Below are positions 1 to 64,000 of a stretch of 64,000 bases of DNA, in pieces. Source of the stretch: Bradyrhizobium sp. MOS002 (GTDB lineage: Bacteria > Pseudomonadota > Alphaproteobacteria > Rhizobiales > Xanthobacteraceae); assembly GCF_003020115.1 (NCBI RefSeq), contig NZ_PYFX01000003.1, forward strand, positions 620,001 through 684,000, written 5' to 3'. A program made the translations under genes and the position numbers. The notes beneath the pieces were generated by a model. That model was not told the DNA's origin. It did not search any database and saw only the letters and a program-made list of their open reading frames with translations. The stretch's first letter is position 1, and each line of letters opens with the position of its first letter.

Positions 1-1563
1 ATCGTTCTCGAACGCCGAGAGCGCGGCGTGCTCGCGAAAAATGTCGGCGGCGGATTTGTAGCCAAAGCTGTCGCCGAAGCCGAGGCGTTTTGCGGTTTCG
101 CTCACGATCCACCAGTCCGGCCGCGCCTCGCCAGGCGCCGGCAGGAACGAGCGCTGGCGCGAGATGCGGCGCTCGGAATTGGTCACGGTGCCCGACTTCT
201 CGCCCCAGGCGAGCGCGGGCAGCAGCACGTGCGGGCCGGCATCGACGGTGTCGTTGGAGAGCACGTTCTCGGAGACCACGAACAGCTCGAGCTTCTTCAG
301 CGCCTCGCGCACGAAGTCCGCGTCGGGCAGCGAGACCGCGGGGTTGGTGCCCATCACCCAGAGCGCCTTGACCTCGCCGCGATTGATGGCTTCGAACAGC
401 TGCACCGCCTTCAACCCTTCATGGGTGGCGATGCGCGGCGCCTTCCAGAACCGCCGCACGCGATCGATGTCGGGCGGCGTGAAGTTCATATGCGCGGCGA
501 GCTGGTTGGCGAGGCCGCCGACCTCGCGGCCGCCCATCGCGTTGGGCTGGCCGGTGAGCGAGAACGGTGAGGCACCCGGCTTGCCGATGCGCCCCGTGGC
601 GAGATGGCAGTTCAGGATCGCGTTGACCTTGTCGGTGCCCTGCGCCGACTGGTTGACACCTTGCGAGTACAGCGTGACGACGCGGGGCGTGTCACGGAAC
701 ATCTTGAAGAAGGTCGCAACGTCCTGCTCGGAGAGGCCGGTCGCCAGTGCGGTCGCGGTGACGCCGCCGGCGATGCTCCGTGCGCGCGCCAGCGCGTCGT
801 CAAAGCCGGACGTGTTTTGCGCGATGTAGTCCTGATCCAGGGCCCCATTGTCGGCGAGGTGAACGAACAGGCCGGAGAACAGCGCCGTGTCGGTGCCGGG
901 CTTGAGGCCCAGGAACAGATCGACATCGGTCGCGGTGTCGGTGCGGCGCGGATCGATCACGATCATGCGGGCGCCGCGCTCCTGCCGGTTCTTCAACATG
1001 CGCTGGAACAGCACGGGATGGCACCATGCGGCATTCGAACCAACGAACACCAGCAGATCGGCCTGGTCGAGATCCTCGTAGCATCCGGGCACGGTGTCGG
1101 CGCCGAAGGCGCGGCGGTGACCGGCGACCGAGGACGACATGCAGAGCCGCGAATTGGTGTCGACGTTCGCCGTGCCGACAAAGCCCTTCATCAGCTTGTT
1201 GGCGACGTAATAGTCCTCGGTCAGCAACTGACCGGAGAGATAGAATGCGACCGCGTCGGCGCCGTCGCGCGCGACGATGTGCTGCATGCGGTGGGCGACG
1301 TGATCGAGCGCATCGCTCCAGGCGACGCGTTCGAGCACGCCCTTGCAGCGGATCATCGGATAGAGCAGCCGGCTTTCCAGCCCGACAGTCTCGCCGAGCG
1401 CCGAGCCCTTGGAGCACAGCCGGCCGAAATTGGCGGGATGATCGGGATCGCCCGCGATCGCCGCGCCGCCGTTACCGTCTGGCGTCGCCAGCACGCCGCA
1501 GCCGACGCCGCAATACGGGCAGGTCGTTTTGGTGGCGCGGAGCGTGGCATCGATCGCCGTCAT
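1..1563 (-). CDS. nasC: assimilatory nitrate reductase, catalytic subunit (3' part beyond window)
   Basis: Large molybdopterin oxidoreductase that reduces nitrate to nitrite in the cytoplasm. The frame is open for 521 codons to the left edge without a stop, so the C-terminal part lies outside the window. The N-terminal [4Fe-4S] motif is visible as Cys15, Cys18, Cys22 and Cys50 (CPYCGVGC ... RLCSKGS), followed by the Mo-bisMGD fold (DPRRTDTA, GKPGASPFSLTGQPNAMGG). The ATG at 1563 has GAGG nine nt upstream and lies 15 nt after the stop of the flavoprotein gene. It is the last visible gene of narK-bjgb-flp-nasC, an order described for Bradyrhizobium nitrate assimilation. It has no fused flavin domain in the visible part; electrons are presumably supplied by the adjacent flavoprotein. 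Confidence 0.93.
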   Translation of the reverse strand, partial: MTAIDATLRATKTTCPYCGVGCGVLATPDGNGGAAIAGDPDHPANFGRLCSKGSALGETVGLESRLLYPMIRCKGVLERVAWSDALDHVAHRMQHIVARDGADAVAFYLSGQLLTEDYYVANKLMKGFVGTANVDTNSRLCMSSSVAGHRRAFGADTVPGCYEDLDQADLLVFVGSNAAWCHPVLFQRMLKNRQERGARMIVIDPRRTDTATDVDLFLGLKPGTDTALFSGLFVHLADNGALDQDYIAQNTSGFDDALARARSIAGGVTATALATGLSEQDVATFFKMFRDTPRVVTLYSQGVNQSAQGTDKVNAILNCHLATGRIGKPGASPFSLTGQPNAMGGREVGGLANQLAAHMNFTPPDIDRVRRFWKAPRIATHEGLKAVQLFEAINRGEVKALWVMGTNPAVSLPDADFVREALKKLELFVVSENVLSNDTVDAGPHVLLPALAWGEKSGTVTNSERRISRQRSFLPAPGEARPDWWIVSETAKRLGFGDSFGYKSAADIFREHAALSAFEND

Positions 1564-1578
1564 ATCAAGCTGCCTCTA

Positions 1579-2796
1579 TCAAGCCGCCTTGGGGGGCCCC
1601 GCGAGCGCGCGGCCGAACATCATGTCGGCGCGGATCGCCGCCACCTTTTCGCGGTTGCGGATCAGCTCGAGATACCAGAGCGCATCGACGGTATCGCCGA
1701 TCAGCAGAGCGCCGGTGAGCCGGCCCTCGGCGATGACGAGCTTCTTGTAGGTGCCGCGCCTGCGGTCTGACAGCACGAGGCTCTCGCTGCCCTCCCCGCC
1801 CATGAAGTCGCCGGCGGAGAACACGCTGACGCCCGACACCTTCAGATTGGTCGAGACCACGCTGCCCTGATAGGCCGCGGGACGACCGGAGAGATGCCGC
1901 GCCAGCACGCGCGCCTGCTCGTAGGCGGGCTCGACGAGGCCGTAGCAGGTGCCGCGATGCTCGGCGCATTCGCCAAGCGCGTAGATATCGGGTGACCCCG
2001 TCTGCATCTCGTCGTTGACGACGATGCCGCGGTTGACTGCGATGCCGGCGTCCTTTGCCAGCGCAATGTTGGGCCTGATGCCGGCGGCGAAGATCACGGC
2101 ATCGGCCTCGATGCGGCTGCCGTCGGCAAGCTCGACCCCTTCGACATGGCCCTCGCCGTGGATGCGGGCTGTGGATGCATTGAGCAGGATGCGAATGCCC
2201 TTGCGCTCGACCAGCGTCTTGAGCAGGTCGGCGGCGGGGCCATCGAGCTGGCGCTCCATCAGCCGGTCCATCAGGTGCAGCAGCGTCACGGGCGCTCCGG
2301 CCTTGGCGAGGCCGTAAGCCGCCTCGAGACCGAGCAGGCCGCCGCCGACCACGACGACGCGCTTCTTCGCCGCCGCAAGAGTAAGCAGCAGGTCGACGTC
2401 GCGGGTGTCGCGGAAGGTGTGCACGCCGGCGAGATCGGCGCCGGGCACGTTGAGCCGCAGCGGCGTCGAGCCGACGGCGAGCACGAGCTTGGAATATTCC
2501 ATGCTCTCTTCGCCTTCGATCTTGAGCTCGCGTCGGCCGGTGTCGATCTCGCTGACGCGATAACCGTAGCGCACCGTGACGCCGCGATGGCGCCACCAGT
2601 CGGCGGGCCGGAGCTCGATCTCGTGCGAACCGGTTTCGCCGGCCAGCACCGAGGAGAGCAGAACGCGGTTGTAAGCGAGCCGCGGCTCTTCGCCGATCAC
2701 GGCGACCGCGTAGCGGCCGAGCGAGGTCTTGGCGAGCTCGTCGACCAGACGCGCGGCCGCCATACCGTTCCCGACGATGACCAGCGGCTCACTCAC
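1579..2796 (-). CDS. flp: FAD/NAD(P)H-dependent oxidoreductase of the nitrate assimilation operon (Flp)
   Basis: 405 aa pyridine-nucleotide-disulphide-type flavoprotein, similar to the N-terminal half of NirB. An N-terminal dinucleotide fold (VIVGNGMAAARLV, residues 5-17) binds FAD, and a second Rossmann fold (VVVGGGLLGLEAAYG, around residue 150) binds NAD(P)H. In Bradyrhizobium the homologue passes electrons from NAD(P)H to the nitrate reductase and/or the operon haemoglobin; that role is taken from family knowledge. The GTG start at 2796 has GGAG seven nt upstream; the haemoglobin gene stops 10 nt before it and nasC starts 15 nt after it, so these are co-transcribed. It lacks the sirohaem/Fe-S reductase module of NirB. 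Confidence 0.9.
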   Translation of the reverse strand: MSEPLVIVGNGMAAARLVDELAKTSLGRYAVAVIGEEPRLAYNRVLLSSVLAGETGSHEIELRPADWWRHRGVTVRYGYRVSEIDTGRRELKIEGEESMEYSKLVLAVGSTPLRLNVPGADLAGVHTFRDTRDVDLLLTLAAAKKRVVVVGGGLLGLEAAYGLAKAGAPVTLLHLMDRLMERQLDGPAADLLKTLVERKGIRILLNASTARIHGEGHVEGVELADGSRIEADAVIFAAGIRPNIALAKDAGIAVNRGIVVNDEMQTGSPDIYALGECAEHRGTCYGLVEPAYEQARVLARHLSGRPAAYQGSVVSTNLKVSGVSVFSAGDFMGGEGSESLVLSDRRRGTYKKLVIAEGRLTGALLIGDTVDALWYLELIRNREKVAAIRADMMFGRALAGPPKAA

Positions 2797-2806
2797 AACG
2801 CATCTC

Positions 2807-3235
2807 CTATTCAGCGGCCTGCGACTGCGCGCCGTAGGCCTCGGAAATCATGTAGCCGGACAACACGCCGTAGGCGTCAGTCCAGGCCGTGGCGAGTTCG
2901 GGCGTCCAGGCCTCGCCGAGCCCCTTCTCCAGCGTCCACAGCAAGGTCGCGCCGACCACGGGGTAGTGCTCGGCCTTGGCGCCGTAGGCGACGTGACGCT
3001 TCGCAAGCGCCGAGGCCGCGGGAAGAATCGAGTCCAAGTTCGACAGGCCGCCGACGACGGCGGCGAGCATGCCCATCAGCTTCTTGCGCTGCTCAGTCAT
3101 GTCCTCGGGAAACATCGCGCGCACGGATGGCGCGACCTCGAACAGGCGATCGTAGAACAGCACCGCGGCCTGCGCGGAAATCGGCGCCACCTTGGCAAAG
3201 CTCTGCTGGACGAGGGTGATCTGTTCTGGCGTCAT
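2807..3235 (-). CDS. bjgb: single-domain bacterial haemoglobin
   Basis: 142 aa globin with no reductase domain (a flavohaemoglobin would be about 400 aa). It begins MTPEQITLVQQSFAKV; KRHVAYGAKAEHYPVVG carries the expected proximal histidine region. In Bradyrhizobium this globin detoxifies NO formed during nitrate assimilation, with the downstream flavoprotein as the likely reductase. I chose the ATG at 3235 because AGGAGA lies just upstream; an in-frame extension to 3310 has no family similarity. It sits between narK and flp. Confidence 0.92.
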   Translation of the reverse strand: MTPEQITLVQQSFAKVAPISAQAAVLFYDRLFEVAPSVRAMFPEDMTEQRKKLMGMLAAVVGGLSNLDSILPAASALAKRHVAYGAKAEHYPVVGATLLWTLEKGLGEAWTPELATAWTDAYGVLSGYMISEAYGAQSQAAE

Positions 3236-3354
3236 GATGTTCTCCTGCCTGTTGGGTTTGCCTTGGTGCGCGCCATTGCGAACCAGGTTCATGGTCAAAC
3301 TGTCGGGCAATGCTTCTCCCCGCGTAATGGGAGAAGCGAGATTCGTACCAAGTG

Positions 3355-4734
3355 TTATACCCTTGCTCCGGCGAGGCTTGACGCGCCCTCACCCTGCGGG
3401 CTGCGACGCAGGTAGAACCACCAGGTCAGCGCGAGGCAGGAGGCGTAGAAGCCGAGATAGATCGCGAGCGCGAGCTGCGGCCCGCCGGTCAGCGCGATCG
3501 ACTTGCCGAACCCGGTCGGGATCAGATAGCCGCCCACGGCGCCGACCGCGCCGATGAAGCCGACCGCAGCACCGCTCTCGATGCTCGCCGTCTTCAAGGC
3601 GACCGCGCGCTCCGCATCGCCCTTGCCGCGCACCCTGAACAAATTCTGCTCGCGGAAGATCGAGGGGATCATGCGGTAGGTCGATCCGTTGCCGATGCCC
3701 GTCGTCACGAACAGGACCAGGAACATCGACAGGAAGCCGATGAAATCCTTGTGCCCGACGAAATAGAGCACGCCGATCGTGGCGCCTGCCATCACGATGA
3801 AATTCCAGAACGTGATGACCGAGCCGCCGATCCTGTCGGCAAGCCAGCCGCCGAGCGGCCGCGACAGCGAGCCGACCAACGGCCCCAGAAACGCGATCGC
3901 AATCGTGACTTGCGGGAACTGGGTCTTGATCAGCAGCGGAAATGCAGCCGAGTAGCCGATGAAAGAGCCGAACGTACCGATATAGAGATACGCCATGATC
4001 CAGGTGTGCTTGCGCTTGACCACGGCGAGCTGATTGTTGATCGACGACTTGGCCGTGGTCAGGTTGTTCATGAAGAACACGGCGCCGAAGACCGCGATCG
4101 CGATCGGCAGCACCCACATCAGGCCGGCGTTTTGCAGGAAAACACCGTCGACCGGCGATGCCTGGAACAGGTTGATGACCGCGAGCGTCATCAGGATCGG
4201 GGTCAACAGCTGTACGCTTGAGACGCCGATATTGCCGCCGGCGGCGTTGAGGCCGAGCGCCCATCCCTTCATCCGGTCGGGAAAGAAGAACGAGATGTTG
4301 GTCATGCTGGAGGCAAAATTGCCACCACCGAGACCGGCGGTCGAGGCAATCAGCAGCATCAGCCAGAACGGCGTGTCGGGCTGGCCGACGAAATAGGCGA
4401 GCGAGAGCGTCGGAATAAACAGGATCGCCGCACTGAAGATGGTCCAGTTGCGGCCGCCGAAGGTCGTCACCGCGAAGGTGTAGGGAAAGCGCATCAGCGC
4501 GCCGATCAGCCCGGGCACCGCGACGAGCTGGAACAGCTGGTCGGTGGTGTAGTGGAAGCCCGCCTGCGGCAGCTTGGTGGTGACGATGCTCCAGATCAGC
4601 CAGACCGAGAAGCCGATATGTTCGGCCACGATCGACCAGATCAGGTTGCGTCGCGCGATAGTCTTGCCAGTCGCATTCCAGAACGCCTCATCTTCGGGGC
4701 GCCAGTCTGAAATCCAAGTCGGACTCCTGGTCAT
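3355..4734 (-). CDS. narK: MFS nitrate/nitrite transporter NarK
   Basis: 459 aa inner-membrane protein of the nitrate/nitrite porter family with about 12 hydrophobic segments and glycine-rich family motifs (AGLGGGNFASSMTNISFFFP, NAAGGNIGVSSVQ). Expected role: nitrate uptake and/or nitrite export. First gene of narK-bjgb-flp-nasC; 119 nt separate it from the globin. Its ATG at 4734 is preceded by GAAGGGA. Upstream lie a sigma-54-like promoter, a paired NtrC-type site and a leader hairpin shared with nrtA. Confidence 0.93.
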   Translation of the reverse strand: MTRSPTWISDWRPEDEAFWNATGKTIARRNLIWSIVAEHIGFSVWLIWSIVTTKLPQAGFHYTTDQLFQLVAVPGLIGALMRFPYTFAVTTFGGRNWTIFSAAILFIPTLSLAYFVGQPDTPFWLMLLIASTAGLGGGNFASSMTNISFFFPDRMKGWALGLNAAGGNIGVSSVQLLTPILMTLAVINLFQASPVDGVFLQNAGLMWVLPIAIAVFGAVFFMNNLTTAKSSINNQLAVVKRKHTWIMAYLYIGTFGSFIGYSAAFPLLIKTQFPQVTIAIAFLGPLVGSLSRPLGGWLADRIGGSVITFWNFIVMAGATIGVLYFVGHKDFIGFLSMFLVLFVTTGIGNGSTYRMIPSIFREQNLFRVRGKGDAERAVALKTASIESGAAVGFIGAVGAVGGYLIPTGFGKSIALTGGPQLALAIYLGFYASCLALTWWFYLRRSPQGEGASSLAGARV

Positions 4735-4760
4735 TGCAAAATCCCTTCTAGGCTCACCGC

Positions 4761-4773
4761 TGCGTCGTTGCAG
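4761..4773 (-). promoter_or_regulatory. narK leader hairpin with AACGAC loop (candidate NasT/ANTAR target)
   Basis: On the narK strand this reads CTGC-AACGAC-GCA(G), a 4-bp stem with a six-base loop having A at position 1 and G at position 4, the pattern known for ANTAR-protein RNA targets. The same 13 bases occur in the nrtA leader (8168-8180). It ends 27 nt before the narK ATG. Upstream of it is a strong 6-bp GC stem with a six-base loop (4781-4798). Function is inferred. Confidence 0.5.
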
Positions 4774-4880
4774 GCTCAGCCTCCGGCCACGGAGGCGCGC
4801 TCCGAGGCTTCACCCCGGTGGCGAGTTACGATGCTGATTGATGATGTTGAGGGACGTCGTCGTTGGCGTCGCGATTGCTG

Positions 4881-4898
4881 TTTCAATTTCCGTGCCAA
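4881..4898 (-). promoter_or_regulatory. sigma-54-type -24/-12 promoter of narK
   Basis: On the minus strand TTGGCACGGAAATTGAAA: GG at -24, ten bases, then GA where GC is usual at -12. The nrtA promoter has the same TTGGCAYG...TTGAA form. It implies a start near 4870 and a leader of about 136 nt. The non-consensus -12 lowers certainty. Confidence 0.55.
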
Positions 4899-4991
4899 CT
4901 GCGCCCATTCCGGAAACGCAGGAAATTCAGGAGCTTGTTCGTCGTGCTCCAAATTCTTGCAGGACTATTTCGCACGCAAATTTTGCGATTC

Positions 4992-5024
4992 GCTCAATCC
5001 CTGTGCGGCGCACAAGGATTGAGC
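4992..5024. promoter_or_regulatory. paired NtrC-type binding sites upstream of narK
   Basis: 33-nt palindrome made of GCTC-N7-GTGC (4992-5006) and GCAC-N7-GAGC (5010-5024). Each matches the NtrC core GCAC-N7-GTGC in 7 of 8 positions, with 18 nt between equivalent points. The pair upstream of nrtA has the same geometry. It lies about 95-125 nt upstream of the -24 element, a normal enhancer distance. Confidence 0.55.
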
Positions 5025-5047
5025 TTGATGATTCAAAATTAGGCGTG

Positions 5048-5070
5048 GCGTTAGCACCCGTTGGTAACGC
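5048..5070 (-). terminator. weak hairpin downstream of nrtC
   Basis: GCGTTA / TAACGC inverted repeat just after the nrtC stop, followed on the minus strand by a short T-rich stretch (AATTTT). A weak factor-independent terminator at best. Confidence 0.3.
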
Positions 5071-5072
5071 GC

Positions 5073-5867
5073 TTACGCGGCTTCGACGAAGCGATGACGC
5101 TCATAGAGGAATTCGAGCACGCGCTGCCGGCACTTCAGATAAGTGGCGTTGGTCGCGAGCTCGAGTCGCTTGCGCGGGCGCGCCAGCGGCACCTCCAGCA
5201 CCTCGCCGATGCGCGCGCTCGGCCCGTTCGTCATCATGACGATGCGATCGGACAGCAGCACCGCCTCGTCGACGTCGTGGGTGATCATCAAAATGGTGTT
5301 GCCGAGCTTCTGATGCAGCGCCATCACCGAATCCTGCAGATGCGCGCGGGTCAGGGCATCGAGCGCGCCGAAAGGCTCGTCGAGCAGCAACACTTTCGGC
5401 TCCATGGCAAGCGCGCGGGCAATGCCGACGCGCTGCTTCATGCCGCCAGAGATCTCCGAGGGCCGCTTGTCCTTGGCATGGGCCATCTGCACGAGGTTGA
5501 GATTGTGCATCACCCATGCGTCGCGTTCGGCGCGCTTCTTGGTCTTGGCGAAGACCTTGTCGACGCCAAGCCTGACGTTCTCGTACACGGTCAGCCATGG
5601 CAGCAGGCTGTGGTTCTGGAACACCACCGCGCGGTCGGGTCCCGGCGAGTTCACCTCGCGGTTCTCGAGCAGCACGCCGCCGGTGGTGGCATTGGTCAGG
5701 CCTGCGATGATGTTGAGCAGGGTCGACTTGCCGCAACCGGAATGGCCGATGATCGAGACGTATTCGCCCTTCTCGATGGTGAGATTGATATCCTTCAGCA
5801 CCTCCGTGGAGGCCGCGCCGCGGGTAAAAATCTTGTCGATGTGGTCGAGCTTCAGATAAGCGGTCAT
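5073..5867 (-). CDS. nrtC: nitrate ABC transporter, ATP-binding protein
   Basis: 264 aa ABC ATPase of the nitrate/sulphonate/taurine family. Walker A GHSGCGKST at residues 41-49, ABC signature SGGMKQR, Walker B LLLDEPFGALD and the H-loop TILMITHDVDEA are all present. The ATG at 5867 starts 11 nt after the permease stop. It has no C-terminal substrate-binding-like extension, unlike cyanobacterial NrtC, and so resembles NrtD/NasD. An open frame running on to 6596 is an accident of the overlapping permease frame, not a fusion. It powers nitrate (possibly nitrite) import with the two upstream genes. Confidence 0.92.
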   Translation of the reverse strand: MTAYLKLDHIDKIFTRGAASTEVLKDINLTIEKGEYVSIIGHSGCGKSTLLNIIAGLTNATTGGVLLENREVNSPGPDRAVVFQNHSLLPWLTVYENVRLGVDKVFAKTKKRAERDAWVMHNLNLVQMAHAKDKRPSEISGGMKQRVGIARALAMEPKVLLLDEPFGALDALTRAHLQDSVMALHQKLGNTILMITHDVDEAVLLSDRIVMMTNGPSARIGEVLEVPLARPRKRLELATNATYLKCRQRVLEFLYERHRFVEAA

Positions 5868-5878
5868 GTGCTCCCCCT

Positions 5879-6775
5879 TCAGTTCAGCGCGGTGCCGCGG
5901 GTGACGATCTTGCCGGCGCCCGCGATCAGGCGGTCGAGCACGAAGCCGATGATGCCGACATAGAACAGCGCCAGGATGATCTCGCTGATATGCGAGGAGT
6001 TCCAGGCGTCCCAGATGAAGAAGCCGATGCCGACGCCACCGATCAGCATTTCCGCGGCGACGATGGCGAGCCAGGACAGGCCGATGCCGATGCGGAGCCC
6101 CGTGAAGATGTAGGGGGCGGCGGCCGGGATCATGATCTTGGCGAAGAACTCGAGCGGGTTGAGCTGCACCACCGCCGCGACGTTGCGATAATCCTGCGGG
6201 ATATTGCGGATGCCGACCGCGGTGTTGATGATGATCGGCCAGATCGAAGTGATGAAGATGACGAAGATCGCGGACGGCTGGCCGTCGCGGAACGCGGCGA
6301 GCGACAGCGGCAGCCAGGCCAGCGGCGGGATCGTGCGCAAGACCTGGAACAACGGATCGAGCCCGCGCATCGCCCAGACCGACTGGCCGACCAGGACGCC
6401 AAGCGCGATGCCGGCGATGGCCGAGAGCGAATAGCCCAGCGCGACGCGCTGGAGACTGGCGGAGAGATGCCAGAACAGACCCTTGTCGATGCCGCCATGG
6501 TCGAAGAACGGATCGAAGATCAATTCCTTGGTGTCCTTGAACACCTTCGACGGCGGCGGCAACGCCGAGCCGGCGCGGCGGCAGACCAGCTCCCACACCA
6601 GAAGCAAGAGCGCGATCACGACCAGCGGCGGGATCACGCGCACGGCGGTCTCCCGCGCCATCCGCGCGTAAGTCTCCGAACGCGGCGGCCGCTTCGGCGT
6701 CATCGCGACGACCGGCGCGGCGGTGCCCGCGGGGGTCGCGGTCTCAATGTCCATCTTGGTGGCAGGCATGTTCAT
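5879..6775 (-). CDS. nrtB: nitrate ABC transporter, permease
   Basis: 298 aa integral membrane permease. A hydrophilic N-terminus of about 45 residues is followed by six predicted hydrophobic segments. The ABC-coupling (EAA-type) loop reads around NIPQDYRNVAAVVQLNPLEFFAKIMIPAAAPYI. It lies between the binding protein (56 nt gap) and the ATPase (11 nt gap). The substrate is inferred from nrtA and the nitrate-operon context. Confidence 0.92.
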   Translation of the reverse strand: MNMPATKMDIETATPAGTAAPVVAMTPKRPPRSETYARMARETAVRVIPPLVVIALLLLVWELVCRRAGSALPPPSKVFKDTKELIFDPFFDHGGIDKGLFWHLSASLQRVALGYSLSAIAGIALGVLVGQSVWAMRGLDPLFQVLRTIPPLAWLPLSLAAFRDGQPSAIFVIFITSIWPIIINTAVGIRNIPQDYRNVAAVVQLNPLEFFAKIMIPAAAPYIFTGLRIGIGLSWLAIVAAEMLIGGVGIGFFIWDAWNSSHISEIILALFYVGIIGFVLDRLIAGAGKIVTRGTALN

Positions 6776-6831
6776 CGCAATCTCTCCGGCTCAAGGACGA
6801 TGCGGCCGCCTCACGGCGACCGCAGGCTCCA

Positions 6832-8151
6832 TCAGACTTCGACGCGCTTGATCGCGAGCGACTTCAGATAGGCGGCCGGATTTTCCGGGTCGAACACCTT
6901 GCCGTCGAAGAACGTCTCCTTGCCGCGCGAGGTGGAGGTCGGGATCTCCGCGCTTGCGACGCCGAGCGTCTTGGCCGCGTCGCGCCACATGTCCTCGCGG
7001 TTGACCTTGGCGATCAGCGCCTTGGTGTCGAAATTCGCCTCGTACTTGCCCCAGCGAATGTCCTCGGTGAGGAACCAGAGGTCGTGGCTCTGGAAGGGAT
7101 AAGAGGCGAAGTCGCGCCAGTACTTCATGATGTGCGGCGAATTCTCGACCACCTTGCCGGGAAGGCCGTAGTCGAACTTGCCGGCGGTGCGGTCGAGCAC
7201 GTCTTCCACGGGGCAGTTCATCCACTGCCGCTTGCCCATGATGGCGGCGAGTTCTGCCTTGTTCTCGGCCTTGTCGGACCATTGCTGCGCTTCCATCACC
7301 GCCATCAGCAGCGCCTTGGCGGCCTTGGGATATTTGTCGACGAAGGCGGCGCGCATGCCGAAGGATTTTTCCGGGTGCTTGTTCCAGAGTTCGCCGGTCG
7401 TGACCGCGGTGTAGCCGATGTTCTGGTGGATCAGCTGGAGGTTCCAGGGCTCGCCGACGCAGAAACAGTCCATCGTGCCGACCTTCATGTTGGCCACCAT
7501 CTGCGCCGGCGGCACCACGATGGTCTCGATGTCCTTGTCCGGATCGATGCCGCCGGCGGCGAGCCAGTAGCGGATCCAGAGGTCATGCGTGCCGCCGGGG
7601 AAGGTCATCGCCGCCTTCACGGCCTTGCCCGAGGCCTTCTTTTTCTCCAGCGCCGCCTTGAAGGGCGAAGCATCGACGCCGAGCTTCAGGTCGGCATATT
7701 CACTGGCAACGGAGATGCACTGGCTGTCGAGATTGAGCCGCGCCAGGATGTACATCGGCGTCGGCTGGTTGTTCTGCGTCACCTTGCCTGCCGAGATCAG
7801 ATACGGCATCGGGGTCAGGATGTGTGCCCCGTCGATGCCGTTGCCTTCGGAGCCGAGCACGAGATTGTCCCGCGTGGTGCCCCAGGAGGCCTGCTTCTGC
7901 ACGTCGGTGTCAGGCATGCCGTATTTGGCGAACAGGCCCTTGTCCTTGGCCACGAACAAGGGGCCGGCATCGCTCAGTGCGATGAAGCCGAGCTTGGCGC
8001 CCTTGACCTCCGGGCCTGAGTCCTGCGCGAAGGCGCCGGCGGGGAAATTCAGTTTTACGGCGGCCAGGAGTGCGGCGGTCGAGCCGGCGGCCTTCAACAA
8101 TTGACGGCGGCTGAGGCCAGTGTCCGACGGCCGGCGGGTGCGCTTGGTCAT
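6832..8151 (-). CDS. nrtA: nitrate ABC transporter, substrate-binding protein
   Basis: 439 aa exported protein of the NrtA/TauA class. It begins with a twin-arginine signal (SRRQLLKAAG, Arg15-Arg16) and ends its signal with AGAFAQDS. The body carries the nitrate-binding-protein pattern (GFIALSDAGPLFVAKDKGLFAKYG; MDCFCVGEPWN; GELWNKHPEKSFG). Known family role: captures nitrate in the periplasm and delivers it to the permease. First gene of the minus-strand operon; its roughly 170-nt leader starts from a sigma-54-like promoter and contains the hairpin shared with narK. Confidence 0.94.
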   Translation of the reverse strand: MTKRTRRPSDTGLSRRQLLKAAGSTAALLAAVKLNFPAGAFAQDSGPEVKGAKLGFIALSDAGPLFVAKDKGLFAKYGMPDTDVQKQASWGTTRDNLVLGSEGNGIDGAHILTPMPYLISAGKVTQNNQPTPMYILARLNLDSQCISVASEYADLKLGVDASPFKAALEKKKASGKAVKAAMTFPGGTHDLWIRYWLAAGGIDPDKDIETIVVPPAQMVANMKVGTMDCFCVGEPWNLQLIHQNIGYTAVTTGELWNKHPEKSFGMRAAFVDKYPKAAKALLMAVMEAQQWSDKAENKAELAAIMGKRQWMNCPVEDVLDRTAGKFDYGLPGKVVENSPHIMKYWRDFASYPFQSHDLWFLTEDIRWGKYEANFDTKALIAKVNREDMWRDAAKTLGVASAEIPTSTSRGKETFFDGKVFDPENPAAYLKSLAIKRVEV

Positions 8152-8167
8152 AGGCGGTATCGTCCTT

Positions 8168-8180
8168 TGCGTCGTTGCAG
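8168..8180 (-). promoter_or_regulatory. nrtA leader hairpin with AACGAC loop (candidate NasT/ANTAR target)
   Basis: On the minus strand CTGC-AACGAC-GCA, identical over 13 bases to the narK leader element. Twenty nt upstream is GC-ACTGAC-GC, another possible A1/G4 six-base loop, giving a possible two-hairpin arrangement as in known ANTAR targets. The element ends 17 nt before the nrtA ATG. No clear U-tract terminator follows, so action on translation or elongation is equally possible. Confidence 0.45.
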
Positions 8181-8330
8181 AATGATGGCGTCAGTGCACA
8201 CGAGCAGCCCGTCCGTCCGGCGACGCCTGAAGCAGCGCATGCGAACGCGCGACGGGGAGACCCCCGTCTGGTGGCGTCGGCAATTCGGATGAGAAGTCTC
8301 GCGGGACGGCTTCAATGGCGTCGGCTGGAA

Positions 8331-8350
8331 CTATTCAAGCTTCATGCCAA
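8331..8350 (-). promoter_or_regulatory. sigma-54-type -24/-12 promoter of nrtA
   Basis: On the minus strand TTGGCATGAAGCTTGAATAG: GG, ten bases, then GA, the same variant as at narK. It predicts transcription from about 8322. Confidence 0.5.
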
Positions 8351-8443
8351 GCGCCACAGCGCAGAAAGTCTCAAAATATCAATATGCTACAGGCAGCGCG
8401 CCAGTCTGTCGCAGGCCCGTTCCGCTCGCGAAATTTGCGGCTT

Positions 8444-8476
8444 GCCCAATACTTGTGCGACGCACAAGACTTGTGC
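8444..8476. promoter_or_regulatory. paired NtrC sites in the divergent nrtA / nitrite-channel region
   Basis: GCCC-N7-GTGC (8444-8458, 7 of 8) and GCAC-AAGACTT-GTGC (8462-8476, perfect 8 of 8 and a complete palindrome). Spacing is identical to the narK pair. The array lies about 95 nt from the nrtA -24 element on one side and about 95 nt from the plus-strand -24 element on the other, so it could serve both directions. Confidence 0.65.
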
Positions 8477-8570
8477 ACCCGCTCAAGCAAAAGGCTGCAC
8501 CAAGCGCAAAAGCCGGCTCAGTCGATGTCCCATCGTATTGTTATTGCTGGATTTTTATCGAACCGACCGA

Positions 8571-8587
8571 CGGCACGCGACTTGCAT
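8571..8587 (+). promoter_or_regulatory. sigma-54 promoter of the nitrite channel-kinase operon
   Basis: CGGCACGCGACTTGCAT: GG at -24, exactly ten bases, GC at -12, a close match to TGGCACG-N4-TTGC. It predicts a start near 8596 and a leader of about 215 nt. That leader opens with GTC-AACGAC-GAC (8598-8609), the same six-base loop seen in the nrtA and narK leaders, followed by a CTGCAGCC/GGCTGCAG hairpin with a six-base loop (8630-8651). Confidence 0.65.
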
Positions 8588-8810
8588 TTCACTTCGCGTC
8601 AACGACGACTGCGGCTTGACCGCAATACTGCAGCCTGTGGCGGCTGCAGTCCGGAAGCTCACCTGCTTCGCGGCCCCATCCTCGTGACGCGATTCCCACG
8701 GCTTCCAAATTCTCCCGGCCCACGCGCGGCAGATACCCCGCACGGCCAATAACTTTCAGTGGCGCACTCCAGGGCGCCTCGATCTCTCTTACGAAGCAAA
8801 AGGAACATCG

Positions 8811-9650
8811 ATGTCGTATCTCGCGCCTTCGGAATTCGTCACCAAGATGGTGGATGCGGGCGAGTCCAAAGTCTTCATGTCCACCCGGGATACCATCATC
8901 CGGGCCTACATGGCCGGCGCCATCCTGGCGCTCGCGGCATGGTTCGCCGTCACGATCAACGTGAATACGGGGCAGCCGCTGATCGGCGCGTTGCTGTTCC
9001 CGGTCGGATTCTCGATGCTCTATTTGTTGGGCTTCGACCTTTTGACCGGCGTGTTCGTGCTGGCGCCGCTGGCGCTGATCGACAAGCGCCCAGGCGTCAC
9101 CATCGGAGGCGTATTGCGGAACTGGGGCCTCGTCTTCATCGGCAATTTCGCAGGAGCCCTCACGGTGGCCTTCATGATGGCCTTCGTCACGACCTTCGGC
9201 TTTACGCAGGATCCGGACAAGGTCGGCGCGGCGATCGGCAATATCGGCGAAGGCCGCACGCTCGGCTATGCAGCGCACGGCGCGGCCGGCATGGCGACGC
9301 TGTTTATCCGCGGAATGCTCTGCAACTGGATGGTCTCGACCGGCGTCGTCGGCGCCATGATCTCGACCTCCGTCCCCGGCAAGGTCATCGCGATGTGGAT
9401 GCCCATCCTGGTGTTCTTCTACATGGTGTTCGAGCATTCCGTCGTGAACATGTTCCTGTTCCCGTCGGGGCTGATGCTGCACTCAAAATTCTCGATCATG
9501 GATTATCTGATCTGGAACGAGATCCCGACCGTGCTCGGCAACCTCGTGGGCGGCCTCGCCTTCACCGGCATGACTCTCTACGCCACGCACGTCTTGACCC
9601 AGCCGAAGCGCCAGGCCGGCAAGGCCACGTCGCCCCGCGTCGCAGCCTGA
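8811..9650 (+). CDS. formate/nitrite transporter family channel (NirC/FocA-like)
   Basis: 279 aa membrane protein with the FNT pattern: six hydrophobic segments, GNFAGALTVAFMMAF in the middle and the late FEHSVVNMFLFPSG motif. The family conducts small monovalent anions such as nitrite and formate. Nitrate-operon context and a sigma-54 promoter favour nitrite. The ATG at 8811 has AAAAGGAACATCG upstream. A terminator-like hairpin follows directly, after which the kinase-phosphatase gene begins. Confidence 0.88.
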   Translation: MSYLAPSEFVTKMVDAGESKVFMSTRDTIIRAYMAGAILALAAWFAVTINVNTGQPLIGALLFPVGFSMLYLLGFDLLTGVFVLAPLALIDKRPGVTIGGVLRNWGLVFIGNFAGALTVAFMMAFVTTFGFTQDPDKVGAAIGNIGEGRTLGYAAHGAAGMATLFIRGMLCNWMVSTGVVGAMISTSVPGKVIAMWMPILVFFYMVFEHSVVNMFLFPSGLMLHSKFSIMDYLIWNEIPTVLGNLVGGLAFTGMTLYATHVLTQPKRQAGKATSPRVAA

Positions 9651-9661
9651 TACGTCTCGAC

Positions 9662-9696
9662 AGGAGAGCCTCGCCCGATCAGGGTGAGGCTCTCCT
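9662..9696 (+). terminator. hairpin between the nitrite channel and the kinase-phosphatase gene
   Basis: AGGAGAGCCTC (9662-9672) pairs perfectly with GAGGCTCTCCT (9686-9696), an 11-bp stem followed by only TTTG. It ends 9 nt before the next ATG, so partial termination could set the ratio of the two proteins. Confidence 0.65.
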
Positions 9697-9705
9697 TTGC
9701 CGGTG

Positions 9706-11442
9706 ATGACGATGACCCGCGGACTTCAGATTTCGGTCGGCCAGCACTCCGACAAGGGTCGCAAGCCCATCAACCAGGATTTTCACGGCGTCCTCGTTCC
9801 GGACGAGCCGATGCTCAGCCTGAAGGGCATTGCGGCCGTTCTCGCCGATGGCATCTCGAGCAGCACGGTGAGCCAGATCGCCAGCGAGTCGGCGGTCAAG
9901 AGCTTCCTGATGGACTATTACTGCACGTCGGAATCCTGGACGGTGAAGACCTCCGCACGCCGCGTGCTGGATGCGACCAATTCCTGGCTGCACGCGCAGA
10001 CGCGCAAGAGCCAATATGCCTATGACCGCGACAAGGGTTATGTCTGCACGCTGAGCGCCATGGTCATCAAGGCGACCACCGCGCACATCTTCCACGTCGG
10101 GGACTGTCGCATCTACCGCGTGGCGGGCAAGGCGCTCGAGCAGCTGACCGACGATCACCGGATCATCGTGTCCTCGGAGCAGACCTATCTCGGCCGTGCG
10201 CTCGGCATCAATCCGCAGCTCGAGATCGACTACCAGAGTTTCGAGATCGAGACGGGCGACACTTTCCTGCTGGCGACCGACGGCGCCTATGAATTCGTCG
10301 ACGCGCGCTTCATCACGAGCGCGCTCAGCGAGCATGCAGCCGAGCTCGACGGGGCGGCGAAGGCGATCGTCGAGGAAGCCTACCGGCGCGGCAGCGACGA
10401 CAACATCACGGTCCAGATCCTCCGCATCGATGCGGTGCCGCAGCGCGAGCCGGCCGGCATCTTCAACCAGACTTCCCAACTGCCGCTTCCCCCGCTGCCG
10501 GAGCCGCGGGCAATCTTCGACGGCTACAGGATCGTCCGCGAAATCCACGGCAGCAACCGCAGTCACATCTACCTTGCCGTCGACGCAGTGACCGAGGAGC
10601 CGGTCGCGCTGAAGCTTCCGTCGATCGATTTGCGCGACAATGCCGCCTACCTGAAGCGCTTCCTGATGGAGGAGTGGATCGCGCGCCGGATCGACAGCCC
10701 GCACGTGCTGAAGCCGTTGTCGCAGTCGAAACGGCGCAGCTACCTCTACGTCGCGACCGAATTCGTCGAAGGTCAGACATTGCGGCAGTGGATGACGGAC
10801 AATCCGCGCCCCGATCTCGAAACCGTCCGCGGACTGATCGAGCAAATTGCCGCGGGCCTGCGCGCCTTCCACCGCATGGAAATGCTGCATCAGGACCTCA
10901 GGCCCGACAACATCCTGATCGACAAGACCGGCACCGCGAAGATCATCGACTTCGGATCGGTCAAGGTGGCAGGCGTCGCGGAGGCCGCGCCGCAGGACGA
11001 GACCGACGAAATTCTGGGAACGGTCCAGTACACGGCGCCGGAATATTTTCTTGGACAAGGCGGCTCGCCGCGCTCCGACATGTTTTCACTCGCCGTGATC
11101 TGCTACCAGATGCTGACGGGAAAGCTTCCCTACGGCACTCAAATCGCCAGGATCCGGCGCAAGGCGGACGTGCGGAGGCTCAAATATCGCCCGGCCGACG
11201 ACGACAGCAACGTGCCCGCCTGGGTCGACGGCGCGCTCAGACGTGCGCTCCATCCGGATCCCTACAAGCGGCACGAGGATCTGTCCGAATTCGTCTTCGA
11301 GCTTCGCACGCCCAATCCGGCCTATCTCGACACGCGGATCACGCCGCTTTTGGAGCGCAGCCCGCTGATGTTCTGGAAATTGACCACGGCGGCGCTCGCC
11401 TGCATCGTCGTGGTCCTGCTTGCGATGTTGCACGCACGCTGA
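9706..11442 (+). CDS. PP2C phosphatase - Ser/Thr protein kinase fusion, membrane-anchored
   Basis: 578 aa from the ATG at 9706 (a second ATG at 9712; the frame also opens with a TTG at 9697 inside the terminator stem). Residues about 5-245 are a PP2C-type phosphatase with its metal-site acidic motifs (LADGIS, GDCRIYR, ATDGAYEF, GSDDNIT). Residues about 270-525 are a Hanks-type kinase: VALK with Lys303, catalytic loop HQD (395-397) and DFG with Asp415, then TAPEYF. The catalytic loop reads HQDLRPDN, with Arg where most kinases have Lys after Asp. A single hydrophobic segment at about 553-574 anchors the C-terminus. Such fusions recur beside nitrate/nitrite transport genes; the substrate is unknown. 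Confidence 0.88.
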   Translation: MTMTRGLQISVGQHSDKGRKPINQDFHGVLVPDEPMLSLKGIAAVLADGISSSTVSQIASESAVKSFLMDYYCTSESWTVKTSARRVLDATNSWLHAQTRKSQYAYDRDKGYVCTLSAMVIKATTAHIFHVGDCRIYRVAGKALEQLTDDHRIIVSSEQTYLGRALGINPQLEIDYQSFEIETGDTFLLATDGAYEFVDARFITSALSEHAAELDGAAKAIVEEAYRRGSDDNITVQILRIDAVPQREPAGIFNQTSQLPLPPLPEPRAIFDGYRIVREIHGSNRSHIYLAVDAVTEEPVALKLPSIDLRDNAAYLKRFLMEEWIARRIDSPHVLKPLSQSKRRSYLYVATEFVEGQTLRQWMTDNPRPDLETVRGLIEQIAAGLRAFHRMEMLHQDLRPDNILIDKTGTAKIIDFGSVKVAGVAEAAPQDETDEILGTVQYTAPEYFLGQGGSPRSDMFSLAVICYQMLTGKLPYGTQIARIRRKADVRRLKYRPADDDSNVPAWVDGALRRALHPDPYKRHEDLSEFVFELRTPNPAYLDTRITPLLERSPLMFWKLTTAALACIVVVLLAMLHAR

Positions 11443-11465
11443 TCAGGGGTGTGGCCTCGCAAGGG

Positions 11466-12140
11466 TCACCACGTGATCAGCGGAGAACGATGCAGCCAGG
11501 CATCGGCGCGCACCTGATCCAGCACGAATTTCGCGACGTCTTCGCGCGCTATGCTGCCGCCATGGAAGCCCGAGAGATCCGTCAGGGCCCGGGCCGAGCC
11601 GCGGCCGGGCTTGCTATTCAGGATCGAGGGGCGAACCAGGACCCAGTCCAGCCCGCTGTCTCTGACGATCGCTTCCTGCCGGTTCTTGTCGTCGTACACC
11701 TTCTTCAGGAGAAGCGGAAAGATCACATTGTCGAACAGAAAGCCGCCATGCCCGGCACTGTCGCCGGCGCCCATTCCCGTGATGCAAACCAGCCGCGAGA
11801 CCTGCTCGGCCTTCATCGCGTTCGCGAGCGCGCGCGTCGCGGTCGAGAGAAGCGTCACCTCGCGGAACGGACTTACCGGTGTACCCAGCGCACTGACGAC
11901 GGCGTCACGGCCTTTGAGGGCTTCGCGCAAGACTCTTTCATCGCGGGCGTCTCCGACGATGAGATTCGCCCCCGTGATGTCACTTGCCTTCTCGGCGGAG
12001 CGCACCAGCACGGTGACGTCGTAGCCTCGCGCTACCGCCTGGCTGACGATCAGGCGACCGGTGGCACCGGTCGCTCCAAGCAGCAATATCTTCGTTGCGC
12101 CTTCCGGATCCGCCGGAACAGTAGCGGTTGAAGAGATCAT
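11466..12140 (-). CDS. NAD(P)-binding atypical SDR (NAD-dependent epimerase-like)
   Basis: 224 aa protein with an N-terminal Rossmann motif LLLGATGATGRLIV (residues 19-32), typical of NmrA-like or flavin-reductase-like (BlvrB-type) atypical SDRs. It lacks a classical YxxxK catalytic pair. The substrate cannot be told. The ATG at 12140 has AAGGAA upstream. It lies 42 nt after the neighbouring NmrA-like gene on the same strand, so the two are probably co-transcribed and controlled by the divergent LysR gene. Confidence 0.8.
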   Translation of the reverse strand: MISSTATVPADPEGATKILLLGATGATGRLIVSQAVARGYDVTVLVRSAEKASDITGANLIVGDARDERVLREALKGRDAVVSALGTPVSPFREVTLLSTATRALANAMKAEQVSRLVCITGMGAGDSAGHGGFLFDNVIFPLLLKKVYDDKNRQEAIVRDSGLDWVLVRPSILNSKPGRGSARALTDLSGFHGGSIAREDVAKFVLDQVRADAWLHRSPLITW

Positions 12141-12182
12141 GATAAGATTCCTTGTTGTCGTGATTGGGACGTGCCCCTGCCG

Positions 12183-13052
12183 TCAGGCAGAGGCCGATAT
12201 CTCGGAGACGAAGTCGCGATAGGAGCGCAGGGGGCGGCCCAACAGCGCGGTCAGTCGCTCGACGTCGCCGGCCTCGGGGACCATTCCCTCGGTGAGGAAA
12301 CGCTCGCTCATCAGCCGCATATCGAAAGCCATCCAGCTCGGCATGAACTGCCTGAGGTTCTTCTCGAAGCCGGCGGTATCGTCACCGGGATAGGCGATCG
12401 TGCGGCCCAGCACCTCCGACCAGACGGCGGCGGCTTGCGCGCCGGTCAGCGTATCAGGACCGACGAGATTGATGCGCGTGAGCGGAAGCGGTGTGGCGGC
12501 GCGCTCACGACGGATGAGCTCGAGAGCCGCGATCTCGCCGATGTCGCGTACATCGATCATGGCAAGCCCCTTGCTCCCGATCGGCATCGGGTAGATGCCA
12601 TATCCGGTCACCACGTCCTTGATCGTGAGATCGTTGTTCATGAAATAGGCGGGGCGCAGGATGGTGGCGTTGAAGCCCATCTGCTCGATCATCCGCTCGA
12701 CGCCGAACTTGCCGGCAAAGTGCGGCACGTTCACGTAGCGATCGCTGTGGATCACCGAGAGGTAGACGACCCGCTCGACGCCGGCCTCGCGGGCGAGGTT
12801 GAGCGCGATCAGTGCCTGCGTGAATTCATCCGGCACGACTGCGTTGAGCAGGAACAGGGTCGAGACGCCCGTGAACGCGCTGCGGACTGAGTCGACGTCG
12901 AGCAAATCACCCTGCAAGATGGTGACGCCAGCCGGCAAGTTTGCCTTTGCGGGATCGCGAGCGAGGGCGCGGACATCGGCGCCGCGCTTGACGAGCTGTT
13001 CGACGACGTTGCGGCCGATGGTGCCGGTTGCGCCAGTAACGAGGATGGTCAT
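12183..13052 (-). CDS. NmrA-family NAD(P)-binding protein
   Basis: 289 aa atypical SDR of the NmrA/HSCARG type: TILVTGATGTIGRNVVEQL at the N-terminus is the GxxGxxG nucleotide site, and the C-terminal half has the NmrA-like lid. Members act as redox sensors or as oxidoreductases (for example azoreductase- or quinone-reductase-like). I prefer the ATG at 13052, seven nt after GGAG, over a GTG at 13061. Divergent from a LysR gene with a palindrome between them. Confidence 0.82.
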   Translation of the reverse strand: MTILVTGATGTIGRNVVEQLVKRGADVRALARDPAKANLPAGVTILQGDLLDVDSVRSAFTGVSTLFLLNAVVPDEFTQALIALNLAREAGVERVVYLSVIHSDRYVNVPHFAGKFGVERMIEQMGFNATILRPAYFMNNDLTIKDVVTGYGIYPMPIGSKGLAMIDVRDIGEIAALELIRRERAATPLPLTRINLVGPDTLTGAQAAAVWSEVLGRTIAYPGDDTAGFEKNLRQFMPSWMAFDMRLMSERFLTEGMVPEAGDVERLTALLGRPLRSYRDFVSEISASA

Positions 13053-13114
13053 GGGGATCACTCCGGTTGGGGTTAGAAGACATCCCCAAATTAGTGATCC
13101 ACATTCGGACCGAT

Positions 13115-13140
13115 AGACGGTATAAATAGACAGACCGTCT
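13115..13140. promoter_or_regulatory. palindromic operator between NmrA-like gene and LysR
   Basis: AGACGGT-N12-ACCGTCT, a perfect 7-bp inverted repeat centred in the 101-nt divergent promoter. It is the expected place and shape for the LysR protein encoded at 13154. Confidence 0.55.
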
Positions 13141-13153
13141 CACTGGTGGAACG

Positions 13154-14047
13154 ATGGACCTGCTCGCACTTGCCGATTTCAATCTCGTCGCCCGGCACGG
13201 CGGGTTCGGACGGGCCGCACGGGCCGCCGGACGCCCGAAAGCCACCCTGTCCCGGCGGGTCGCCGAGCTCGAAGCGGCGCTCGACCTGCGCCTGTTCGAA
13301 CGGGGAGCGCGCACCCTGAAACTCACGCAGGAAGGGCGCGCCCTTTACGAGCGGACGGGGGCCTTGCTCACCGAGCTCGACGAGACGGCGACAGCGATCG
13401 CTTCGGGTGGGGACAGGCCGCGCGGGCACTTGCGGATCAGCGCGCCATTGCTGTTCTCGCAGACTGCAATGGGAAACCTCGCGGCCGGGTTTGCGCTCAG
13501 ATACCCGGAGGTCCGTCTTGAGGTCACGACGGAAGACCGGTCCGTCGACATGGTGGAGGAAGGGTATGATTTGGTGATCCGGGTCAATCCCGATCCGGAT
13601 GACAGCCTTGTCGGACGAATCTTTCTGCGCGATCGGCTGGTGGTGGTAGCGAGCCCGGACCTGAAACGACCGAGAGAGGGCATCGCTGTGCCGGCTGTCA
13701 TGCGCGGCGCGGGCGACCAACTGACAAGCTGGGAATTCACCGTGCCAGGCGGAAGATCGCGCATCGCGATTGATCCGGTCCTTCGCCTGTCATCGCTCGT
13801 CATGGTTCGCGATGCAGTCCGGGCGGGCGTCGGCGCCGCCCGCCTTCCGGTGTCACTGGTCAGTCACGATTTGGCTGCCGGCACGCTGGTGCATTGGGGC
13901 GACATCGATGGACCAGAGATCGCGTTGTGGACGCTCTATCCGTCGCGCCGGCTCCTGAGCGCGCGCGTATCCGCCTTCCTCGACTTCATGAAAGAAGCCT
14001 TTCCGACGGGGACGCCTGACGAGCTGGCGGCCTTTATCGGGAGGTAA
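13154..14047 (+). CDS. LysR-family transcriptional regulator
   Basis: 297 aa LTTR. The N-terminal winged helix-turn-helix (residues 1-60) contains GGFGRAARAAGRPKATLSRRVAELE, and a substrate-binding domain follows (residues 90-290). Part of the CrgA-like subgroup by its HTH sequence. It is transcribed away from the NmrA-like gene and probably represses or activates that operon in response to an unknown aromatic or redox signal. Confidence 0.87.
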   Translation: MDLLALADFNLVARHGGFGRAARAAGRPKATLSRRVAELEAALDLRLFERGARTLKLTQEGRALYERTGALLTELDETATAIASGGDRPRGHLRISAPLLFSQTAMGNLAAGFALRYPEVRLEVTTEDRSVDMVEEGYDLVIRVNPDPDDSLVGRIFLRDRLVVVASPDLKRPREGIAVPAVMRGAGDQLTSWEFTVPGGRSRIAIDPVLRLSSLVMVRDAVRAGVGAARLPVSLVSHDLAAGTLVHWGDIDGPEIALWTLYPSRRLLSARVSAFLDFMKEAFPTGTPDELAAFIGR

Positions 14048-14077
14048 GAGGCGGCGCGCGCTGCTCGCGCCTGACGG

Positions 14078-14995
14078 TCAGGCGTGCTCGTCCGCCTTCG
14101 TCCCCAGCGGCTTCGGCGCCATGCCGCCGCCCGGCTTGAGGTGGAATTCGTAGCTCATCAGGTGCCACTGCCCGTTCGCCTTGGTGCCGTCGGGCATCTC
14201 AAGGTCGTTGCGCGGCTCGACCTTGGCGACGAGTTCGTCCTTCACACCGAACACCACGTCGGAATCCAGATATTTGTCGCCGTCCATGAAGACGTGGGTG
14301 ATCAGCGGCTCGTAGCCCTTGGCATTGACCAGGAAGTGCACATGCGCCGGACGCATCGGGTGGCGGTTGGTCTGCACGATCATCTCGCCGACCGGGCCGT
14401 CGGTCGGGATCGGGTAGCTGCACGGCAAAATGGTGCGGAAGAAGAAGCGGCCGTCGCTGTCGGTGATGAAGCGCGCCCGCGCCGAGGCGCCGACCTCGTC
14501 ATAGTTCGGCTTCTGCGAGTCGTAGAAGCCGTCATCGTCGGCATGCCAGACGTCGACGGGGACATTCGCGAGCGGCTTGCCCTTGAGATCGGTGACACGG
14601 CTCTGCACGAACATCCGTTCGCCGGTTTGATTGTTCGGAGAGATGTCGGTGCCGTGCGCCGTCACCTTGTGCTCGCCGACATAAAACGGCCCGAGCACGG
14701 TGGTCTGGGTGGCGCCCTCGCGCTCGCGATGGTTGACCGCGTCGACCAGCATGGAGACGCCGAGCACGTCGGACAGGAGGATGAATTCCTGGCGGGTGTC
14801 CGTGCACTTCTGGCCGGTGCGGGTCAGGAAATCGATGGCGTATTCCCATTCCTCGAAGGTGAGGCCGGTCTTGCTCACGTAATCGTGCAGCGACTTCACC
14901 AATTCCTGGAGCAGGAATTTCGCGCGCGGGTCGGGCGTCTGGTCAAAGCTCCGGACGACGGCTTCGGTGAGTTCGGTCTCGTTGAACTGGGTCAT
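14078..14995 (-). CDS. intradiol ring-cleavage dioxygenase (hydroxyquinol/catechol 1,2-dioxygenase type)
   Basis: 305 aa non-haem Fe(III) enzyme. The four iron ligands of the family are in place: Tyr158 (DDDGFYD), Tyr194 (PCSYPIPTDGPVG), His218 and His220 (RPAHVHF), with Arg215 nearby. The N-terminal helical dimerisation domain (about 100 residues) is the catechol/hydroxyquinol 1,2-dioxygenase type. It opens the ring between two adjacent hydroxyls to a muconate or maleylacetate precursor. No maleylacetate reductase or muconate genes adjoin it, so the substrate (hydroxyquinol is favoured) stays open. Confidence 0.88.
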   Translation of the reverse strand: MTQFNETELTEAVVRSFDQTPDPRAKFLLQELVKSLHDYVSKTGLTFEEWEYAIDFLTRTGQKCTDTRQEFILLSDVLGVSMLVDAVNHREREGATQTTVLGPFYVGEHKVTAHGTDISPNNQTGERMFVQSRVTDLKGKPLANVPVDVWHADDDGFYDSQKPNYDEVGASARARFITDSDGRFFFRTILPCSYPIPTDGPVGEMIVQTNRHPMRPAHVHFLVNAKGYEPLITHVFMDGDKYLDSDVVFGVKDELVAKVEPRNDLEMPDGTKANGQWHLMSYEFHLKPGGGMAPKPLGTKADEHA

Positions 14996-15164
14996 GGTGC
15001 GTTTGCCTGCGTTTTCTCATTGGCCCGTTGGGATCTTTTGGGCTGCTTGGAGGCGTTCCACCCTGGAGCCTACACCAAACAGCCGGCCGGCGTTAAGCGC
15101 GACCGGCTTGGAATGAGACCGCCATTTCGGCTATCAACGTCGGACAAACTGCCCGGAGGAACTG

Positions 15165-16439
15165 ATGCTCGCCCCTACCCCCGCCTCGCCCGAATCCGTC
15201 GGTATGTCCAAGGTCGCGCTCGACCGCGTCGATGCGCATCTGAAGAGCCGGTACATCGATGCCGGTCGCTTCCCGGGCACGCATCTCCTGGTCTATCGCC
15301 GTGGCAAGATCGCCCACAGCTCGGTGCAGGGTTTTGCCGACCTCGAGCGCAAGCTGCCGGTCAAGGACGACACCATCTACCGCATCTATTCCATGACCAA
15401 GCCGCTCACCAGCGTCGCCTTCATGATGCTGGTCGAGCAAGGCCTCGTCGCGATCGACGAGCCCGTCGCCAAGTACATTCCGGAATGGAAGGATCTCGGC
15501 GTGTTCGTCGCCGGCACCGCGCCTTCCTTCCTGACCCGGCCGCCGTCGCGGCCGATGCTGATCGTCGACCTCTTGCGCCACACCTCCGGCCTGACTTACG
15601 GCTTCCAGCAGCGCTCGAACGTCGATGCCGCCTACCGCGCTGAAAAGATCGGCGAGGTCGAAAAATCAGGCACGCTCCAGACCATGATCGAGAGCCTCGC
15701 GAAAATCCCGCTGGAGTTCTCACCGGGCGAGGCCTGGAACTACTCGGTCGCGACCGACGTGCTCGGCTACCTCGTCGGCAAGATCTCCGGGATTCCCTTC
15801 GAGCAGTTCCTGAAACAACGCATCCTCGATCCGCTCGGCATGACCGACACCGACTTCCACGTGCAGGCTTCCAAGGCCCACCGGTTCGCCGCCTGTTACT
15901 CGGCCGACCCGGGTGGCGGCATGACCTTCCATGCCGGCCAGCGCCGTGAGGGCCTGACATTGCAGGACGATCCGGCGAAGAGCTCGTTCCTGTCACCGCC
16001 ATCCTTGATCTCAGGCGGCGGCGGACTGTGCTCGACGACGGCCGACTATCTTACCTTCTGCCGTGCGCTGCTCAACGGCGGCGAACTCGGCGGCGTCAGG
16101 CTGATCGGACCGAAGACGCTGGCGCTGATGACGACCAACCACATTCCGGGCGGCCGCTTTCTCCCCGAGGTGTCGCGCTCGCTGTTCTCCGAAGCGACCT
16201 ACAACGGCATCGGCTTCGGCCTCGGCTTCGCCGTGACCATGCGCCCGGCCGAGACGCTGGTTGCCGGCAGCCCCGGCGAATATAATTGGGGCGGTGCTGC
16301 CACGACGTCGTTCTGGATCGACCCGGCCGAGGAGATGATCACCATCTTCATGACGCAGGTGCTGCCATCCAGCGCCTACCCGCTCCGGCGCGAGCTGCGG
16401 AGCATGGTCTACGCCGCGATCACCGAGAGCAATCTCTAG
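15165..16439 (+). CDS. serine hydrolase of the class C beta-lactamase/esterase family
   Basis: 424 aa beta-lactamase-fold hydrolase. Active-site SxxK is Ser76-Met-Thr-Lys79 (YRIYSMTKP), and the second motif is YSV within EAWNYSVATDVLG. No signal peptide is seen, so it is likely a cytoplasmic esterase (EstB-like) rather than a secreted beta-lactamase. The ATG has GGAGG six nt upstream. Divergent from the dioxygenase gene (169-nt gap). Confidence 0.85.
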   Translation: MLAPTPASPESVGMSKVALDRVDAHLKSRYIDAGRFPGTHLLVYRRGKIAHSSVQGFADLERKLPVKDDTIYRIYSMTKPLTSVAFMMLVEQGLVAIDEPVAKYIPEWKDLGVFVAGTAPSFLTRPPSRPMLIVDLLRHTSGLTYGFQQRSNVDAAYRAEKIGEVEKSGTLQTMIESLAKIPLEFSPGEAWNYSVATDVLGYLVGKISGIPFEQFLKQRILDPLGMTDTDFHVQASKAHRFAACYSADPGGGMTFHAGQRREGLTLQDDPAKSSFLSPPSLISGGGGLCSTTADYLTFCRALLNGGELGGVRLIGPKTLALMTTNHIPGGRFLPEVSRSLFSEATYNGIGFGLGFAVTMRPAETLVAGSPGEYNWGGAATTSFWIDPAEEMITIFMTQVLPSSAYPLRRELRSMVYAAITESNL

Positions 16440-16450
16440 GAAACACGACC

Positions 16451-16478
16451 GATCCCGCGGCATCAGAGCCGCGGGATC
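16451..16478. terminator. bidirectional terminator hairpin between hydrolase and dctM
   Basis: GATCCCGCGGC (16451-16461), loop ATCAGA, GCCGCGGGATC (16468-16478): a perfect 11-bp stem between two convergent genes. No T-run on either side. Confidence 0.6.
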
Positions 16479-16487
16479 AAGCCCCGC

Positions 16488-17807
16488 TCATTTCAACATC
16501 TCCGGCACGATCAGGCGCGGCAGGAACAGGGAAACGCTGGGCCAAATGATGAGTGCCGCCAGCACGAGCAGCATGGGGATCAGCATGATCACCGTGTCCT
16601 TGAGCGCATAGCGCAGCCGCACCCCGGCGATCGAGCAGGCGATCATCAAGCACAGGCCATAAGGCGGCGTCACCAGCCCGAAGGCCAACGAAACGATCGA
16701 GATGATCGCAAACTGCACCGGATGAAGGTCGACCGATTTCGCCAGCGGTTCGAGAACGGTACCGACGATGATGATCGCCGGAATGGCGTCGAGGAAGCAG
16801 CCCACCACCAGAAAGCAGAACGCGATGAAGAAGCCGGCCCCGATCGCGCCCATGCCCCAGGTCGAGACGTTGGCCAGCAGTTCCTGCGGAATCCTGTAGT
16901 AAGCCAGCAGCCAGCCGAATGCGCTCGCGGTACCCACGCAGAAGAGCGCGACCCCGGCCAGACGCCCGGTGTCGAGCAGCGCCCTGTAGAGTTCGCGCGC
17001 GCCGGTTTCACGGTAAAAGAATGTCGACAGCGCCACGGAATAAAGCACCGCAACGCAGGCGGATTCGGTCGCGGTGAACCACCCCAGCAGGATGCCGCCG
17101 ACAATGATGAACGGCGTCAGCAGCGCCGGTATCGAGCGCCAGATGGCGCAGCACATCTCCCTCCAGGTGTCCTTCGGATAGGTTGGATAGCCCCGGCGCA
17201 CGGCATAGATATGCACCGTCGCCATCTGCGCGCCGGCGATCAGCAATCCCGGCACGATGCCCGCGAGGTACATCGCGGCGATCGAGGTCGAGATCAGTCC
17301 GCCCCACACGATCATCAGGATCGAGGGCGGGATGATGACGGCGAGCACCGCCGAGACCGCGGTGATGGCGATCGAGAAGGAGAGGTCGTAGCCTTCCTTG
17401 GTCTGGGCATCGATGAAGATCTTGGACTGGCTCGCCGCGTCCGCGGTGGAGGAGCCGGAGATGCCGGCAAAGAACACCGACAGTACGACGTTGATCTGCG
17501 CCAGCGATCCCGGCCAATGCCCGACCATCGAGCGGGACAGCGCCACCAGCCGGTCGGTGATGCCGCCGATGCTCATCAGATTGGCGGTGAGCAGGAAGAA
17601 CGGCACCGCCAGCAGGATGAACGAATTGTAGGCGTTGAAGGTTTCCTGCGCGAGCGTCATCAGCGACAGATGCGGCTCGATCAGCAGGATCGGCACGCAG
17701 GCAAGGCCAAGCGCGAAGGCGACCGGCACGCGTATGATGAGCAGGCCAACGAAAGTACCGAACAGGACCATCGCGGCCTGCCCGGCAGAAAGAACATTGC
17801 CGCTCAT
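16488..17807 (-). CDS. dctM: TRAP transporter large permease (DctM)
   Basis: 439 aa, about 12-13 hydrophobic segments, the ion-coupled permease of a TRAP-T system. Typical DctM motifs are present (GISGSSTADAASQSKI; IPPSILMIVWG; GCFLDAIPAIIIVGTVL; FGLVTPPYGLCLMIA). Its ATG overlaps the dctQ stop by 4 nt (ATGA). Forms the membrane complex with the product of dctQ. Confidence 0.93.
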   Translation of the reverse strand: MSGNVLSAGQAAMVLFGTFVGLLIIRVPVAFALGLACVPILLIEPHLSLMTLAQETFNAYNSFILLAVPFFLLTANLMSIGGITDRLVALSRSMVGHWPGSLAQINVVLSVFFAGISGSSTADAASQSKIFIDAQTKEGYDLSFSIAITAVSAVLAVIIPPSILMIVWGGLISTSIAAMYLAGIVPGLLIAGAQMATVHIYAVRRGYPTYPKDTWREMCCAIWRSIPALLTPFIIVGGILLGWFTATESACVAVLYSVALSTFFYRETGARELYRALLDTGRLAGVALFCVGTASAFGWLLAYYRIPQELLANVSTWGMGAIGAGFFIAFCFLVVGCFLDAIPAIIIVGTVLEPLAKSVDLHPVQFAIISIVSLAFGLVTPPYGLCLMIACSIAGVRLRYALKDTVIMLIPMLLVLAALIIWPSVSLFLPRLIVPEMLK

Positions 17808-18319
17808 TGATTTGCCCCAACCAGAATCCGCGTCTCGTCGACAATCTGTTCACCGGCGAACACGATCCAGGTTACGCCGGCAACCGGCCAGGCGACGTGG
17901 ATCAGCCAAAGCGGCAGATCGGCCAGCTCCGAAGTTCTGTTCCAGGCGAAGCGGGTGAACTCGATCCCGGCGGATACGAAGACCACCGCCAGCGCCAGCA
18001 CGCCGAGCCGCGCGAGAATCCGCACCATGGCTTCGCTTCGGCGTGACAGGTCAGGCCAGACGTCGACTTCAAAATGCTGCGACTCTCTGATGCCGACCAT
18101 GGCGCCGATCATGATCGTCCAGATGAACATGAACCGCGCCATCTCCTCGGTCCAGATATAGGACGGAATCAAAGGCGTGTAGCGCGAGATGATCTGCAAC
18201 GTGACCGGAATGACCAGAAGGCCGACAGAGGCTGCGAGCAGGATTTCCAGCAGTTTTGCATAGGCCGCCGTTGCTCGGCGCCATAGCGACGGGTTCGGTG
18301 GCATCGATATTTCCGTCAT
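17804..18319 (-). CDS. dctQ: TRAP transporter small permease (DctQ)
   Basis: 171 aa with four hydrophobic segments, including IWTEEMARFMFIWTIMIGA, the recognisable DctQ core. I chose the ATG at 18319, five nt after GGAG, over a GTG one codon upstream. Overlaps dctM by 4 nt. An 80-nt gap containing a strong hairpin separates it from dctP. Confidence 0.9.
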   Translation of the reverse strand: MTEISMPPNPSLWRRATAAYAKLLEILLAASVGLLVIPVTLQIISRYTPLIPSYIWTEEMARFMFIWTIMIGAMVGIRESQHFEVDVWPDLSRRSEAMVRILARLGVLALAVVFVSAGIEFTRFAWNRTSELADLPLWLIHVAWPVAGVTWIVFAGEQIVDETRILVGANQ

Positions 18320-18349
18320 CACGTCTCCGGGGGATCACGATCACGCAAT

Positions 18350-18371
18350 GGGCAAGCCGTCCGGCTTGCCC
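18350..18371 (-). terminator. intercistronic hairpin between dctP and dctQ
   Basis: GGGCAAGCCG (18350-18359) pairs with CGGCTTGCCC (18362-18371), a 10-bp stem with a 2-nt loop. It sits just after dctP and probably protects or partly terminates the message so that more binding protein than permease is made. Confidence 0.55.
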
Positions 18372-18402
18372 CGGCGTCCTGTCGCGTGGGCGGCGACAGT
18401 TC

Positions 18403-19401
18403 TCAGACGACGTTGATCTTCTCGAAAATGCCTTCCGCGCCGATTTCCTTGGCGTAGGTGGCCATCACGGGATCGGCGAGCTTCTTCATGGCGTCCCGTT
18501 CTTCGAAGGGAACGCGCTTGAGCTTGCCCGCCTTCTCCAGCGTGTCGAGCTTGACGACCTCTTCGCTCGACTCCAGCTGACGGCCGTAGTCGCCGGCCTC
18601 CTTGCCGGCCTTCATGATCGCGTCCTGCAAGTCCTTGGGCAAGGTCTTCAGCGTCTTCACCGAGAAGCAGATCGGCCGGATCGACACGGCGTGCTGGGTC
18701 AGGTTGAGATGCGGGGCCACTTCGTAGAACTTCATCGCCTCGACGCCGGCCGCCTCGTTCTCGCCGGCCGATATCACGCCGTTCTGGATCGCGTTGTAGA
18801 TTTCGTTATAGGCGATCACCGTCGGGCTCATGCCCACGGCCGCAAAGGTCTTCGACCAGATCGGAGCGCCTTGTACGCGCACCTTGAGGCTCTTGAGGTC
18901 GGCGAGAGTCTTGAGCGGCTTGTTGGCGAAAATGTTGCGGATGCCCCCGCCGGAATAGCCGATCAGAACGACTTCGGCCTTGGCCGCGACTTCGTCGGCG
19001 ATCGGCGCCAGGATATTGGCTTCGACGACCTTGTTCATGTGCTCGATGCCCTTGAACACGAAGGGCGCGTCGATGAACGGGGCCGCCTTGGCGAAGGTCG
19101 ACATGTGAGCCGGCGAGACGATACCGTAATCGACGGCTTTGCCCTGCGACATGTACTCGAAATACTGCTTTTCGAGGCCGAGCGAAGAGTTCCTGTGCAG
19201 GGTGAAGTTGACGGGTTTGCCGTAGTACTTCTTGACCAGTTCTTCGAACCTGAGCAGAGCCCGGTTGAAGGCGTGGTCGTCGTTGAACTGGACCGCGCCG
19301 TTCAGCGTGATCGGCGACTGTGCCCTGACGATTGACGGCATGCCCATCGCAGCCGCCGCAGTGGTCGCGCCGAGCCCAGCGAGAAATGATCTTCGCTTCA
19401 T
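18403..19401 (-). CDS. dctP: TRAP transporter substrate-binding protein (DctP)
   Basis: 332 aa periplasmic solute-binding protein. It has an N-terminal Tat-like signal (MKRRSFLAGLGATTAAAAMG ... VRAQ) and a DctP-family body (FVFKGIEHMNKV; LKSLKVRVQGAPIWSKTFAAVGMSPTVIAYNEIYNAIQNG). TRAP proteins of this type bind organic acids through a conserved Arg; the ligand cannot be assigned. Strong ribosome site AAGGAGGGGAG before the ATG. Confidence 0.92.
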   Translation of the reverse strand: MKRRSFLAGLGATTAAAAMGMPSIVRAQSPITLNGAVQFNDDHAFNRALLRFEELVKKYYGKPVNFTLHRNSSLGLEKQYFEYMSQGKAVDYGIVSPAHMSTFAKAAPFIDAPFVFKGIEHMNKVVEANILAPIADEVAAKAEVVLIGYSGGGIRNIFANKPLKTLADLKSLKVRVQGAPIWSKTFAAVGMSPTVIAYNEIYNAIQNGVISAGENEAAGVEAMKFYEVAPHLNLTQHAVSIRPICFSVKTLKTLPKDLQDAIMKAGKEAGDYGRQLESSEEVVKLDTLEKAGKLKRVPFEERDAMKKLADPVMATYAKEIGAEGIFEKINVV

Positions 19402-19638
19402 CGTCTCCCCTCCTTTTGATGCTCCGGCCCTGTCGCCGGGCCGTGAGCGCAGCCGGTATGCGGCTTGCGAGAGGGAAGCGTATGGAAAACGTCGGCGGGA
19501 CGGAAGTCATTTCGCGTGCGCGGAAGGTCCTCTTCGTCGCAGGGTCACCCCTTTCGCGAACTGCTGCACTGCAACTTGCCTCCCAGCCGATGCGTGGCAG
19601 GCGGACGGGCGGCCTCCTCCTCTCGTAGCAGACGGCTC

Positions 19639-19669
19639 GCGGGCCCGTGCGTTGCACGCACAGACCCGC
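19639..19669 (-). terminator. hairpin downstream of the small-peptide operon
   Basis: GCGGG...GTGCGT, loop TGC, ACGCAC...CCCGC; an interrupted 12-bp stem 18 nt after the 26-codon gene. No T-run. Confidence 0.4.
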
Positions 19670-19686
19670 TCGCCTTCCACTGCGGT

Positions 19687-19767
19687 TTAGTGCAGGTGGC
19701 CGATCAGATAGACGCCGCCGCCGATCACCAGCACGGCCGGCACGGCCCAGAGAATCAGAACGGGCAT
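19687..19767 (-). CDS. 26-residue single-span membrane peptide
   Basis: Short ORF starting MPVLILWAVPAVLVIGG and ending GHLH: almost entirely one hydrophobic segment followed by His-Leu-His. The ribosome site GAGGAGG lies seven nt before the ATG, and the ORF begins 12 nt after the stop of the 77-aa exported protein gene, so translation is well supported. Function unknown; size and shape resemble small inner-membrane modulators. Confidence 0.6.
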   Translation of the reverse strand: MPVLILWAVPAVLVIGGGVYLIGHLH

Positions 19768-19779
19768 TTGTCATCCTCC

Positions 19780-20013
19780 TCAGTTGGACGTGCAGACCTT
19801 GACGGTCTTCATGCCGCTCTCGGCCTCGGTGCGCGACTTGTAGATCGTGCCCGATGGGCTGACGACGGTCATGGACGTGTCCGTCGGCTTCTTGTCGACG
19901 ATCGTACACTTCTTGGTCTTGACGTCCTGCACGACATAGAACTCGTCGGCCGCGAACGCCGGCAGGGATATTGCGGCAAGCATCAGTGCTGCAGTCACTA
20001 TCTTCATCTTCAT
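19780..20013 (-). CDS. small exported protein, unknown function
   Basis: 77 aa: a Sec signal peptide (residues 1-21, cut after AFA) followed by about 55 residues beginning ADEFYVVQDVKTKKCTIVDKK and ending MKTVKVCTSN. Two cysteines could form a disulphide. Similar short proteins are common in Bradyrhizobium. It precedes the 26-residue membrane peptide in an apparent operon and is divergent from the DUF1236 gene (138-nt gap). Confidence 0.78.
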   Translation of the reverse strand: MKMKIVTAALMLAAISLPAFAADEFYVVQDVKTKKCTIVDKKPTDTSMTVVSPSGTIYKSRTEAESGMKTVKVCTSN

Positions 20014-20151
20014 TTGTAGTCCTCCTCCAGAGCCCGAGCCGGTCAGCCCGGTTATCTACAAACGGGAAAAACTGGCAATTCGTTCCCTCAGCCTGGAACG
20101 CTGTCGGCGATGAGGGGTTGTTGCGGCGCATATTCCAACGAGGAGAACGAG

Positions 20152-20496
20152 ATGAAGAAGTTGTTCCTGCTTTCCGCCGCGGCGGTCCTGATTTCGACCG
20201 GTGCTTTCGCCCAGTCCACCGTCGTGACGACGACCGGGACCGGCCACGCAGCGGCCGTTCAGATCGAGCCGCAATACCGAACCAGGATCAAATCCTACGT
20301 CACCGAGCACCGCGTCCGTCCGGTGACGACGAAGGAAAAGATCGTCGTCGGCGCGGCCGTGCCAAGCGATGTCGAACTCGAGGCCGTTCCGGCCGACTGG
20401 GGCCCGTCCCTCACGAAGTATCGCTACGTCTATTCCGGCGAACGCGTGATGCTGGTCGACCCCGGCTCGCGCACGGTCGTCCAGGAAATCGATTGA
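20152..20496 (+). CDS. DUF1236 exported protein
   Basis: 114 aa: signal peptide (residues 1-20, cut after AFA), then a DUF1236 domain recognisable by RIKSYVTEHRVRPVTTKEKIVVGAAVP, VELEAVP and the C-terminal YRYVYSGERVMLVDPGSRTVVQEID. DUF1236 proteins are small periplasmic proteins of Rhizobiales without known function. The ATG at 20152 has CGAGGAGAACGAG upstream, and a terminator hairpin follows. Confidence 0.85.
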   Translation: MKKLFLLSAAAVLISTGAFAQSTVVTTTGTGHAAAVQIEPQYRTRIKSYVTEHRVRPVTTKEKIVVGAAVPSDVELEAVPADWGPSLTKYRYVYSGERVMLVDPGSRTVVQEID

Positions 20497-20519
20497 TCAA
20501 ATTGATTGATCCAGGTGTT

Positions 20520-20546
20520 GGGCGGCTGCCTTGAAGGCGGCCGCCC
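20520..20546 (+). terminator. terminator after the DUF1236 gene
   Basis: GGGCGGC / GCCGCCC with a 13-nt loop that itself pairs (GCCTT-GAA-GGC); followed by TCTCC rather than a T-run. Confidence 0.5.
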
Positions 20547-20564
20547 TCTCCGGGAGTTGAAAAT

Positions 20565-20657
20565 ATGAAATCGCATCGAGAGGCCCGGATCGCCGGGCTC
20601 AGCCTGGCGGCCGTTTACGCCATGTGTCTCCTACTGACCGCAATCAGCATGAGCTGA
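20565..20657 (+). CDS. possible 30-residue membrane peptide
   Basis: ATG at 20565 with CGGGAG eight nt upstream; begins MKSHREARIAGLSLAAVYAM and ends LLLTAISMS. A basic start and one hydrophobic segment. It overlaps the earliest possible start of the histidine kinase. Size alone makes it uncertain. Confidence 0.35.
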   Translation: MKSHREARIAGLSLAAVYAMCLLLTAISMS

Positions 20658-20806
20658 GGCGCTGCCGCGGACTGCGCTGCAAAAAATCTTGTCCCTGGGC
20701 GGCTCGTCCGGACGCGAAAAATTATGGCGCAGCGCAAATCCCGCCCCTATGGTCTCCCAAAATCATAATCCGGCGCTCCCTTGCGCTGGAACCGGGACGC
20801 CCGCGT

Positions 20807-22315
20807 TTGTCAAAGCTCACTTTGCCGGTCCGGCTCGCTCTTCTGGTCACGGGAACGATGTTGCCGCTGATCGTGTTCGCGGTCGGTATTGCCGTCTACA
20901 ATTACAAGCAGGACCGCAACGACGCGACCCGCCGCGTGCTCGAGAACGTGCGCAGCATGCGCCTCGTGCTGGATTCCGAGGTGCAGCGAATGACCGGCGG
21001 CCTGCAGGTGCTTGCGCTGACGAATTCGCTGCGGAACGACGACTTCCAGAACTTCCGCCGGATCGCGCTCGGCTTCGTCGACCAGTACGGCAAGGGCGGC
21101 CTCGTGCTGATCTCCGATCGCAACGGCCGGCTGTTGTTTTCCTCCGCGACCGAGGACACCGCAAGCCTGCCGCCACGGGGACATCTCGAGATCATCGAGA
21201 AGGTGTTTGCGACCAGGTCGCCGCAATATTCCGACCTGTTCACCGGCGCAATCAACGGGCGACAAGTGCTTACGGTCGAGGTTCCGGTACTCCGCGACGG
21301 CGAAGTGATCTACGACCTCTGCTTCAGCCCGCCGGTCAGCATCTTTCAAGACCTGGTCGAGAAGCAACGGCCCGACCGGGAGTGGACGGTTTCCCTGCTC
21401 GACACCAAGGCTTTCGTGTTCGCGCGCACGCCGAACCCTACGGAGACGTTCGGTAAGCGGGCTTCCGGCACCCTGTATGAGAGCATGTTGCGGACGCCGG
21501 AGGCCGCACTCTCGACGGTTTCGCTCGACGGCGTTGCGTTGTCCTCCGTCTATACGAAGTCGCGGCTGACCGGCTGGACCATCGTCGCCGGCGTCGCGGA
21601 GAGCTCGCTGATCGCTCCGCTCTGGCGCAACATCGCGATCACCAGCCTGATCGGCGGCATCCTGCTGCTGACCGGCCTGACCTTCGCGGTCAGGATGGCG
21701 ACCACGATCGCGCGCGGCGAGATGCTGCACGATCTCCTGATCGACGAGCTCAACCATCGCGTCAAGAACACGCTCGCCCTGATGCAGGCGATCGCGGTAC
21801 AGACCTTCCGCAGCGCCAGCCGGGACGAGCGGGTGAAGTTCGAGGGCCGGCTCGGCGCGCTGGCCGAAGCGCATAATTTGCTGAGCCAAGAGAAATGGGC
21901 AGGCTCCGAGCTGCGGGACGTGATCACCCGCGTGCTCCAGCCATTCCTGCTGAACAATCCCGAGCGCATCCGCATGGCCGGCCCCGCGGTGCCGCTGTCG
22001 CCGCGGCTCGCCGTGGTGCTGTCGATGATCGTGCACGAGATCGCCACCAACGCCGCGAAATACGGCGCGCTGTCCAACGAGGCCGGCCGGGTGACGCTGG
22101 AGTGGGAGGTCATGGTCGATGCGCCGAAGCCGCGGCTGCGCCTGATCTGGACCGAGACCGGCGGACCGCCGGTGACGGCGCCGGTGCAACGCGGCTTCGG
22201 CTCACGCCTGATCGAGCGCAGCGCGCGCGACCAGCTCGGCGGCGAGGCAACAGTCGACTTCCTGCCGCGCGGCGTGGTCTGCACGGTGATTTGCGCACTG
22301 GATGAGGCGCGGTGA
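20807..22315 (+). CDS. membrane sensor histidine kinase, HWE/HisKA_2 type
   Basis: About 502 aa. One N-terminal membrane span (LALLVTGTMLPLIVFAVGIAV), an extracytoplasmic sensing region of about 250 residues (dCACHE-like), a second span (near IAITSLIGGILLLTGLTFAV), then a HisKA_2/HWE kinase. The phospho-acceptor is in DELNHRVKNTLALMQ, and the ATP-binding part has IVHEIATNAAKYGAL and WTETGGPPV. Start uncertain: TTG at 20807 fits the domain edge; the frame is open from a GTG at 20624 with no family-like sequence. No response regulator adjoins it; such kinases often feed PhyR-type general stress regulation. Confidence 0.8.
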   Translation: MSKLTLPVRLALLVTGTMLPLIVFAVGIAVYNYKQDRNDATRRVLENVRSMRLVLDSEVQRMTGGLQVLALTNSLRNDDFQNFRRIALGFVDQYGKGGLVLISDRNGRLLFSSATEDTASLPPRGHLEIIEKVFATRSPQYSDLFTGAINGRQVLTVEVPVLRDGEVIYDLCFSPPVSIFQDLVEKQRPDREWTVSLLDTKAFVFARTPNPTETFGKRASGTLYESMLRTPEAALSTVSLDGVALSSVYTKSRLTGWTIVAGVAESSLIAPLWRNIAITSLIGGILLLTGLTFAVRMATTIARGEMLHDLLIDELNHRVKNTLALMQAIAVQTFRSASRDERVKFEGRLGALAEAHNLLSQEKWAGSELRDVITRVLQPFLLNNPERIRMAGPAVPLSPRLAVVLSMIVHEIATNAAKYGALSNEAGRVTLEWEVMVDAPKPRLRLIWTETGGPPVTAPVQRGFGSRLIERSARDQLGGEATVDFLPRGVVCTVICALDEAR

Positions 22316-22328
22316 ACGGAGACCGGCG

Positions 22329-23465
22329 ATGAAGATTGCAAGCGTTCGCACGCACATTCTCGAGGCAAAGCTGTCGCAGCCCTTTGCCTATTCGCGCGCC
22401 TGGTACGACACGCGCACCGCGATGCTGGTCGAGATCGTGACCGACAATGGTCTTGTCGGATGGGGTGAATGCTATGGGCCGGCGCGGATGACGGCAGCTG
22501 TGGTGCAAAGTATCGCGCCGTGGCTGATCGGCGAGGATCCGCTGCGCACCGACGTGCTGTGGCAGATGGTTTACGCGCTCCTGCGAGATCACGGCCAGAA
22601 GGGCGTCGTGATCCAGGGGATGAGCGGCATCGACATCGCGTTATGGGACATCAAGGGCAAGCATTTTGGCGTGCCCGCGCACCAGCTTCTCGGCGGCGCC
22701 GCGCGCAAGGAGGTTGCGGCCTATGCGACCGGTCTCTACCGGCGCAAGTCAGGCGATCCGCTGACCTATCTCCCGGAGGAAGCGGCGGGCTATGCCGCCG
22801 AAGGATTCCGCGCCGTGAAGCTGAAGGTCGGCTTCGGCATCGCGGAGGACGCCGCGGTCACCCGCGCGGTGCGCGAGGCGATCGGCCCCGATGTCGCGCT
22901 GATGGTCGATGCGAACCACGCCTATGACGCGGTCGCTGCGATCCGACTCGGCCGCCTGATCGAGCGCCATGACATCGGATGGTTCGAGGAGCCGGTGCCG
23001 CCGGAGGATGTCGCGGGCTACCGTGCGGTGAAATCCGCGCTCACTATTCCGGTCGCCGGCGGCGAGTGCGAATTCACGCGCTTCGGCTTCCGCGAACTGT
23101 TCGTCTCGCACGCGCTTGACATCGCCCAGCCCGACACCTGCGCGGCAGGTGGTCTCTCCGAATGCAAGAAGATCGCCGATATGAGCGAGGCGTTCGGCAT
23201 CCGCTACAATCCGCACGTCTGGGGCACCGGCATCGCGATCGCGGCCTCGCTTCAGCTCCTCGCCGTGCTGCCGTCGCACACGCCGACTTCGCTGTCACCG
23301 CTCGACCCGATGCTTGAATTCGACCGCACCGAACATCCGATCCGGCAGGCGATTTTGAAGGAGCCGATCGAACATGCGAGAGGCGTCGTGCGGGTGCCCG
23401 AGGGGCCGGGCCTCGGAATTGAGATCGATCGCGCCGCGCTGGCGCGGTTTGCGGCGGAGGCCTAA
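22329..23465 (+). CDS. enolase-superfamily enzyme (mandelate racemase/muconate lactonizing type)
   Basis: 378 aa. Catalytic KxK (VKLKVGFG), metal ligands Asp in MVDANHAY, Glu in WFEEPVPPE and Glu in AGGECEFTR, and the late His in NPHVWGTG place it in the mandelate racemase subgroup, where a Lys and a His act on opposite faces. Substrates of this subgroup are sugar acids or mandelate; none can be chosen here. Its TAA stop overlaps the stop codon of the convergent ccdA gene. Confidence 0.85.
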   Translation: MKIASVRTHILEAKLSQPFAYSRAWYDTRTAMLVEIVTDNGLVGWGECYGPARMTAAVVQSIAPWLIGEDPLRTDVLWQMVYALLRDHGQKGVVIQGMSGIDIALWDIKGKHFGVPAHQLLGGAARKEVAAYATGLYRRKSGDPLTYLPEEAAGYAAEGFRAVKLKVGFGIAEDAAVTRAVREAIGPDVALMVDANHAYDAVAAIRLGRLIERHDIGWFEEPVPPEDVAGYRAVKSALTIPVAGGECEFTRFGFRELFVSHALDIAQPDTCAAGGLSECKKIADMSEAFGIRYNPHVWGTGIAIAASLQLLAVLPSHTPTSLSPLDPMLEFDRTEHPIRQAILKEPIEHARGVVRVPEGPGLGIEIDRAALARFAAEA

Positions 23466-24193
23466 CCGAACGTCTGCAACGCCGGAAACGTCTCCAGCAG
23501 CCAGATGCTCACGTTCGAGACCGCGCCGGTGAGGAATCCAATGCCGGTGATCACCATCAGGACGCCCATGGCGCGCTCGACATTGACGAGATGGCCCTTC
23601 ATGCGCGCGAACAGGGTGGAAAACTGCTCGATCATGAGAGCGGCAATCAGGAAGGGAATGCCGAGGCCGGCCGAATAGACCGCGAGCAGGCCGGCGCCCT
23701 TCGTCACTGTCGCTTCGGCCGCGGCGACCGAGAGGATCGCGGCGAGGATTGGACCGATGCAGGGTGTCCAGCCAAAGGCGAAGGCGAGCCCCATCACATA
23801 AGCGCCCCAGAGGCCGACGGGCTTGGGCGCGGTCAAGCGTCCCTCGCGCATCAACAGGCCGATGCGCGTCAGGCCGAGGAAGTGCAGGCCCATGACGATG
23901 ATGACGATGCCGGCGAGGATCGACAGTTCGGCCGACCAGGCGCGGATAAGCCCGCCGACCAGCGAGGCGCTGGCGCCGAGCGCCACGAACACCGTGGAGA
24001 AACCGAGCACGAACAGGAGCGCCGACATCATGATCGCGCGTTTGGAGACTGATGCCGGCTCGTTGCTTTCGACATGCTCGATCGTCGCGCCCGTCAGATA
24101 GATCAGGTAGGGCGGAACCAGCGGCAGGACGCAAGGGGAGAGGAAGCTGACGAGGCCGGCAATCAGCGCCGCCGGGATCGAAACATTTTGCAT
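23462..24193 (-). CDS. ccdA: cytochrome c biogenesis protein CcdA
   Basis: 243 aa, six membrane spans. The two conserved Cys that relay electrons from cytoplasmic thioredoxin to the periplasm are in SFLSPCVLPLVPPY (first span) and FGWTPCIGPILAAI (fourth span). It supplies reducing power for apocytochrome c haem ligation, relevant to the c-type cytochromes FixO and FixP in this window. Gene alone; it converges with the enolase-family gene with overlapping stop codons. Confidence 0.9.
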   Translation of the reverse strand: MQNVSIPAALIAGLVSFLSPCVLPLVPPYLIYLTGATIEHVESNEPASVSKRAIMMSALLFVLGFSTVFVALGASASLVGGLIRAWSAELSILAGIVIIVMGLHFLGLTRIGLLMREGRLTAPKPVGLWGAYVMGLAFAFGWTPCIGPILAAILSVAAAEATVTKGAGLLAVYSAGLGIPFLIAALMIEQFSTLFARMKGHLVNVERAMGVLMVITGIGFLTGAVSNVSIWLLETFPALQTFG

Positions 24194-24320
24194 GATGCAG
24201 TCGGAGCCATCTCAGGCACCGGCGCGGCGCGCGGGGAATACGCGCGGCCCGGAGCCGAACCGGCCCAGATGTAGCCGATGCCAGCGAATGCGCAACAGAG
24301 GCGCACAAAACCAGGGCTCC

Positions 24321-24358
24321 TCCCGATGCCGTCTCTGATCACAGATGCGGCATCGGGA
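24321..24358 (-). terminator. hairpin downstream of the 88-aa gene
   Basis: TCCCGATGCCG (24321-24331) pairs with CGGCATCGGGA (24348-24358), an 11-bp perfect stem, about 40 nt after the minus-strand 88-aa ORF. Confidence 0.5.
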
Positions 24359-24399
24359 CACGCACAAATCTCGCCAAAAAGCGAGACTTGGCGGCGCGG

Positions 24400-24666
24400 C
24401 TACTTCACCACGCGGAGCAGCGGACGCCGGGGCTGGTCCTGCGTCTGCTTGGAGGGGGGCTGCGGTTCGCTGGTCGCGCTCCGCAACATTTCGTCGCACA
24501 GTGCCTTGAGATCGGCACTGTCAATTCCTTTGAGTTTCATCCGCACGTCCAGGATGACAATGGACAGCAGCTCGGCCGACTCGCGGCTGTTGCTCTCGTT
24601 GAGCACCCGGCGGCACTCTTCGAGCGTTTCCAGCACCGACTGCAACTGTTCGTCTGAATGCGACAC
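24400..24666 (-). CDS. conserved hypothetical protein, small helical
   Basis: 88 aa from a GTG at 24666 with GGGAAG eight nt upstream. Starts VSHSDEQLQSVLETLEECRR, mostly charged and helix-forming, with a Pro/Gln/Lys-rich tail (QPPSKQTQDQPRRPLLRVVK). No domain recognised and no signal peptide. The frame is open to 24927, but the longer part does not look like coding sequence. Confidence 0.6.
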   Translation of the reverse strand: MSHSDEQLQSVLETLEECRRVLNESNSRESAELLSIVILDVRMKLKGIDSADLKALCDEMLRSATSEPQPPSKQTQDQPRRPLLRVVK

Positions 24667-25172
24667 CGGCGTTCTTCCCGCTAATTCGGCCTGTGAGACG
24701 TGGTTATGACGACCTCTTTGGCCCCATGGAGCATCGAGGATAACACGAGGCCGCTGCGCCCCCGAACATGATTTCAGTGTGTTGCTGCCTTGAAACCGCG
24801 GTTCCGGCGCGTGTCGTGTCGCGCCGCGGGCCGCCGTCGACCCACTCGGTCGTAAAACGTTCAATCCTGAAACGCCCGGCGTCCTGCAATTGATCCATCG
24901 CGAAAGGCAGCGCCGGCTCTCGCGCAAGGACGTCTATTGCGGACAGCACCGACGATCCCGCAGCCATGTTACGGCTCACAACGGAACTCACGCCACACCC
25001 CTTATAACGGGCGATGGTTTGCCCGATTCCCAGCCCCTGTTCCCAGCCTTGGCAGCACCAGAATACCACCCGCGGCATAGTAAGGATGACGTTCAAAACT
25101 CGTCGTTCCCCAACCCGCCGTGGTTGTGGTTTGCGCCAGATTCTGCCAGTTTAGCGACCCGAAGGGACTTGT
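24667..25172. other. 506-nt intergenic region without a recognisable gene
   Basis: Lies between the minus-strand 88-aa gene and the plus-strand LysR gene. Open frames exist on both strands (for example 24704-25096 minus) but resemble no family and lack good ribosome sites. No strong hairpin or repeat was seen. Confidence 0.4.
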
Positions 25173-26219
25173 ATGCACTCCTTGGCGGAAAGGGGCGTTC
25201 CACTGGAGGAACGCCCAAAGACAAACATCAGCGGCCTCTCGGACTGGGATGCGGCGCGCATTTTCCTGGAAGTCGTCCGGTGCGGAAGTTTCCGCTCGGC
25301 AGCCGAGCGCCTGTCGCTGTCGATCAACGCCGTCCGCCGCCGGATCGATGATTTCGAACGCCAGACCGGTACCACCCTGTTCACCCGCGACGTCCACGGC
25401 ACCCGTCTGACCGACGAAGGCGCGCTGGTGGTCTCCGCCGTCGAGCAAATGGAGGCGGCCGCGTTCGACGTGCTGCGCACCAGCGATTCGACGGCGAACG
25501 CCCTGTCCGGCGAGGTCCGCGTCGCCGTCACCGAGGGACTTGGCACATTCTGGCTCGCCCCGCGACTGGTCGAATTCCAGCAGGCCTATCCAAAGATCCT
25601 GGTCGACCTGCACTGCGCGATGCGCTCGGCCGACGTCTCCCGCCACGAGGCCGACGTCGCCATTCACCTGTCGCGGCCTGCGGCGCTCGACGTCAAGCTG
25701 GTGCGGCTCGGCCGCATGCATCTGATGTTCTGGGCCTCCGAGAAATACATTTCAAAACATGGCGCGCCGCGTTCGGCGATGGAGTTGATCAAGCACCGCC
25801 TGGTGCTGCAGTTCGCCGACCAGCTCGACGCCAAGCAAACTTTCGAGAGCTTCTTCCCCGGCGTTCCGGAGCGTGAGCTTCTGGTCATGAAGACCAACGT
25901 CTCGAGCGCCAATTACTGGGCGGTCGCGAATGGCGCCGGAATCGGCGTATTCCCGAGCTACGCCGTTGCGCTTGGCGGGAAGTTGATTCCACTGGAGGTC
26001 GAGCTGAACAGATCGCTGGATATCTGGTTGTCCTACCACCCTGGTAGCGGCCGGATTCCGCGCGTGCGGCACATGATTGACTGGCTGATCGAAGCCTTCA
26101 ATCCGGCGCGTTTCCCGTGGTTTAAGGAAGAGTTCGTGCACCCGCATGAATTCAAGGACGAGTATATGGGCGAACCCCTGACCCAGCTCTTCGGGGGGTT
26201 TTCAACCGAAGACCGATGA
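25173..26219 (+). CDS. LysR-family transcriptional regulator
   Basis: 348 aa, longer than a usual LTTR (about 300) because of a 25-residue N-terminal lead and a C-terminal tail of about 30 residues. HTH at residues 25-85 (CGSFRSAAERLSLSINAVRRRIDDFE), effector domain after residue 110. The ATG has GAAGGGA upstream. The next gene, an XRE regulator, starts inside its stop codon (ATGA), so the two are translationally coupled. Confidence 0.85.
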   Translation: MHSLAERGVPLEERPKTNISGLSDWDAARIFLEVVRCGSFRSAAERLSLSINAVRRRIDDFERQTGTTLFTRDVHGTRLTDEGALVVSAVEQMEAAAFDVLRTSDSTANALSGEVRVAVTEGLGTFWLAPRLVEFQQAYPKILVDLHCAMRSADVSRHEADVAIHLSRPAALDVKLVRLGRMHLMFWASEKYISKHGAPRSAMELIKHRLVLQFADQLDAKQTFESFFPGVPERELLVMKTNVSSANYWAVANGAGIGVFPSYAVALGGKLIPLEVELNRSLDIWLSYHPGSGRIPRVRHMIDWLIEAFNPARFPWFKEEFVHPHEFKDEYMGEPLTQLFGGFSTEDR

Positions 26220-26620
26220 GAAAAAAGATGAAGACAGCGGCGAAGAGAATGAAGCAGCGCAGTGCCGGCAAGCCGGATATTGAGCTGGGCAAGCGAATCC
26301 GTCTGCGGCGCGTCGAGATGAAGGTCTCGCAGGCCGAGCTCGGCGAGAAGCTCGGCGTCAGTTTCCAGCAGGTCCAGAAGTACGAGAAGGGCGTCAATCG
26401 CGTCGGCGCGGCCCGGCTTCAGCAGATCGCCACCGCCCTCGATGTGCCCGTGACCTTCTTCTATGACGGCGACAACAAGGCGCGCGAAGTCGAGAGCCTG
26501 CTCTTCCTCGATAGCGCCTTCAGCCTCCGCCTGCTGCGCGCCTACAGCAAGATCAAGGACCAGACGGTGCAGCGTCAGCTCGTCTCGCTGATGGAATCGA
26601 TCGCAGCGAACGAAGCCTGA
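26216..26620 (+). CDS. XRE-family HTH regulator
   Basis: 134 aa. A Lys/Arg-rich N-terminus, a Cro/C1-type HTH at residues 22-77 (IRLRRVEMKVSQAELGEKLG, FQQVQKYEKGVNRV) and a short helical C-terminal region. This architecture is widespread in Rhizobiales chromosomes, with roles in development or cell-surface control. Coupled to the LysR gene by a 4-nt overlap and followed by a strong terminator. Confidence 0.88.
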   Translation: MRKKMKTAAKRMKQRSAGKPDIELGKRIRLRRVEMKVSQAELGEKLGVSFQQVQKYEKGVNRVGAARLQQIATALDVPVTFFYDGDNKAREVESLLFLDSAFSLRLLRAYSKIKDQTVQRQLVSLMESIAANEA

Positions 26621-26739
26621 GCCGATCGGCGTTCGCGCCTTTCCGCCCGATGTTCAATCCGCCGCGTCACGGGGGCGCGGCTGGATTGGACGAGACCCGG
26701 ACAAGATATATCCGGCCCGCGCGCTCGCGCGGACTTCTC

Positions 26740-26763
26740 GGGGCGGCATGACCGCCCCTTTTT
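26740..26763 (+). terminator. rho-independent terminator after LysR-XRE
   Basis: GGGGCGG-CATGA-CCGCCCC followed by TTTTT: a textbook terminator 120 nt after the XRE stop. Confidence 0.85.
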
Positions 26764-26995
26764 GTTGAGCATTTTCCTGCCGCCGCCCGCGGTTTTCGCG
26801 AACCCATTCCGGCCCTGTCGCGACCCAATCCAGAGACCGCCGTCCGACGTGCGGGGCTCGTGATGCGCCGTGCTTAAGGGAGCCGCAACCGGGAGGCGCT
26901 AGCCTCCGGCCGATTTCTCGAATCAGCACAGCGAACCGGAAATTGCCGATGCGAGCGCCCGTCCGGGCCTCGCTCTCATGGAGAAGATGGGACAC
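26764..26995. other. intergenic region upstream of the L,D-transpeptidase
   Basis: Together with 26621-26739 this is a 375-nt gene-free stretch. Apart from the terminator it holds only a bulged hairpin near 26888-26910 (GAGGC-GCTA-GCCTC core). No clear promoter motif. Confidence 0.4.
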
Positions 26996-28342
26996 ATGTC
27001 GAAACGCCATGCGATGATCCTTGCCGTCGGCATGCTTGCGAGCGCCTCTGCGCTTGCTCAGACCGAGACCGTTGGACAGGCCTGGCCCAGGCCGGCGACT
27101 GCAGGCACGGTGCCGACCACCGCCAATCCGGCCCACGCAGCCGCACCGAAAACCGCCGCGCCGGCGGCCGCTTCGACGGCAGAGAGCCGCTCGGCCGCGG
27201 CGCTCGCGCTGACGCATGAGCCGACCTATGACGAAGGATCCGCCCAGCGCATCAAGGATGCGGCGCTGAGCTATTCCGATCTCGCCGTGCGCGGCGGCTG
27301 GCCGGCGATCCCGGCAGACGCCAAATTCGCGCTCGGCGCCCAGGGCGCCAACGACGATCTCCTGCGCAAGCGGCTGATCGTCTCCGGCGATCTTGCCGCC
27401 GACAAGGCGAGCGGCGCCTTCGACCAGGATCTCGCCGACGCCGTGAAACGCTTCCAGGCCCGCCACGGCCTCGCACCGACCGCAACGATGACGCCGCGCA
27501 CGATCGCGGCGATGAACGTGCCGGTGCAGATGCGCATCCGGCAGTTGGAGGCTTCGCTCCAGCGGCTCGAGAACATGGATTTCGGCTTCGGCCAGCGCTA
27601 TGTCGTGGTCAACATCCCCGCCGCCTTCGCCGAAGCGGTCGAGAACGACGTCGTGGTGCGGCGCTATCGCGTGATCGTCGGCAAGACCGAAAAGCCCTCG
27701 CCGACGCTGACGACCCAGATCAGCAGCGTCGTCCTCAATCCGACCTGGACGGTGCCCTCCTCGATCGCCAAGACCGAGATCTCCGCGCATATGCGCAAGG
27801 ACCCCACCTATCTGTCGCGCATGCACATGGAGGTGCTCGACGCCCACGACAATCCGATCGATCCGAATTCAGTCGACTGGTCCGGCACGCATACGCCGAA
27901 TTTCACCGTGCGCCAGCACAACGGCACGTTCAACGCGCTTGGCGCGGTCAAGATCGACATGCCGAATTCCTATTCGGTCTACATGCACGACACCAACCAG
28001 CGCAATCTGTTCAGCGATGATTACCGCTTCGATTCCCATGGCTGCTCGCGCGTCGACAATGTGCGCGATCTCGCCGCCTGGCTGTTGAAGGACCAGCCGA
28101 AATGGAGCCGCGCCGCGATCGACGCGGAAATCGCCAGCGGCCAGCATCTCGACGTCGCCATGGCGAAGAAGGTGCCGGTGGCCTGGATCTATCTCACGGC
28201 GTGGATGACCAAGGACCAGACCGTCCAGTTCCGCAACGACGTCTATCACCAGGACGAGCAGCTGCTGGAGGCGACCGCCGAAGAGGCGGCATTTTTCAGC
28301 AATGCCGGCAGCCACCCGCTGACCGCACACATGACGAGATAG
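26996..28342 (+). CDS. L,D-transpeptidase with peptidoglycan-binding domain (YcbB-like)
   Basis: 448 aa from the ATG at 26996 (other in-frame ATGs at 26978 and 26987). Signal peptide ending ASALAQ, an Ala/Pro-rich linker, a PG-binding repeat (LADAVKRFQARHGLAPTATM, about residues 145-180), then the YkuD catalytic domain with Cys in SHGCSRVDNVRDLA. The family makes 3-3 peptidoglycan cross-links or ties proteins to the wall in the periplasm. Single gene. Confidence 0.88.
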   Translation: MSKRHAMILAVGMLASASALAQTETVGQAWPRPATAGTVPTTANPAHAAAPKTAAPAAASTAESRSAAALALTHEPTYDEGSAQRIKDAALSYSDLAVRGGWPAIPADAKFALGAQGANDDLLRKRLIVSGDLAADKASGAFDQDLADAVKRFQARHGLAPTATMTPRTIAAMNVPVQMRIRQLEASLQRLENMDFGFGQRYVVVNIPAAFAEAVENDVVVRRYRVIVGKTEKPSPTLTTQISSVVLNPTWTVPSSIAKTEISAHMRKDPTYLSRMHMEVLDAHDNPIDPNSVDWSGTHTPNFTVRQHNGTFNALGAVKIDMPNSYSVYMHDTNQRNLFSDDYRFDSHGCSRVDNVRDLAAWLLKDQPKWSRAAIDAEIASGQHLDVAMAKKVPVAWIYLTAWMTKDQTVQFRNDVYHQDEQLLEATAEEAAFFSNAGSHPLTAHMTR

Positions 28343-28452
28343 ATTGGCCATGCAATCCCGGCACAGGCGGCTGCAAAGCCACGTCCGTTGCCGCGGTTGA
28401 CCCAGGCCTCGCCGCGGCCGAACATTGCACCTCGCCAACGAAAGCGAGCGCG

Positions 28453-29274
28453 ATGTCCGACATGTCCAGCACGACCGAAATTCCCTGCGCCGACGGCAAG
28501 ATCCTCAAGCACACCGCCGGTGGCGTCGGCGTGATCACCTTCAACAATCCCGACAAGCGCAACGCGATGTCGCTGGAGATGTGGGAGGGATTTGGCGAGG
28601 CGCTGACAGCCTTGCGCGACGATGCTGCCGTGCGCGTCGTGATCCTGCGCGGCGCCGGTGGCAAAGCCTTCGTGTCGGGCGCCGACATCAGCCAGTTCGA
28701 GAAGACGCGCCATAACGCCGCCGCTTCAGAGGAATATGGCAAACGCAGCGCCGCCCAGCGCGCGCTGCTTGCCGATTATCCCAAGCCGACGATTGCCTGC
28801 ATCCAGGGCTTTTGCCTCGGCGGCGGCATGCAGGTGGCGATGCTCGCCGACATCCGCATCGCCTCCCATGGCAGCCAGTTCGGCATTCCTGCGGCGAAAC
28901 TCGGCATCGCCTACGGCTATGATGGCTTGAAGCACCTGGTGTCGCTGGTCGGACCGTCCTGGGCCCGGCTCCTGATGTACACAGGCATGCGCATCGATTC
29001 CACCGAAGCACTGCGAATCGGGCTGGTCGAGCGCGTGGTTCCGGATGATCAGCTCTGGGGCGAGACCATGGGCATCGCCGAGACGATCTCGCAAAATGCG
29101 CCGCTCGCGATCAAGGCCGCCAAGCTCACCATCGCGCAAGTGCTGAAGGACGAAAGCGCGCGCGACATGGACGCGATCAAGGCGGTCGGCACGGCCTGTA
29201 TGGACAGTGCCGATTTTCGCGAGGGCAGGCAGGCCTTCATGGAGAAGCGCAAGCCGCAGTTTCAGGGACGATGA
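28453..29274 (+). CDS. enoyl-CoA hydratase/isomerase family protein
   Basis: 273 aa crotonase-fold enzyme. The oxyanion-hole motifs are present: SGADISQF (around residue 75) and GFCLGGGMQVAMLADIRIAS (around residues 117-136). Crotonase-fold members hydrate or isomerise acyl-CoA double bonds; the catalytic residues do not fix one reaction here. The ATG at 28453 follows only a weak ribosome site. The frame is open further upstream across the end of the transpeptidase gene, but that part is antisense-type noise. Confidence 0.85.
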   Translation: MSDMSSTTEIPCADGKILKHTAGGVGVITFNNPDKRNAMSLEMWEGFGEALTALRDDAAVRVVILRGAGGKAFVSGADISQFEKTRHNAAASEEYGKRSAAQRALLADYPKPTIACIQGFCLGGGMQVAMLADIRIASHGSQFGIPAAKLGIAYGYDGLKHLVSLVGPSWARLLMYTGMRIDSTEALRIGLVERVVPDDQLWGETMGIAETISQNAPLAIKAAKLTIAQVLKDESARDMDAIKAVGTACMDSADFREGRQAFMEKRKPQFQGR

Positions 29275-29418
29275 TTCCACTATTGCCACAACGCGAAGCA
29301 ACGACGGCAGGCAACGTGAACATGCATTCAGGAAGATTAAATTCCCCCGCTCCTGCAACACCATAGCAACCAGCTGATTTGCTGGAAGTTCTCTCGCCAT
29401 CAAACGAGGGAGATTGCG

Positions 29419-29703
29419 ATGAAACTCAAATTTGCTGTTCTTGGTCTGGCTGCCCTAGGCTGCGCCGCGCTAGCATCAGGACAGGCACTCGCGGCGATGC
29501 CGAACGGCATTCCGCAGGCCGACCGTATCGCGAGCGGCCCGGCAGCTGAGCTCGATCAGGTGCGCTGGGTGTGCAACCCATGGGGCCGCTGCTTCTGGCG
29601 TCCGAACTATTATGGCGCCTACGGGTATTACGGCGGCCCGCGACGCTTCTACGGTCCGCGCCCGTGGGGCTGGGGCGGTCACCGCCACTGGCGTCGCTGG
29701 TGA
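29419..29703 (+). CDS. small exported Gly/Tyr/Trp/Arg-rich protein
   Basis: 94 aa: signal peptide (residues 1-26, ending ALAAM), then a short linker and an aromatic tail rich in Gly, Tyr, Trp, Arg and His (GAYGYYGGPRRFYGPRPWGW, ending HRHWRRW). Two Cys (VCNPWGRCFW) could pair. Many Bradyrhizobium genomes encode such proteins; function unknown. AGGGAGA ribosome site; terminator immediately after the stop. Confidence 0.78.
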   Translation: MKLKFAVLGLAALGCAALASGQALAAMPNGIPQADRIASGPAAELDQVRWVCNPWGRCFWRPNYYGAYGYYGGPRRFYGPRPWGWGGHRHWRRW

Positions 29704-29708
29704 ACTGC

Positions 29709-29734
29709 GAGGGGCCGCGAGGCCCCTCTTCCTT
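29709..29734 (+). terminator. terminator after the Gly/Tyr-rich protein gene
   Basis: GAGGGGCC-GCGA-GGCCCCTC followed by TTCCTT. It lies 2 nt from the stop of the convergent gene on the other strand. Confidence 0.75.
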
Positions 29735-29736
29735 GA

Positions 29737-30816
29737 CTACAGCGCCGCGAGCACCGCCTTCGTGATGTCGGCCGTGCCGTTGTTGCCGCCGAACTCCATC
29801 GGCTTGAGGCCGCCGGCGTAGACCTTGTCCACGGCGCGCTCGATGGTCTCGCCGGCCTCGGCCGCGCCCTCGACGCCGTGCTTGTCGGCGAGCCAGTCCA
29901 GCATCATCGCCGCCGACAGGATCATGCCGGTGGGATTGGCCTTGCCCTGCCCCATGATGTCGGGCGCGGTGCCGTGGCACGGCTGGAACACGGCATATTT
30001 GTCGCCGATGTCGGCGGACGGCGCCATGCCGAGGCCACCGATCAGGCTCGCGGTGATGTCGGAGACGATGTCGCCGAACATGTTCTCCATCACCATCACG
30101 TCGAAATCCCAGGGACGCTTCACCAGCATCGCCGAACAGGCATCGACATAGAGCCGGTCGGTCTTGACCTCCGGATGACGCTTGGCGATCTCGTCGAAGA
30201 TGCCGCGGAAGAACGCAAAGGCCTTGAACACGTTCGCCTTGTCGACGCAGGCGAGCATCCCCGGCTTGCCGCGCGCCTTGCGGCGCTCGGCGAGGCGAAA
30301 CGAGAACTCGAACAGGCGCTCGGACGTCTTGCGCGTGATCACCATGGTCTCGCGCGCCTCCTCATGGGCGACGACGCCCTTGCCCATCGATGCGAACAGG
30401 CCTTCGGTGGACTCCCTGATCACGACGAGATCGATGCCGCGCTGGTCGGCGCCGACGATCGGGCTCGGCACGCCCGGAATGAGCCGCGCAGGGCGCACAC
30501 CGGCATAGAGATCGAAGATGAAGCGCAGCTCGATCTGCGGCGCGATCTCGGTGTTGTCAGGATAGCGCACCGACGGCAGGCCACAGGCGCCGAGCAAAAT
30601 CGCGTCCGCCTCCTCGCACAGCTTGATGGTGGTATCAGGCATCGACTTGCCGGTGGCGAGATAATGGTTGGCGCCCGCCGGCGCCTCGGTGAAGCGGAAG
30701 CTCAAGCCGGATTTCGTCTCGATCTTGCGCAGGACCTCGATGGCCGGCGCCATGACTTCGGGCCCGATGCCGTCACCGGCGAGCACGGCAATGTGGAAGG
30801 CGTTATTTGCGGACAT
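29737..30816 (-). CDS. isocitrate/isopropylmalate dehydrogenase-family enzyme
   Basis: 359 aa beta-decarboxylating dehydrogenase. It starts IAVLAGDGIGPEV, has the family substrate arm (AGVRPARLIPG), VDACSAMLVKRPWDFDVMVMENMFGDI with the metal-binding Asp, and the nucleotide site QPCHGTAPDIMGQGKANP. Not in a leucine operon and distinct in sequence from LeuB, so a tartrate/D-malate dehydrogenase-like role is possible. AGGAAA before the ATG. Confidence 0.82.
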   Translation of the reverse strand: MSANNAFHIAVLAGDGIGPEVMAPAIEVLRKIETKSGLSFRFTEAPAGANHYLATGKSMPDTTIKLCEEADAILLGACGLPSVRYPDNTEIAPQIELRFIFDLYAGVRPARLIPGVPSPIVGADQRGIDLVVIRESTEGLFASMGKGVVAHEEARETMVITRKTSERLFEFSFRLAERRKARGKPGMLACVDKANVFKAFAFFRGIFDEIAKRHPEVKTDRLYVDACSAMLVKRPWDFDVMVMENMFGDIVSDITASLIGGLGMAPSADIGDKYAVFQPCHGTAPDIMGQGKANPTGMILSAAMMLDWLADKHGVEGAAEAGETIERAVDKVYAGGLKPMEFGGNNGTADITKAVLAAL

Positions 30817-30848
30817 CGGGTTTCCTAAATGGCGAAAGGTGTGGCCTC

Positions 30849-30935
30849 ATCATTGCGAGGAGCTCTTGCGACGAAGCAATCCAGACTGTTTCCACGGAGG
30901 GATTCTGGATTGCTTCGCTGCGCTCGCAATGACGG
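30849..30935. repeat. Bradyrhizobium-type palindromic repeat, copy 1
   Basis: Imperfect palindrome: left arm TCATTGCGAGG...GAAGCAATCCAGA, right arm TCTGGATTGCTTCGCTGCGC then TCGCAATGACGG. Same element at 35026-35113 and 62059-62138. The two arms can fold into one long hairpin. Confidence 0.8.
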
Positions 30936-30949
30936 AGGATAGACCGAGG

Positions 30950-32017
30950 CTACGGTGTCAGCACCGTGCGGCCAACCACCGCGCCCTGCTGCAATTGCAC
31001 CAGCGCGTCGTTGGCCTTGGCGAGCGGCTGCCGCGTCACGGGGATCGGCGCGATGTTCTTCGCCCGCACGAGGTCGAGCAGTTCCTGCGTCTCGCGCAAA
31101 TTGCCGACATAGCTGCCCTGGATCGTCACCGCCTTGATCGGAATCAGCGGCAGTGCCCAGGTCGCCCCGCCGCCGAACAGGCCGACGATGACGAGCTTGC
31201 CGCCCTTGGTCAGGCAGTCGAAGCCGAGTTGCGTAGTGGCGGCGTTGCCGACGAGATCGAGCACCGCGCGGATGGGACCACCGGCTTTCTTGGCAAGCTG
31301 CTCCAGCGCGTCGGGCGCCTTGGGATCGACGGTCGCGAGCGCGCCGGCCTTCTCCGCGGCTTCGCGCTTCTTGGCGTCGATGTCGACCATGATCGCGCCC
31401 TTGCCGCCCATCGCCTTCAGCAGCGAAAGTGCCATCAGGCCGAGGCCTCCGGCACCGAACATCACGATCGGGGTGTCGAAGTGCTGCTCGAGCTTCTTCA
31501 GCGCGCTGTAAGTCGTGACGCCCGAGCAGGCGTAAGGTGCAGCCGACGCGGGATCGAGCCCTCTCAGATTGAGCAAATAGCGCGGATGCGGCACGAGCAT
31601 GTGGTCGGAATAGCCACCGTCGCAATAGACGCCGAGCGAGCGCGGCGTCAGGCACATGTTCTCATCGCCGGCGAGACAGGTCGCGCATTTGCCGCAACCG
31701 ATCCAGGGATAGACCAGGCCGACATCGCCAATCTTCACATCGCCCTGGTCCGACGACTTCACGTCCGGGCCGAAGGCGAGGATTTCACCGACGGTCTCGT
31801 GCCCCATGGTCAGCGGCAGGTTGATGCCGCGGTCCTTCAGCGACAACGGCTTGCGACCGTGGCCGAGATCGTAGCCACCTTCCCAGATGTGGAGGTCGCT
31901 GTGGCAGACGCCGGCGGCCTTCACCTTGATCAGCACCTGCGTGCCGGACGGCTGCGGCGTTGCCTCGTCGAACTCCTGCAGCGGCGCCTTGAAATCGGCG
32001 ACCTTGAAACTTTTCAT
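30950..32017 (-). CDS. zinc-dependent alcohol dehydrogenase
   Basis: 355 aa medium-chain dehydrogenase. Catalytic zinc ligands: Cys in GVCHSDLH and His-Glu in GHETVG. Structural zinc Cys cluster CGKCATCLAGDENMC. NAD site GAGGLGLMAL. Oxidises or reduces an alcohol/aldehyde with NAD(P); substrate unknown. The ATG at 32017 has a GGGAGGACACCG ribosome site; longer frames upstream are spurious. Confidence 0.87.
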   Translation of the reverse strand: MKSFKVADFKAPLQEFDEATPQPSGTQVLIKVKAAGVCHSDLHIWEGGYDLGHGRKPLSLKDRGINLPLTMGHETVGEILAFGPDVKSSDQGDVKIGDVGLVYPWIGCGKCATCLAGDENMCLTPRSLGVYCDGGYSDHMLVPHPRYLLNLRGLDPASAAPYACSGVTTYSALKKLEQHFDTPIVMFGAGGLGLMALSLLKAMGGKGAIMVDIDAKKREAAEKAGALATVDPKAPDALEQLAKKAGGPIRAVLDLVGNAATTQLGFDCLTKGGKLVIVGLFGGGATWALPLIPIKAVTIQGSYVGNLRETQELLDLVRAKNIAPIPVTRQPLAKANDALVQLQQGAVVGRTVLTP

Positions 32018-32163
32018 CGGTGTCCTCCCGGATACTTTTCTTGTCGCCGCCACCATGGCATGGGCGGCAGGACGAGACAAACTCGGACCTGTGTAGATGA
32101 GGCCGGCGGATGATGGCAAGCCGACCTCGCGCAAAGCCGCATTGCTTGCTGCACGAAGCTGTC

Positions 32164-32211
32164 CGTCAGACTTGCCGTCAGACTTGCGGTCAGACTTGCC
32201 GTCAGCTTTGC
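32164..32211. repeat. four-copy 12-bp tandem repeat
   Basis: CGTCAGACTTGC repeated four times (third copy begins G, fourth has CTTT for ACTT). It lies in the 184-nt gap between the alcohol dehydrogenase and CoA-transferase genes and includes the CoA-transferase stop codon. Confidence 0.85.
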
Positions 32212-33398
32212 ACGGCTGTCTTGCCTGACGGAATTGGCGCACCCTCGGTGAGGCCGATTTCCGCGCGCAGCCGGTCGGTGTGCTCGCCAAGCACGGCCAT
32301 CGTCCTGGCCGGCGCTGTGTCGGCACCGGACATCCGGAACGGCAGATTGAGGACCTGGAACGAGCCGCCTTCGTCCTCCACAGACGAGAGCGCCTGCCGG
32401 TGCGCGATCTGCGGATCGGCCAGCGCCTCGGACACGCTGCGATAGGCCGAGGCCGGCACGCCGGCAGCGCCAAGCGCGGCGAGGCAGGCCTCGGTCGAGA
32501 ACTGCCGCGACCAGGCTTCGACACCGTCCATCAAGTCGGCCCAATTGTCGCGACGCGCGGCATAGGTGGAGAAGCGCGGATCGGAGATCCATTCGGGGCG
32601 ACCGATCACCCCCATCAGTCCCTTAAACGTCTTCTCGCTGGCAACCGTGATCATGACGTAGCCGCTCGCCGTCTCGGTCGGGCCAAACATCGGGCGCGGC
32701 GGCGGCTTCACGGTGAACTGCGAGTTTTGCAACTCGATCAACGTCAGCGTCAGCATCGATTCCAGCATGGAGACGTCGATGTGCTGGCCGAGCCCGGTGA
32801 CCGTGCGCTGGTAGAGCGCCGACGCAATCGCGCCAAACCCGTAGGTGCCGGTGACGACGTCGGCATGGTAGATGCCGCAATAATCCGGGCGGCTGCGGCC
32901 GGGCTGGTAGGCGAGATGCGCCATGTCGTAGCCGGAGGCTGCATGGATCACCGGCGCGTAGGCCGGCAATTCGGCGGACGGGCCGCTCTGGCCGTAGCCG
33001 GAGATCGAGCAGTAGATCAGCTTCGGATTGACGGCGCGCATTCTGTCATAGTCGAGCCGCAGCCGGTGCATCACGCCGGGGCGGAAGTTCTCGACCAGGA
33101 TGTCGGCAGTCACGGCCAGCCGGCGGACCGCCTCCTTGCCGTCCTCGGACTTGAGGTCGAGCACGACGCTCTTCTTGCCGACATTGAGCTGGCCGAACAC
33201 GGTGCTGCAGCCCTTGCGCAGCGGCGGCCGGGTCCGCATCGTCTCGCCGCCGTCGGTCTCGATCTTGATGACCTCGGCGCCCATGTCGGCGAGCATCCGC
33301 GCACAATGGGGACCGGCGATGGTGGTCGAAAAATCCAGAACCCTGAGGCCGGCGAAGGCCTTTGTCGTCGTCCCCTCATGCTTATCTGATAGCTGCAT
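32202..33398 (-). CDS. CaiB/BaiF (family III) CoA-transferase
   Basis: 398 aa. N-terminal VLDFSTTIAGPHCARMLADMGAEVIKIE is the family signature; the catalytic Asp is in YHADVVTGTYG. Transfers CoA between carboxylic acids; substrates not predictable. ATG at 33398 with AGCAGG upstream; its stop lies in a 12-bp tandem repeat. Divergent from glgA (194-nt gap). Confidence 0.87.
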   Translation of the reverse strand: MQLSDKHEGTTTKAFAGLRVLDFSTTIAGPHCARMLADMGAEVIKIETDGGETMRTRPPLRKGCSTVFGQLNVGKKSVVLDLKSEDGKEAVRRLAVTADILVENFRPGVMHRLRLDYDRMRAVNPKLIYCSISGYGQSGPSAELPAYAPVIHAASGYDMAHLAYQPGRSRPDYCGIYHADVVTGTYGFGAIASALYQRTVTGLGQHIDVSMLESMLTLTLIELQNSQFTVKPPPRPMFGPTETASGYVMITVASEKTFKGLMGVIGRPEWISDPRFSTYAARRDNWADLMDGVEAWSRQFSTEACLAALGAAGVPASAYRSVSEALADPQIAHRQALSSVEDEGGSFQVLNLPFRMSGADTAPARTMAVLGEHTDRLRAEIGLTEGAPIPSGKTAVQS

Positions 33399-33592
33399 GC
33401 CTGCTTGCGTCCTCGGGTCACTCAGGAACTATCGAAGTTCTCTGTTATTTGTGCGCCGACCCTAAAGGGCGGCAGCTGAGTAGGAAAGTCTTTACCGAAC
33501 AGACACGTCTCGTGGGCGGGCTTGGGAATTCCAGGGCAACTGGACCCGTTCTTGCATAGCAGCAATCGGGCTCCGGCAGAGGGCAGCAGTTC

Positions 33593-35008
33593 TTGAGGGT
33601 CTTGTTCGTTACGACAGAAATGGACGACTTTGTCCGCGTCGGCGGACTCGGAGCCGTTTCCGCTGCACTCCCCCGAGCCCTTCGTCCTTTCGCCGACATC
33701 CGGGTCATGTTGCCCGGCTATCGCGACATCATCGAACAACTCACGCATATTCAGATCGTTGGCCGCTGTCCGGCGTTCGCGGAGATGCCGGCCTGCTCGC
33801 TCGGCCGGGCCGCGACCAAGGACGGCCTGCCGGTCTATGTGCTGTTGTGCTCGCAACTCTACGACCGGCCCGGCAATCCCTATGGGGACGAGTCCGGGCG
33901 CGACTGGCCCGACAACGACATCCGTTTCGCGCGCTTTGCATCGGCCGCCGCTGAGCTCGCGATGGGCAAGCTGGACAAGGATTGGGCAGCAGACCTGATC
34001 CATGCCAATGACTGGCAGGCTTCGCTCGTGCCGGCCTACCTCGCCTGGCGCGGCTCCAAGCTGCCGTCGATCCTGACCATTCACAACCTCGCCTATCAGG
34101 GCCTCTTCCCGAAGGAGTCGCTGCGGCGGATCGGCGCGCCGGAGAGCTCTTTCCACATCGACGGCGTCGAGTTCTACGACCAGCTCTCCTTCCTCAAGGC
34201 CGGGCTGGTCTACGCCTCGCATCTCACCACCGTCAGCGGCACCTACGCCCGGGAGATCACCACGGATGAATTCGGCTGCGGTCTCGAAGGCCTGCTGCGA
34301 GTCCGCTCCGACGCGGCCGAGCTCACCGGCATCCTCAACGGCATCGACGAGAGCTGGGACCCCCGTTCCTGCGCACAGCTCGCCCAGCAGTTCGGCGCCG
34401 GCGACTGGATCGGCAAAAAGGCCAATGCGGATTATGTGCGAAGGCAGTTCGGGCTCGCGGTGTCGCGCGGCCCGATATTCGGCATCGTCGCCCGGCTGGT
34501 GCACCAGAAGGGCATCGACCTCGTGCTGGCGGCGGCCGACGAGATCGTCGATGCCGGCGGTCAGATCGTGGTCACCGGCTCCGGCGAGCCGGCGCTCGAG
34601 CAGGCGCTGATCGACGCGCATCGCCGGCGCCCCGACGCCATCGGAGTCGCGATCGGCTTCAACGACGCCCAGGCGCGCCGCATCTTCGCCGGCAGCGATT
34701 TCACATTGATGCCCTCACGCTTCGAGCCCTGCGGGCTCAGCCAGATGTACGCCCAGCGCTTCGGCTCGCTACCGATCGGCCACCAGACCGGCGGCCTCGC
34801 CGAAACCATTACCGACGGCGAAACCGGCTTCCTGTTCTCAAAACCTTCGCACGAATCCTTCCTCGGCGGCGTCCGCCGGGCGTTCTCCGCCTTCGTGGCG
34901 CAGGACCAGCTCGACACCATGCGTCGCAGCGCGATGGGACGCTCGTTCTCCTGGAGCATCCCGGCCGGCAGCTACAACGCGCTGTACCGGAAGCTGGTGG
35001 CGGTGTGA
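33593..35008 (+). CDS. glgA: glycogen synthase-like glycosyltransferase (GT5)
   Basis: 471 aa, the usual GlgA length. Two Rossmann domains with GT5 landmarks: HANDWQASLVPAYL, LTIHNLAYQGLFP, SFLKAGLVYASHLTTVSGTYA, GILNGIDESWDP, VARLVHQKGIDL and MPSRFEPCGLSQMYAQRFGSLPIG. The N-terminal sugar-nucleotide motif, normally KTGGL, reads RVGGL, so the usual Lys is Arg. Starts with TTG at 33593; no ATG fits the conserved N-terminus MRVLFVTTEMDDF. No other glg gene adjoins; a debranching-type enzyme lies at 56608. Confidence 0.85.
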   Translation: MRVLFVTTEMDDFVRVGGLGAVSAALPRALRPFADIRVMLPGYRDIIEQLTHIQIVGRCPAFAEMPACSLGRAATKDGLPVYVLLCSQLYDRPGNPYGDESGRDWPDNDIRFARFASAAAELAMGKLDKDWAADLIHANDWQASLVPAYLAWRGSKLPSILTIHNLAYQGLFPKESLRRIGAPESSFHIDGVEFYDQLSFLKAGLVYASHLTTVSGTYAREITTDEFGCGLEGLLRVRSDAAELTGILNGIDESWDPRSCAQLAQQFGAGDWIGKKANADYVRRQFGLAVSRGPIFGIVARLVHQKGIDLVLAAADEIVDAGGQIVVTGSGEPALEQALIDAHRRRPDAIGVAIGFNDAQARRIFAGSDFTLMPSRFEPCGLSQMYAQRFGSLPIGHQTGGLAETITDGETGFLFSKPSHESFLGGVRRAFSAFVAQDQLDTMRRSAMGRSFSWSIPAGSYNALYRKLVAV

Positions 35009-35025
35009 GGCGCGCGGTGTTTCCT

Positions 35026-35113
35026 CGTCATTGCGAGCGCAGCGAAGCAATCCAGTCTGTTTCCGAGGCAGCAGCCTGGATTGCTTCGTCGCAAGGGCTC
35101 CTCGCAATGACGG
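35026..35113. repeat. Bradyrhizobium-type palindromic repeat, copy 2
   Basis: CGTCATTGCGAGCGCAGCGA... and, 80 nt on, CTCGCAATGACGG. Internal arms GAAGCAATCCAG and CTGGATTGCTTCG. Lies 17 nt after the glgA stop. Confidence 0.8.
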
Positions 35114-35138
35114 TGGTTTGTGGCAGCGGCGGAGAACT

Positions 35139-36143
35139 TCACCCCTTCCCGCGCTGATCCATCTGCGGCCGCCCGATCCAGGCCCGGTTGAGACACCGCG
35201 TCATCCAGTCGGGCTGCGGCTCGCCGCGAAGCCGCGCTTGCGCTTCCTGGTAGGGACCGACATAGCGCAACCGATCTGGCAGTTTCGGGTAGACGCGCCG
35301 TATCCATCGGAGCGCGTTGTCGGCCGACCTGGCGTCGCGCTCATCAAGCTCGAACCCAAACCCCACACGCAGGCGTTCCGGCAGCAGGCTCGCCGTGAGC
35401 GCGCGATACCATCGCGGTGGCCGCAACCACGGACGGGCGCCGCCAAAAATCTGCTTCGCGATCTCGCGCGCGGCCAGGCTGACGGTCAACGTGTCCGATT
35501 GCGCCATCGCCGCGGTGTAGGCCGCAAAGCCCGACCAGTCCGCGGGCAGGTCGTGCGCCGTCAACCCGAACAAGGCACCGAACAACCGACTCTCGGCCCA
35601 GTAGCGCTCGCGCTCCTCTACCGAGAGCGGCGGCAAGACCAGATCATGCGCCATCAGCGCGGTCTCGACCAGCGTGGCATGAACCCAGCGCAGCGACGGG
35701 ATGTCGTTGGCACAGTAGCGCGAGCCTGCCGCGAACGGACCGACGGTCTCGGGCATCTCGCCGACGATCATGCTGTGGCGCCGGTGCAATTGCCGCGACG
35801 ACAACAGAGCACGGTCAAGCGAGCCGAACACCATGGCAAAGACGATGCCGAAGGTGCGGTGAAATCGTCCGATCGGATCGGCGAAGGTTTTCGAATGCTC
35901 GGCGATGGCAGCAGCGACCCAGGGATGCGCCAGCTGCAGCAACAGCGCACGACCGGCACCGAGAAAGATGACGGCCTCTCGGTCGATCTGCCAGGTCACC
36001 GTGTCAGGACCAAACACGCCGGCAACCGGTCCTGCCGCATCAGCGCGGACGTGATCGAGCGCCAGATCCAGATCGCTTCCCGATACCACTTGCCGGCCTT
36101 TCAGCTGCGGACGAAGACCGACGATCCGCAAGGCCTGTGGCAA
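35139..36143 (-). CDS. oxygenase MpaB family protein (DUF2236)
   Basis: 334 aa. Typical DUF2236 pattern: REAVIFLGAGRALLLQLAHPWVAAAIAEHS near the N-terminus, then RWVHATLVETALMAHDL and YWAESRLFGALFGL. Relatives include a latex-clearing-protein-like haem fold and fungal MpaB, but most are uncharacterised. The start is uncertain: the frame opens with a TTG at 36143 and no clear ribosome site; an internal GTG about 20 codons later is possible. 30 nt downstream of the patatin gene on the same strand, so probably co-transcribed. Confidence 0.78.
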   Translation of the reverse strand: MPQALRIVGLRPQLKGRQVVSGSDLDLALDHVRADAAGPVAGVFGPDTVTWQIDREAVIFLGAGRALLLQLAHPWVAAAIAEHSKTFADPIGRFHRTFGIVFAMVFGSLDRALLSSRQLHRRHSMIVGEMPETVGPFAAGSRYCANDIPSLRWVHATLVETALMAHDLVLPPLSVEERERYWAESRLFGALFGLTAHDLPADWSGFAAYTAAMAQSDTLTVSLAAREIAKQIFGGARPWLRPPRWYRALTASLLPERLRVGFGFELDERDARSADNALRWIRRVYPKLPDRLRYVGPYQEAQARLRGEPQPDWMTRCLNRAWIGRPQMDQRGKG

Positions 36144-36173
36144 TTCGATGAACGGGGACGATCGCCTGCGGCT

Positions 36174-37322
36174 CTACTCCGCCGCCATCGGCATCTCGTC
36201 CATATGCTCGTGCAGCACTACGCCCGCAAGCGGATCGAATTCGCCGATCCACGGTTTTCGCGCCAATACCGACCTCGTGTGGGCATAGCCGGCATGCCAG
36301 CGCCGCGTGATCCCTGACGGACTGAAGTCGATATCCTTGGTATGGGTCTCGCGGTCGAGCTGCGGCGCCAGCAGCCGCACGACGTGCATACGGGTCGGAC
36401 AGCCGTAGCTCATCAGCTCCCTCACCGCGGCATCGCCGCGTTCGCTCTCAGGCAGGCGTTCCGCAAGCTGGTTGATGACATGGCGCAGGCGATGGGCCTG
36501 CTGCTGGCGTTCGATCTGACTCGCGATCCGACTCGAATACATCACATCCTTGTGCCGGTTCAGCACCTCCGCCATCGTGGTCGGCTCGGCGCCGACGGGA
36601 TTCCACAGATGCACGGAGAAGATCAGCGAATTCGTGCGCGGATTGTCGTCGAACACCGCTTCCGTCGGCGTATTCGAGAGGATGCCTCCGTCCCAATAGA
36701 GTTCGCCATCGATCCGCACTGCCGGGAATGCCGGCGGCAATGCGCCCGAAGCCATGACATGCTTCACCGTCAGCTCGCCGTCGCGGCTGTCGAAATAGCG
36801 CATCTGGCTGGTGCCGACATGAGCCGCGCCGACCGTCAGCCGCGGCGCGCAGCGGTTGGCCAGATCGAAATAGACCAGCTCGCGCAGCGTCTTCTCCAGC
36901 GGAGCGGTCGAATAGAAGCCGGCATGGTCGGCGCCCAGCGGATAGGCATCCCCAGCATGCGCCAGCGGATTGGGTCGGAAGAAGCCAGGAATGCCGTGGG
37001 TCACGGCCGACCAATAGGCCAGCTTCTCGTTGAAGCCGGGAAATGTGGTGCCCGAGTCCCAGACCGGCTTCTGCTCCATCCGCTTCCAGAACTCTCGCAG
37101 GCGCGCGAGCCGGTGCTCCGGCGCATTACCCGCAATAAGGCTGGCATTAATGGCACCGATCGAGGTGCCGATGATCCAGTCCGGCTCGATACCGGCCTCG
37201 TGCAGCGCCTGGTAGACGCCGGCCTGGTAGGAGCCTAACGCGCCGCCGCCTTGAAGCACGAGGACGACCTGACCCGGCAGGTCCATGCTCTTTCGGCGCC
37301 CGCTGTCCTGCATGCTGTTCAT
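36174..37322 (-). CDS. patatin-like phospholipase (DUF3734 type)
   Basis: 382 aa. Oxyanion motif GGGALGSYQAG (residues 25-35), nucleophile GTSIGAINASL (GxSxG), and catalytic Asp in WDGGILSNTPTEAV. The C-terminal 150 residues match the DUF3734 extension found in many proteobacterial patatins. No signal peptide: an intracellular lipid acyl hydrolase, possibly acting on polyhydroxyalkanoate or phospholipid. AGGAG eight nt before the ATG. Confidence 0.88.
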   Translation of the reverse strand: MNSMQDSGRRKSMDLPGQVVLVLQGGGALGSYQAGVYQALHEAGIEPDWIIGTSIGAINASLIAGNAPEHRLARLREFWKRMEQKPVWDSGTTFPGFNEKLAYWSAVTHGIPGFFRPNPLAHAGDAYPLGADHAGFYSTAPLEKTLRELVYFDLANRCAPRLTVGAAHVGTSQMRYFDSRDGELTVKHVMASGALPPAFPAVRIDGELYWDGGILSNTPTEAVFDDNPRTNSLIFSVHLWNPVGAEPTTMAEVLNRHKDVMYSSRIASQIERQQQAHRLRHVINQLAERLPESERGDAAVRELMSYGCPTRMHVVRLLAPQLDRETHTKDIDFSPSGITRRWHAGYAHTRSVLARKPWIGEFDPLAGVVLHEHMDEMPMAAE

Positions 37323-37520
37323 GTCTCGCTCCTGTCGAGCCGATGGTTATCATTCGTCAGGCGTAAGGCCATTGTTACGTCCTGCCGTTCTCCGCGATTG
37401 TCGGGCCCTTTGGAAATGCCGGCTGGCTTCCGAAACCATAGGCACGCGCTATTGCGGCCAGGATATCATTCCCGGCACCGATCGGTTAGATTTCCGGCCG
37501 ATCCTGCCGGGAGCCGATCC

Positions 37521-38408
37521 ATGGAAATGCACCAGGTCCGCTACTTCCTCGCGGTGGCGCAGCTCTTGAACTTCACGCGCGCCGCCGAGGAATGCAACGT
37601 GACGCAGCCTTCGCTGACGCGCGCGATCAAGCAGCTCGAGGCGGAGCTTGGCGGCGATCTGTTTCGCCGCGAACGGCCCGCGGCGCAATTGACCGAGCTT
37701 GGCCAGCGCATGCATCCGCTGCTCAAGCAGTGCTTTGACGCGGCCATCGGCGCACGCTCGCTTGCCTCCTCATTCCGGAGCGGCGAGATCGGCGCGCTCC
37801 GCGTCGCGCTGACGCATTCGATCGACCTGTCGCTGCTCATTCCTCATCTCAACCAGATCAAGCGGCAGTTCAACCGGCTCGAATTCCGCTTCCTGCGCGG
37901 CTCGAGCCGTGAAGTGGCCGACTTCCTGAAGAAGGGCGAGGCCGAGCTCGGAATTGCCGCCGACATCGACGAGGCCTGGGAGCGGCTCGATGTCTGGCCG
38001 CTGTTCACCGAGAGCTTCGAGCTCATGGTCAGCGACGGACACCGCCTGGCCGGCCGCAGCAGCATCGAACTGGACGATTTGCGCGCAGAGCAGCTGTTGA
38101 GCCGGACGTTTTGCGAGCATTCCCGCCGCATCTCCGCGAGCCTGCGCGAGCACGGCATCGCGGTCGAGCAGGGTCACGAAATCTCCAACGAGCGCGACCT
38201 GATCGAACTGGTCGAGGCCGACATCGGCGTCGCCATGGTGCCGCACACCTCGCCCGTGCCAGAGACGCTGACGCGCGCTGCGGTCGCCGGGCTGGATGCC
38301 CGTCGCACCGTCAGCCTTTACGGGGTGGCCGGCCGGCAGCGCACGGCGGTGGCCAATGCCGTGATGCGCATGCTGCGCGGTGCGGATTGGCGGGAGATTG
38401 CGGGTTAG
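37521..38408 (+). CDS. LysR-family transcriptional regulator
   Basis: 295 aa LTTR. HTH: MEMHQVRYFLAVAQLLNFTR, TQPSLTRAIKQLEAELGGDLF. Effector domain from about residue 90. I chose the ATG at 37521 because it matches the LTTR N-terminus. Divergent from the patatin-mpaB pair (198-nt gap) and convergent with the peroxiredoxin gene; which it regulates is unclear. Confidence 0.87.
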   Translation: MEMHQVRYFLAVAQLLNFTRAAEECNVTQPSLTRAIKQLEAELGGDLFRRERPAAQLTELGQRMHPLLKQCFDAAIGARSLASSFRSGEIGALRVALTHSIDLSLLIPHLNQIKRQFNRLEFRFLRGSSREVADFLKKGEAELGIAADIDEAWERLDVWPLFTESFELMVSDGHRLAGRSSIELDDLRAEQLLSRTFCEHSRRISASLREHGIAVEQGHEISNERDLIELVEADIGVAMVPHTSPVPETLTRAAVAGLDARRTVSLYGVAGRQRTAVANAVMRMLRGADWREIAG

Positions 38409-38432
38409 CGGCGACGTTCGCTGCTAACCGTT

Positions 38433-39164
38433 CTAGGCCTCCCTGCTCGCGCCTTCCAACGCCTCGAGCAGATCATCGATCTCCATCCGCTTGCGGAAGT
38501 CCGGATCGACGAAGCGGGCTTTCACGAGACCGTCGCGACCGACGACGAACACGGCCGGGATCGGCAGCATCCAGCCATCATTGCCGTGGAATTTCGCCAT
38601 GTCCTGATAGGACAACAGGCTCTGGATTTCGGCGCCGAGCCAGATCGCGAGATTGAGCGACAGCGCATAGCCGTTGTCGAGGTCGGTCAGGATCGGAAAC
38701 GGCGCACCAGCTTCCGCTTTGAGCTGCTGGGTGTATTCCTGCGTCTCCGGCATGACCGCGACGATGCGCGCACCCATGGACTCGATGCGATCAAGCGCCT
38801 GGACCACCGCGCGGACATTGAGCCGGCAATAGGGGCACCAATGGCCGCGGAAAAACATCACGGCGACCGGGCCGCGCTCCAGCAGTGAGGACAGCTCGAC
38901 GAGACGCCCGCTCTCGTCAGGCAACATGAACGGCGGCATTGCGTCGCCCGGGCGCGGCGCGGTCTCGCCGCCGCCGTTTCCGCCCAATCGCGCCACCAGG
39001 CGATCGACGGCCTCGCCATAGGCCGGGAAGACCTCGCGGCTGGCATCGGCATAGGCGCGGAGCTGTTCGTTCAGCGTGCCGTCCATGTCGCGGCAGCGCT
39101 GGAAAGCAAGCCTGAGCTGTTCGGTGTCGGCTGGCGAGAGAGACGTCATCTTCTGCTCCGGCAT
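38433..39164 (-). CDS. peroxiredoxin-like AhpC/TSA-family protein
   Basis: 243 aa. Thioredoxin-fold core with MFFRGHWCPYCRLNVRAV: two Cys in CPYC replace the single peroxidatic Cys motif of classical AhpC, a form common in the redoxin subgroup. An N-terminal helical extension of about 70 residues precedes the core. Probable thiol peroxidase or disulphide reductase in the cytoplasm. Confidence 0.82.
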   Translation of the reverse strand: MPEQKMTSLSPADTEQLRLAFQRCRDMDGTLNEQLRAYADASREVFPAYGEAVDRLVARLGGNGGGETAPRPGDAMPPFMLPDESGRLVELSSLLERGPVAVMFFRGHWCPYCRLNVRAVVQALDRIESMGARIVAVMPETQEYTQQLKAEAGAPFPILTDLDNGYALSLNLAIWLGAEIQSLLSYQDMAKFHGNDGWMLPIPAVFVVGRDGLVKARFVDPDFRKRMEIDDLLEALEGASREA

Positions 39165-39193
39165 TCGTGGGGCGGATATTAGTTTCCCGGTTC

Positions 39194-39213
39194 GGCCGCC
39201 CGCAAGGGCGGCC
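39194..39213 (-). terminator. terminator-like hairpin after the 94-aa exported protein
   Basis: GGCCGCCC-GCAA-GGGCGGCC, an 8-bp GC stem with a tetraloop 18 nt after the stop on the minus strand. Confidence 0.6.
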
Positions 39214-39230
39214 GCGATGCCAGGACCGGT

Positions 39231-39515
39231 TTAGTTCACGTAGAAATTGCCGGTCGGATCCAGCCGCCCCGAAGTGGAATACAGCGATCCGTTGTCCATG
39301 AAGAAGACGGTGTTGTCGGGGACCTTCTTGGCGCCCTTCATCATGGCCTCGTGGTTCTTCTCCGCCGGGGCCATGGCCATCGCCGACATCTTGCCGGGTC
39401 CGCCATACATGTAGGCCATGCCAGCCTTGAAATCCCATGTGGCCTCCGAGAAGGCCGATGTGGCGATGACCGCGAACGCAGCCGTGGCAATCAAGGTCTT
39501 GGACAATTTCGTCAT
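39231..39515 (-). CDS. small exported Met-rich protein, unknown function
   Basis: 94 aa. Signal peptide (residues 1-23, ending SAFSEA), then a Met-rich segment (KAGMAYMYGGPGKMSAMAMA, AMMKGAKK) and ending LDPTGNFYVN. The Met content suggests, but does not prove, copper contact. GGAGAAGC before the ATG at 39515; single gene, divergent from the cupin gene. Confidence 0.72.
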   Translation of the reverse strand: MTKLSKTLIATAAFAVIATSAFSEATWDFKAGMAYMYGGPGKMSAMAMAPAEKNHEAMMKGAKKVPDNTVFFMDNGSLYSTSGRLDPTGNFYVN

Positions 39516-39628
39516 GAGATGCTTCTCCGGATTGACGTGAACGCCCGCCAATCGGGCGCCCTGCCATCGAACGCCAATCGCTCGGGAAGCGGAAATGCCG
39601 ATCCCCAATCGGTTCGATAGCGAGCGCG

Positions 39629-39642
39629 TATCGGGCCCGATA
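39629..39642. promoter_or_regulatory. perfect 14-bp palindrome between divergent exported-protein genes
   Basis: TATCGGGCCCGATA in the 243-nt gap between the Met-rich protein gene and the cupin gene. Possible operator; no regulator can be named. Confidence 0.3.
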
Positions 39643-39758
39643 GCGCCGGTCTATCGCAGCGAGAGCGAAAGAGCATTTCAAAACGAGCGCCCTCTCGACG
39701 ACAGTCCCGACATAGCCGGCGACCATTTGCGGCTGCGGCCAACACAGGAGACGTCCCG

Positions 39759-40241
39759 ATGTTCAAGCATCACACATTGTCGCGCGCGGTCTGGCCCGGC
39801 ATTGCCATTCTCGGCGTATTGACACTCTCGGCGCAGCCAGTCTCCGCCGGCGAATGTCCGGCCGACAAGACCAAGCCGAACGCGCAGCAGATGGTCGATT
39901 ACAAGCCGGTCGGCGTCACCGACGTCACGCTCGGCGCCATCGACCTCGGCAAGCAGCCGGCACACATCGAAGGTCGCGAGCTGCGCTTCCGCAAGCTGAC
40001 CATCGAGCCCGGCGGCATCGTGCCCTGGCACAGCCATGACGACCGCCCTGCCCTGATCTTCGTGCAGCAAGGCGAGATCGTCGAACACGCTTCCAACTGC
40101 GTCGACCCGATCGTGCACAGGGCCGGCGACATCCGCCCCGAGGTCTACGGCACCTCGCACTGGTGGAAGAACCTCGGCAAGGAAACGGTCATTCTCTATG
40201 TCGGCGACGTCCGCAAGGACCCGCACGACCACAACATGTAA
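39759..40241 (+). CDS. exported cupin protein
   Basis: 160 aa. Signal peptide (residues 1-30, ending SAGECPAD), then a single cupin barrel with the metal-ligand pattern PWHSHDDRPALIFVQQGE and a second motif near HRAGDIRPEVYGTSHWWKN. A periplasmic metal-binding cupin of unknown activity. 89 nt before the MFS gene on the same strand. Confidence 0.8.
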   Translation: MFKHHTLSRAVWPGIAILGVLTLSAQPVSAGECPADKTKPNAQQMVDYKPVGVTDVTLGAIDLGKQPAHIEGRELRFRKLTIEPGGIVPWHSHDDRPALIFVQQGEIVEHASNCVDPIVHRAGDIRPEVYGTSHWWKNLGKETVILYVGDVRKDPHDHNM

Positions 40242-40330
40242 CCAGCGCCCCGGCCCCAGCCTGATAGTTGCCGATGTGGCACCCGGATCCTCATGCCGGG
40301 CGCCACACCTTTCACGGGAGACGCAACGCC

Positions 40331-41533
40331 ATGACTGAACTTTCCGCGTCCATCAGGCCGAGCGCGATGGCAACGGATCAACATTCCCCGCGGCTCATAC
40401 TCCGCTCGCTCGTCATTGGATTGACCGCATTCCTGACGGTCGTCGATCTCTTCGCGACACAGGCAATCCTGCCCTCGCTGACGCGCCACTACGGCGTCAC
40501 GCCGGCGGCGATGAGCTTGGCCGTCAACGCCAGCACGTTCGGCATGGCCGTCGCAGGCCTCGTCGTCGGGTTTCTCAGCCCGCACATCGACAGGCGGACC
40601 GGCATCCTGCTCAGCCTGACCCTGCTGGCGATTCCGACGAGCCTGTTGGCGACTGCGCCCAATCTTGCCGTTTTCACCGGCCTGCGGGTCGCGCAGGGCC
40701 TCTGCATGGCATCCGCCTTCGCGTTGACATTGGCTCATCTCGGCGAACAATGCAGCGCAATGGATTCCGGCGGCGCCTTTGCCGCTTACATCACGGGAAA
40801 CGTCGCCAGCAATCTCGTCGGCCGGCTGGTCTCGGCCGCGATCGCGGATAGCCTCGGCCTGGCATGGAATTTCTATTTCTTCGCAGCCCTCAATCTGGCC
40901 GGCGCCGCACTGGTCTATTTCACCATTGCGCGTGTACAGCCGATGCGTACCTCCACGCCGACGGCATCGGCGTTTGCCGCGACGATCGCGCAGTGGCGGG
41001 ACCCACGGCTGCGTGCCGCCTACGGCATCGGCTTCTGCATCCTGTTCGCATTCATCGGCACCTTTACATTCGTCAATTTCGTTCTGGTTCGGCCACCGCT
41101 GTCGCTGGGCATGATGGACCTCGGCTTCGTTTACTTCGTCTTCCTGCCGTCGGTGGTCACGACGTTGCTGGCCGGCAGAGTGGCATCGCGCCTCGGAACG
41201 CGTCCGACGATCTGGGGCTCGCTCGCGATCGCAGGGATCGGTCTGCCGCTGATGCTGGCCCCACACCTGGGCGCGGTCGTCGCCGGGATGGTTCTGGTCG
41301 GAATCGGTACCTTTTCCGCGCAAGCGGCTGCGACAGGATTCGTAGGACAGGCTGCGGCTGAAAACCGCGGCATCGCCAGCGGCACCTATCTCGCCTGCTA
41401 TTTCTGTGGCGGGCTCATTGGCACGGCCGTCCTCGGCCGGTTGTTCGACGCGTATGGCTGGCATGCCTGCGTGGCCGGGGTGGGCCTGGCGCTCGCGGCC
41501 GCGGCCCTGCTGACGCTCCCCTTGAAGCGCTAG
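40331..41533 (+). CDS. MFS transporter
   Basis: 400 aa, 12 hydrophobic segments. Starts MTELSASIRPSAM at 40331 with GGGAG upstream; the frame is open further upstream without similarity. Drug/solute antiporter-like subgroup (DLFATQAILPSLTRHYGVTP; LRVAQGLCMASAFALTLAHL). Substrate unknown. Its stop codon overlaps the stop of the convergent fixS. Confidence 0.85.
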   Translation: MTELSASIRPSAMATDQHSPRLILRSLVIGLTAFLTVVDLFATQAILPSLTRHYGVTPAAMSLAVNASTFGMAVAGLVVGFLSPHIDRRTGILLSLTLLAIPTSLLATAPNLAVFTGLRVAQGLCMASAFALTLAHLGEQCSAMDSGGAFAAYITGNVASNLVGRLVSAAIADSLGLAWNFYFFAALNLAGAALVYFTIARVQPMRTSTPTASAFAATIAQWRDPRLRAAYGIGFCILFAFIGTFTFVNFVLVRPPLSLGMMDLGFVYFVFLPSVVTTLLAGRVASRLGTRPTIWGSLAIAGIGLPLMLAPHLGAVVAGMVLVGIGTFSAQAAATGFVGQAAAENRGIASGTYLACYFCGGLIGTAVLGRLFDAYGWHACVAGVGLALAAAALLTLPLKR

Positions 41534-41697
41534 CGCTTGGCCGGCGCTTCCTGCGGCGGCTCGTCGTCGGCGATGGCGCGCCAGGCGGCGCCGTCGAGAT
41601 CGTCGTACTGACCGCTCCGGAGCGACCAGAGGAAGGCGACGAGACCGGCGAGACCGAGCATCAGCGCCAGCGGCACTAGGATGACCAGGATTTCCAT
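41530..41697 (-). CDS. fixS: cbb3 oxidase maturation protein FixS/CcoS
   Basis: 55 aa: one N-terminal membrane span (MEILVILVPLALMLGLAGLV) then the CcoS hallmark AFLWSLRSGQYDDLDGAAW and a short acidic tail. Needed for cofactor insertion into the cbb3 oxidase. The start overlaps the fixI stop by one base (TGATG). Last gene of fixGHIS; its stop overlaps that of the convergent MFS gene. Confidence 0.93.
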   Translation of the reverse strand: MEILVILVPLALMLGLAGLVAFLWSLRSGQYDDLDGAAWRAIADDEPPQEAPAKR

Positions 41698-43889
41698 CAC
41701 ACTATCTCCCGCGAGGCGCTGCGCGCACGCAGCGAATTCAGCATCACCAGGATCGACGATCCACTCATGGCGGCAGCTGCGATCAGGGGTGTCACGACGC
41801 CACTGATCGCGACCGGCACTGCGAGGACGTTGTAGCCGATCGCAAGCCAGAGATTTTGCCGCATCACGTGCAGCGCCTTGCGCGAAGCGTCGATTGCGGC
41901 AACGACCGGGGCCAGCGGCCGGCCGAGGAAGACGAGATCGGCGGTCGCCTGGCTCAAATGCGCGGCCGAGATCGGCGACATCGAGACGTGCGCCGCCGCC
42001 AGCGACGGCGCATCGTTCATGCCGTCGCCGACCATCAGGACCTTCATGCCCCGCGCCTTCAAGACCTCGATCCGCGCGATCTTGTCGGCCGGCGTCACCC
42101 CGGCGCGCCATTCGGGGATGCCCAGCGCGTGGGCCGCCGCGATCACCGCCGGTTCACGGTCGCCGGAGAGAATCTCGATGCCGATATTGCGCGCCTTGAG
42201 CGCCGCGATCACGGCCTGCGCATCGGGACGGAGGCCCTGGCGCACAGAGAGGATGAATTTTTCGCTGCCCTTGCTGAAAGCCACGACCGAGGCTTCGGGA
42301 TCGAGATTTGTCACGTCGGAGACCAGCGTCTCGGCGCCGCAGAAGGACGGACGGCCGAGGCGTATCTCGATGCCATCGACCACAGCGCGCACGCCCTGGC
42401 CGGCCTCCTCGACCGCGCCGACGATCGGCGATCCGGCGTCGGAGGCCTGCGCGACCGCGGCGGCGACCGGATGATGGCTCGACAGCGCGAGCCGGCCGGC
42501 AAGCTCGAAGATATCAGCGGCGATATCGGCCGCATTCATCACTTCGAGATCGGGCAGCGTCAGCGTGCCGGTCTTGTCGAAGACGACGTGATCGGCTTCC
42601 GCGAGACGCTCGATGGCATCGCCGGAATTAAGCAGGACACCCGCCTTGAACATCGCGCCCGAGGCCACTGTCTGCACCGTCGGGATGGCGAGCCCGAGCG
42701 CGCAGGGACAGGTGATGATCAGCACCGCGACGCCGGTCACGATCGCATCATGCCAGCCGGCCCCCGCGATGACCCAGCCGAGGATGGTGACGAGCGCGGT
42801 GGCATGCACCACCGGCGCGTAAAGTCGCGAGGCGCGGTCGGCGAGCCGCATGTAGCGCGAGCGCGCCTGCAGCGCATTGTCGAGCAGCCGCGTGATCTCG
42901 GCGAGCAATGTCCCCTCTGACGCCGCCGAGACCCGCACCCGCAAGGTGCCCGAGATGTTCATCGATCCCGCATAGACCGGCGTGCCTTGGCCTGCCGTGA
43001 CGTAGAGCGTCTCGCCGGTGATCAGGCTCTGGTCGATCTCGGAACGGCCTTCGATCACGGTGCCGTCGACCGCGCAGCGCTCGCCGGGCCGCAGCAGCAC
43101 GATGTCGCCGGGATGGATCGCGGCCACCGGCACTTGAGATATCTCGCCAGGCCCGACGAACTTGGCCGCGGTCTCTGCCTTGAGCGCGGCGAGATTGCCC
43201 GCGACCGCGCGGGTCCGCCGCCGCATGTTCTGGTCGAGGACGCGGCCGACCAGGAGGAAAGTGAGCAGCATGATCGCCGCGTCGAAATAGGCGTGCTCGG
43301 CGTGGTTGATGGTCTCGACCACGGACATGCCCAGCGCAAGACACACCCCGATCGAGATCGGGACGTCCATGTTGGTGGTCCTGGCCGACAGCGCGCGCCA
43401 GGCCGAGCGGAAGAACGGCTGGCCGGCATAGGCCGCTGCCGGCAGCGCGATCAGCGCAGACAGCCAGTGGAAGAAATCGCGCTGCTCCGGCAGCATGTCC
43501 GAGACGTTGCCGGACCACACCGGGATCGACAGCATCATCACGTTCATGGTGGCGAACGCGGCGACGCCGAGGCAGCGCAGCAGGAAGCGCGATTCGGCGA
43601 CCTCGGTCGCCTCCGCGCTCTCGGTCTCGTAAGGATAGGCCTTGTAGCCGAGCTCCTCGAGGCGATCGATGAATCGGGCCGGATCGAGCGTGCCCGCCTT
43701 CCATTCCAGCGCAACGCGCCGGTCGGTGAGATTCACGCGCGCCAGCGTCACGTCGGGAATCGCGGACAGCCCGCGCTCGATCTTGGCCATGCAGCCGGCA
43801 CAGTGAACGCCCTCGACCGCGAGATCGATGTGCTGGACGCCCTCGCCCGCAGTCCGGACGTAATGCGAAAAGTCCCGCGAGACGTGCAT
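41697..43889 (-). CDS. fixI: copper-transporting P1B-type ATPase FixI/CcoI
   Basis: 730 aa. N-terminal metal-binding domain with Cys30-x-x-Cys33 (GVHCAGC), eight membrane spans, the transmembrane CPC motif (ITCPCALGLAIPT), phosphorylation loop DKTGTLT and hinge GDGMND. Exports Cu(I) for assembly of the FixN copper centre. The ATG at 43889 is 11 nt after the fixH stop; the frame stays open upstream only by overlap with fixH. Confidence 0.94.
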   Translation of the reverse strand: MHVSRDFSHYVRTAGEGVQHIDLAVEGVHCAGCMAKIERGLSAIPDVTLARVNLTDRRVALEWKAGTLDPARFIDRLEELGYKAYPYETESAEATEVAESRFLLRCLGVAAFATMNVMMLSIPVWSGNVSDMLPEQRDFFHWLSALIALPAAAYAGQPFFRSAWRALSARTTNMDVPISIGVCLALGMSVVETINHAEHAYFDAAIMLLTFLLVGRVLDQNMRRRTRAVAGNLAALKAETAAKFVGPGEISQVPVAAIHPGDIVLLRPGERCAVDGTVIEGRSEIDQSLITGETLYVTAGQGTPVYAGSMNISGTLRVRVSAASEGTLLAEITRLLDNALQARSRYMRLADRASRLYAPVVHATALVTILGWVIAGAGWHDAIVTGVAVLIITCPCALGLAIPTVQTVASGAMFKAGVLLNSGDAIERLAEADHVVFDKTGTLTLPDLEVMNAADIAADIFELAGRLALSSHHPVAAAVAQASDAGSPIVGAVEEAGQGVRAVVDGIEIRLGRPSFCGAETLVSDVTNLDPEASVVAFSKGSEKFILSVRQGLRPDAQAVIAALKARNIGIEILSGDREPAVIAAAHALGIPEWRAGVTPADKIARIEVLKARGMKVLMVGDGMNDAPSLAAAHVSMSPISAAHLSQATADLVFLGRPLAPVVAAIDASRKALHVMRQNLWLAIGYNVLAVPVAISGVVTPLIAAAAMSGSSILVMLNSLRARSASREIV

Positions 43890-43900
43890 GGCAGAATCCT

Positions 43901-44386
43901 TCAGTTCAGGATCACGCGGTTGCGCGACATGAACACGCGCGTTCCCCGCGCCTCGCCCTCGATGACCAGGTCCCACTGGCCCGGCGCGACCGATGCGGCA
44001 TTGCCGCGATAGAGGCCGATGCCGGCCTCCGAGAGTTCGACGGCGAGATCGGCGCGCTTGTCCGTCGGCCGCTCCAGGCGGCCGCCGAATTTCAGTCCGG
44101 CGATCGGCTGGCCGCTCGCATCGCGCGCCTCGACCTGAAGCACGGCGCCGCCATCGGCGCGGCGCTCGATGTGGGCGTTGACCTTCCATTTTCGCGCAGC
44201 CTGGTCCTGCGCCGCCGAAATTTCGCGATCATAGGCGAGCCCCGCGGCATAGGGACTGTCGACATCCGTGCCTGGCAGCGTCGCGATCGCGAGCTTCATC
44301 ATGGTCACGTTGACGCCGATCACGACGCCGAAGAAGGCGACCAGCATCAGAAACACCTTGGTTCCGGTCAGCGGCTTGGTTGCCAT
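43901..44386 (-). CDS. fixH: FixH, cbb3 oxidase assembly protein
   Basis: 161 aa, one N-terminal membrane span (VFLMLVAFFGVVIGVNVTMM) and a periplasmic FixH domain (AGLAYDREISAAQDQAARKW). Belongs to the fixGHIS assembly set; starts 15 nt after fixG. Confidence 0.92.
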   Translation of the reverse strand: MATKPLTGTKVFLMLVAFFGVVIGVNVTMMKLAIATLPGTDVDSPYAAGLAYDREISAAQDQAARKWKVNAHIERRADGGAVLQVEARDASGQPIAGLKFGGRLERPTDKRADLAVELSEAGIGLYRGNAASVAPGQWDLVIEGEARGTRVFMSRNRVILN

Positions 44387-44401
44387 GGCGAACTCCTGAT
44401 T

Positions 44402-45868
44402 CTAGGGCGCGACGAAATTGTCGGTGGCGCTGGCGACTTCGCCGAGGCCGATATCGGTGACGTGAAAGCGAACCGGGATCGACTTCTCCGGATTGCCCTC
44501 CGCCGGCGCGGTCACGAGCAGCCGCAGCTCGCTGGTGGAGTCGCGCGGAACCACGATCATCGGCCGGTCCGGCGTCACGGAATCGATACCGATGACATGG
44601 ATCGTCGCATTGACCGGACCGTTCGCGTCGATCGCGATGACGCGGTCGTAACCACTCTTGTTGAGCAGCCGCACGGTGTAGGCGTTGCGGATCGAGCCGT
44701 CGCTGAGCCTGACCGCGACCGGGTTGCGGTCGTGCAGCACGTTGACGTCGAGCAGGCTGCGGGTCGCCAGCGTATAGAACATGATGCCGCCGACCGCCGC
44801 GATGATCGCGCTGTAGGCGACGGTGCGGGCCCGGACGATGCGGTAGACCGGCGCCTTGCCTTCCTGGCGGCGCTGGATGTTGACGTCGTTGTCGTAGCCG
44901 ATCAGCCGCTTCGGCCGGCCGATTTTCGTCATCACGTTGTCGCAAGCGTCGATGCAGAGCCCGCACTGGATGCATTCGAGCTGCGGTCCGTTGCGGATGT
45001 CGATGCCGGTCGGACACACGGCGACACATTGATAGCAGTCGACGCAGTCGCCGACTTGCTCGCCGAGCGCACGCAGCTCGGCCGCCTTCTTGACCGACGT
45101 ACGCTTCTCGCCGCGATCGTAACGATAGGTCACGTTGAGCGCCCATTCGTCGGTGAGCGCGGCCTGGATCCGCGGCCACGGGCACATATAGGTGCAGACC
45201 TGCTCGCGCATGAAGCCGGCGAGCACGTAGGTCGTAGCCGTCAGGATTCCGATCCAGATATAGGCGATCATCGGCGCCTGAAAGGTGACGAGTTCCTTGA
45301 CCAGCGTCGGTGCGTCGTTGAAATAGAGCACCCAGGCGCCGCCGGTCCACCACCCGATCAAGAGCCAGATCGAATGCTTGAGCACGATCTCGGAGATGCG
45401 CTCCAGCTTCATCGGGTCGGACGATTTGTCCTTCTTCATCCGCTCGCGCCGGTCGCCCTCGATCAGACGCTCGACCGCATAGAACAGGTCGGTCCACACC
45501 GTCTGCGGACAGAGATAGCCGCACCAGATGCGGCCGCCGACCGAGTTCATCAGGAATAGCGCCACCGCGGCGACGATCAGCAGGCCGGTGAAGTAGTAGA
45601 CCTCCTGCGGCCACAGCTCGATGAAGAAGAAATAGAAGCGGCTGTTGGGAAGATCGATCAGCACCGCCTGGCTCGGAGCACCGAGGCCGCGGTTCCAGCG
45701 CACGAACGGCAGGAAGTAGTAGACCCCGAGGCAGAACGCCATCAGGCCCCATTTGATCCGGCGGAAGGTGCCGGAGATGCTCTGGGGATAGACTTTCTTC
45801 TGGGCCACATAGAGCGGCCCGTTGTCATCGTCTAATGGGAGGTCTTTTGGGTTCACGGGCCTGTTCAT
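44402..45868 (-). CDS. fixG: FixG/CcoG, ferredoxin-type cbb3 assembly protein
   Basis: 488 aa. About five membrane spans in the first half; two [4Fe-4S] motifs around residues 270-310 (CVDCYQCVAVCPTGID and CIQCGLCIDACDNV); a C-terminal immunoglobulin-like periplasmic domain. The family reduces Cu(II) to Cu(I) for the cbb3 oxidase. First gene of the assembly operon with its own FixK box 55 nt before the ATG. Confidence 0.94.
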   Translation of the reverse strand: MNRPVNPKDLPLDDDNGPLYVAQKKVYPQSISGTFRRIKWGLMAFCLGVYYFLPFVRWNRGLGAPSQAVLIDLPNSRFYFFFIELWPQEVYYFTGLLIVAAVALFLMNSVGGRIWCGYLCPQTVWTDLFYAVERLIEGDRRERMKKDKSSDPMKLERISEIVLKHSIWLLIGWWTGGAWVLYFNDAPTLVKELVTFQAPMIAYIWIGILTATTYVLAGFMREQVCTYMCPWPRIQAALTDEWALNVTYRYDRGEKRTSVKKAAELRALGEQVGDCVDCYQCVAVCPTGIDIRNGPQLECIQCGLCIDACDNVMTKIGRPKRLIGYDNDVNIQRRQEGKAPVYRIVRARTVAYSAIIAAVGGIMFYTLATRSLLDVNVLHDRNPVAVRLSDGSIRNAYTVRLLNKSGYDRVIAIDANGPVNATIHVIGIDSVTPDRPMIVVPRDSTSELRLLVTAPAEGNPEKSIPVRFHVTDIGLGEVASATDNFVAP

Positions 45869-45923
45869 CGCCTGCAGCTTTCGAGAGGTGCGATAAAACC
45901 TAGACCCGACGCCGCCGCGTCAG

Positions 45924-45937
45924 TTGATCCAGCGCAA
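45924..45937 (-). promoter_or_regulatory. FixK box upstream of fixG
   Basis: On the minus strand TTGC-GCTGGA-TCAA, fitting TTG(A/C)-N6-(T/G)CAA. It ends 55 nt before the fixG ATG, the same distance as the fixN box. Confidence 0.75.
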
Positions 45938-45963
45938 GCGGGGGCGTTTTTGTTCGCCCCCGC
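45938..45963 (-). terminator. hairpin between fixP and the fixG promoter
   Basis: GCGGGGGCG / CGCCCCCGC with an 8-nt loop, starting 14 nt after the fixP stop and touching the fixG FixK box. No T-run on the minus strand, so termination may be partial. Confidence 0.6.
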
Positions 45964-45977
45964 CTGTCCCGGATTGG

Positions 45978-46853
45978 CTATTTTCCGCCGCCCAGCGAGT
46001 GGACGTAAACTGCCATCGCCTTGATGGTGGCGGGATCGAGCCGCCCTTCCCAGGCCGGCATCACGCCCGCGCGGCCCTGGCTGATGGTCTCGATCAGCGT
46101 CGCCTCGTCCGAACCATAGAGCCAGATCTTGTCGGTCAGGTTGGGCGCGCCCATCTCCGGGTTGCCCTTGCCGCCGTCGCCATGGCAGGCGACGCAATTC
46201 TCCGCGAATATCTTCTCGCCCTTGGCCGCGTCATAGCCCTTGCGGGTCGGAAGGCCCGACAATGCCCGGACATAGTTGGCAGCCGTGACGATCTCGTCCG
46301 GCTTCAGCACGCCGTCCTTGCCGAATGCGAGCATCTGGCCTTCATGCGTCTTGGCATGGCCGGAACGTGCGCCGAACTGGATGGTCTGCATGATCTGGTC
46401 GAGCGATCCGCCCCACAGCCAGTCGTCGTCATTCAGGTTCGGATAGCCCTTGGCACCGGCGCCGCCTGAGCCGTGACATGGCGCGCAATTGTCGCCGAAC
46501 ACGGTCTTGCCCTTGGCGCGCGCGAGCGCGAGCAGGGCCGGATCCTTCTCGATGTCGGCGAGCGAGGCCGCGCCCAGCGCAACCATCTTGGCTCCGCGGA
46601 TCTTCTCGAGGTTGGCGAGCTCGACCGCGACGTCGGCGCGCGTCGAGTAGCCGAACAGGCCCGTGGTGTTGCTGGAGATCAGCGGCCAGGCCGGATACAC
46701 GATCCAGTAGCCGATCGCCCAGACGATGGTGAGGTAGAAGGTGATTACCCACCAGCGCGGCAGCGGCGTGTTGAGCTCCTTGATGCCGTCCCACTCGTGT
46801 CCGGTCGTGGACCTCCCGGAGACGGGATCGATGTCGCTATGATGATCGGTCAT
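45978..46853 (-). CDS. fixP: cbb3 cytochrome oxidase subunit III, dihaem cytochrome c FixP
   Basis: 291 aa. N-terminal membrane anchor (WWVITFYLTIVWAIGYWIV), then two cytochrome c domains with haem-binding CAPCH (about residue 122) and CVACH (about residue 217). Passes electrons from the bc1 pathway to FixO/FixN on the periplasmic side. Starts 6 nt after the fixQ stop. Confidence 0.95.
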   Translation of the reverse strand: MTDHHSDIDPVSGRSTTGHEWDGIKELNTPLPRWWVITFYLTIVWAIGYWIVYPAWPLISSNTTGLFGYSTRADVAVELANLEKIRGAKMVALGAASLADIEKDPALLALARAKGKTVFGDNCAPCHGSGGAGAKGYPNLNDDDWLWGGSLDQIMQTIQFGARSGHAKTHEGQMLAFGKDGVLKPDEIVTAANYVRALSGLPTRKGYDAAKGEKIFAENCVACHGDGGKGNPEMGAPNLTDKIWLYGSDEATLIETISQGRAGVMPAWEGRLDPATIKAMAVYVHSLGGGK

Positions 46854-46859
46854 GATCTC

Positions 46860-47024
46860 TTACTCCTCCCGCAACGGCAGGTGTGCCGCTTCGTCGAAAG
46901 CTGCCTTGTTACGGGGCCATAATGCGTAGGCGATGATCGCGAGAAAGATCGCGACGAACACCGGCGTCCAGATCGTAGTCACGAGACCGGACGCGAGATT
47001 GTCGAGTGTCAGGATGGCTTTCAT
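46860..47024 (-). CDS. fixQ: cbb3 oxidase subunit IV FixQ/CcoQ
   Basis: 54 aa: MKAILTLDNLASGLVTTIW, then one membrane span (VFVAIFLAIIAYALWP) and the typical CcoQ end RNKAAFDEAAHLPLREE. Thirteen nt separate it from fixO and 6 nt from fixP. Stabilises the oxidase complex. Confidence 0.93.
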   Translation of the reverse strand: MKAILTLDNLASGLVTTIWTPVFVAIFLAIIAYALWPRNKAAFDEAAHLPLREE

Positions 47025-47037
47025 CGTTAGTGCCTTC

Positions 47038-47772
47038 TCAGCGAAGATTGGCTTTCTCGTTGTAGATCTTGAAGTCGACCAGCGTGCCGAGCATCTGGAG
47101 ATAGGCGATCAGCGCGTCCATCTCGGTCGGCGTGCCGGCCTTGCCGTCGAAGTTGCGCACCACGGCCTTGGCGTAGCGCTTGGTGAAAGCGTCGGAGCCG
47201 GCGTTGTCAGGATCGGCCTGGGCCTTCATGTCGGCGCTCGCATTGGCGATCTGGTCGTCGGTGTAGGGCGTACCGACGATCCGCAGCGTGCGCATGTGGT
47301 CGGCGATCGTGTCCGGATCGACCTCGGTCTTGCTGAGGAACGGATAGCCCGGCATCACCGACTGCGGCACGATTGCGCGCGGGTTGGTCAGATGGGTGAC
47401 ATGCCAGTCGTCGGAATATTTGGCGCCGACGCGGGCGAGATCGGGACCGGTGCGCTTCGAGCCCCACTGGAACGGATGGTCGTACATGCTCTCGGCAGCC
47501 AGCGAGAAATGGCCGTAGCGCTCGACCTCGTCGCGCAAGGGGCGGATCATCTGCGAATGGCAGAGATAGCAGCCTTCGCGGATGTAGACGTTGCGCCCGG
47601 CGAGCTCCAGCGGGGTATACGGCCTGATCCCGTCGACCGCCTCGATCGTGCTCTTGAGATAGAACAGCGGGGTGATCTCGACGAGACCGCCGATCGCGAT
47701 CACCAGCAGGATGCCGACGATCAGGATGATCGAGTTCTTTTCGAAGATTTGGTGGCGTGTCCAGAACGACAT
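47038..47772 (-). CDS. fixO: cbb3 oxidase subunit II, monohaem cytochrome c FixO
   Basis: 244 aa. N-terminal anchor ([19 protein letters not shown]) and one haem c site Cys68-x-x-Cys71-His72 ([10 protein letters not shown]). The axial Met is expected in the SVMPGYPFL region. 10 nt after fixN. Confidence 0.95.
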
Positions 47773-47782
47773 GGAAAACTCC

Positions 47783-49432
47783 TCATTCCGCCGGCTGAAG
47801 AGCGACGGGCATCTGGACTTCCTGTTCGCCGACGCGAACGGTCATCCAGAGATTATAGGCCATGATCAACGCGCCGATCAGGAACAGCCCGCCGCCGGCA
47901 GCGCGGATGATGTAGAAGGGGTGCATCGCCTCGACGGTCTCGATGAAGGAATATTCGAGGAAGCCGAGCGAGGTGTAGGCGCGCCACATCAGGCCCTGGA
48001 GGATGCCGGACACCCACATCGCCGAGATGTAGAGGACGATGCCAAGCGTCGCGATCCAGAAGTGCCAGTTGACGAGCTTGAGGCTGTAGAGGCCCTTCCG
48101 ATTCCAGATCCAGGGCACCAGGCAGTAGAGCGCGCCGAAGGAGACGAAGCCGACCCAGCCGAGCGCGCCGGAGTGCACGTGGCCGATGGTCCAGTCGGTG
48201 TAGTGGCTGAGCGAGTTGACCACCTTGATCGACATCATCGGGCCTTCGAAGGTCGACATGCCGTAGAAGGCGACGGAGACGACGAGCATGCGCAGCACGG
48301 GATCGGTACGCAGCTTGTCCCAGGCGCCCGACAGCGTCATCAGGCCGTTGATCATGCCGCCCCAGGACGGCATCCACAGCATGATCGAGAAGGTCATGCC
48401 GAGCGTCTGGGTCCAGTCCGGCAGCGCCGTATAGTGCAGATGGTGCGGGCCGGCCCAGATATAGAGGAAGATCAGCGCCCAGAAGTGGATGATCGAGAGA
48501 CGGTAGGAATAGATCGGCCGCTCGGCGCGCTTGGGGATGAAGTAGTACATGATGGCGAGGAAGCCGGCGGTCAGGAAGAAGCCGACCGCGTTGTGGCCGT
48601 ACCACCACTGGAACATGGCGTCCTGGATGCCGCCCCAGGCGATGTAGGATTTCGAGCCGAACACCGAGACCGGCAGCGCCGGGTTGTTGCCGAGATGCAA
48701 GACCGCGATCGTCACGATGAAGGCGAGATAGAACCAGTTCGCGACGAAGATATGCGGCTCCTTGCGCTTGATGATCGTGGCAAGGAAGACCAGCAGATAG
48801 GTGACCCAGACGATGGTCAGCCACAGGTCGGAGTACCATTCCGGCTCGGCATATTCCTTCGACTGGGTGACGCCGAGCAGATAGCCCGTGCCGGCGATCA
48901 GGATGAAGAAGTTGTAGCCGACGACGACGAACCAGGGCGCGAGATCGCCGGCAAGGCGCACGCGGCAGGTCTTCTGCACGACGTAGAAGGAGGTCGCGAT
49001 CAGGACGTTGCCGCCGAAGGCGAAGATCACTGCGGACGTGTGCAGCGGACGCAGGCGGCCGAAGCTGGTCCAGGGCAGATCGAAGTTCAGCGCTGGCCAC
49101 GCCAGTTGCGAGGCGATGATGAGGCCGACGAGAAAGCCGGCAATGCCCCAGAACATCGCCATGACGGACGAGAACTTGATCGGCCCCATGTTGTAATTGG
49201 GGCGCCCATTGATCTCCGCAGGCGGCAACGCCGCCGGCCGGTCGAGGTAGCGGTTGATGATGCAGAAGACGGCGGCCAGGCTCGCCGCCGCGCTCAGCGC
49301 GGCGTGGAAGGCGAAGGGCGCATCGAGCGCCTTGGCCGAGGCAATCACGCAGAGGAAGGCGGTGACCGCGAACACGACAGCCAGGCCGCTTTCACCTGAC
49401 GTCATGGACTTGGAGATGGAGGGCTGGCTCAT
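47783..49432 (-). CDS. fixN: cbb3 oxidase catalytic subunit I FixN
   Basis: 549 aa, 12 or more membrane spans. Haem-copper oxidase signatures: [16 protein letters not shown] (low-spin haem His), [17 protein letters not shown] (CuB His and the active-site Tyr region), WAGPHHLHY (the His-His CuB ligands) and [14 protein letters not shown] (haem His residues). High-affinity O2 reduction under microaerobic and symbiotic conditions. FixK box 56 nt upstream. Confidence 0.96.
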
Positions 49433-49488
49433 GCGGATTCTCTCTGAAAGAACACAGGGCCAGAAACCACATTCACCCTCGCGAGGAA

Positions 49489-49502
49489 TTGATTGAAATC
49501 AA
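49489..49502 (-). promoter_or_regulatory. FixK box (anaerobox) upstream of fixNOQP
   Basis: TTGAT-TGAA-ATCAA, a perfect TTGAT-N4-ATCAA palindrome ending 56 nt before the fixN ATG. Confidence 0.9.
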
Positions 49503-49550
49503 GCTATGTGGATTTCTGTTAATGTGAGGGTTGCGCCACCGCCAGTTGAT

Positions 49551-49761
49551 GTGCCCTCTCCCCTTGCGGGAGAGGGCGGCGAGAACAGTGCCGCAAACTC
49601 GCTCGGGTGAGGGGTTGGCGCCGCAACCACAACTCTCGCAGTTGGATATGCGGTGACATACCCCTCATCCGGCGCCATAGCCGAAGCTTCGCTTCGGCGT
49701 TCTTAAGAACGGCGGCCGAAGGCCGCCTATGCCACCTTCTCCCGCAAGGGGAGAAGGGGAA
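49551..49761. repeat. mosaic of REP-like hairpins
   Basis: About 210 nt made of nested inverted repeats: CTCTCCC-CTTGC-GGGAGAG (49554 on), CCGAAGC-TTC-GCTTCGG, GGCGGCC-GAA-GGCCGCC, and CTTCTCCC-GCAAG-GGGAGAAG near 49736. The first and last units are related in inverted orientation (GGGTGAGGGGT against ACCCCTCATCC), so the whole can fold on itself. It lies between the fixN promoter and the CBS gene end. Confidence 0.7.
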
Positions 49762-49764
49762 AAG

Positions 49765-50190
49765 TCAGTCTCTCGCCGTCGCCTTGAGCGCCGCGATGAC
49801 GTCCTCGCGAGCGACGATTCCGACCAGCTTCTGCGCGCCGTTGAGCACGATGATGCTCCTGACGCGGTGTTCGACCATGATCTGGAGCACGCGCGTCAGC
49901 CGCGTGTCGGGGCTGACATAGATAAAGTCGGGCGTCATGACGTCGCCGATCTTGCGGCTCATCAGGTCGTGATAGCGCGGCAGCATCTGGCTCGGCGTGA
50001 AGGCGAAGCACTTCAGGATGTCGAACTTGGTGACGATGCCGACGACCTGCCCGTCGTCCTCGACGGGATAGGAATTGAAATCGTCGCGTTCGAACATCTC
50101 GCTGAGCGCGAGCAGGTCGAGGTCGCGCCTCACCGTCCTGACGTCGTGCGTCATGTAGCCGTCGACGGTCTGCTCAAGGAATCTGTACAC
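49765..50190 (-). CDS. CBS-domain pair protein
   Basis: 141 aa, two CBS motifs (VGIVTKFDILKCF and VGIVAREDVIAALKA, each preceded by a predicted hydrophobic strand). CBS pairs usually bind adenine nucleotides. GTG start at 50190 with GAGGAC upstream, 38 nt after the universal-stress gene, so probably the same transcript. In Bradyrhizobium the pair adjoins the fix genes and is expected to be microaerobically induced. Confidence 0.87.
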   Translation of the reverse strand: MYRFLEQTVDGYMTHDVRTVRRDLDLLALSEMFERDDFNSYPVEDDGQVVGIVTKFDILKCFAFTPSQMLPRYHDLMSRKIGDVMTPDFIYVSPDTRLTRVLQIMVEHRVRSIIVLNGAQKLVGIVAREDVIAALKATARD

Positions 50191-50228
50191 GGCGCGTCCT
50201 CTTTGATTCGTCTTGCATCGCTCCCGCG

Positions 50229-51062
50229 TCAGTGCGACAGCAGCACGCAGCGGGCAGATTGAGTGACCAGATACTGGGTGACGCCGCCGAGGATCAGCTC
50301 GCGGAAGCGCGAATGACCGTAGGCACCGGCGACGATCAGGCTGGCGCCGACATCGCCGGCAATCTTCTCCAGTTGCCCGGCGACGGTTTCGTTGCGGGCC
50401 CCTTCGGAAACGCGCGCGATCGCGGTCACGCCATGGCGGGCAAGCCACGCCGTCACGTCGGTCACGCCGGCGATCGCGGCAGGGCGGTCGTCGTCGCCTT
50501 CGGGAATTGCGAGGACGGTGACATCCCTGGCCTTGCGCAATATCGGCAGCGCATCGGCCAGCGCCCGCCGGGCTTCCGGCGTATCCTTCCACGCCACGAG
50601 GACGCTGCGCAGATCGAGCCAGTTAACGCCGTCGGGCACGACCAGGATCGGCCGGGCGGCTTGCATCACCAGATCCTTTGGGCTCGCGAGCGCGAAGGCG
50701 TCGGAGAAGGCCGGGCTCTGCCCGCCGGCGACGACGATGTCGGCGCAACGCGCCTGGGTGAACGTAAAGCGCGCCGGGAAATCCATGGCGCTGCGCCATT
50801 CCACATGTCCGCCGCGATTCCTGATCGCGGCGCGGAATTGCGCCTCGAGTTCGCCCAGGCGTCGCTTGACTGAGGCTTCTCCCTCATCGATCAGTCCCTG
50901 CGCTGCGGCGCCATCGCTGAAATAGAGCGGCGGAGCGAACTGCGCCGCAGCAACGCCGATGATCGACGCCTCAAATCGTTCGGCAAGCTCGCCCGCGACC
51001 TGAAGCCGCGCGTCGTTGGGCTGATCGAGCGCCAGGCTGACCATTACGGTCGCGTATGTCAT
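50229..51062 (-). CDS. universal stress protein (two UspA domains)
   Basis: 277 aa, two UspA halves (residues 1-140 and 150-277). The second has the nucleotide-binding pattern VAGAYGHSRFRELILGGVTQ. GGAG six nt before the ATG at 51062; the frame is open to 51215 without similarity. Divergent from fixL; a FixK-like box lies 58 nt upstream. Confidence 0.88.
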   Translation of the reverse strand: MTYATVMVSLALDQPNDARLQVAGELAERFEASIIGVAAAQFAPPLYFSDGAAAQGLIDEGEASVKRRLGELEAQFRAAIRNRGGHVEWRSAMDFPARFTFTQARCADIVVAGGQSPAFSDAFALASPKDLVMQAARPILVVPDGVNWLDLRSVLVAWKDTPEARRALADALPILRKARDVTVLAIPEGDDDRPAAIAGVTDVTAWLARHGVTAIARVSEGARNETVAGQLEKIAGDVGASLIVAGAYGHSRFRELILGGVTQYLVTQSARCVLLSH

Positions 51063-51120
51063 CGGAGTCTCCGGGGCAATGAGCTTTGATCCGATCGTAG
51101 GCCCGCCGCCGCCTGGCAGG

Positions 51121-51134
51121 ATGAGATAGATCAA
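51121..51134 (-). promoter_or_regulatory. probable FixK box upstream of the universal-stress gene
   Basis: On the minus strand TTGA-TCTATC-TCAT: seven of eight conserved bases of TTGA-N6-TCAA, 58 nt before the ATG, matching the spacing at fixN and fixG. Confidence 0.55.
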
Positions 51135-51265
51135 ACCTTGGATCACCGCGCCGGCCGGAAATCTGCCAATGGTATAAGACATCGGAACTTGCCTCTGGCC
51201 TCTCCTTGGGTACATTGCCAGCGGTAACGCTGTGCGGTTCTCCGCATCGGAATGGGAGTGATCGT

Positions 51266-52783
51266 TTGGCGCCGACCCGTGTGATTCATCCGCAAGATGA
51301 CGGCCGGGGCGAACATTTCCGTGTCCGCATCGAAGGATTTGGCGTCGGGACCTGGGATCTCGATCTCAAGACACTGGAATTGGAGTGGTCGGAGACGGCC
51401 AGAATCCTGTTCGGAGTCGAATCCGACCAATCGATGAGTTACGCTCTGTTCCTGTCTCGACTGGAGCCGAACGACCGCGAGCGGATCGAGATCGCGATCC
51501 GGCGCGTCTCCGAACGGGGCGGCAGCTTCGACGTGTCGTTCAGGGTCACGGGGGCGTCGGGCAGAGCGCAGTGGATCCGCGCCCGCGCGGGACTGATTCG
51601 GGACGACGCCGGCGCCGCCCGACATCTCAGCGGCATCTTTCTTGACGTCGATGAGGAGAAGCAGGTCGAGGAAACCTTGCGCACCCGCGAGAGTCACCTC
51701 CGCTCGATCCTCCAGACGATTCCCGACGCCATGATCGTCATCGACGGCCACGGCATCATCCAGTTCTTCAGCACGGCGGCCGAGCGCCTGTTCGGCTGGG
51801 TCGAGTCGGAGGCGATCGGCCAGAACGTCCGCATCCTGATGCCGGAGCCCGACAGCTCACGTCACGACGGCTACATCGCGCGTTACCGCGCCACCAGCGA
51901 CCCGCACATCATCGGCATCGGCCGCATCGTGACCGGCAAGCGCCGCGACGGCACGACCTTCCCGATGCACCTGTCGATCGGCGAGATGCAGTCGGGCGGC
52001 GAGCCCTATTTTACCGGTTTCGTCCGCGATCTTACCGAGCATCAGAAAACCCAGGCGCGGCTCCAAGAACTGCAATCCGAACTCGTCCACGTCTCGCGGC
52101 TGAGCGCGATGGGCGAAATGGCGTCCGCGCTCGCCCACGAGCTCAACCAGCCGCTGGCAGCGATCAGCAACTACATGAAGGGGTCGCGACGGCTGCTCGC
52201 CGGTAGCCAGGATCCGAATACGCCGAAAATCGAGAGCGCGCTGGACCGCGCCGCCGAGCAGGCGTTGCGCGCCGGCCAGATCATCCGCCGCTTGCGCGAC
52301 TTCGTCTCCCGCGGCGAATCTGAGAAAAGGGTCGAGAGCCTGTCCAAGCTGATCGAGGAGGCCGGCGCGCTCGGGCTCGCCGGCGCGCGCGAGCAGAACG
52401 TGCAGCTTCGGTTCAGCCTCAATCCAAATGCCGATCTCGTGCTCGCCGACCGGGTGCAAATCCAGCAGGTGCTGGTCAACCTCTTCCGCAACGCGCTGGA
52501 AGCGATGGCGCAGTCGCCACGGCGCGAGCTCGTCGTCACCAACTCTCGCGCCGCCGACGACATGATCGAGATCGAGGTCTCCGATTCCGGCTCCGGCTTC
52601 CAGGACGACGTCATGCCAAACCTGTTTCAGACTTTTTTCACCACCAAAGACACCGGCATGGGCGTGGGACTGTCCATCAGCCGCTCGATCATCGAGGCTC
52701 ACGGCGGGCGGATGTGGGCCGAGAGCAACGCATCGGGTGGAGCGACATTCCGCTTCACGTTGCCGGCAGCCGATGAGAACTGA
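51266..52783 (+). CDS. fixL: oxygen-sensing haem PAS histidine kinase FixL
   Basis: 505 aa from the TTG at 51266 (GGGAG nearby). This start gives the same length as B. diazoefficiens FixL and puts the known residues at their known numbers: haem ligand His200 (SSRHDGYIARY), Arg206, His214, Arg220 (GIGR) and phospho-acceptor His291 (ALAHELNQPL). A first PAS domain precedes the haem PAS. The ATP domain has NLFRNALEAM, DSGSGF and GMGVGLSISRSIIEAHGG. No membrane span: a soluble sensor. fixJ starts 3 nt after its stop. Confidence 0.96.
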   Translation: MAPTRVIHPQDDGRGEHFRVRIEGFGVGTWDLDLKTLELEWSETARILFGVESDQSMSYALFLSRLEPNDRERIEIAIRRVSERGGSFDVSFRVTGASGRAQWIRARAGLIRDDAGAARHLSGIFLDVDEEKQVEETLRTRESHLRSILQTIPDAMIVIDGHGIIQFFSTAAERLFGWVESEAIGQNVRILMPEPDSSRHDGYIARYRATSDPHIIGIGRIVTGKRRDGTTFPMHLSIGEMQSGGEPYFTGFVRDLTEHQKTQARLQELQSELVHVSRLSAMGEMASALAHELNQPLAAISNYMKGSRRLLAGSQDPNTPKIESALDRAAEQALRAGQIIRRLRDFVSRGESEKRVESLSKLIEEAGALGLAGAREQNVQLRFSLNPNADLVLADRVQIQQVLVNLFRNALEAMAQSPRRELVVTNSRAADDMIEIEVSDSGSGFQDDVMPNLFQTFFTTKDTGMGVGLSISRSIIEAHGGRMWAESNASGGATFRFTLPAADEN

Positions 52784-52786
52784 TCC

Positions 52787-53404
52787 ATGACGACCAAGGG
52801 AATCATCTACGTCATTGACGACGACGAGGCGATGCGAGATTCGCTGAACTTCCTGCTGGATTCAGCTGGCTTCGGCGTCACACTGTTCGACAACGCGCAG
52901 AGTTTTCTCGACGCCCTGCCCGGCCTCGCCTTCGGCTGCGTCGTTTCCGACGTGCGGATGCCCGGCATCGATGGGATCGAGTTACTGAAGCGCCTGAAGG
53001 CGCAGCGCAGCCGGTTTCCAATCCTGATCATGACCGGCCATGGCGACGTGCCCCTTGCGGTCGAGGCGATGAAGCTCGGCGCCATGGATTTCCTGGAAAA
53101 GCCGTTCGAAGATGACCGTCTCGTCGCCATGATCGAATCCGCGATCCGCGAGGGCGAGCCGGCGGCCAAGAACGAGGCCATAGCCCAGGACGTCGCCGCT
53201 CGCGTCGCTTCCTTGAGCCCCAGGGAACGCCAGGTCATGGAGGGGCTGATCGCGGGCCTCTCCAACAAGCTGATCGCCCGCGAGTACGACATCAGCCCGC
53301 GCACCATCGAGGTCTACCGGGCTAACGTGATGACCAAGATGCAGGCCAACAGTCTGTCGGAACTGGTGCGGCTGGCGATGCGCGCTGGAATGCTCAACGA
53401 TTGA
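52787..53404 (+). CDS. fixJ: response regulator FixJ
   Basis: 205 aa. Receiver domain with phospho-acceptor Asp55 (VVSDVRMPG) and acidic triad DDDE at residues 11-14; LuxR-type HTH from about residue 145 (LSPRERQVMEGLIAGLSNKL, ISPRTIEVYRANVMTKM). Activates fixK when phosphorylated by FixL. Co-transcribed with fixL (gap 3 nt). Confidence 0.96.
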   Translation: MTTKGIIYVIDDDEAMRDSLNFLLDSAGFGVTLFDNAQSFLDALPGLAFGCVVSDVRMPGIDGIELLKRLKAQRSRFPILIMTGHGDVPLAVEAMKLGAMDFLEKPFEDDRLVAMIESAIREGEPAAKNEAIAQDVAARVASLSPRERQVMEGLIAGLSNKLIAREYDISPRTIEVYRANVMTKMQANSLSELVRLAMRAGMLND

Positions 53405-53415
53405 AGTCAGCAGGA

Positions 53416-53429
53416 TTGAGGCAAGTCAA
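53416..53429 (+). promoter_or_regulatory. FixK box upstream of the single-receiver gene
   Basis: TTGA-GGCAAG-TCAA, full match to TTGA-N6-TCAA, in the 58-nt gap after fixJ. A FixK-type activator acts at about -41.5, which places the transcription start near 53464. Confidence 0.65.
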
Positions 53430-53498
53430 ACCCCTCCGCCCGCCCTGTGCTAGCAGGTATGGATGATTGAGATCAGCTCCCATCCTGAGCGGCGCCCG

Positions 53499-53885
53499 AT
53501 GTCGTCACCTGCAAAGCCAACCATCTATGTGGTCGACGACGATGCCGCTGTGCTCGGCTCGCTGAGGTTCTTGCTGGAAACTGACGGTTTTGCCGTGCGG
53601 ACCTTCAGGAACGCCACGGCGCTGCTCAATGCGGCGAGCCCGTCCGGTGCAGACTGTTACGTGATCGACTACAAGATGCCCGACATCAACGGCATCGAGC
53701 TGGCCGGGCGACTGCGCCAGTCGGAGGGCGATACCCCGGTGATCCTGATCACCGGCTATCCCGACTCGAATATCTCGGCCCGGGCGGCGGCCGCAGGCGT
53801 GAATGAAGTGATTCTGAAGCCGCTTCTGGACGAAAACCTGGTCAAACGCATTCGCCACGCGATCCAGAACCGGGTCCATAGCTGA
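53499..53885 (+). CDS. single-domain response regulator between fixJ and fixK
   Basis: 128 aa receiver only. Acidic pocket in VVDDDAAV, phospho-acceptor Asp in YVIDYKMPDINGIEL, and Thr/Lys switch residues (ILITGYP, ILKPL). No output domain. I prefer the ATG at 53499 over 53463 because the FixK box predicts a transcript starting near 53464. The conserved neighbour in Bradyrhizobium lies in the same place; it may buffer phosphate from FixL. Its position gives FixK control over a possible modulator of its own activator. Confidence 0.85.
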   Translation: MSSPAKPTIYVVDDDAAVLGSLRFLLETDGFAVRTFRNATALLNAASPSGADCYVIDYKMPDINGIELAGRLRQSEGDTPVILITGYPDSNISARAAAAGVNEVILKPLLDENLVKRIRHAIQNRVHS

Positions 53886-53896
53886 CCTACGGGATT

Positions 53897-53904
53897 CTAC
53901 GTAA
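53897..53904 (+). promoter_or_regulatory. possible FixJ site upstream of fixK
   Basis: CTACGTAA matches the reverse of the FixJ core GTAMGTAG in 7 of 8 bases, about 85 nt before the fixK ATG. Confidence 0.4.
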
Positions 53905-53988
53905 GGCAACCCCCTTAAGATATCTCGCGAAATTTTCGAAGCCCCCGATACCGCCTACCAAAGCGTCATCACAACGGAGATGGCGCAG

Positions 53989-54687
53989 ATGCTGACCCAG
54001 ACCTTCAACACCCCGGCGATCAACACCCAGATCGGTGGCAAGATCGCACCCGCCCATCCCGTCTCAGACCAGTTCGGCGCGATTGCCGGCCATGTCGGCC
54101 TCGTTGCCACCGAGTTCTCCTACCGCAAGGAAGAGGAGATCTATGGTGAGGACGAGCCGGCCGAGTATGTCTATCAGGTCGTCACCGGCGCCGTGCGCAG
54201 CTACAAGCTTCTCTCCGACGGCCGCCGCCAGATCGGCTCCTTCCACCTTGCCGGCGACGTATTCGGCCTCGAATCCGGCACCACCCACCGCCTTGCTGCT
54301 GAAGCTATCATCGACACCACGGTGCGCCTCGTGAAGCGCGCGAGCCTCGAGAAGGCCGCAGCCACCGACGTCCAGGTCGCCCGCAAGCTCTGGGCCATGA
54401 CCGCTGGTGAGCTTCGTCACGCCGAAGACCACATGCTGCTGCTGGGCCGCAAGACCGCCATGGAGCGCGTCGCAACTTTCCTGCTCGAGATGGACCGCCG
54501 CCTTGCGGTTGCCGGCATGATGGCGCTGCCGATGTGCCGCCGCGACATCGGCGACTATCTCGGTCTCACGCTCGAGACCGTCTCGCGCGCGCTGTCGCAG
54601 CTTCACGCCCAAGGCATTCTCGGCTTCTCCGGCGCCCGCCAGATCGTGCTGCGCAACCGGGCCCGCCTGCACAATCTCGACGCCTGA
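53989..54687 (+). CDS. fixK2: CRP/FNR-family regulator FixK2
   Basis: 232 aa from the ATG at 53989. With this start the redox-sensitive Cys falls at 183 (ALPMCRRDIGDYLGLT), as in B. diazoefficiens FixK2; the in-frame ATG at 53980 would shift it. N-terminal cyclic-nucleotide-like barrel (no FNR Fe-S Cys cluster) and C-terminal HTH (IGDYLGLTLETVSRALSQLH). Activates fixNOQP, fixGHIS and other microaerobic genes. A strong terminator follows. Confidence 0.96.
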   Translation: MLTQTFNTPAINTQIGGKIAPAHPVSDQFGAIAGHVGLVATEFSYRKEEEIYGEDEPAEYVYQVVTGAVRSYKLLSDGRRQIGSFHLAGDVFGLESGTTHRLAAEAIIDTTVRLVKRASLEKAAATDVQVARKLWAMTAGELRHAEDHMLLLGRKTAMERVATFLLEMDRRLAVAGMMALPMCRRDIGDYLGLTLETVSRALSQLHAQGILGFSGARQIVLRNRARLHNLDA

Positions 54688-54708
54688 TCTCCCCTCTCGC
54701 ACCCCCTC

Positions 54709-54738
54709 ATGGCCGGCTGAATTGGTTCAGCCGGCCAT
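54709..54738. terminator. bidirectional terminator, fixK2 / MFS
   Basis: ATGGCCGGCTGAA-TTGG-TTCAGCCGGCCAT, a perfect 13-bp stem, then TTTCTTTT on the plus strand. The stop codon of the convergent MFS gene (54727-54729) is inside the stem. Confidence 0.88.
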
Positions 54739-56067
54739 TTCTTTTGCTGCGATCATGCCCTTGCGCCGCGTCTCCGGCATCACGAGCAGAATAAGCAGAA
54801 GTCCCGTCGCCGCGACCCCGGACAGTCCTGTGAACGCCATGGCATTGCCGAATTTATCGCTGACATAGCCGCCAAGCGCGGTGCTCAGCGACGCACCGAT
54901 GCCCATTGCCGTGCCGACGATGCCCTGCGCGAGGTTGAAGTGGCCGCTGCCGAAGGCGACGTCGGCCACGATCAGCGGGATCATCACCGCGAACACCGCC
55001 GCGGTGAGGCCGTCGAACACCTGCACCAGCACCAGCAGATACGGATCGCGCACGGTCGCGAACAGCAGACCGCGAATCGTCAGCGCCGCGAATCCAATCA
55101 GCAGCAGCGGCCTGCGGCCCCATGCTTGCGCTTTGCGCCCGACGCTCGGCGACAGCAGCGCCACGATCGCCTGCGGCACGACGATGCAAAAAGCGACGAG
55201 CACCGTCGCCCACTCGCTCGATCGCGCCGTCACCGCGCTTGCCATCAGCGGCATCATCGAGGCGTTCGCGAGTTGTAACAAGAGCACGCTGAGCGCAAAG
55301 ACGATGAGCGGCCGCTGCCGGATCAGATGCCAGATATTGGTGTCGCCGCGATCCTCCGCCTCGCGGGGCATCTCGCCGTGACAGCGCGCGATGTCGACCT
55401 CGTGCTCGCGGATGCGGGAGAGTGCGATCAAAGTGGGGATTGCGAGCAGGAAGGTGACCAGGAATACCGAGCGGCTCGACAGCAGATAGCCGGCCGTTCC
55501 CATCACGGCGGCGGCAACGCCGTTGCCAAGCGAAGCAAAGCGCGCGTTGCGGCCGAGACGCTCGCCGATCGCGAGTGGGCCGACCAGACCGAGGCTGATC
55601 GCCGCGATCGCCGGTCCGAGCACGCAGCTTGCTGCCGCGTGCAAGGTGGCCGCAGCCACCACCACGGGGAAGATCGGCATCGCCGCATAGGCGAGCGCGC
55701 AGCAGCCGATGGTGGCGATGGCGAGGCCTGCAACCAGCCGCTCGGATTTCGCGGCATCGATGATGGCGCCGCCCGGCATCTGGCCGATCAGGGCAACGAT
55801 GCCGCCGATCGACAGCACGAGGCCGATCTCGACCTGGGTCCATTTCTGGGTCGTCAGGTAGACCGCGATGAACGGCCCGAATCCGGTCTGCACGTCGGCG
55901 AGGAAGAAGATGAACCAGTCGAGGCCGCGCAGGCTCTGGCGCGACGGCGCCGGAATGCCGGCAGGCGACGGCGCCGAGACGTTGTCCTGCTCAACGCGGC
56001 CTTCGCGATCCCCATAATTCGGCTTCCTTGATAACAGCACCGGCGGCCATTCCTCCCCGCGCCTCAC
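54727..56067 (-). CDS. MFS transporter
   Basis: 446 aa, 12 hydrophobic segments, with an N-terminal hydrophilic lead of about 45 residues. LDWFIFFLADVQTGFGPFIAVYL and MPGGAIIDAAKSERLVAG are typical of the small-solute/drug MFS subgroup. The GTG start overlaps the stop of the PRC-barrel gene by 4 nt (GTGA), so it is translationally coupled. Its last codons form one arm of the fixK2 terminator. Substrate unknown. Confidence 0.85.
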   Translation of the reverse strand: MRRGEEWPPVLLSRKPNYGDREGRVEQDNVSAPSPAGIPAPSRQSLRGLDWFIFFLADVQTGFGPFIAVYLTTQKWTQVEIGLVLSIGGIVALIGQMPGGAIIDAAKSERLVAGLAIATIGCCALAYAAMPIFPVVVAAATLHAAASCVLGPAIAAISLGLVGPLAIGERLGRNARFASLGNGVAAAVMGTAGYLLSSRSVFLVTFLLAIPTLIALSRIREHEVDIARCHGEMPREAEDRGDTNIWHLIRQRPLIVFALSVLLLQLANASMMPLMASAVTARSSEWATVLVAFCIVVPQAIVALLSPSVGRKAQAWGRRPLLLIGFAALTIRGLLFATVRDPYLLVLVQVFDGLTAAVFAVMIPLIVADVAFGSGHFNLAQGIVGTAMGIGASLSTALGGYVSDKFGNAMAFTGLSGVAATGLLLILLVMPETRRKGMIAAKEMAG

Positions 56068-56585
56068 TGAACGGCTTGCAGAGGCTGCAGGCTGCCGGAC
56101 GCGCCGAGCACCACCATCGGCGTGTCCTCCTTGTATTCCGGCGCGGCTGCGACCTGTGCCTTGGTCAATTCCAGCGTGATGCTGTCCTTCTTGTTGACGA
56201 TCTTGCCGAACCGCATCGCGTTCCAGTCCACCACGATCTTGCGGCTGCCGACCCCGAGGAAGCCGCCGAAATCGATCACTGCGGCGCGGACGTGCCCACT
56301 CCGATCGACGATGACGTCGACGATGCGGCCCATGTCCTCGTTCGCCGCGCTGAGCACGTCACGGCCAAGCACACCGTGCGCATCGCTCGCGCCGATGATC
56401 GTCACCGACGGCGGTGGCGCGGCATTCTTTGGCGTGACGGGGACCGATGACGCCGGCGGCTGCATCGTCGGCGGTGCATTCGCTTCAGTCGAGGGTGCGG
56501 GCGACTCCTCCGCGGCGCGTGACACCGCGAGCGTCATTCCTCCGACCATCACGACGCCCAGGGCCAACCATCCGGCGGTACGCAT
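56064..56585 (-). CDS. exported PRC-barrel domain protein
   Basis: 173 aa. Signal/anchor at the N-terminus (GWLALGVVMVGGMTLAVSRA), a Pro/Ala/Glu-rich linker, then a PRC-barrel (residues 75-145: DVLSAANEDMGRIVDVIVDR, RAAVIDFGGFLGVGSRKIVV). PRC-barrels are small beta folds also used in RimM and photosynthetic reaction centre H; here periplasmic and of unknown role. GGAGG before the ATG. Confidence 0.82.
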   Translation of the reverse strand: MRTAGWLALGVVMVGGMTLAVSRAAEESPAPSTEANAPPTMQPPASSVPVTPKNAAPPPSVTIIGASDAHGVLGRDVLSAANEDMGRIVDVIVDRSGHVRAAVIDFGGFLGVGSRKIVVDWNAMRFGKIVNKKDSITLELTKAQVAAAPEYKEDTPMVVLGASGSLQPLQAVQ

Positions 56586-56607
56586 GCACCCTCCTCCCGG
56601 CGCGCCG

Positions 56608-58812
56608 CTAGCGCGCCAGCACGATCGAGACCTGGATCTGGCCACGCGTGCGCAACACCTCCAGCGCCACGTCGTCGCCATGACGGCTGACGCGCAAATC
56701 GACGCTGGACTCGCCCAGACGCAAATCGCGCAAGATCACCTCGTGCAGGAACGCCGGCAGATGCGGATTGCGCAGCCGGATCTCGCCGCGCGCCACGTCG
56801 AACTCGATGCCCAGCGCCGCCTCCAATAGCGTGAACGCGGTTGCGCTGGCCCAGGCCTGCGGCGCGCAGGCGACCGGATAGAGCGTCGGGCCGCGCCGCT
56901 TTTCGCGTCGGAAACCGCAGAACAATTCGGGCAACCGGCGCAGGTCCATGTAGGTGGCGGCGTCGAACAGTCCCTTGAAGACATGCGCGACCGAATGCTT
57001 AAGCCCGTAGCGCGCGAGCCCGAGCGCGATCAGCGCATTGTCGTGCGGCCAGATCGACCCGTTATGATAGGACATCGGGTTGTAACGCACCTCGCCGACA
57101 GCGACGGTCCGGATGCCCCAGCCCGAGAAGAAATGCGGCTGCATCAAATCGGCGGCGACGAGGCGCGCGCGGTCCTCGCGGATCATGCCGCTGAACAGGA
57201 TCTGGCCGGCGTTCGAGGTCCGCACCTTGCAGGGCCGCTTCCTGCCGTCGAGCGCAAGCGCATAGGTGCCGAGCTCCTCGCACCAGAACGCGGCCTCGAA
57301 ACGCTCGGCCAGCGTCTTGGCCTCGGTCTCTAGCTTTTTGGCGAGATCAGGCTTGCCGAGCCGGAGCGCACACCGCGCGGCGAGCCGCTTGGCGGCAAAG
57401 ACGTAACCCTGCACCTCGGCCAGCGCGAGATTGCCTTCCGCAAGCTGGCCATCGGCATGGAAGATCGCGTCGTAGGAATCCTTCCAGCCCTGGTTGGCGA
57501 GGCCCTTTTCCGTAGCCCGCTGATATTCGACGAAGCCGTCCTTGTCGGGGTCACCGGGCCCGTCGATCCAGGCCAGTCCCGCCTCGATCGCCGGCCACAG
57601 CTCGGTCAACGTGGTCTCGTCGCCGGTGCGCTCGAAATAGCTTCCCGCCAGCAGGACGAACAAGGCCGTGGAATCGACGCTGCCGTAATATTGCGCGAAC
57701 GGCACCTCGCGCAGCGCCGCCATCTCGCCGCCGCGCATCTCATGCAGGATCTTGCCCGGCGCGGCATCGGCGAGCGGGTCGACCGCCTTGGCCTGGAAAT
57801 GGGCGAGCCGCCGCAGCACGCCCTTGGCGATTCGCGGGTCGACCCACAGCATCTGCAGCGCGGTGATCAGCCCGTCGCGGCCGAACGTCGTCGAGTACCA
57901 GGGAATCCCCGCATAGGGATAGCGGCCCTGCGGCGTTTCCGTCATCAGCATGTTGAGGTCGGCCATGGCCTGGCACAGCACCTCGTTGAAGATGTTGTTG
58001 GAGGTCTCGATGCTGGCGGCCCCCATCGTCGATTGCCGCATCTCGCGGCGGTGGGCGAGCAGGCTCCTGAAAAAGCGCGCCGGCTTCTCCGCGATGGGCC
58101 GGTTGCAGGACACGGCCACGAACAGGGATTTCGACTCATGAGGGTCGAGTTCGAGCTGCCAGGTCGCGGCATTCACCGACAATTTCGTCGGACGCGGGTC
58201 GAAATGCAGGCCCGTGGTGCGCTCGGCGTCATCGAGACCGCGGTAGTCGAACAGCACGTCGGTCGGTCCTAACAGCCGGCTCGAGCCGATGCCGCGGCGC
58301 GGGCGCCGTTCGCCGCGGACCTCGAACAGATCGGCGAAATCGTTGTCGAACAGCAGCGTCAGCGCGAAGCCGGCCGGGCGGTCGCCGTGGTTCTGCACGC
58401 CGATGCGCTGATAGGCGGTGCCGCGCCACAGGAAGATCGTGCGCACGATGTGCAGCAGGTCCTTTTGCAGCACGAGGCTGCCCTGCCGGTAGATGTCCGG
58501 ATTGGTGAGATCGACCGTCAGGGCTGAATTGTCGTCCCGCAGGTTCGAGCCCAGCAGCAACGGCTGGAGATCGTCGAGCACGAGCTCGAGCCGCGCAAGG
58601 TAGCGCGTGTCGTGATGAAACAGGCCATCGGGCCCGCCGGCCGAAGCGCCGATGTCGCCATGGCTGTCGAGCACGATAAAGGTGTCGTCGTGCTTGAGCG
58701 AACGCCGCGGCCGCGCCGACGGTCCCGTCATCGGAATATAGAAAGGCTGCTCCGCGACCTGGTCCAGGGTCCGCGTCACGGAGACGAATTGGGTAACGGC
58801 TTCAGCCGACAT
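56608..58812 (-). CDS. glycogen-debranching-type amylo-alpha-1,6-glucosidase
   Basis: 734 aa. An N-terminal domain (residues 30-270) of the glycogen-debranching N-terminal type (DTFIVLDSHGDIGASAGGPD, GLFHHDTRYLARLELVLDD), followed by an (alpha/alpha)6 glucosidase domain (GIPWYSTTFGRDGLITALQML, DNALIALGLARYGL). It may act on alpha-1,6 branches or on trehalose-type glycans; no adjacent glg genes settle this. GGGGAG seven nt before the ATG at 58812. Confidence 0.82.
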   Translation of the reverse strand: MSAEAVTQFVSVTRTLDQVAEQPFYIPMTGPSARPRRSLKHDDTFIVLDSHGDIGASAGGPDGLFHHDTRYLARLELVLDDLQPLLLGSNLRDDNSALTVDLTNPDIYRQGSLVLQKDLLHIVRTIFLWRGTAYQRIGVQNHGDRPAGFALTLLFDNDFADLFEVRGERRPRRGIGSSRLLGPTDVLFDYRGLDDAERTTGLHFDPRPTKLSVNAATWQLELDPHESKSLFVAVSCNRPIAEKPARFFRSLLAHRREMRQSTMGAASIETSNNIFNEVLCQAMADLNMLMTETPQGRYPYAGIPWYSTTFGRDGLITALQMLWVDPRIAKGVLRRLAHFQAKAVDPLADAAPGKILHEMRGGEMAALREVPFAQYYGSVDSTALFVLLAGSYFERTGDETTLTELWPAIEAGLAWIDGPGDPDKDGFVEYQRATEKGLANQGWKDSYDAIFHADGQLAEGNLALAEVQGYVFAAKRLAARCALRLGKPDLAKKLETEAKTLAERFEAAFWCEELGTYALALDGRKRPCKVRTSNAGQILFSGMIREDRARLVAADLMQPHFFSGWGIRTVAVGEVRYNPMSYHNGSIWPHDNALIALGLARYGLKHSVAHVFKGLFDAATYMDLRRLPELFCGFRREKRRGPTLYPVACAPQAWASATAFTLLEAALGIEFDVARGEIRLRNPHLPAFLHEVILRDLRLGESSVDLRVSRHGDDVALEVLRTRGQIQVSIVLAR

Positions 58813-58868
58813 CAACAGCTCCCCTGCGCTTGTTTCGACACGCAACCGACTCGAACGCGACTGTTGGT

Positions 58869-60632
58869 TTACGCGGCGGCTTGGGCGAGCCGGCTCATTT
58901 CCTGCGTGACCAGCTCACGATAGGGCCCGTGGCCCTGCATCAGACGCTCGGGCGACCCGTCCTCGATGATCTTACCACCCCTCAACACGACCACGCGATC
59001 GAAATTGCGCAGGGTCGCGAGGCGATGCGCGATCGCGATGACCGTGCGGCCGCGCATCAGCCGCGACAAGGCCTCGCGGATCGCCTCCTCGGATTCGCTG
59101 TCGAGCGCGGCGGTCGCCTCGTCCAGCAGCAGGATCGGAGCGTCCTTCAGGAAGGCGCGCGCAATTGCGATGCGCTGGCGCTGACCGCCGGACATCTTGA
59201 CGCCGCGGTCGCCGACCATGGTGTCGAGACCGCCAGGCAGGCTTTCGACGAAATCGCAGCGCGCCGCAATCGCCGCGCGCAGCACTTCGTCGTCGGTCGC
59301 GTTCGGGCGGCCATAGCGGATGTTCTCGCGAATCGAGCGGTGGAACAGGGAGATGTCCTGCGGCACGACGGAGATCGCCTCGCGCAGGCTCTGCTGCGTT
59401 ACCTTGGATATGTCCTGGCCATCGATGGTGATGCTGCCTTCGTCGGTATCGTAGAAGCGCTGGAGCAGCGTGAACAGCGTCGACTTGCCGCCACCGGACT
59501 GGCCGACCAGGCCGACGCGCTGGCCGGGTTGCAGGCGCAGGCTGAAGCGCTCGAAGATCTTCTCGCTGCCGGGATAGCCGAAGGTGACATTGTTGTAAGC
59601 GATCGCGGCGCCGCTCTTCACCAGCGGCTCGGCCTCGGGGTGGTCGCGCAATTCATGCGGCACCAGCAGCGTGGCAATCGCCTCGGTCAGCCGGGCAACA
59701 TGCTGGGTGACGTCGACCAGCGCCACCGCGAGATCGCGCGTCGCGTTCAGAATGGAGAGACCGAGGGTGCAGACCAGCACGACGTCGCCGGTGGTCGCCT
59801 GGCCATCCTGCCAAAGCATGATCGCCCAAGCCATCAGGGCGATCGTGAGCACGACAGTGACACCGGCATGGATAAGCCGCAACTTCTCCAGATAGCGCAG
59901 GCTGCGGCCCCGTGCAGTGAGCTCCCGGTTCACCGTCGCGTCGAACCGCTCATGCTCGTGCCCGATGCCGCAGAAGGCGCGCACCAGCGGCATGTTGCTG
60001 ATGACGTCGATCATCTCGCCGTCAACGACGGCCGCCTTGTCGGCAAAGTCGTCATGCAGCGGCTTTCCCGCGGCAGCGAGGCGGAACATCGCAAGCACCA
60101 TGCCGCCGGCAATCACGATCAGGCCCAGTGCCATATAGGGACTGACGGTTCCAATCAGCGCGATGGCCGCAACCGTTGCGATGCAGGGCGGCAGCACATT
60201 CCAGACGAACATGTTTTCGACCGTGAACACCGCATTCGACGTCGCCGTGATGCGGCTCGTCAGCATGCCGGGCATGCGGTCGGAGAAGTAGCTCGGCGCG
60301 TGGCCGGTCAGATGACGAAATATGTCACGGCGTAGATCACCCGTGACACGGACGAAAGTGAAACTGGCCGTCCAGCTCGCGATCCGCCAAAGGAAATTAT
60401 CGGCGGCGATCAGCGTCATGAGGAAAATGAATGCCAGCCATACGCTTCCACCGTGCGAAGCGCCGCCCGACAAGCTGTCGACGAGGGATTTGACGCCGTA
60501 CTGCGTGCCTACGGAGCAGGCAACTGCCGCCACCACAGCGGTCAGGATCACGAGATGCGACGCGAGGCGACGCCGAAGATAGCGCAAAACGAAGGCAAAC
60601 GGCCGGTGCGCGTATCCAGAAAGATGATCCAT
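58869..60632 (-). CDS. ABC exporter (permease-ATPase fusion)
   Basis: 587 aa half-transporter. Six membrane spans (residues 20-310), then an ATPase with Walker A GQSGGGKST, signature MSGGQRQRIAIARAF, Walker B ILLLDEATAALD and H-loop AHRLAT. MsbA/lipid-multidrug class; must dimerise. Upstream of and on the same strand as the debranching gene (56-nt gap), divergent from a glycosyltransferase, so glycan or lipid export is possible. Confidence 0.87.
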   Translation of the reverse strand: MDHLSGYAHRPFAFVLRYLRRRLASHLVILTAVVAAVACSVGTQYGVKSLVDSLSGGASHGGSVWLAFIFLMTLIAADNFLWRIASWTASFTFVRVTGDLRRDIFRHLTGHAPSYFSDRMPGMLTSRITATSNAVFTVENMFVWNVLPPCIATVAAIALIGTVSPYMALGLIVIAGGMVLAMFRLAAAGKPLHDDFADKAAVVDGEMIDVISNMPLVRAFCGIGHEHERFDATVNRELTARGRSLRYLEKLRLIHAGVTVVLTIALMAWAIMLWQDGQATTGDVVLVCTLGLSILNATRDLAVALVDVTQHVARLTEAIATLLVPHELRDHPEAEPLVKSGAAIAYNNVTFGYPGSEKIFERFSLRLQPGQRVGLVGQSGGGKSTLFTLLQRFYDTDEGSITIDGQDISKVTQQSLREAISVVPQDISLFHRSIRENIRYGRPNATDDEVLRAAIAARCDFVESLPGGLDTMVGDRGVKMSGGQRQRIAIARAFLKDAPILLLDEATAALDSESEEAIREALSRLMRGRTVIAIAHRLATLRNFDRVVVLRGGKIIEDGSPERLMQGHGPYRELVTQEMSRLAQAAA

Positions 60633-60806
60633 GTGACTATCGACCCCGTCGTGATGTTTTCAATTTTTCTGTTAGTCGACTGAACATCGACCACTTCGCC
60701 TCGGTTCCCGGGCACACTGATCACGACATGCGGATGCGGGCGTTCTGCGATGATGTGATGGCAGCATCGCGACGAGCATCCGACGTGTCGAATAAGTAAC
60801 GTTCGT

Positions 60807-60937
60807 AAGGAGGAACTTCGCAAGTGCGGGAACGTTCCCTTGATTGGCATGCCGGTGCTGAACAGGCGGGGGCTTTCTACAATCATGATCGCACAGAGGA
60901 GATGGTGAGATGCGCATCGCGCAGGTTGCTCCGTTGA
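60807..60937 (+). other. short upstream reading frame before the glycosyltransferase
   Basis: AAGGAGG (60807-60813) then GTG at 60824 opening a 37-codon frame that ends at 60937, inside the glycosyltransferase gene in another frame. The rest of the 277-nt gap shows no other motif. Could be chance. Confidence 0.25.
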
Positions 60938-61980
60938 CGGAGGCAGTTCCACCCAAGCTTTATGGCGGCACCGAGCGGGTGGTGCATTGGTTGACGGAAG
61001 AGCTGGTGGCCCTTGGCCACGACGTGACGCTGTTCGCCAGCGGCGACTCCCAAACCTCGGCGAAGCTGGATGCGTTGTGGCCGCGGGCGCTCCGCCTCGA
61101 CGGTTCCGTGCGCGATCCCAATGCGCTGCATATGGTGATGCTGGAGCGGGTGCGGCAGAAATGTGACGACGAGGAGTTCGATTTCCTCCACTTCCATCTC
61201 GATTATTATCCGTGGTCGCTGTTCTACCGGCAGCCGACGCCGTTCCTGACCACGCTGCACGGCCGGCTCGACCTGCCGGAGCATCAGCCGGTCTTCAACA
61301 CCTTCTCGAAGGTCCCCGTCATCTCGATCTCGAACGCGCAGCGCCGGCCGGTGCCGCAGGCGAACTGGGTAAGGACGATCCACCACGGCCTGCCCGAGAA
61401 CCTGCTGACGCCGAAGCAGGCGAAACAGGAATATCTCGCCGTGCTCGGCCGCATCGCGCCTGAAAAGGGCGTCGACCGCGCCATCAAGATCGCGACGCAT
61501 TGCGGCATTCCGCTCAAGATCGCCGCCAAGGTCGATCGTGCCGACCAGGATTACTATGACGAGCTGATCCGGCCGATGATCGAGAACAATCCGCTGGTGG
61601 AATTCATCGGCGAGATCAGCGATCACGAGAAGTCGGACTTCTTGAGCGGCGCACTCGGTCTTTTGCTGCCCATCGACTGGCCGGAGCCGTTTGGCCTGGT
61701 GATGATCGAGGCCATGGCTTGCGGGACGCCGGTCGTCGCTTTCAATCGCGGCTCGGTGCCGGAGATCATCGACGAGGGCCTCACCGGCTTCGTCGTCGAG
61801 GACATCATCAGTGCAGCCGGCGTCGTCAAGCGCCTGCCGCAACTGGACCGCGCCGCCATCCGCAAGCAGTTCGAGACACGCTTCACGGCGCGGCGCATGG
61901 CGCTGGATTATCTCGCGGCCTATCGCAGCCTTGGCGAGGAACAGGCGCCGCGGATCAAGCTGGTGAGCAGCGCGGAGTAG
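60910..61980 (+). CDS. GT4-family glycosyltransferase
   Basis: 356 aa GT-B enzyme. N-terminal MRIAQVAPLTEAVPPKLYGG (the acceptor-domain glycine motif), and C-terminal donor-site pattern LGRIAPEKGVDRAIKIA ... DWPEPFGLVMIEAMACGTPVVAFNRGSVPEII. Transfers a sugar from a nucleotide donor; sugar unknown. GAGGAGATGGTGAG ribosome region. Followed by a palindromic repeat. Confidence 0.86.
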   Translation: MRIAQVAPLTEAVPPKLYGGTERVVHWLTEELVALGHDVTLFASGDSQTSAKLDALWPRALRLDGSVRDPNALHMVMLERVRQKCDDEEFDFLHFHLDYYPWSLFYRQPTPFLTTLHGRLDLPEHQPVFNTFSKVPVISISNAQRRPVPQANWVRTIHHGLPENLLTPKQAKQEYLAVLGRIAPEKGVDRAIKIATHCGIPLKIAAKVDRADQDYYDELIRPMIENNPLVEFIGEISDHEKSDFLSGALGLLLPIDWPEPFGLVMIEAMACGTPVVAFNRGSVPEIIDEGLTGFVVEDIISAAGVVKRLPQLDRAAIRKQFETRFTARRMALDYLAAYRSLGEEQAPRIKLVSSAE

Positions 61981-62058
61981 CGACAATTCCTGCGATAGAC
62001 GTCATGGCCGGGCTCGTCCCGGCCATCGACATTTGCAGGTAGTGCCCACTCTATCACC

Positions 62059-62138
62059 CGTCATTGCGAGCGCAGCGAAGCAATCCAGACCGCCTCCGTG
62101 GAAAGACTCTGGATTGCTTCGCTACGCTCGCAATGACG
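62059..62138. repeat. Bradyrhizobium-type palindromic repeat, copy 3
   Basis: CGTCATTGCGAGCGCAGCGA on the left and CTACGCTCGCAATGACG on the right, with internal GAAGCAATCCAGA / TCTGGATTGCTTC. The most symmetric of the three copies. Confidence 0.85.
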
Positions 62139-62154
62139 GGGAGAAGGCGGCGGC

Positions 62155-64000
62155 CTACCTCACCACCGCCCGCTTCGGTTCGACGATCTCGAACATGCGC
62201 GGGAATTCGTCCATCAACCCCATCAGCTCGGCGAGACGCATCGGGTTGCCGGCGAATTTGACCTTGCCGGCGGCCACGGCCTCCGGGAAGCTGGCCAGTT
62301 TTGCGATCACCTCATCGAGCGTCGACCGCGCCAGCGTGAAGCTGGCATCGGCGCTTTCCGCCTGCATGCCCTCTGTGTAGGTGAGCGCGCAGTTCTCCAG
62401 ATTGAGCACGAAGGTCTCGCCGGTGTCGGAAAAGCTCCAGTTCAGCACGATGTGCTTTCCTTCCGCCTTCGGTCCGTTGAGGCGGATGCCGAGCACGTCC
62501 CAGAGCTGCGAGGTGCGTAGCGCCGCCAGCGTCTCGCGCGGCATCGGCGGGCGTGCCGGCACCTTCGGCATGCCCTGGCGCAATTCCTGCGCGCCGAACA
62601 GATAGGTATTGCGCCAGGTCGCGCTTTCAGCGGCGTAGCCGAGCTGCTCCAGCGTATCCGCCAGCAACGCACGCGCCGCCGCATTGTCCGGCTCGGCAAA
62701 GACGAGATGGCCGAGCGCCTGCGCCACGAAGCGGAATTCGCCCTTGTCGAAATCGACACGCGCCCGCGCGAGAATGGCGTCGGCGCCGCCCATGTACTCG
62801 ACATATTTCTTTCCCGACTCCACCGGCGGCAGCGGATCGAGATTGACCGGATTGGCGTCGTACCACCCGAGATACTTTTGATAGATCGCCTTCACGTTAT
62901 GGCGGATATGGCCATAATAACCACGGCCGTGCCAGGCGCCCTCCAGGCTCTTGGGCAGCTGGATCGTTTCGGCGATCTCGGCCGCGGTGAGGCCATGGTT
63001 CATCAGGCGAATGGTCTGGTCATGCGCGAACTTATAAAGGTCGCGCTGCTGCCGGATCATCGTGCCGATGCGTTCGCGTCCCCACACCGGCCAGTGATGC
63101 TGGCCGCACATCGCCTCCGCCTTGCCGTCCCAGAGCTGCAAGGCCTCATTGAGATATTTCGACCAGGCCAGCGCATCGCGCACGTCGGCGCCGCGGAACG
63201 GCAGCAGATTGTGAAAATTGTGGGTGCAGTTCTCGGCGAGGTTCAAAACCTTGTAACGCGGGATGAAGAAATGCATCTCCGCCGGCGCTTCGCTGTTCGG
63301 CGCCATCTGGAATTCGAATTCGACGCCATCGATCACGCGCCGGTCGCCGGTCGCCATGATCAGGTCGGTCGGCCGCAGCAGTGCCACTGAACCTGCCGCC
63401 ATCGACTTGCCAAGACCACAATCGACCTGCCCGCGCGCGCCCTTGGCGAGGAGAGGCCCGAACTGGTACTGCGCCCGGCGCAGCATCGCAGGTCCCGCGA
63501 TGATGTTCTCGGAGACGGCATGCTCCATGAACAAGTTGGGCGCGATGATCGGCACGCGGCCGATCGGGAGTGCATCCTCCTCCAGCACGCCGCGCGCGCC
63601 GCCCCAATGGTCGGTGTGGGTATGGGTGAAGATCACGGCCGCGACCGGTCGCTGGCCGCGATGCTTGTAGTAGAGATCGAGCGCGGCGCGCGCGCCCTCG
63701 ATCGAGGTCAGGGTGTCGACGACGATGACGCCGCTATCGCCTTCGATCAGCGTCATGTTGGCGATGTCGAGCCCACGCACCTGGTAAACGCCGGGCACGA
63801 CCTCGAACAGGCCGTGCTGCATGTTGAGCCGCGACTGCCGCCACAGGCTGGGATTGACCGTGGTCGGCGCCTGCTCGGCGGAGAGAAAGCCGTACGGCTC
63901 GAGGCTCCAGACCGTCCGCCCTTGCTGGTTGGTGATCTCAGCGTTCTCGATCGTGCCGAGGAAGCCGCGCGCGGCGTCGTCGAAATCCCGCGTGTCGGAA
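62155..64000 (-). CDS. alkyl/aryl-sulfatase, metallo-beta-lactamase fold (5' end beyond window)
   Basis: At least 614 codons, open to the right edge, so the N-terminus is missing. Class III alkylsulfatase (SdsA1-like) order: metallo-beta-lactamase domain with HTHTDHWGG and CTHNFHNLLPFRGADVRD, the dimerisation region with MCGQHHWPVWG, and a C-terminal SCP2-like domain (KHIVLNWSFSDTGETFVLNL). Cleaves primary alkyl sulphates such as SDS. The ATG at 63822 is internal: the same frame continues upstream with family-like sequence (TIENAEITNQQGRTVWSLEP). Confidence 0.9.
   Translation of the reverse strand, partial: SDTRDFDDAARGFLGTIENAEITNQQGRTVWSLEPYGFLSAEQAPTTVNPSLWRQSRLNMQHGLFEVVPGVYQVRGLDIANMTLIEGDSGVIVVDTLTSIEGARAALDLYYKHRGQRPVAAVIFTHTHTDHWGGARGVLEEDALPIGRVPIIAPNLFMEHAVSENIIAGPAMLRRAQYQFGPLLAKGARGQVDCGLGKSMAAGSVALLRPTDLIMATGDRRVIDGVEFEFQMAPNSEAPAEMHFFIPRYKVLNLAENCTHNFHNLLPFRGADVRDALAWSKYLNEALQLWDGKAEAMCGQHHWPVWGRERIGTMIRQQRDLYKFAHDQTIRLMNHGLTAAEIAETIQLPKSLEGAWHGRGYYGHIRHNVKAIYQKYLGWYDANPVNLDPLPPVESGKKYVEYMGGADAILARARVDFDKGEFRFVAQALGHLVFAEPDNAAARALLADTLEQLGYAAESATWRNTYLFGAQELRQGMPKVPARPPMPRETLAALRTSQLWDVLGIRLNGPKAEGKHIVLNWSFSDTGETFVLNLENCALTYTEGMQAESADASFTLARSTLDEVIAKLASFPEAVAAGKVKFAGNPMRLAELMGLMDEFPRMFEIVEPKRAVVR

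Follow-up and report, generated by a model that had tools for sequence, protein, structure and literature searches.

Genes at the locus

The window, that is, the whole stretch of 64,000 nucleotides of Bradyrhizobium sp. MOS002 DNA that we have analysed, carries on its plus strand an open reading frame of 578 aa (ATG at 9706, stop at 11442). It encodes a PP2C phosphatase and a Hanks kinase followed by a C-terminal membrane helix, as assigned from Pfam, an alignment and a structure model. The gene of an FNT-family small-anion channel (8811..9650, plus strand; PF01226, 210.2 bits against a Pfam cut-off of 34.6) ends 55 nt upstream on the same strand, in agreement with the original prediction that the fusion directly follows a formate/nitrite channel. 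Such a channel is the constant neighbour of a clade of kinases with Arg in the catalytic loop (see below). The window channel scored under the equivalog cut-offs of NirC (41 of 293) and FocA (111.5 of 290.1). Its structure model (mean pLDDT 78.8, falling to about 60 at either end) matched the folds of LciA, FocA, HSC and PfFNT, with LciA, termed a bicarbonate transporter, being the nearest solved FNT by both sequence and fold.

A sigma-54-type promoter element, CGGCACGCGACTTGC (8571..8585, plus strand), sits 240 nt before the channel start and has one mismatch to the sigma-54 consensus TGGCAC-N5-TTGC. Elements with at most one mismatch were found 5' of the FNT gene in 38 of 72 related loci, with 1.0 expected from shuffles; they occurred in 23/23 Bradyrhizobium loci and in 15/49 loci elsewhere, a split made from record titles. 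This corroborated the sigma-54 promoter proposed for the locus, and the elements suggest that the channel-kinase pair could be under nitrogen control.

Divergent to the pair, the minus strand encodes an NrtA-type binding protein (6832..8151; PF13379, NrtA by context), which lies outside the conserved pair, an NrtB-type nitrate ABC permease (5879..6775; TIGR01183, 322.7 bits, cut-off 209.05), an NrtC-type nitrate ABC ATPase (5073..5882; TIGR01184, 343.6 bits, cut-off 291.8) and a NarK-like nitrate/nitrite MFS carrier (3355..4734), whose best models stayed below cut-off (TIGR00886, 299.8 of 311.7). Also on this strand are genes for a globin, an FAD reductase and a molybdopterin oxidoreductase (nitrate reductase by context); these and the NarK-like carrier, all within positions 1-4734, are arranged as in the B. 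japonicum nitrate assimilation/NO detoxification operon. The B. japonicum cluster blr2803-09, as described in the accessible part of PMC4724949, resembles the minus-strand nitrate genes of the window. Since the words "formate" and "kinase" are absent from that part of the paper, the channel-kinase pair seems to have been left unexamined there.

Domains and catalytic residues of the fusion protein

Pfam scored PP2C_2 (PF13672) with 53.6 bits (cut-off 24) over residues 23-206 and Pkinase with 129.1 bits (cut-off 31.7) over residues 285-522, and the structure model (mean pLDDT 85.9) showed a predicted C-terminal membrane helix at residues 553-577. The C-terminal segment reached a 17-residue Kyte-Doolittle maximum of 2.72, and a hydrophobic segment of at least 1.4 by the same measure was present at the C-terminus of 105/105 homologues longer than 540 aa. 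The prediction of a PP2C phosphatase, a Hanks kinase and a C-terminal membrane segment in one chain was thus borne out. The modelled folds matched PknB/PknA for the kinase and PP2C phosphatases for the other domain.

The catalytic loop HQDLRPDN (residues 395-402), K303 in the VALK motif (300-303) and DFG in IDFGS (414-418) were found as originally claimed. Kinase residues K303, E322, D397, N402, D415, G417 and A444-P445-E446 were invariant over 35 aligned rows, with F416 kept in at least 90% of them, and the protein carries the Hanks-type set of VALK Lys, alpha-C Glu, catalytic Asp/Asn, DFG and APE. The other domain has the profile match and the Asp set of PPM/PP2C Ser/Thr phosphatases, with D25, D48-G49, D133, D192-G193 and D232-N233 invariant over the 35 rows. 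Catalytic positions of both domains were also invariant in a smaller, 14-row alignment. Asp residues of PDB chains 5d2u and 2j82 align to D48, D133, D192 and D232, which we take to be metal ligands.

The glycine-rich loop of the window kinase is degenerate (HGSNRSH within IHGSNRSHI) and has no GxGxxG, with R285 and H287 invariant in place of the glycines. The Lys two residues after the catalytic Asp is absent as well, with Arg (R399) instead. Judging from the conserved residues, both domains could probably be active, phosphate being added and removed by one chain. A non-RD loop is a sign of control other than activation-loop phosphorylation, and the HQD loop, together with the lack of a recognised sensor domain, suggests that this kinase may be independent of such phosphorylation.

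We consider it quite improbable that the kinase domain has little activity, or phosphorylates only itself, and serves the channel as scaffold or sensor. The acidic residues of the PP2C domain, as well as K303, E322, D397, N402 and D415, never vary in the 14- and 35-row alignments, unlike in the double pseudo-enzymes of the wider family (L117, L118 and L123), whose existence speaks for an inactive kinase together with the glycine-less loop, HQD for HRD and Arg for the catalytic-loop Lys; Arg is, however, the normal residue at this position in Src-type kinases.

Catalytic-loop residue and transporter partner across the family

We have searched 299 Pseudomonadota genomes for homologues (E <= 1e-60), which were present in 96 of them, and compared the loci with 9 kb per side where contigs allowed. 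The alignment comprised 112 homologues plus the window protein, and the tree 107 rows, 6 fragments being left out. The window kinase fell inside a 42-row clade (SH-aLRT 99) in which all 42 rows have Arg in the catalytic loop. The loop that the original prediction had called unusual therefore follows the norm of its clade, and a degenerate or unusual site was rejected as an explanation of the Arg.

An FNT gene adjoins 42/42 assessable Arg-loop kinases, window included, lying upstream on the same strand in 40 loci and convergent in two (L059 and L060). A cyanase gene stands between FNT and kinase in L041; in L058, where two reading frames overlap, the FNT was placed by homology matches and is 44 nt upstream of the kinase. 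Three further Arg rows are outside this count, L137 and L138 being at contig ends and L123 degenerate.

Outside the Arg clade the loop has Lys, and 58 of the 60 assessable loci had an MFS nitrate carrier no more than 1.5 kb away; the representative of the carrier cluster scored above the TIGR00886 cut-off. No carrier was in reach in L085 and L136, while L124 and L134 do have one; it lies on the opposite strand to the kinase in L135, and in some Lys-loop loci a porin-like gene stands between the two. Lys rows L096, L099, L122, L139 and L140, with less than 550 nt upstream, were left out. The catalytic loop is missing in L142 and has neither Lys nor Arg in L117 and L118.

Locus L048 (3711-11100) holds in tandem an MFS carrier, a porin-like gene, a Lys-type kinase, an FNT and an Arg-type kinase; the carrier is 1.35 kb upstream of the Lys kinase, behind the porin-like gene, and the FNT is downstream of it. 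Parsimony gave two changes per trait, namely the shared branch plus either L123 (loop) or the L048 tandem (partner), the latter because the Lys copy of L048 has both transporters at its sides. The loop change and the partner switch therefore share one branch among intact kinases. On this tree without outgroup, we infer that the loop changed from Lys to Arg. Two changes are too few for significance in a correlated-change test of Arg and partner, and the link between them is one event, which cannot prove cause.

A scan of named genomes returned 80 loci, in hosts such as Bradyrhizobium, Stutzerimonas, Variovorax, Methylomonas and Hydrogenovibrio. The FNT was upstream on the same strand in 77/77 loci with room upstream, at gaps of 14-623 nt (75 of the 77, measured between match ends). 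An Arg loop was present in 78/80, one of the two scan patterns requiring Arg. The FNT-linked kinases L226 and L250 carry Lys and could be reversals or early branches; as they adjoin FNT, Arg is not strictly required beside this channel.

Seen from the channel, 44 of 45 FNT matches in the genome sample (at least 63% identity, near full length; judged by eye, with fragments in G239 and G232 left out) adjoin a kinase match. The MFS carrier of L074, used as query, gave 53 matches at 53% identity or more, with 43 lying, by eye, within 1.4 kb of a kinase match. Five of the ten others end less than 450 nt from a contig edge; at least two, G122:C42 and the second copy in G186, are genuine carriers lacking the kinase.

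The paralogues L117 (8983-10695), L118 (8998-10791) and L123 (8992-10749) have lost catalytic residues in both domains, the corresponding motifs of L117 reading HQQINPDN, TDFSA and TTQGVRG. They stand between genes for inorganic pyrophosphatase and phosphofructokinase (families checked in L117) and, by their sequences, represent a conserved double pseudo-enzyme.

Plasmid copies and channels without the kinase

Of the 24 plasmid records that scored best for the kinase, 23 had the FNT gene directly 5' of it, and the kinase loops read in three records all had Arg. In Acinetobacter plasmid records with the kinase, FNT was beside it in 12/12 and cyanase next to FNT in at least 8. Two plasmids typed as mobilizable, Psychrobacter pA17P2 (L275, 17 kb) and Acinetobacter junii pA (L274, 207 kb), combine cyanase, FNT channel and kinase-phosphatase with an Arg loop; nitrate genes are not annotated in the stretches examined.

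Of 50 plasmid records whose FNT is at least 60% identical, 27 had no kinase match (E <= 1e-40; the kinase may be elsewhere in the host), distributed over Paracoccus (10), Moraxella (7), Leisingera (5), Burkholderia (2), Rhizobium (2) and Ciceribacter (1). The settings included nirBD-FNT-nitrate reductase in Paracoccus, cyanase/FNT/nirBD in Moraxella and FNT-cyanase in Rhizobium rhizogenes. Likewise, of 10 genomes from a 385-genome alphaproteobacterial sample, G575 has a 63% FNT without the kinase. An obligate channel-kinase pair, as suggested by the 44/45 genome matches, was rejected in view of the 27/50 plasmid records. It appears that the kinase needs the channel and that the channel does not need the kinase, a one-way dependence that fits a regulator and its target.

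FNT also lies beside cyanase, the kinase being absent from the record, in L278, L288, L289 and two Geobacillus plasmid rows. These kinase-less cyanase-FNT neighbours suggest cyanate or bicarbonate as the cargo of some FNT channels.

Nitrate, cyanase and other variable neighbours

We have counted neighbours within 9 kb at 41 FNT-kinase loci, the window being outside the 41, with NirB, NirD, nitrate reductase, NasT and MFS carrier as nitrate/nitrite markers. Neighbour clusters were named by eye, and the representatives checked all fit; the nitrate-reductase cluster is below the NasA and NasC equivalog cut-offs and the NasT cluster is known by its ANTAR domain only. Nitrate/nitrite markers were present at 13/41 loci and cyanase at 9/41, with both in 2 loci and neither in 21/41; because several of these loci do not extend 9 kb both ways, the absences are maximum figures. 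In the Lys group, nitrate markers, MFS included, were found in 56/65. Within six other Bradyrhizobium genomes, nitrate markers were present in the three nearest (L033-L035) and absent in L036-L038.

A tight tie to nitrate genes was rejected on the 13/41 loci. The counts therefore identify the channel, not nitrate metabolism, as the constant partner. The neighbourhood survey that the original prediction had proposed as a check thus upheld the FNT as a fixed companion of the fusion, and reduced the nitrate link to a local one. The proposed regulation fared similarly: the adjacent channel is the best-supported target (42/42, 77/77), and NarK and NrtC found no support as substrates. Nitrite, the cargo first put forward, became uncertain, as cyanase accompanies the channel in 9/41 loci and on plasmids.

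In L051 (1903-6243), a PII gene, amtB, FNT and kinase stand in a row, tying that pair to nitrogen status, and in L085 an amtB gene precedes the Lys-type kinase and no MFS carrier was found on the contig. Both arrangements would be compatible with the enzyme targeting another nitrogen-assimilation protein (PII/GlnK, AmtB, nitrite reductase or a regulator), the channel being adjacent for co-expression only. PphA dephosphorylates PII, and the solved PP2C chains closest to the fusion are of the cyanobacterial tPphA type (name taken from 2y09). We nevertheless regard such a target as rather unlikely, for an AmtB marker was within 9 kb in 1/41 FNT-kinase loci and the channel adjacent in all, and of these genes the two plasmid modules hold only cyanase, channel and kinase.

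Those Psychrobacter and Acinetobacter junii plasmids, with no nitrate genes annotated in their stretches, would also fit the pair being a toxicity valve, in which the kinase shuts the channel at high cytoplasmic cyanate or nitrite, instead of a nitrogen-status switch. The sigma-54 elements point to nitrogen control, however, and 21/41 genome loci lack both cyanase and nitrate markers in the available sequence, and we judge the valve unlikely.

Candidate phosphosites on the channel

In the channel model T11 is part of an N-terminal helix (6-21), and the last helix (229-273) contains T263. T263 is Thr in 114/114 kinase-linked FNT rows, compared with Thr in 5 and Ser in 1 of 20 distant kinase-less FNTs, and is kept in most FNTs of the same subfamily, with or without the kinase. 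T11 and T28 looked specific against the 20 distant kinase-less FNTs, yet they are 2 of 25 class-specific columns. Against same-subfamily kinase-less FNTs (16 rows), T11 followed the presence of the kinase in 2/6 independent pairs and contradicted it in none (p 0.5 by sign test), and T28 showed no trend with kinase presence. Kinase-linked rows lacking Ser/Thr numbered 7/124 at position 11 and 7/124 at position 28.

A proposed membrane-anchored switch for the adjacent channel

On balance, we lean towards the fusion being a dedicated, membrane-anchored reversible-phosphorylation switch of the adjacent, nitrogen-controlled FNT channel. The pairing, the domains and the promoter element are observed; from them we infer catalysis, substrate, cargo and gating direction. 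Adjacency is a functional link, not proof of substrate. Sigma-54, probably with NtrC, would switch on the pair in nitrogen starvation, both NtrC and induction being presumed. The kinase domain would phosphorylate the channel at its cytoplasmic ends, or a protein attached to them, and the PP2C domain would reverse this, so that the balance of both sets channel phosphorylation. The phosphorylation state would then determine whether a small monovalent anion can pass through the channel passively. The sister kinase group would act likewise on NasA/NarK-type nitrate carriers.

The cargo could be nitrite beside nitrate genes, and perhaps cyanate or bicarbonate beside cyanase, since cyanase uses up both. 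According to the accessible part of PMC4390861, NitM, a marine cyanobacterial FNT, imports nitrite and is not inhibited by cyanate, and nitrate/nitrite transporters have been proposed for cyanate in Pseudomonas pseudoalcaligenes (PMC6627978, accessible part). More tentatively, and with somewhat less than an even chance in our estimate, the pair may be a portable two-gene phospho-gated FNT module for nitrite, cyanate or bicarbonate, kin to the NasA-carrier module, with the Lys/Arg change fixed at the partner exchange, and may move among bacteria on plasmids with cyanase.

If true, the proposed switch would be a post-translational control point for nitrite/cyanate entry in soil, marine and nodule bacteria. 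Many bacterial Ser/Thr kinases have no known substrate, and phosphorylation control of a channel by its own switch is little studied in bacteria. Gene order names a likely target for a kinase family of 96/299 genomes, in two versions (nitrate carrier and anion channel), so that a single gene pair would be enough to test both substrate and gating. The switch would also give reason to ask why cyanase adjoins FNT genes.

Comparison with known systems

Plasmid-record homologues are annotated as "bifunctional protein-serine/threonine kinase/phosphatase"; domain content and name are common to the homologues of the fusion, and the name is silent on the transporter partner. We presume that PA1782 belongs to the MFS-linked kinase group. 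It is described as the third putative kinase of P. aeruginosa in the accessible part of PMC8560001. PP2C-Pkinase fusions occur mainly in Pseudomonadota according to PMC12088040, in whose main text, as far as accessible, the words nitrate and nitrite are absent; in PMC6213207, which reviews the Hanks kinases of bacteria, the accessible part does not contain nitrate, nitrite or bifunctional. Our literature search of open-licence papers found no paper on the transporter-kinase pairing. The fusion itself is thus already annotated, and the paired channel-kinase module is the new part.

The fold of both domains is like that of the PknB/StkP-PstP kinase-phosphatase pairs, but in the window protein kinase and phosphatase are fused in one chain. 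The protein scored 158.2 of 450 with PknB_PASTA (NF033483), with no PASTA match in Pfam, and 108.4 of 230 with the Stp1/PstP equivalog (NF033484). The partner channel shares PF01226 with FocA, NirC and LciA, the latter being its nearest solved chain, and differs from FocA and NirC in lying below both equivalog cut-offs and in the T263 of all kinase-linked rows. By analogy only, with no homology claimed, the proposed switch would work like that of the plant nitrate transporter NRT1.1, on which the kinase CIPK23 and a PP2C phosphatase act: in both cases, a kinase and a PP2C on a nitrogen-anion transporter.
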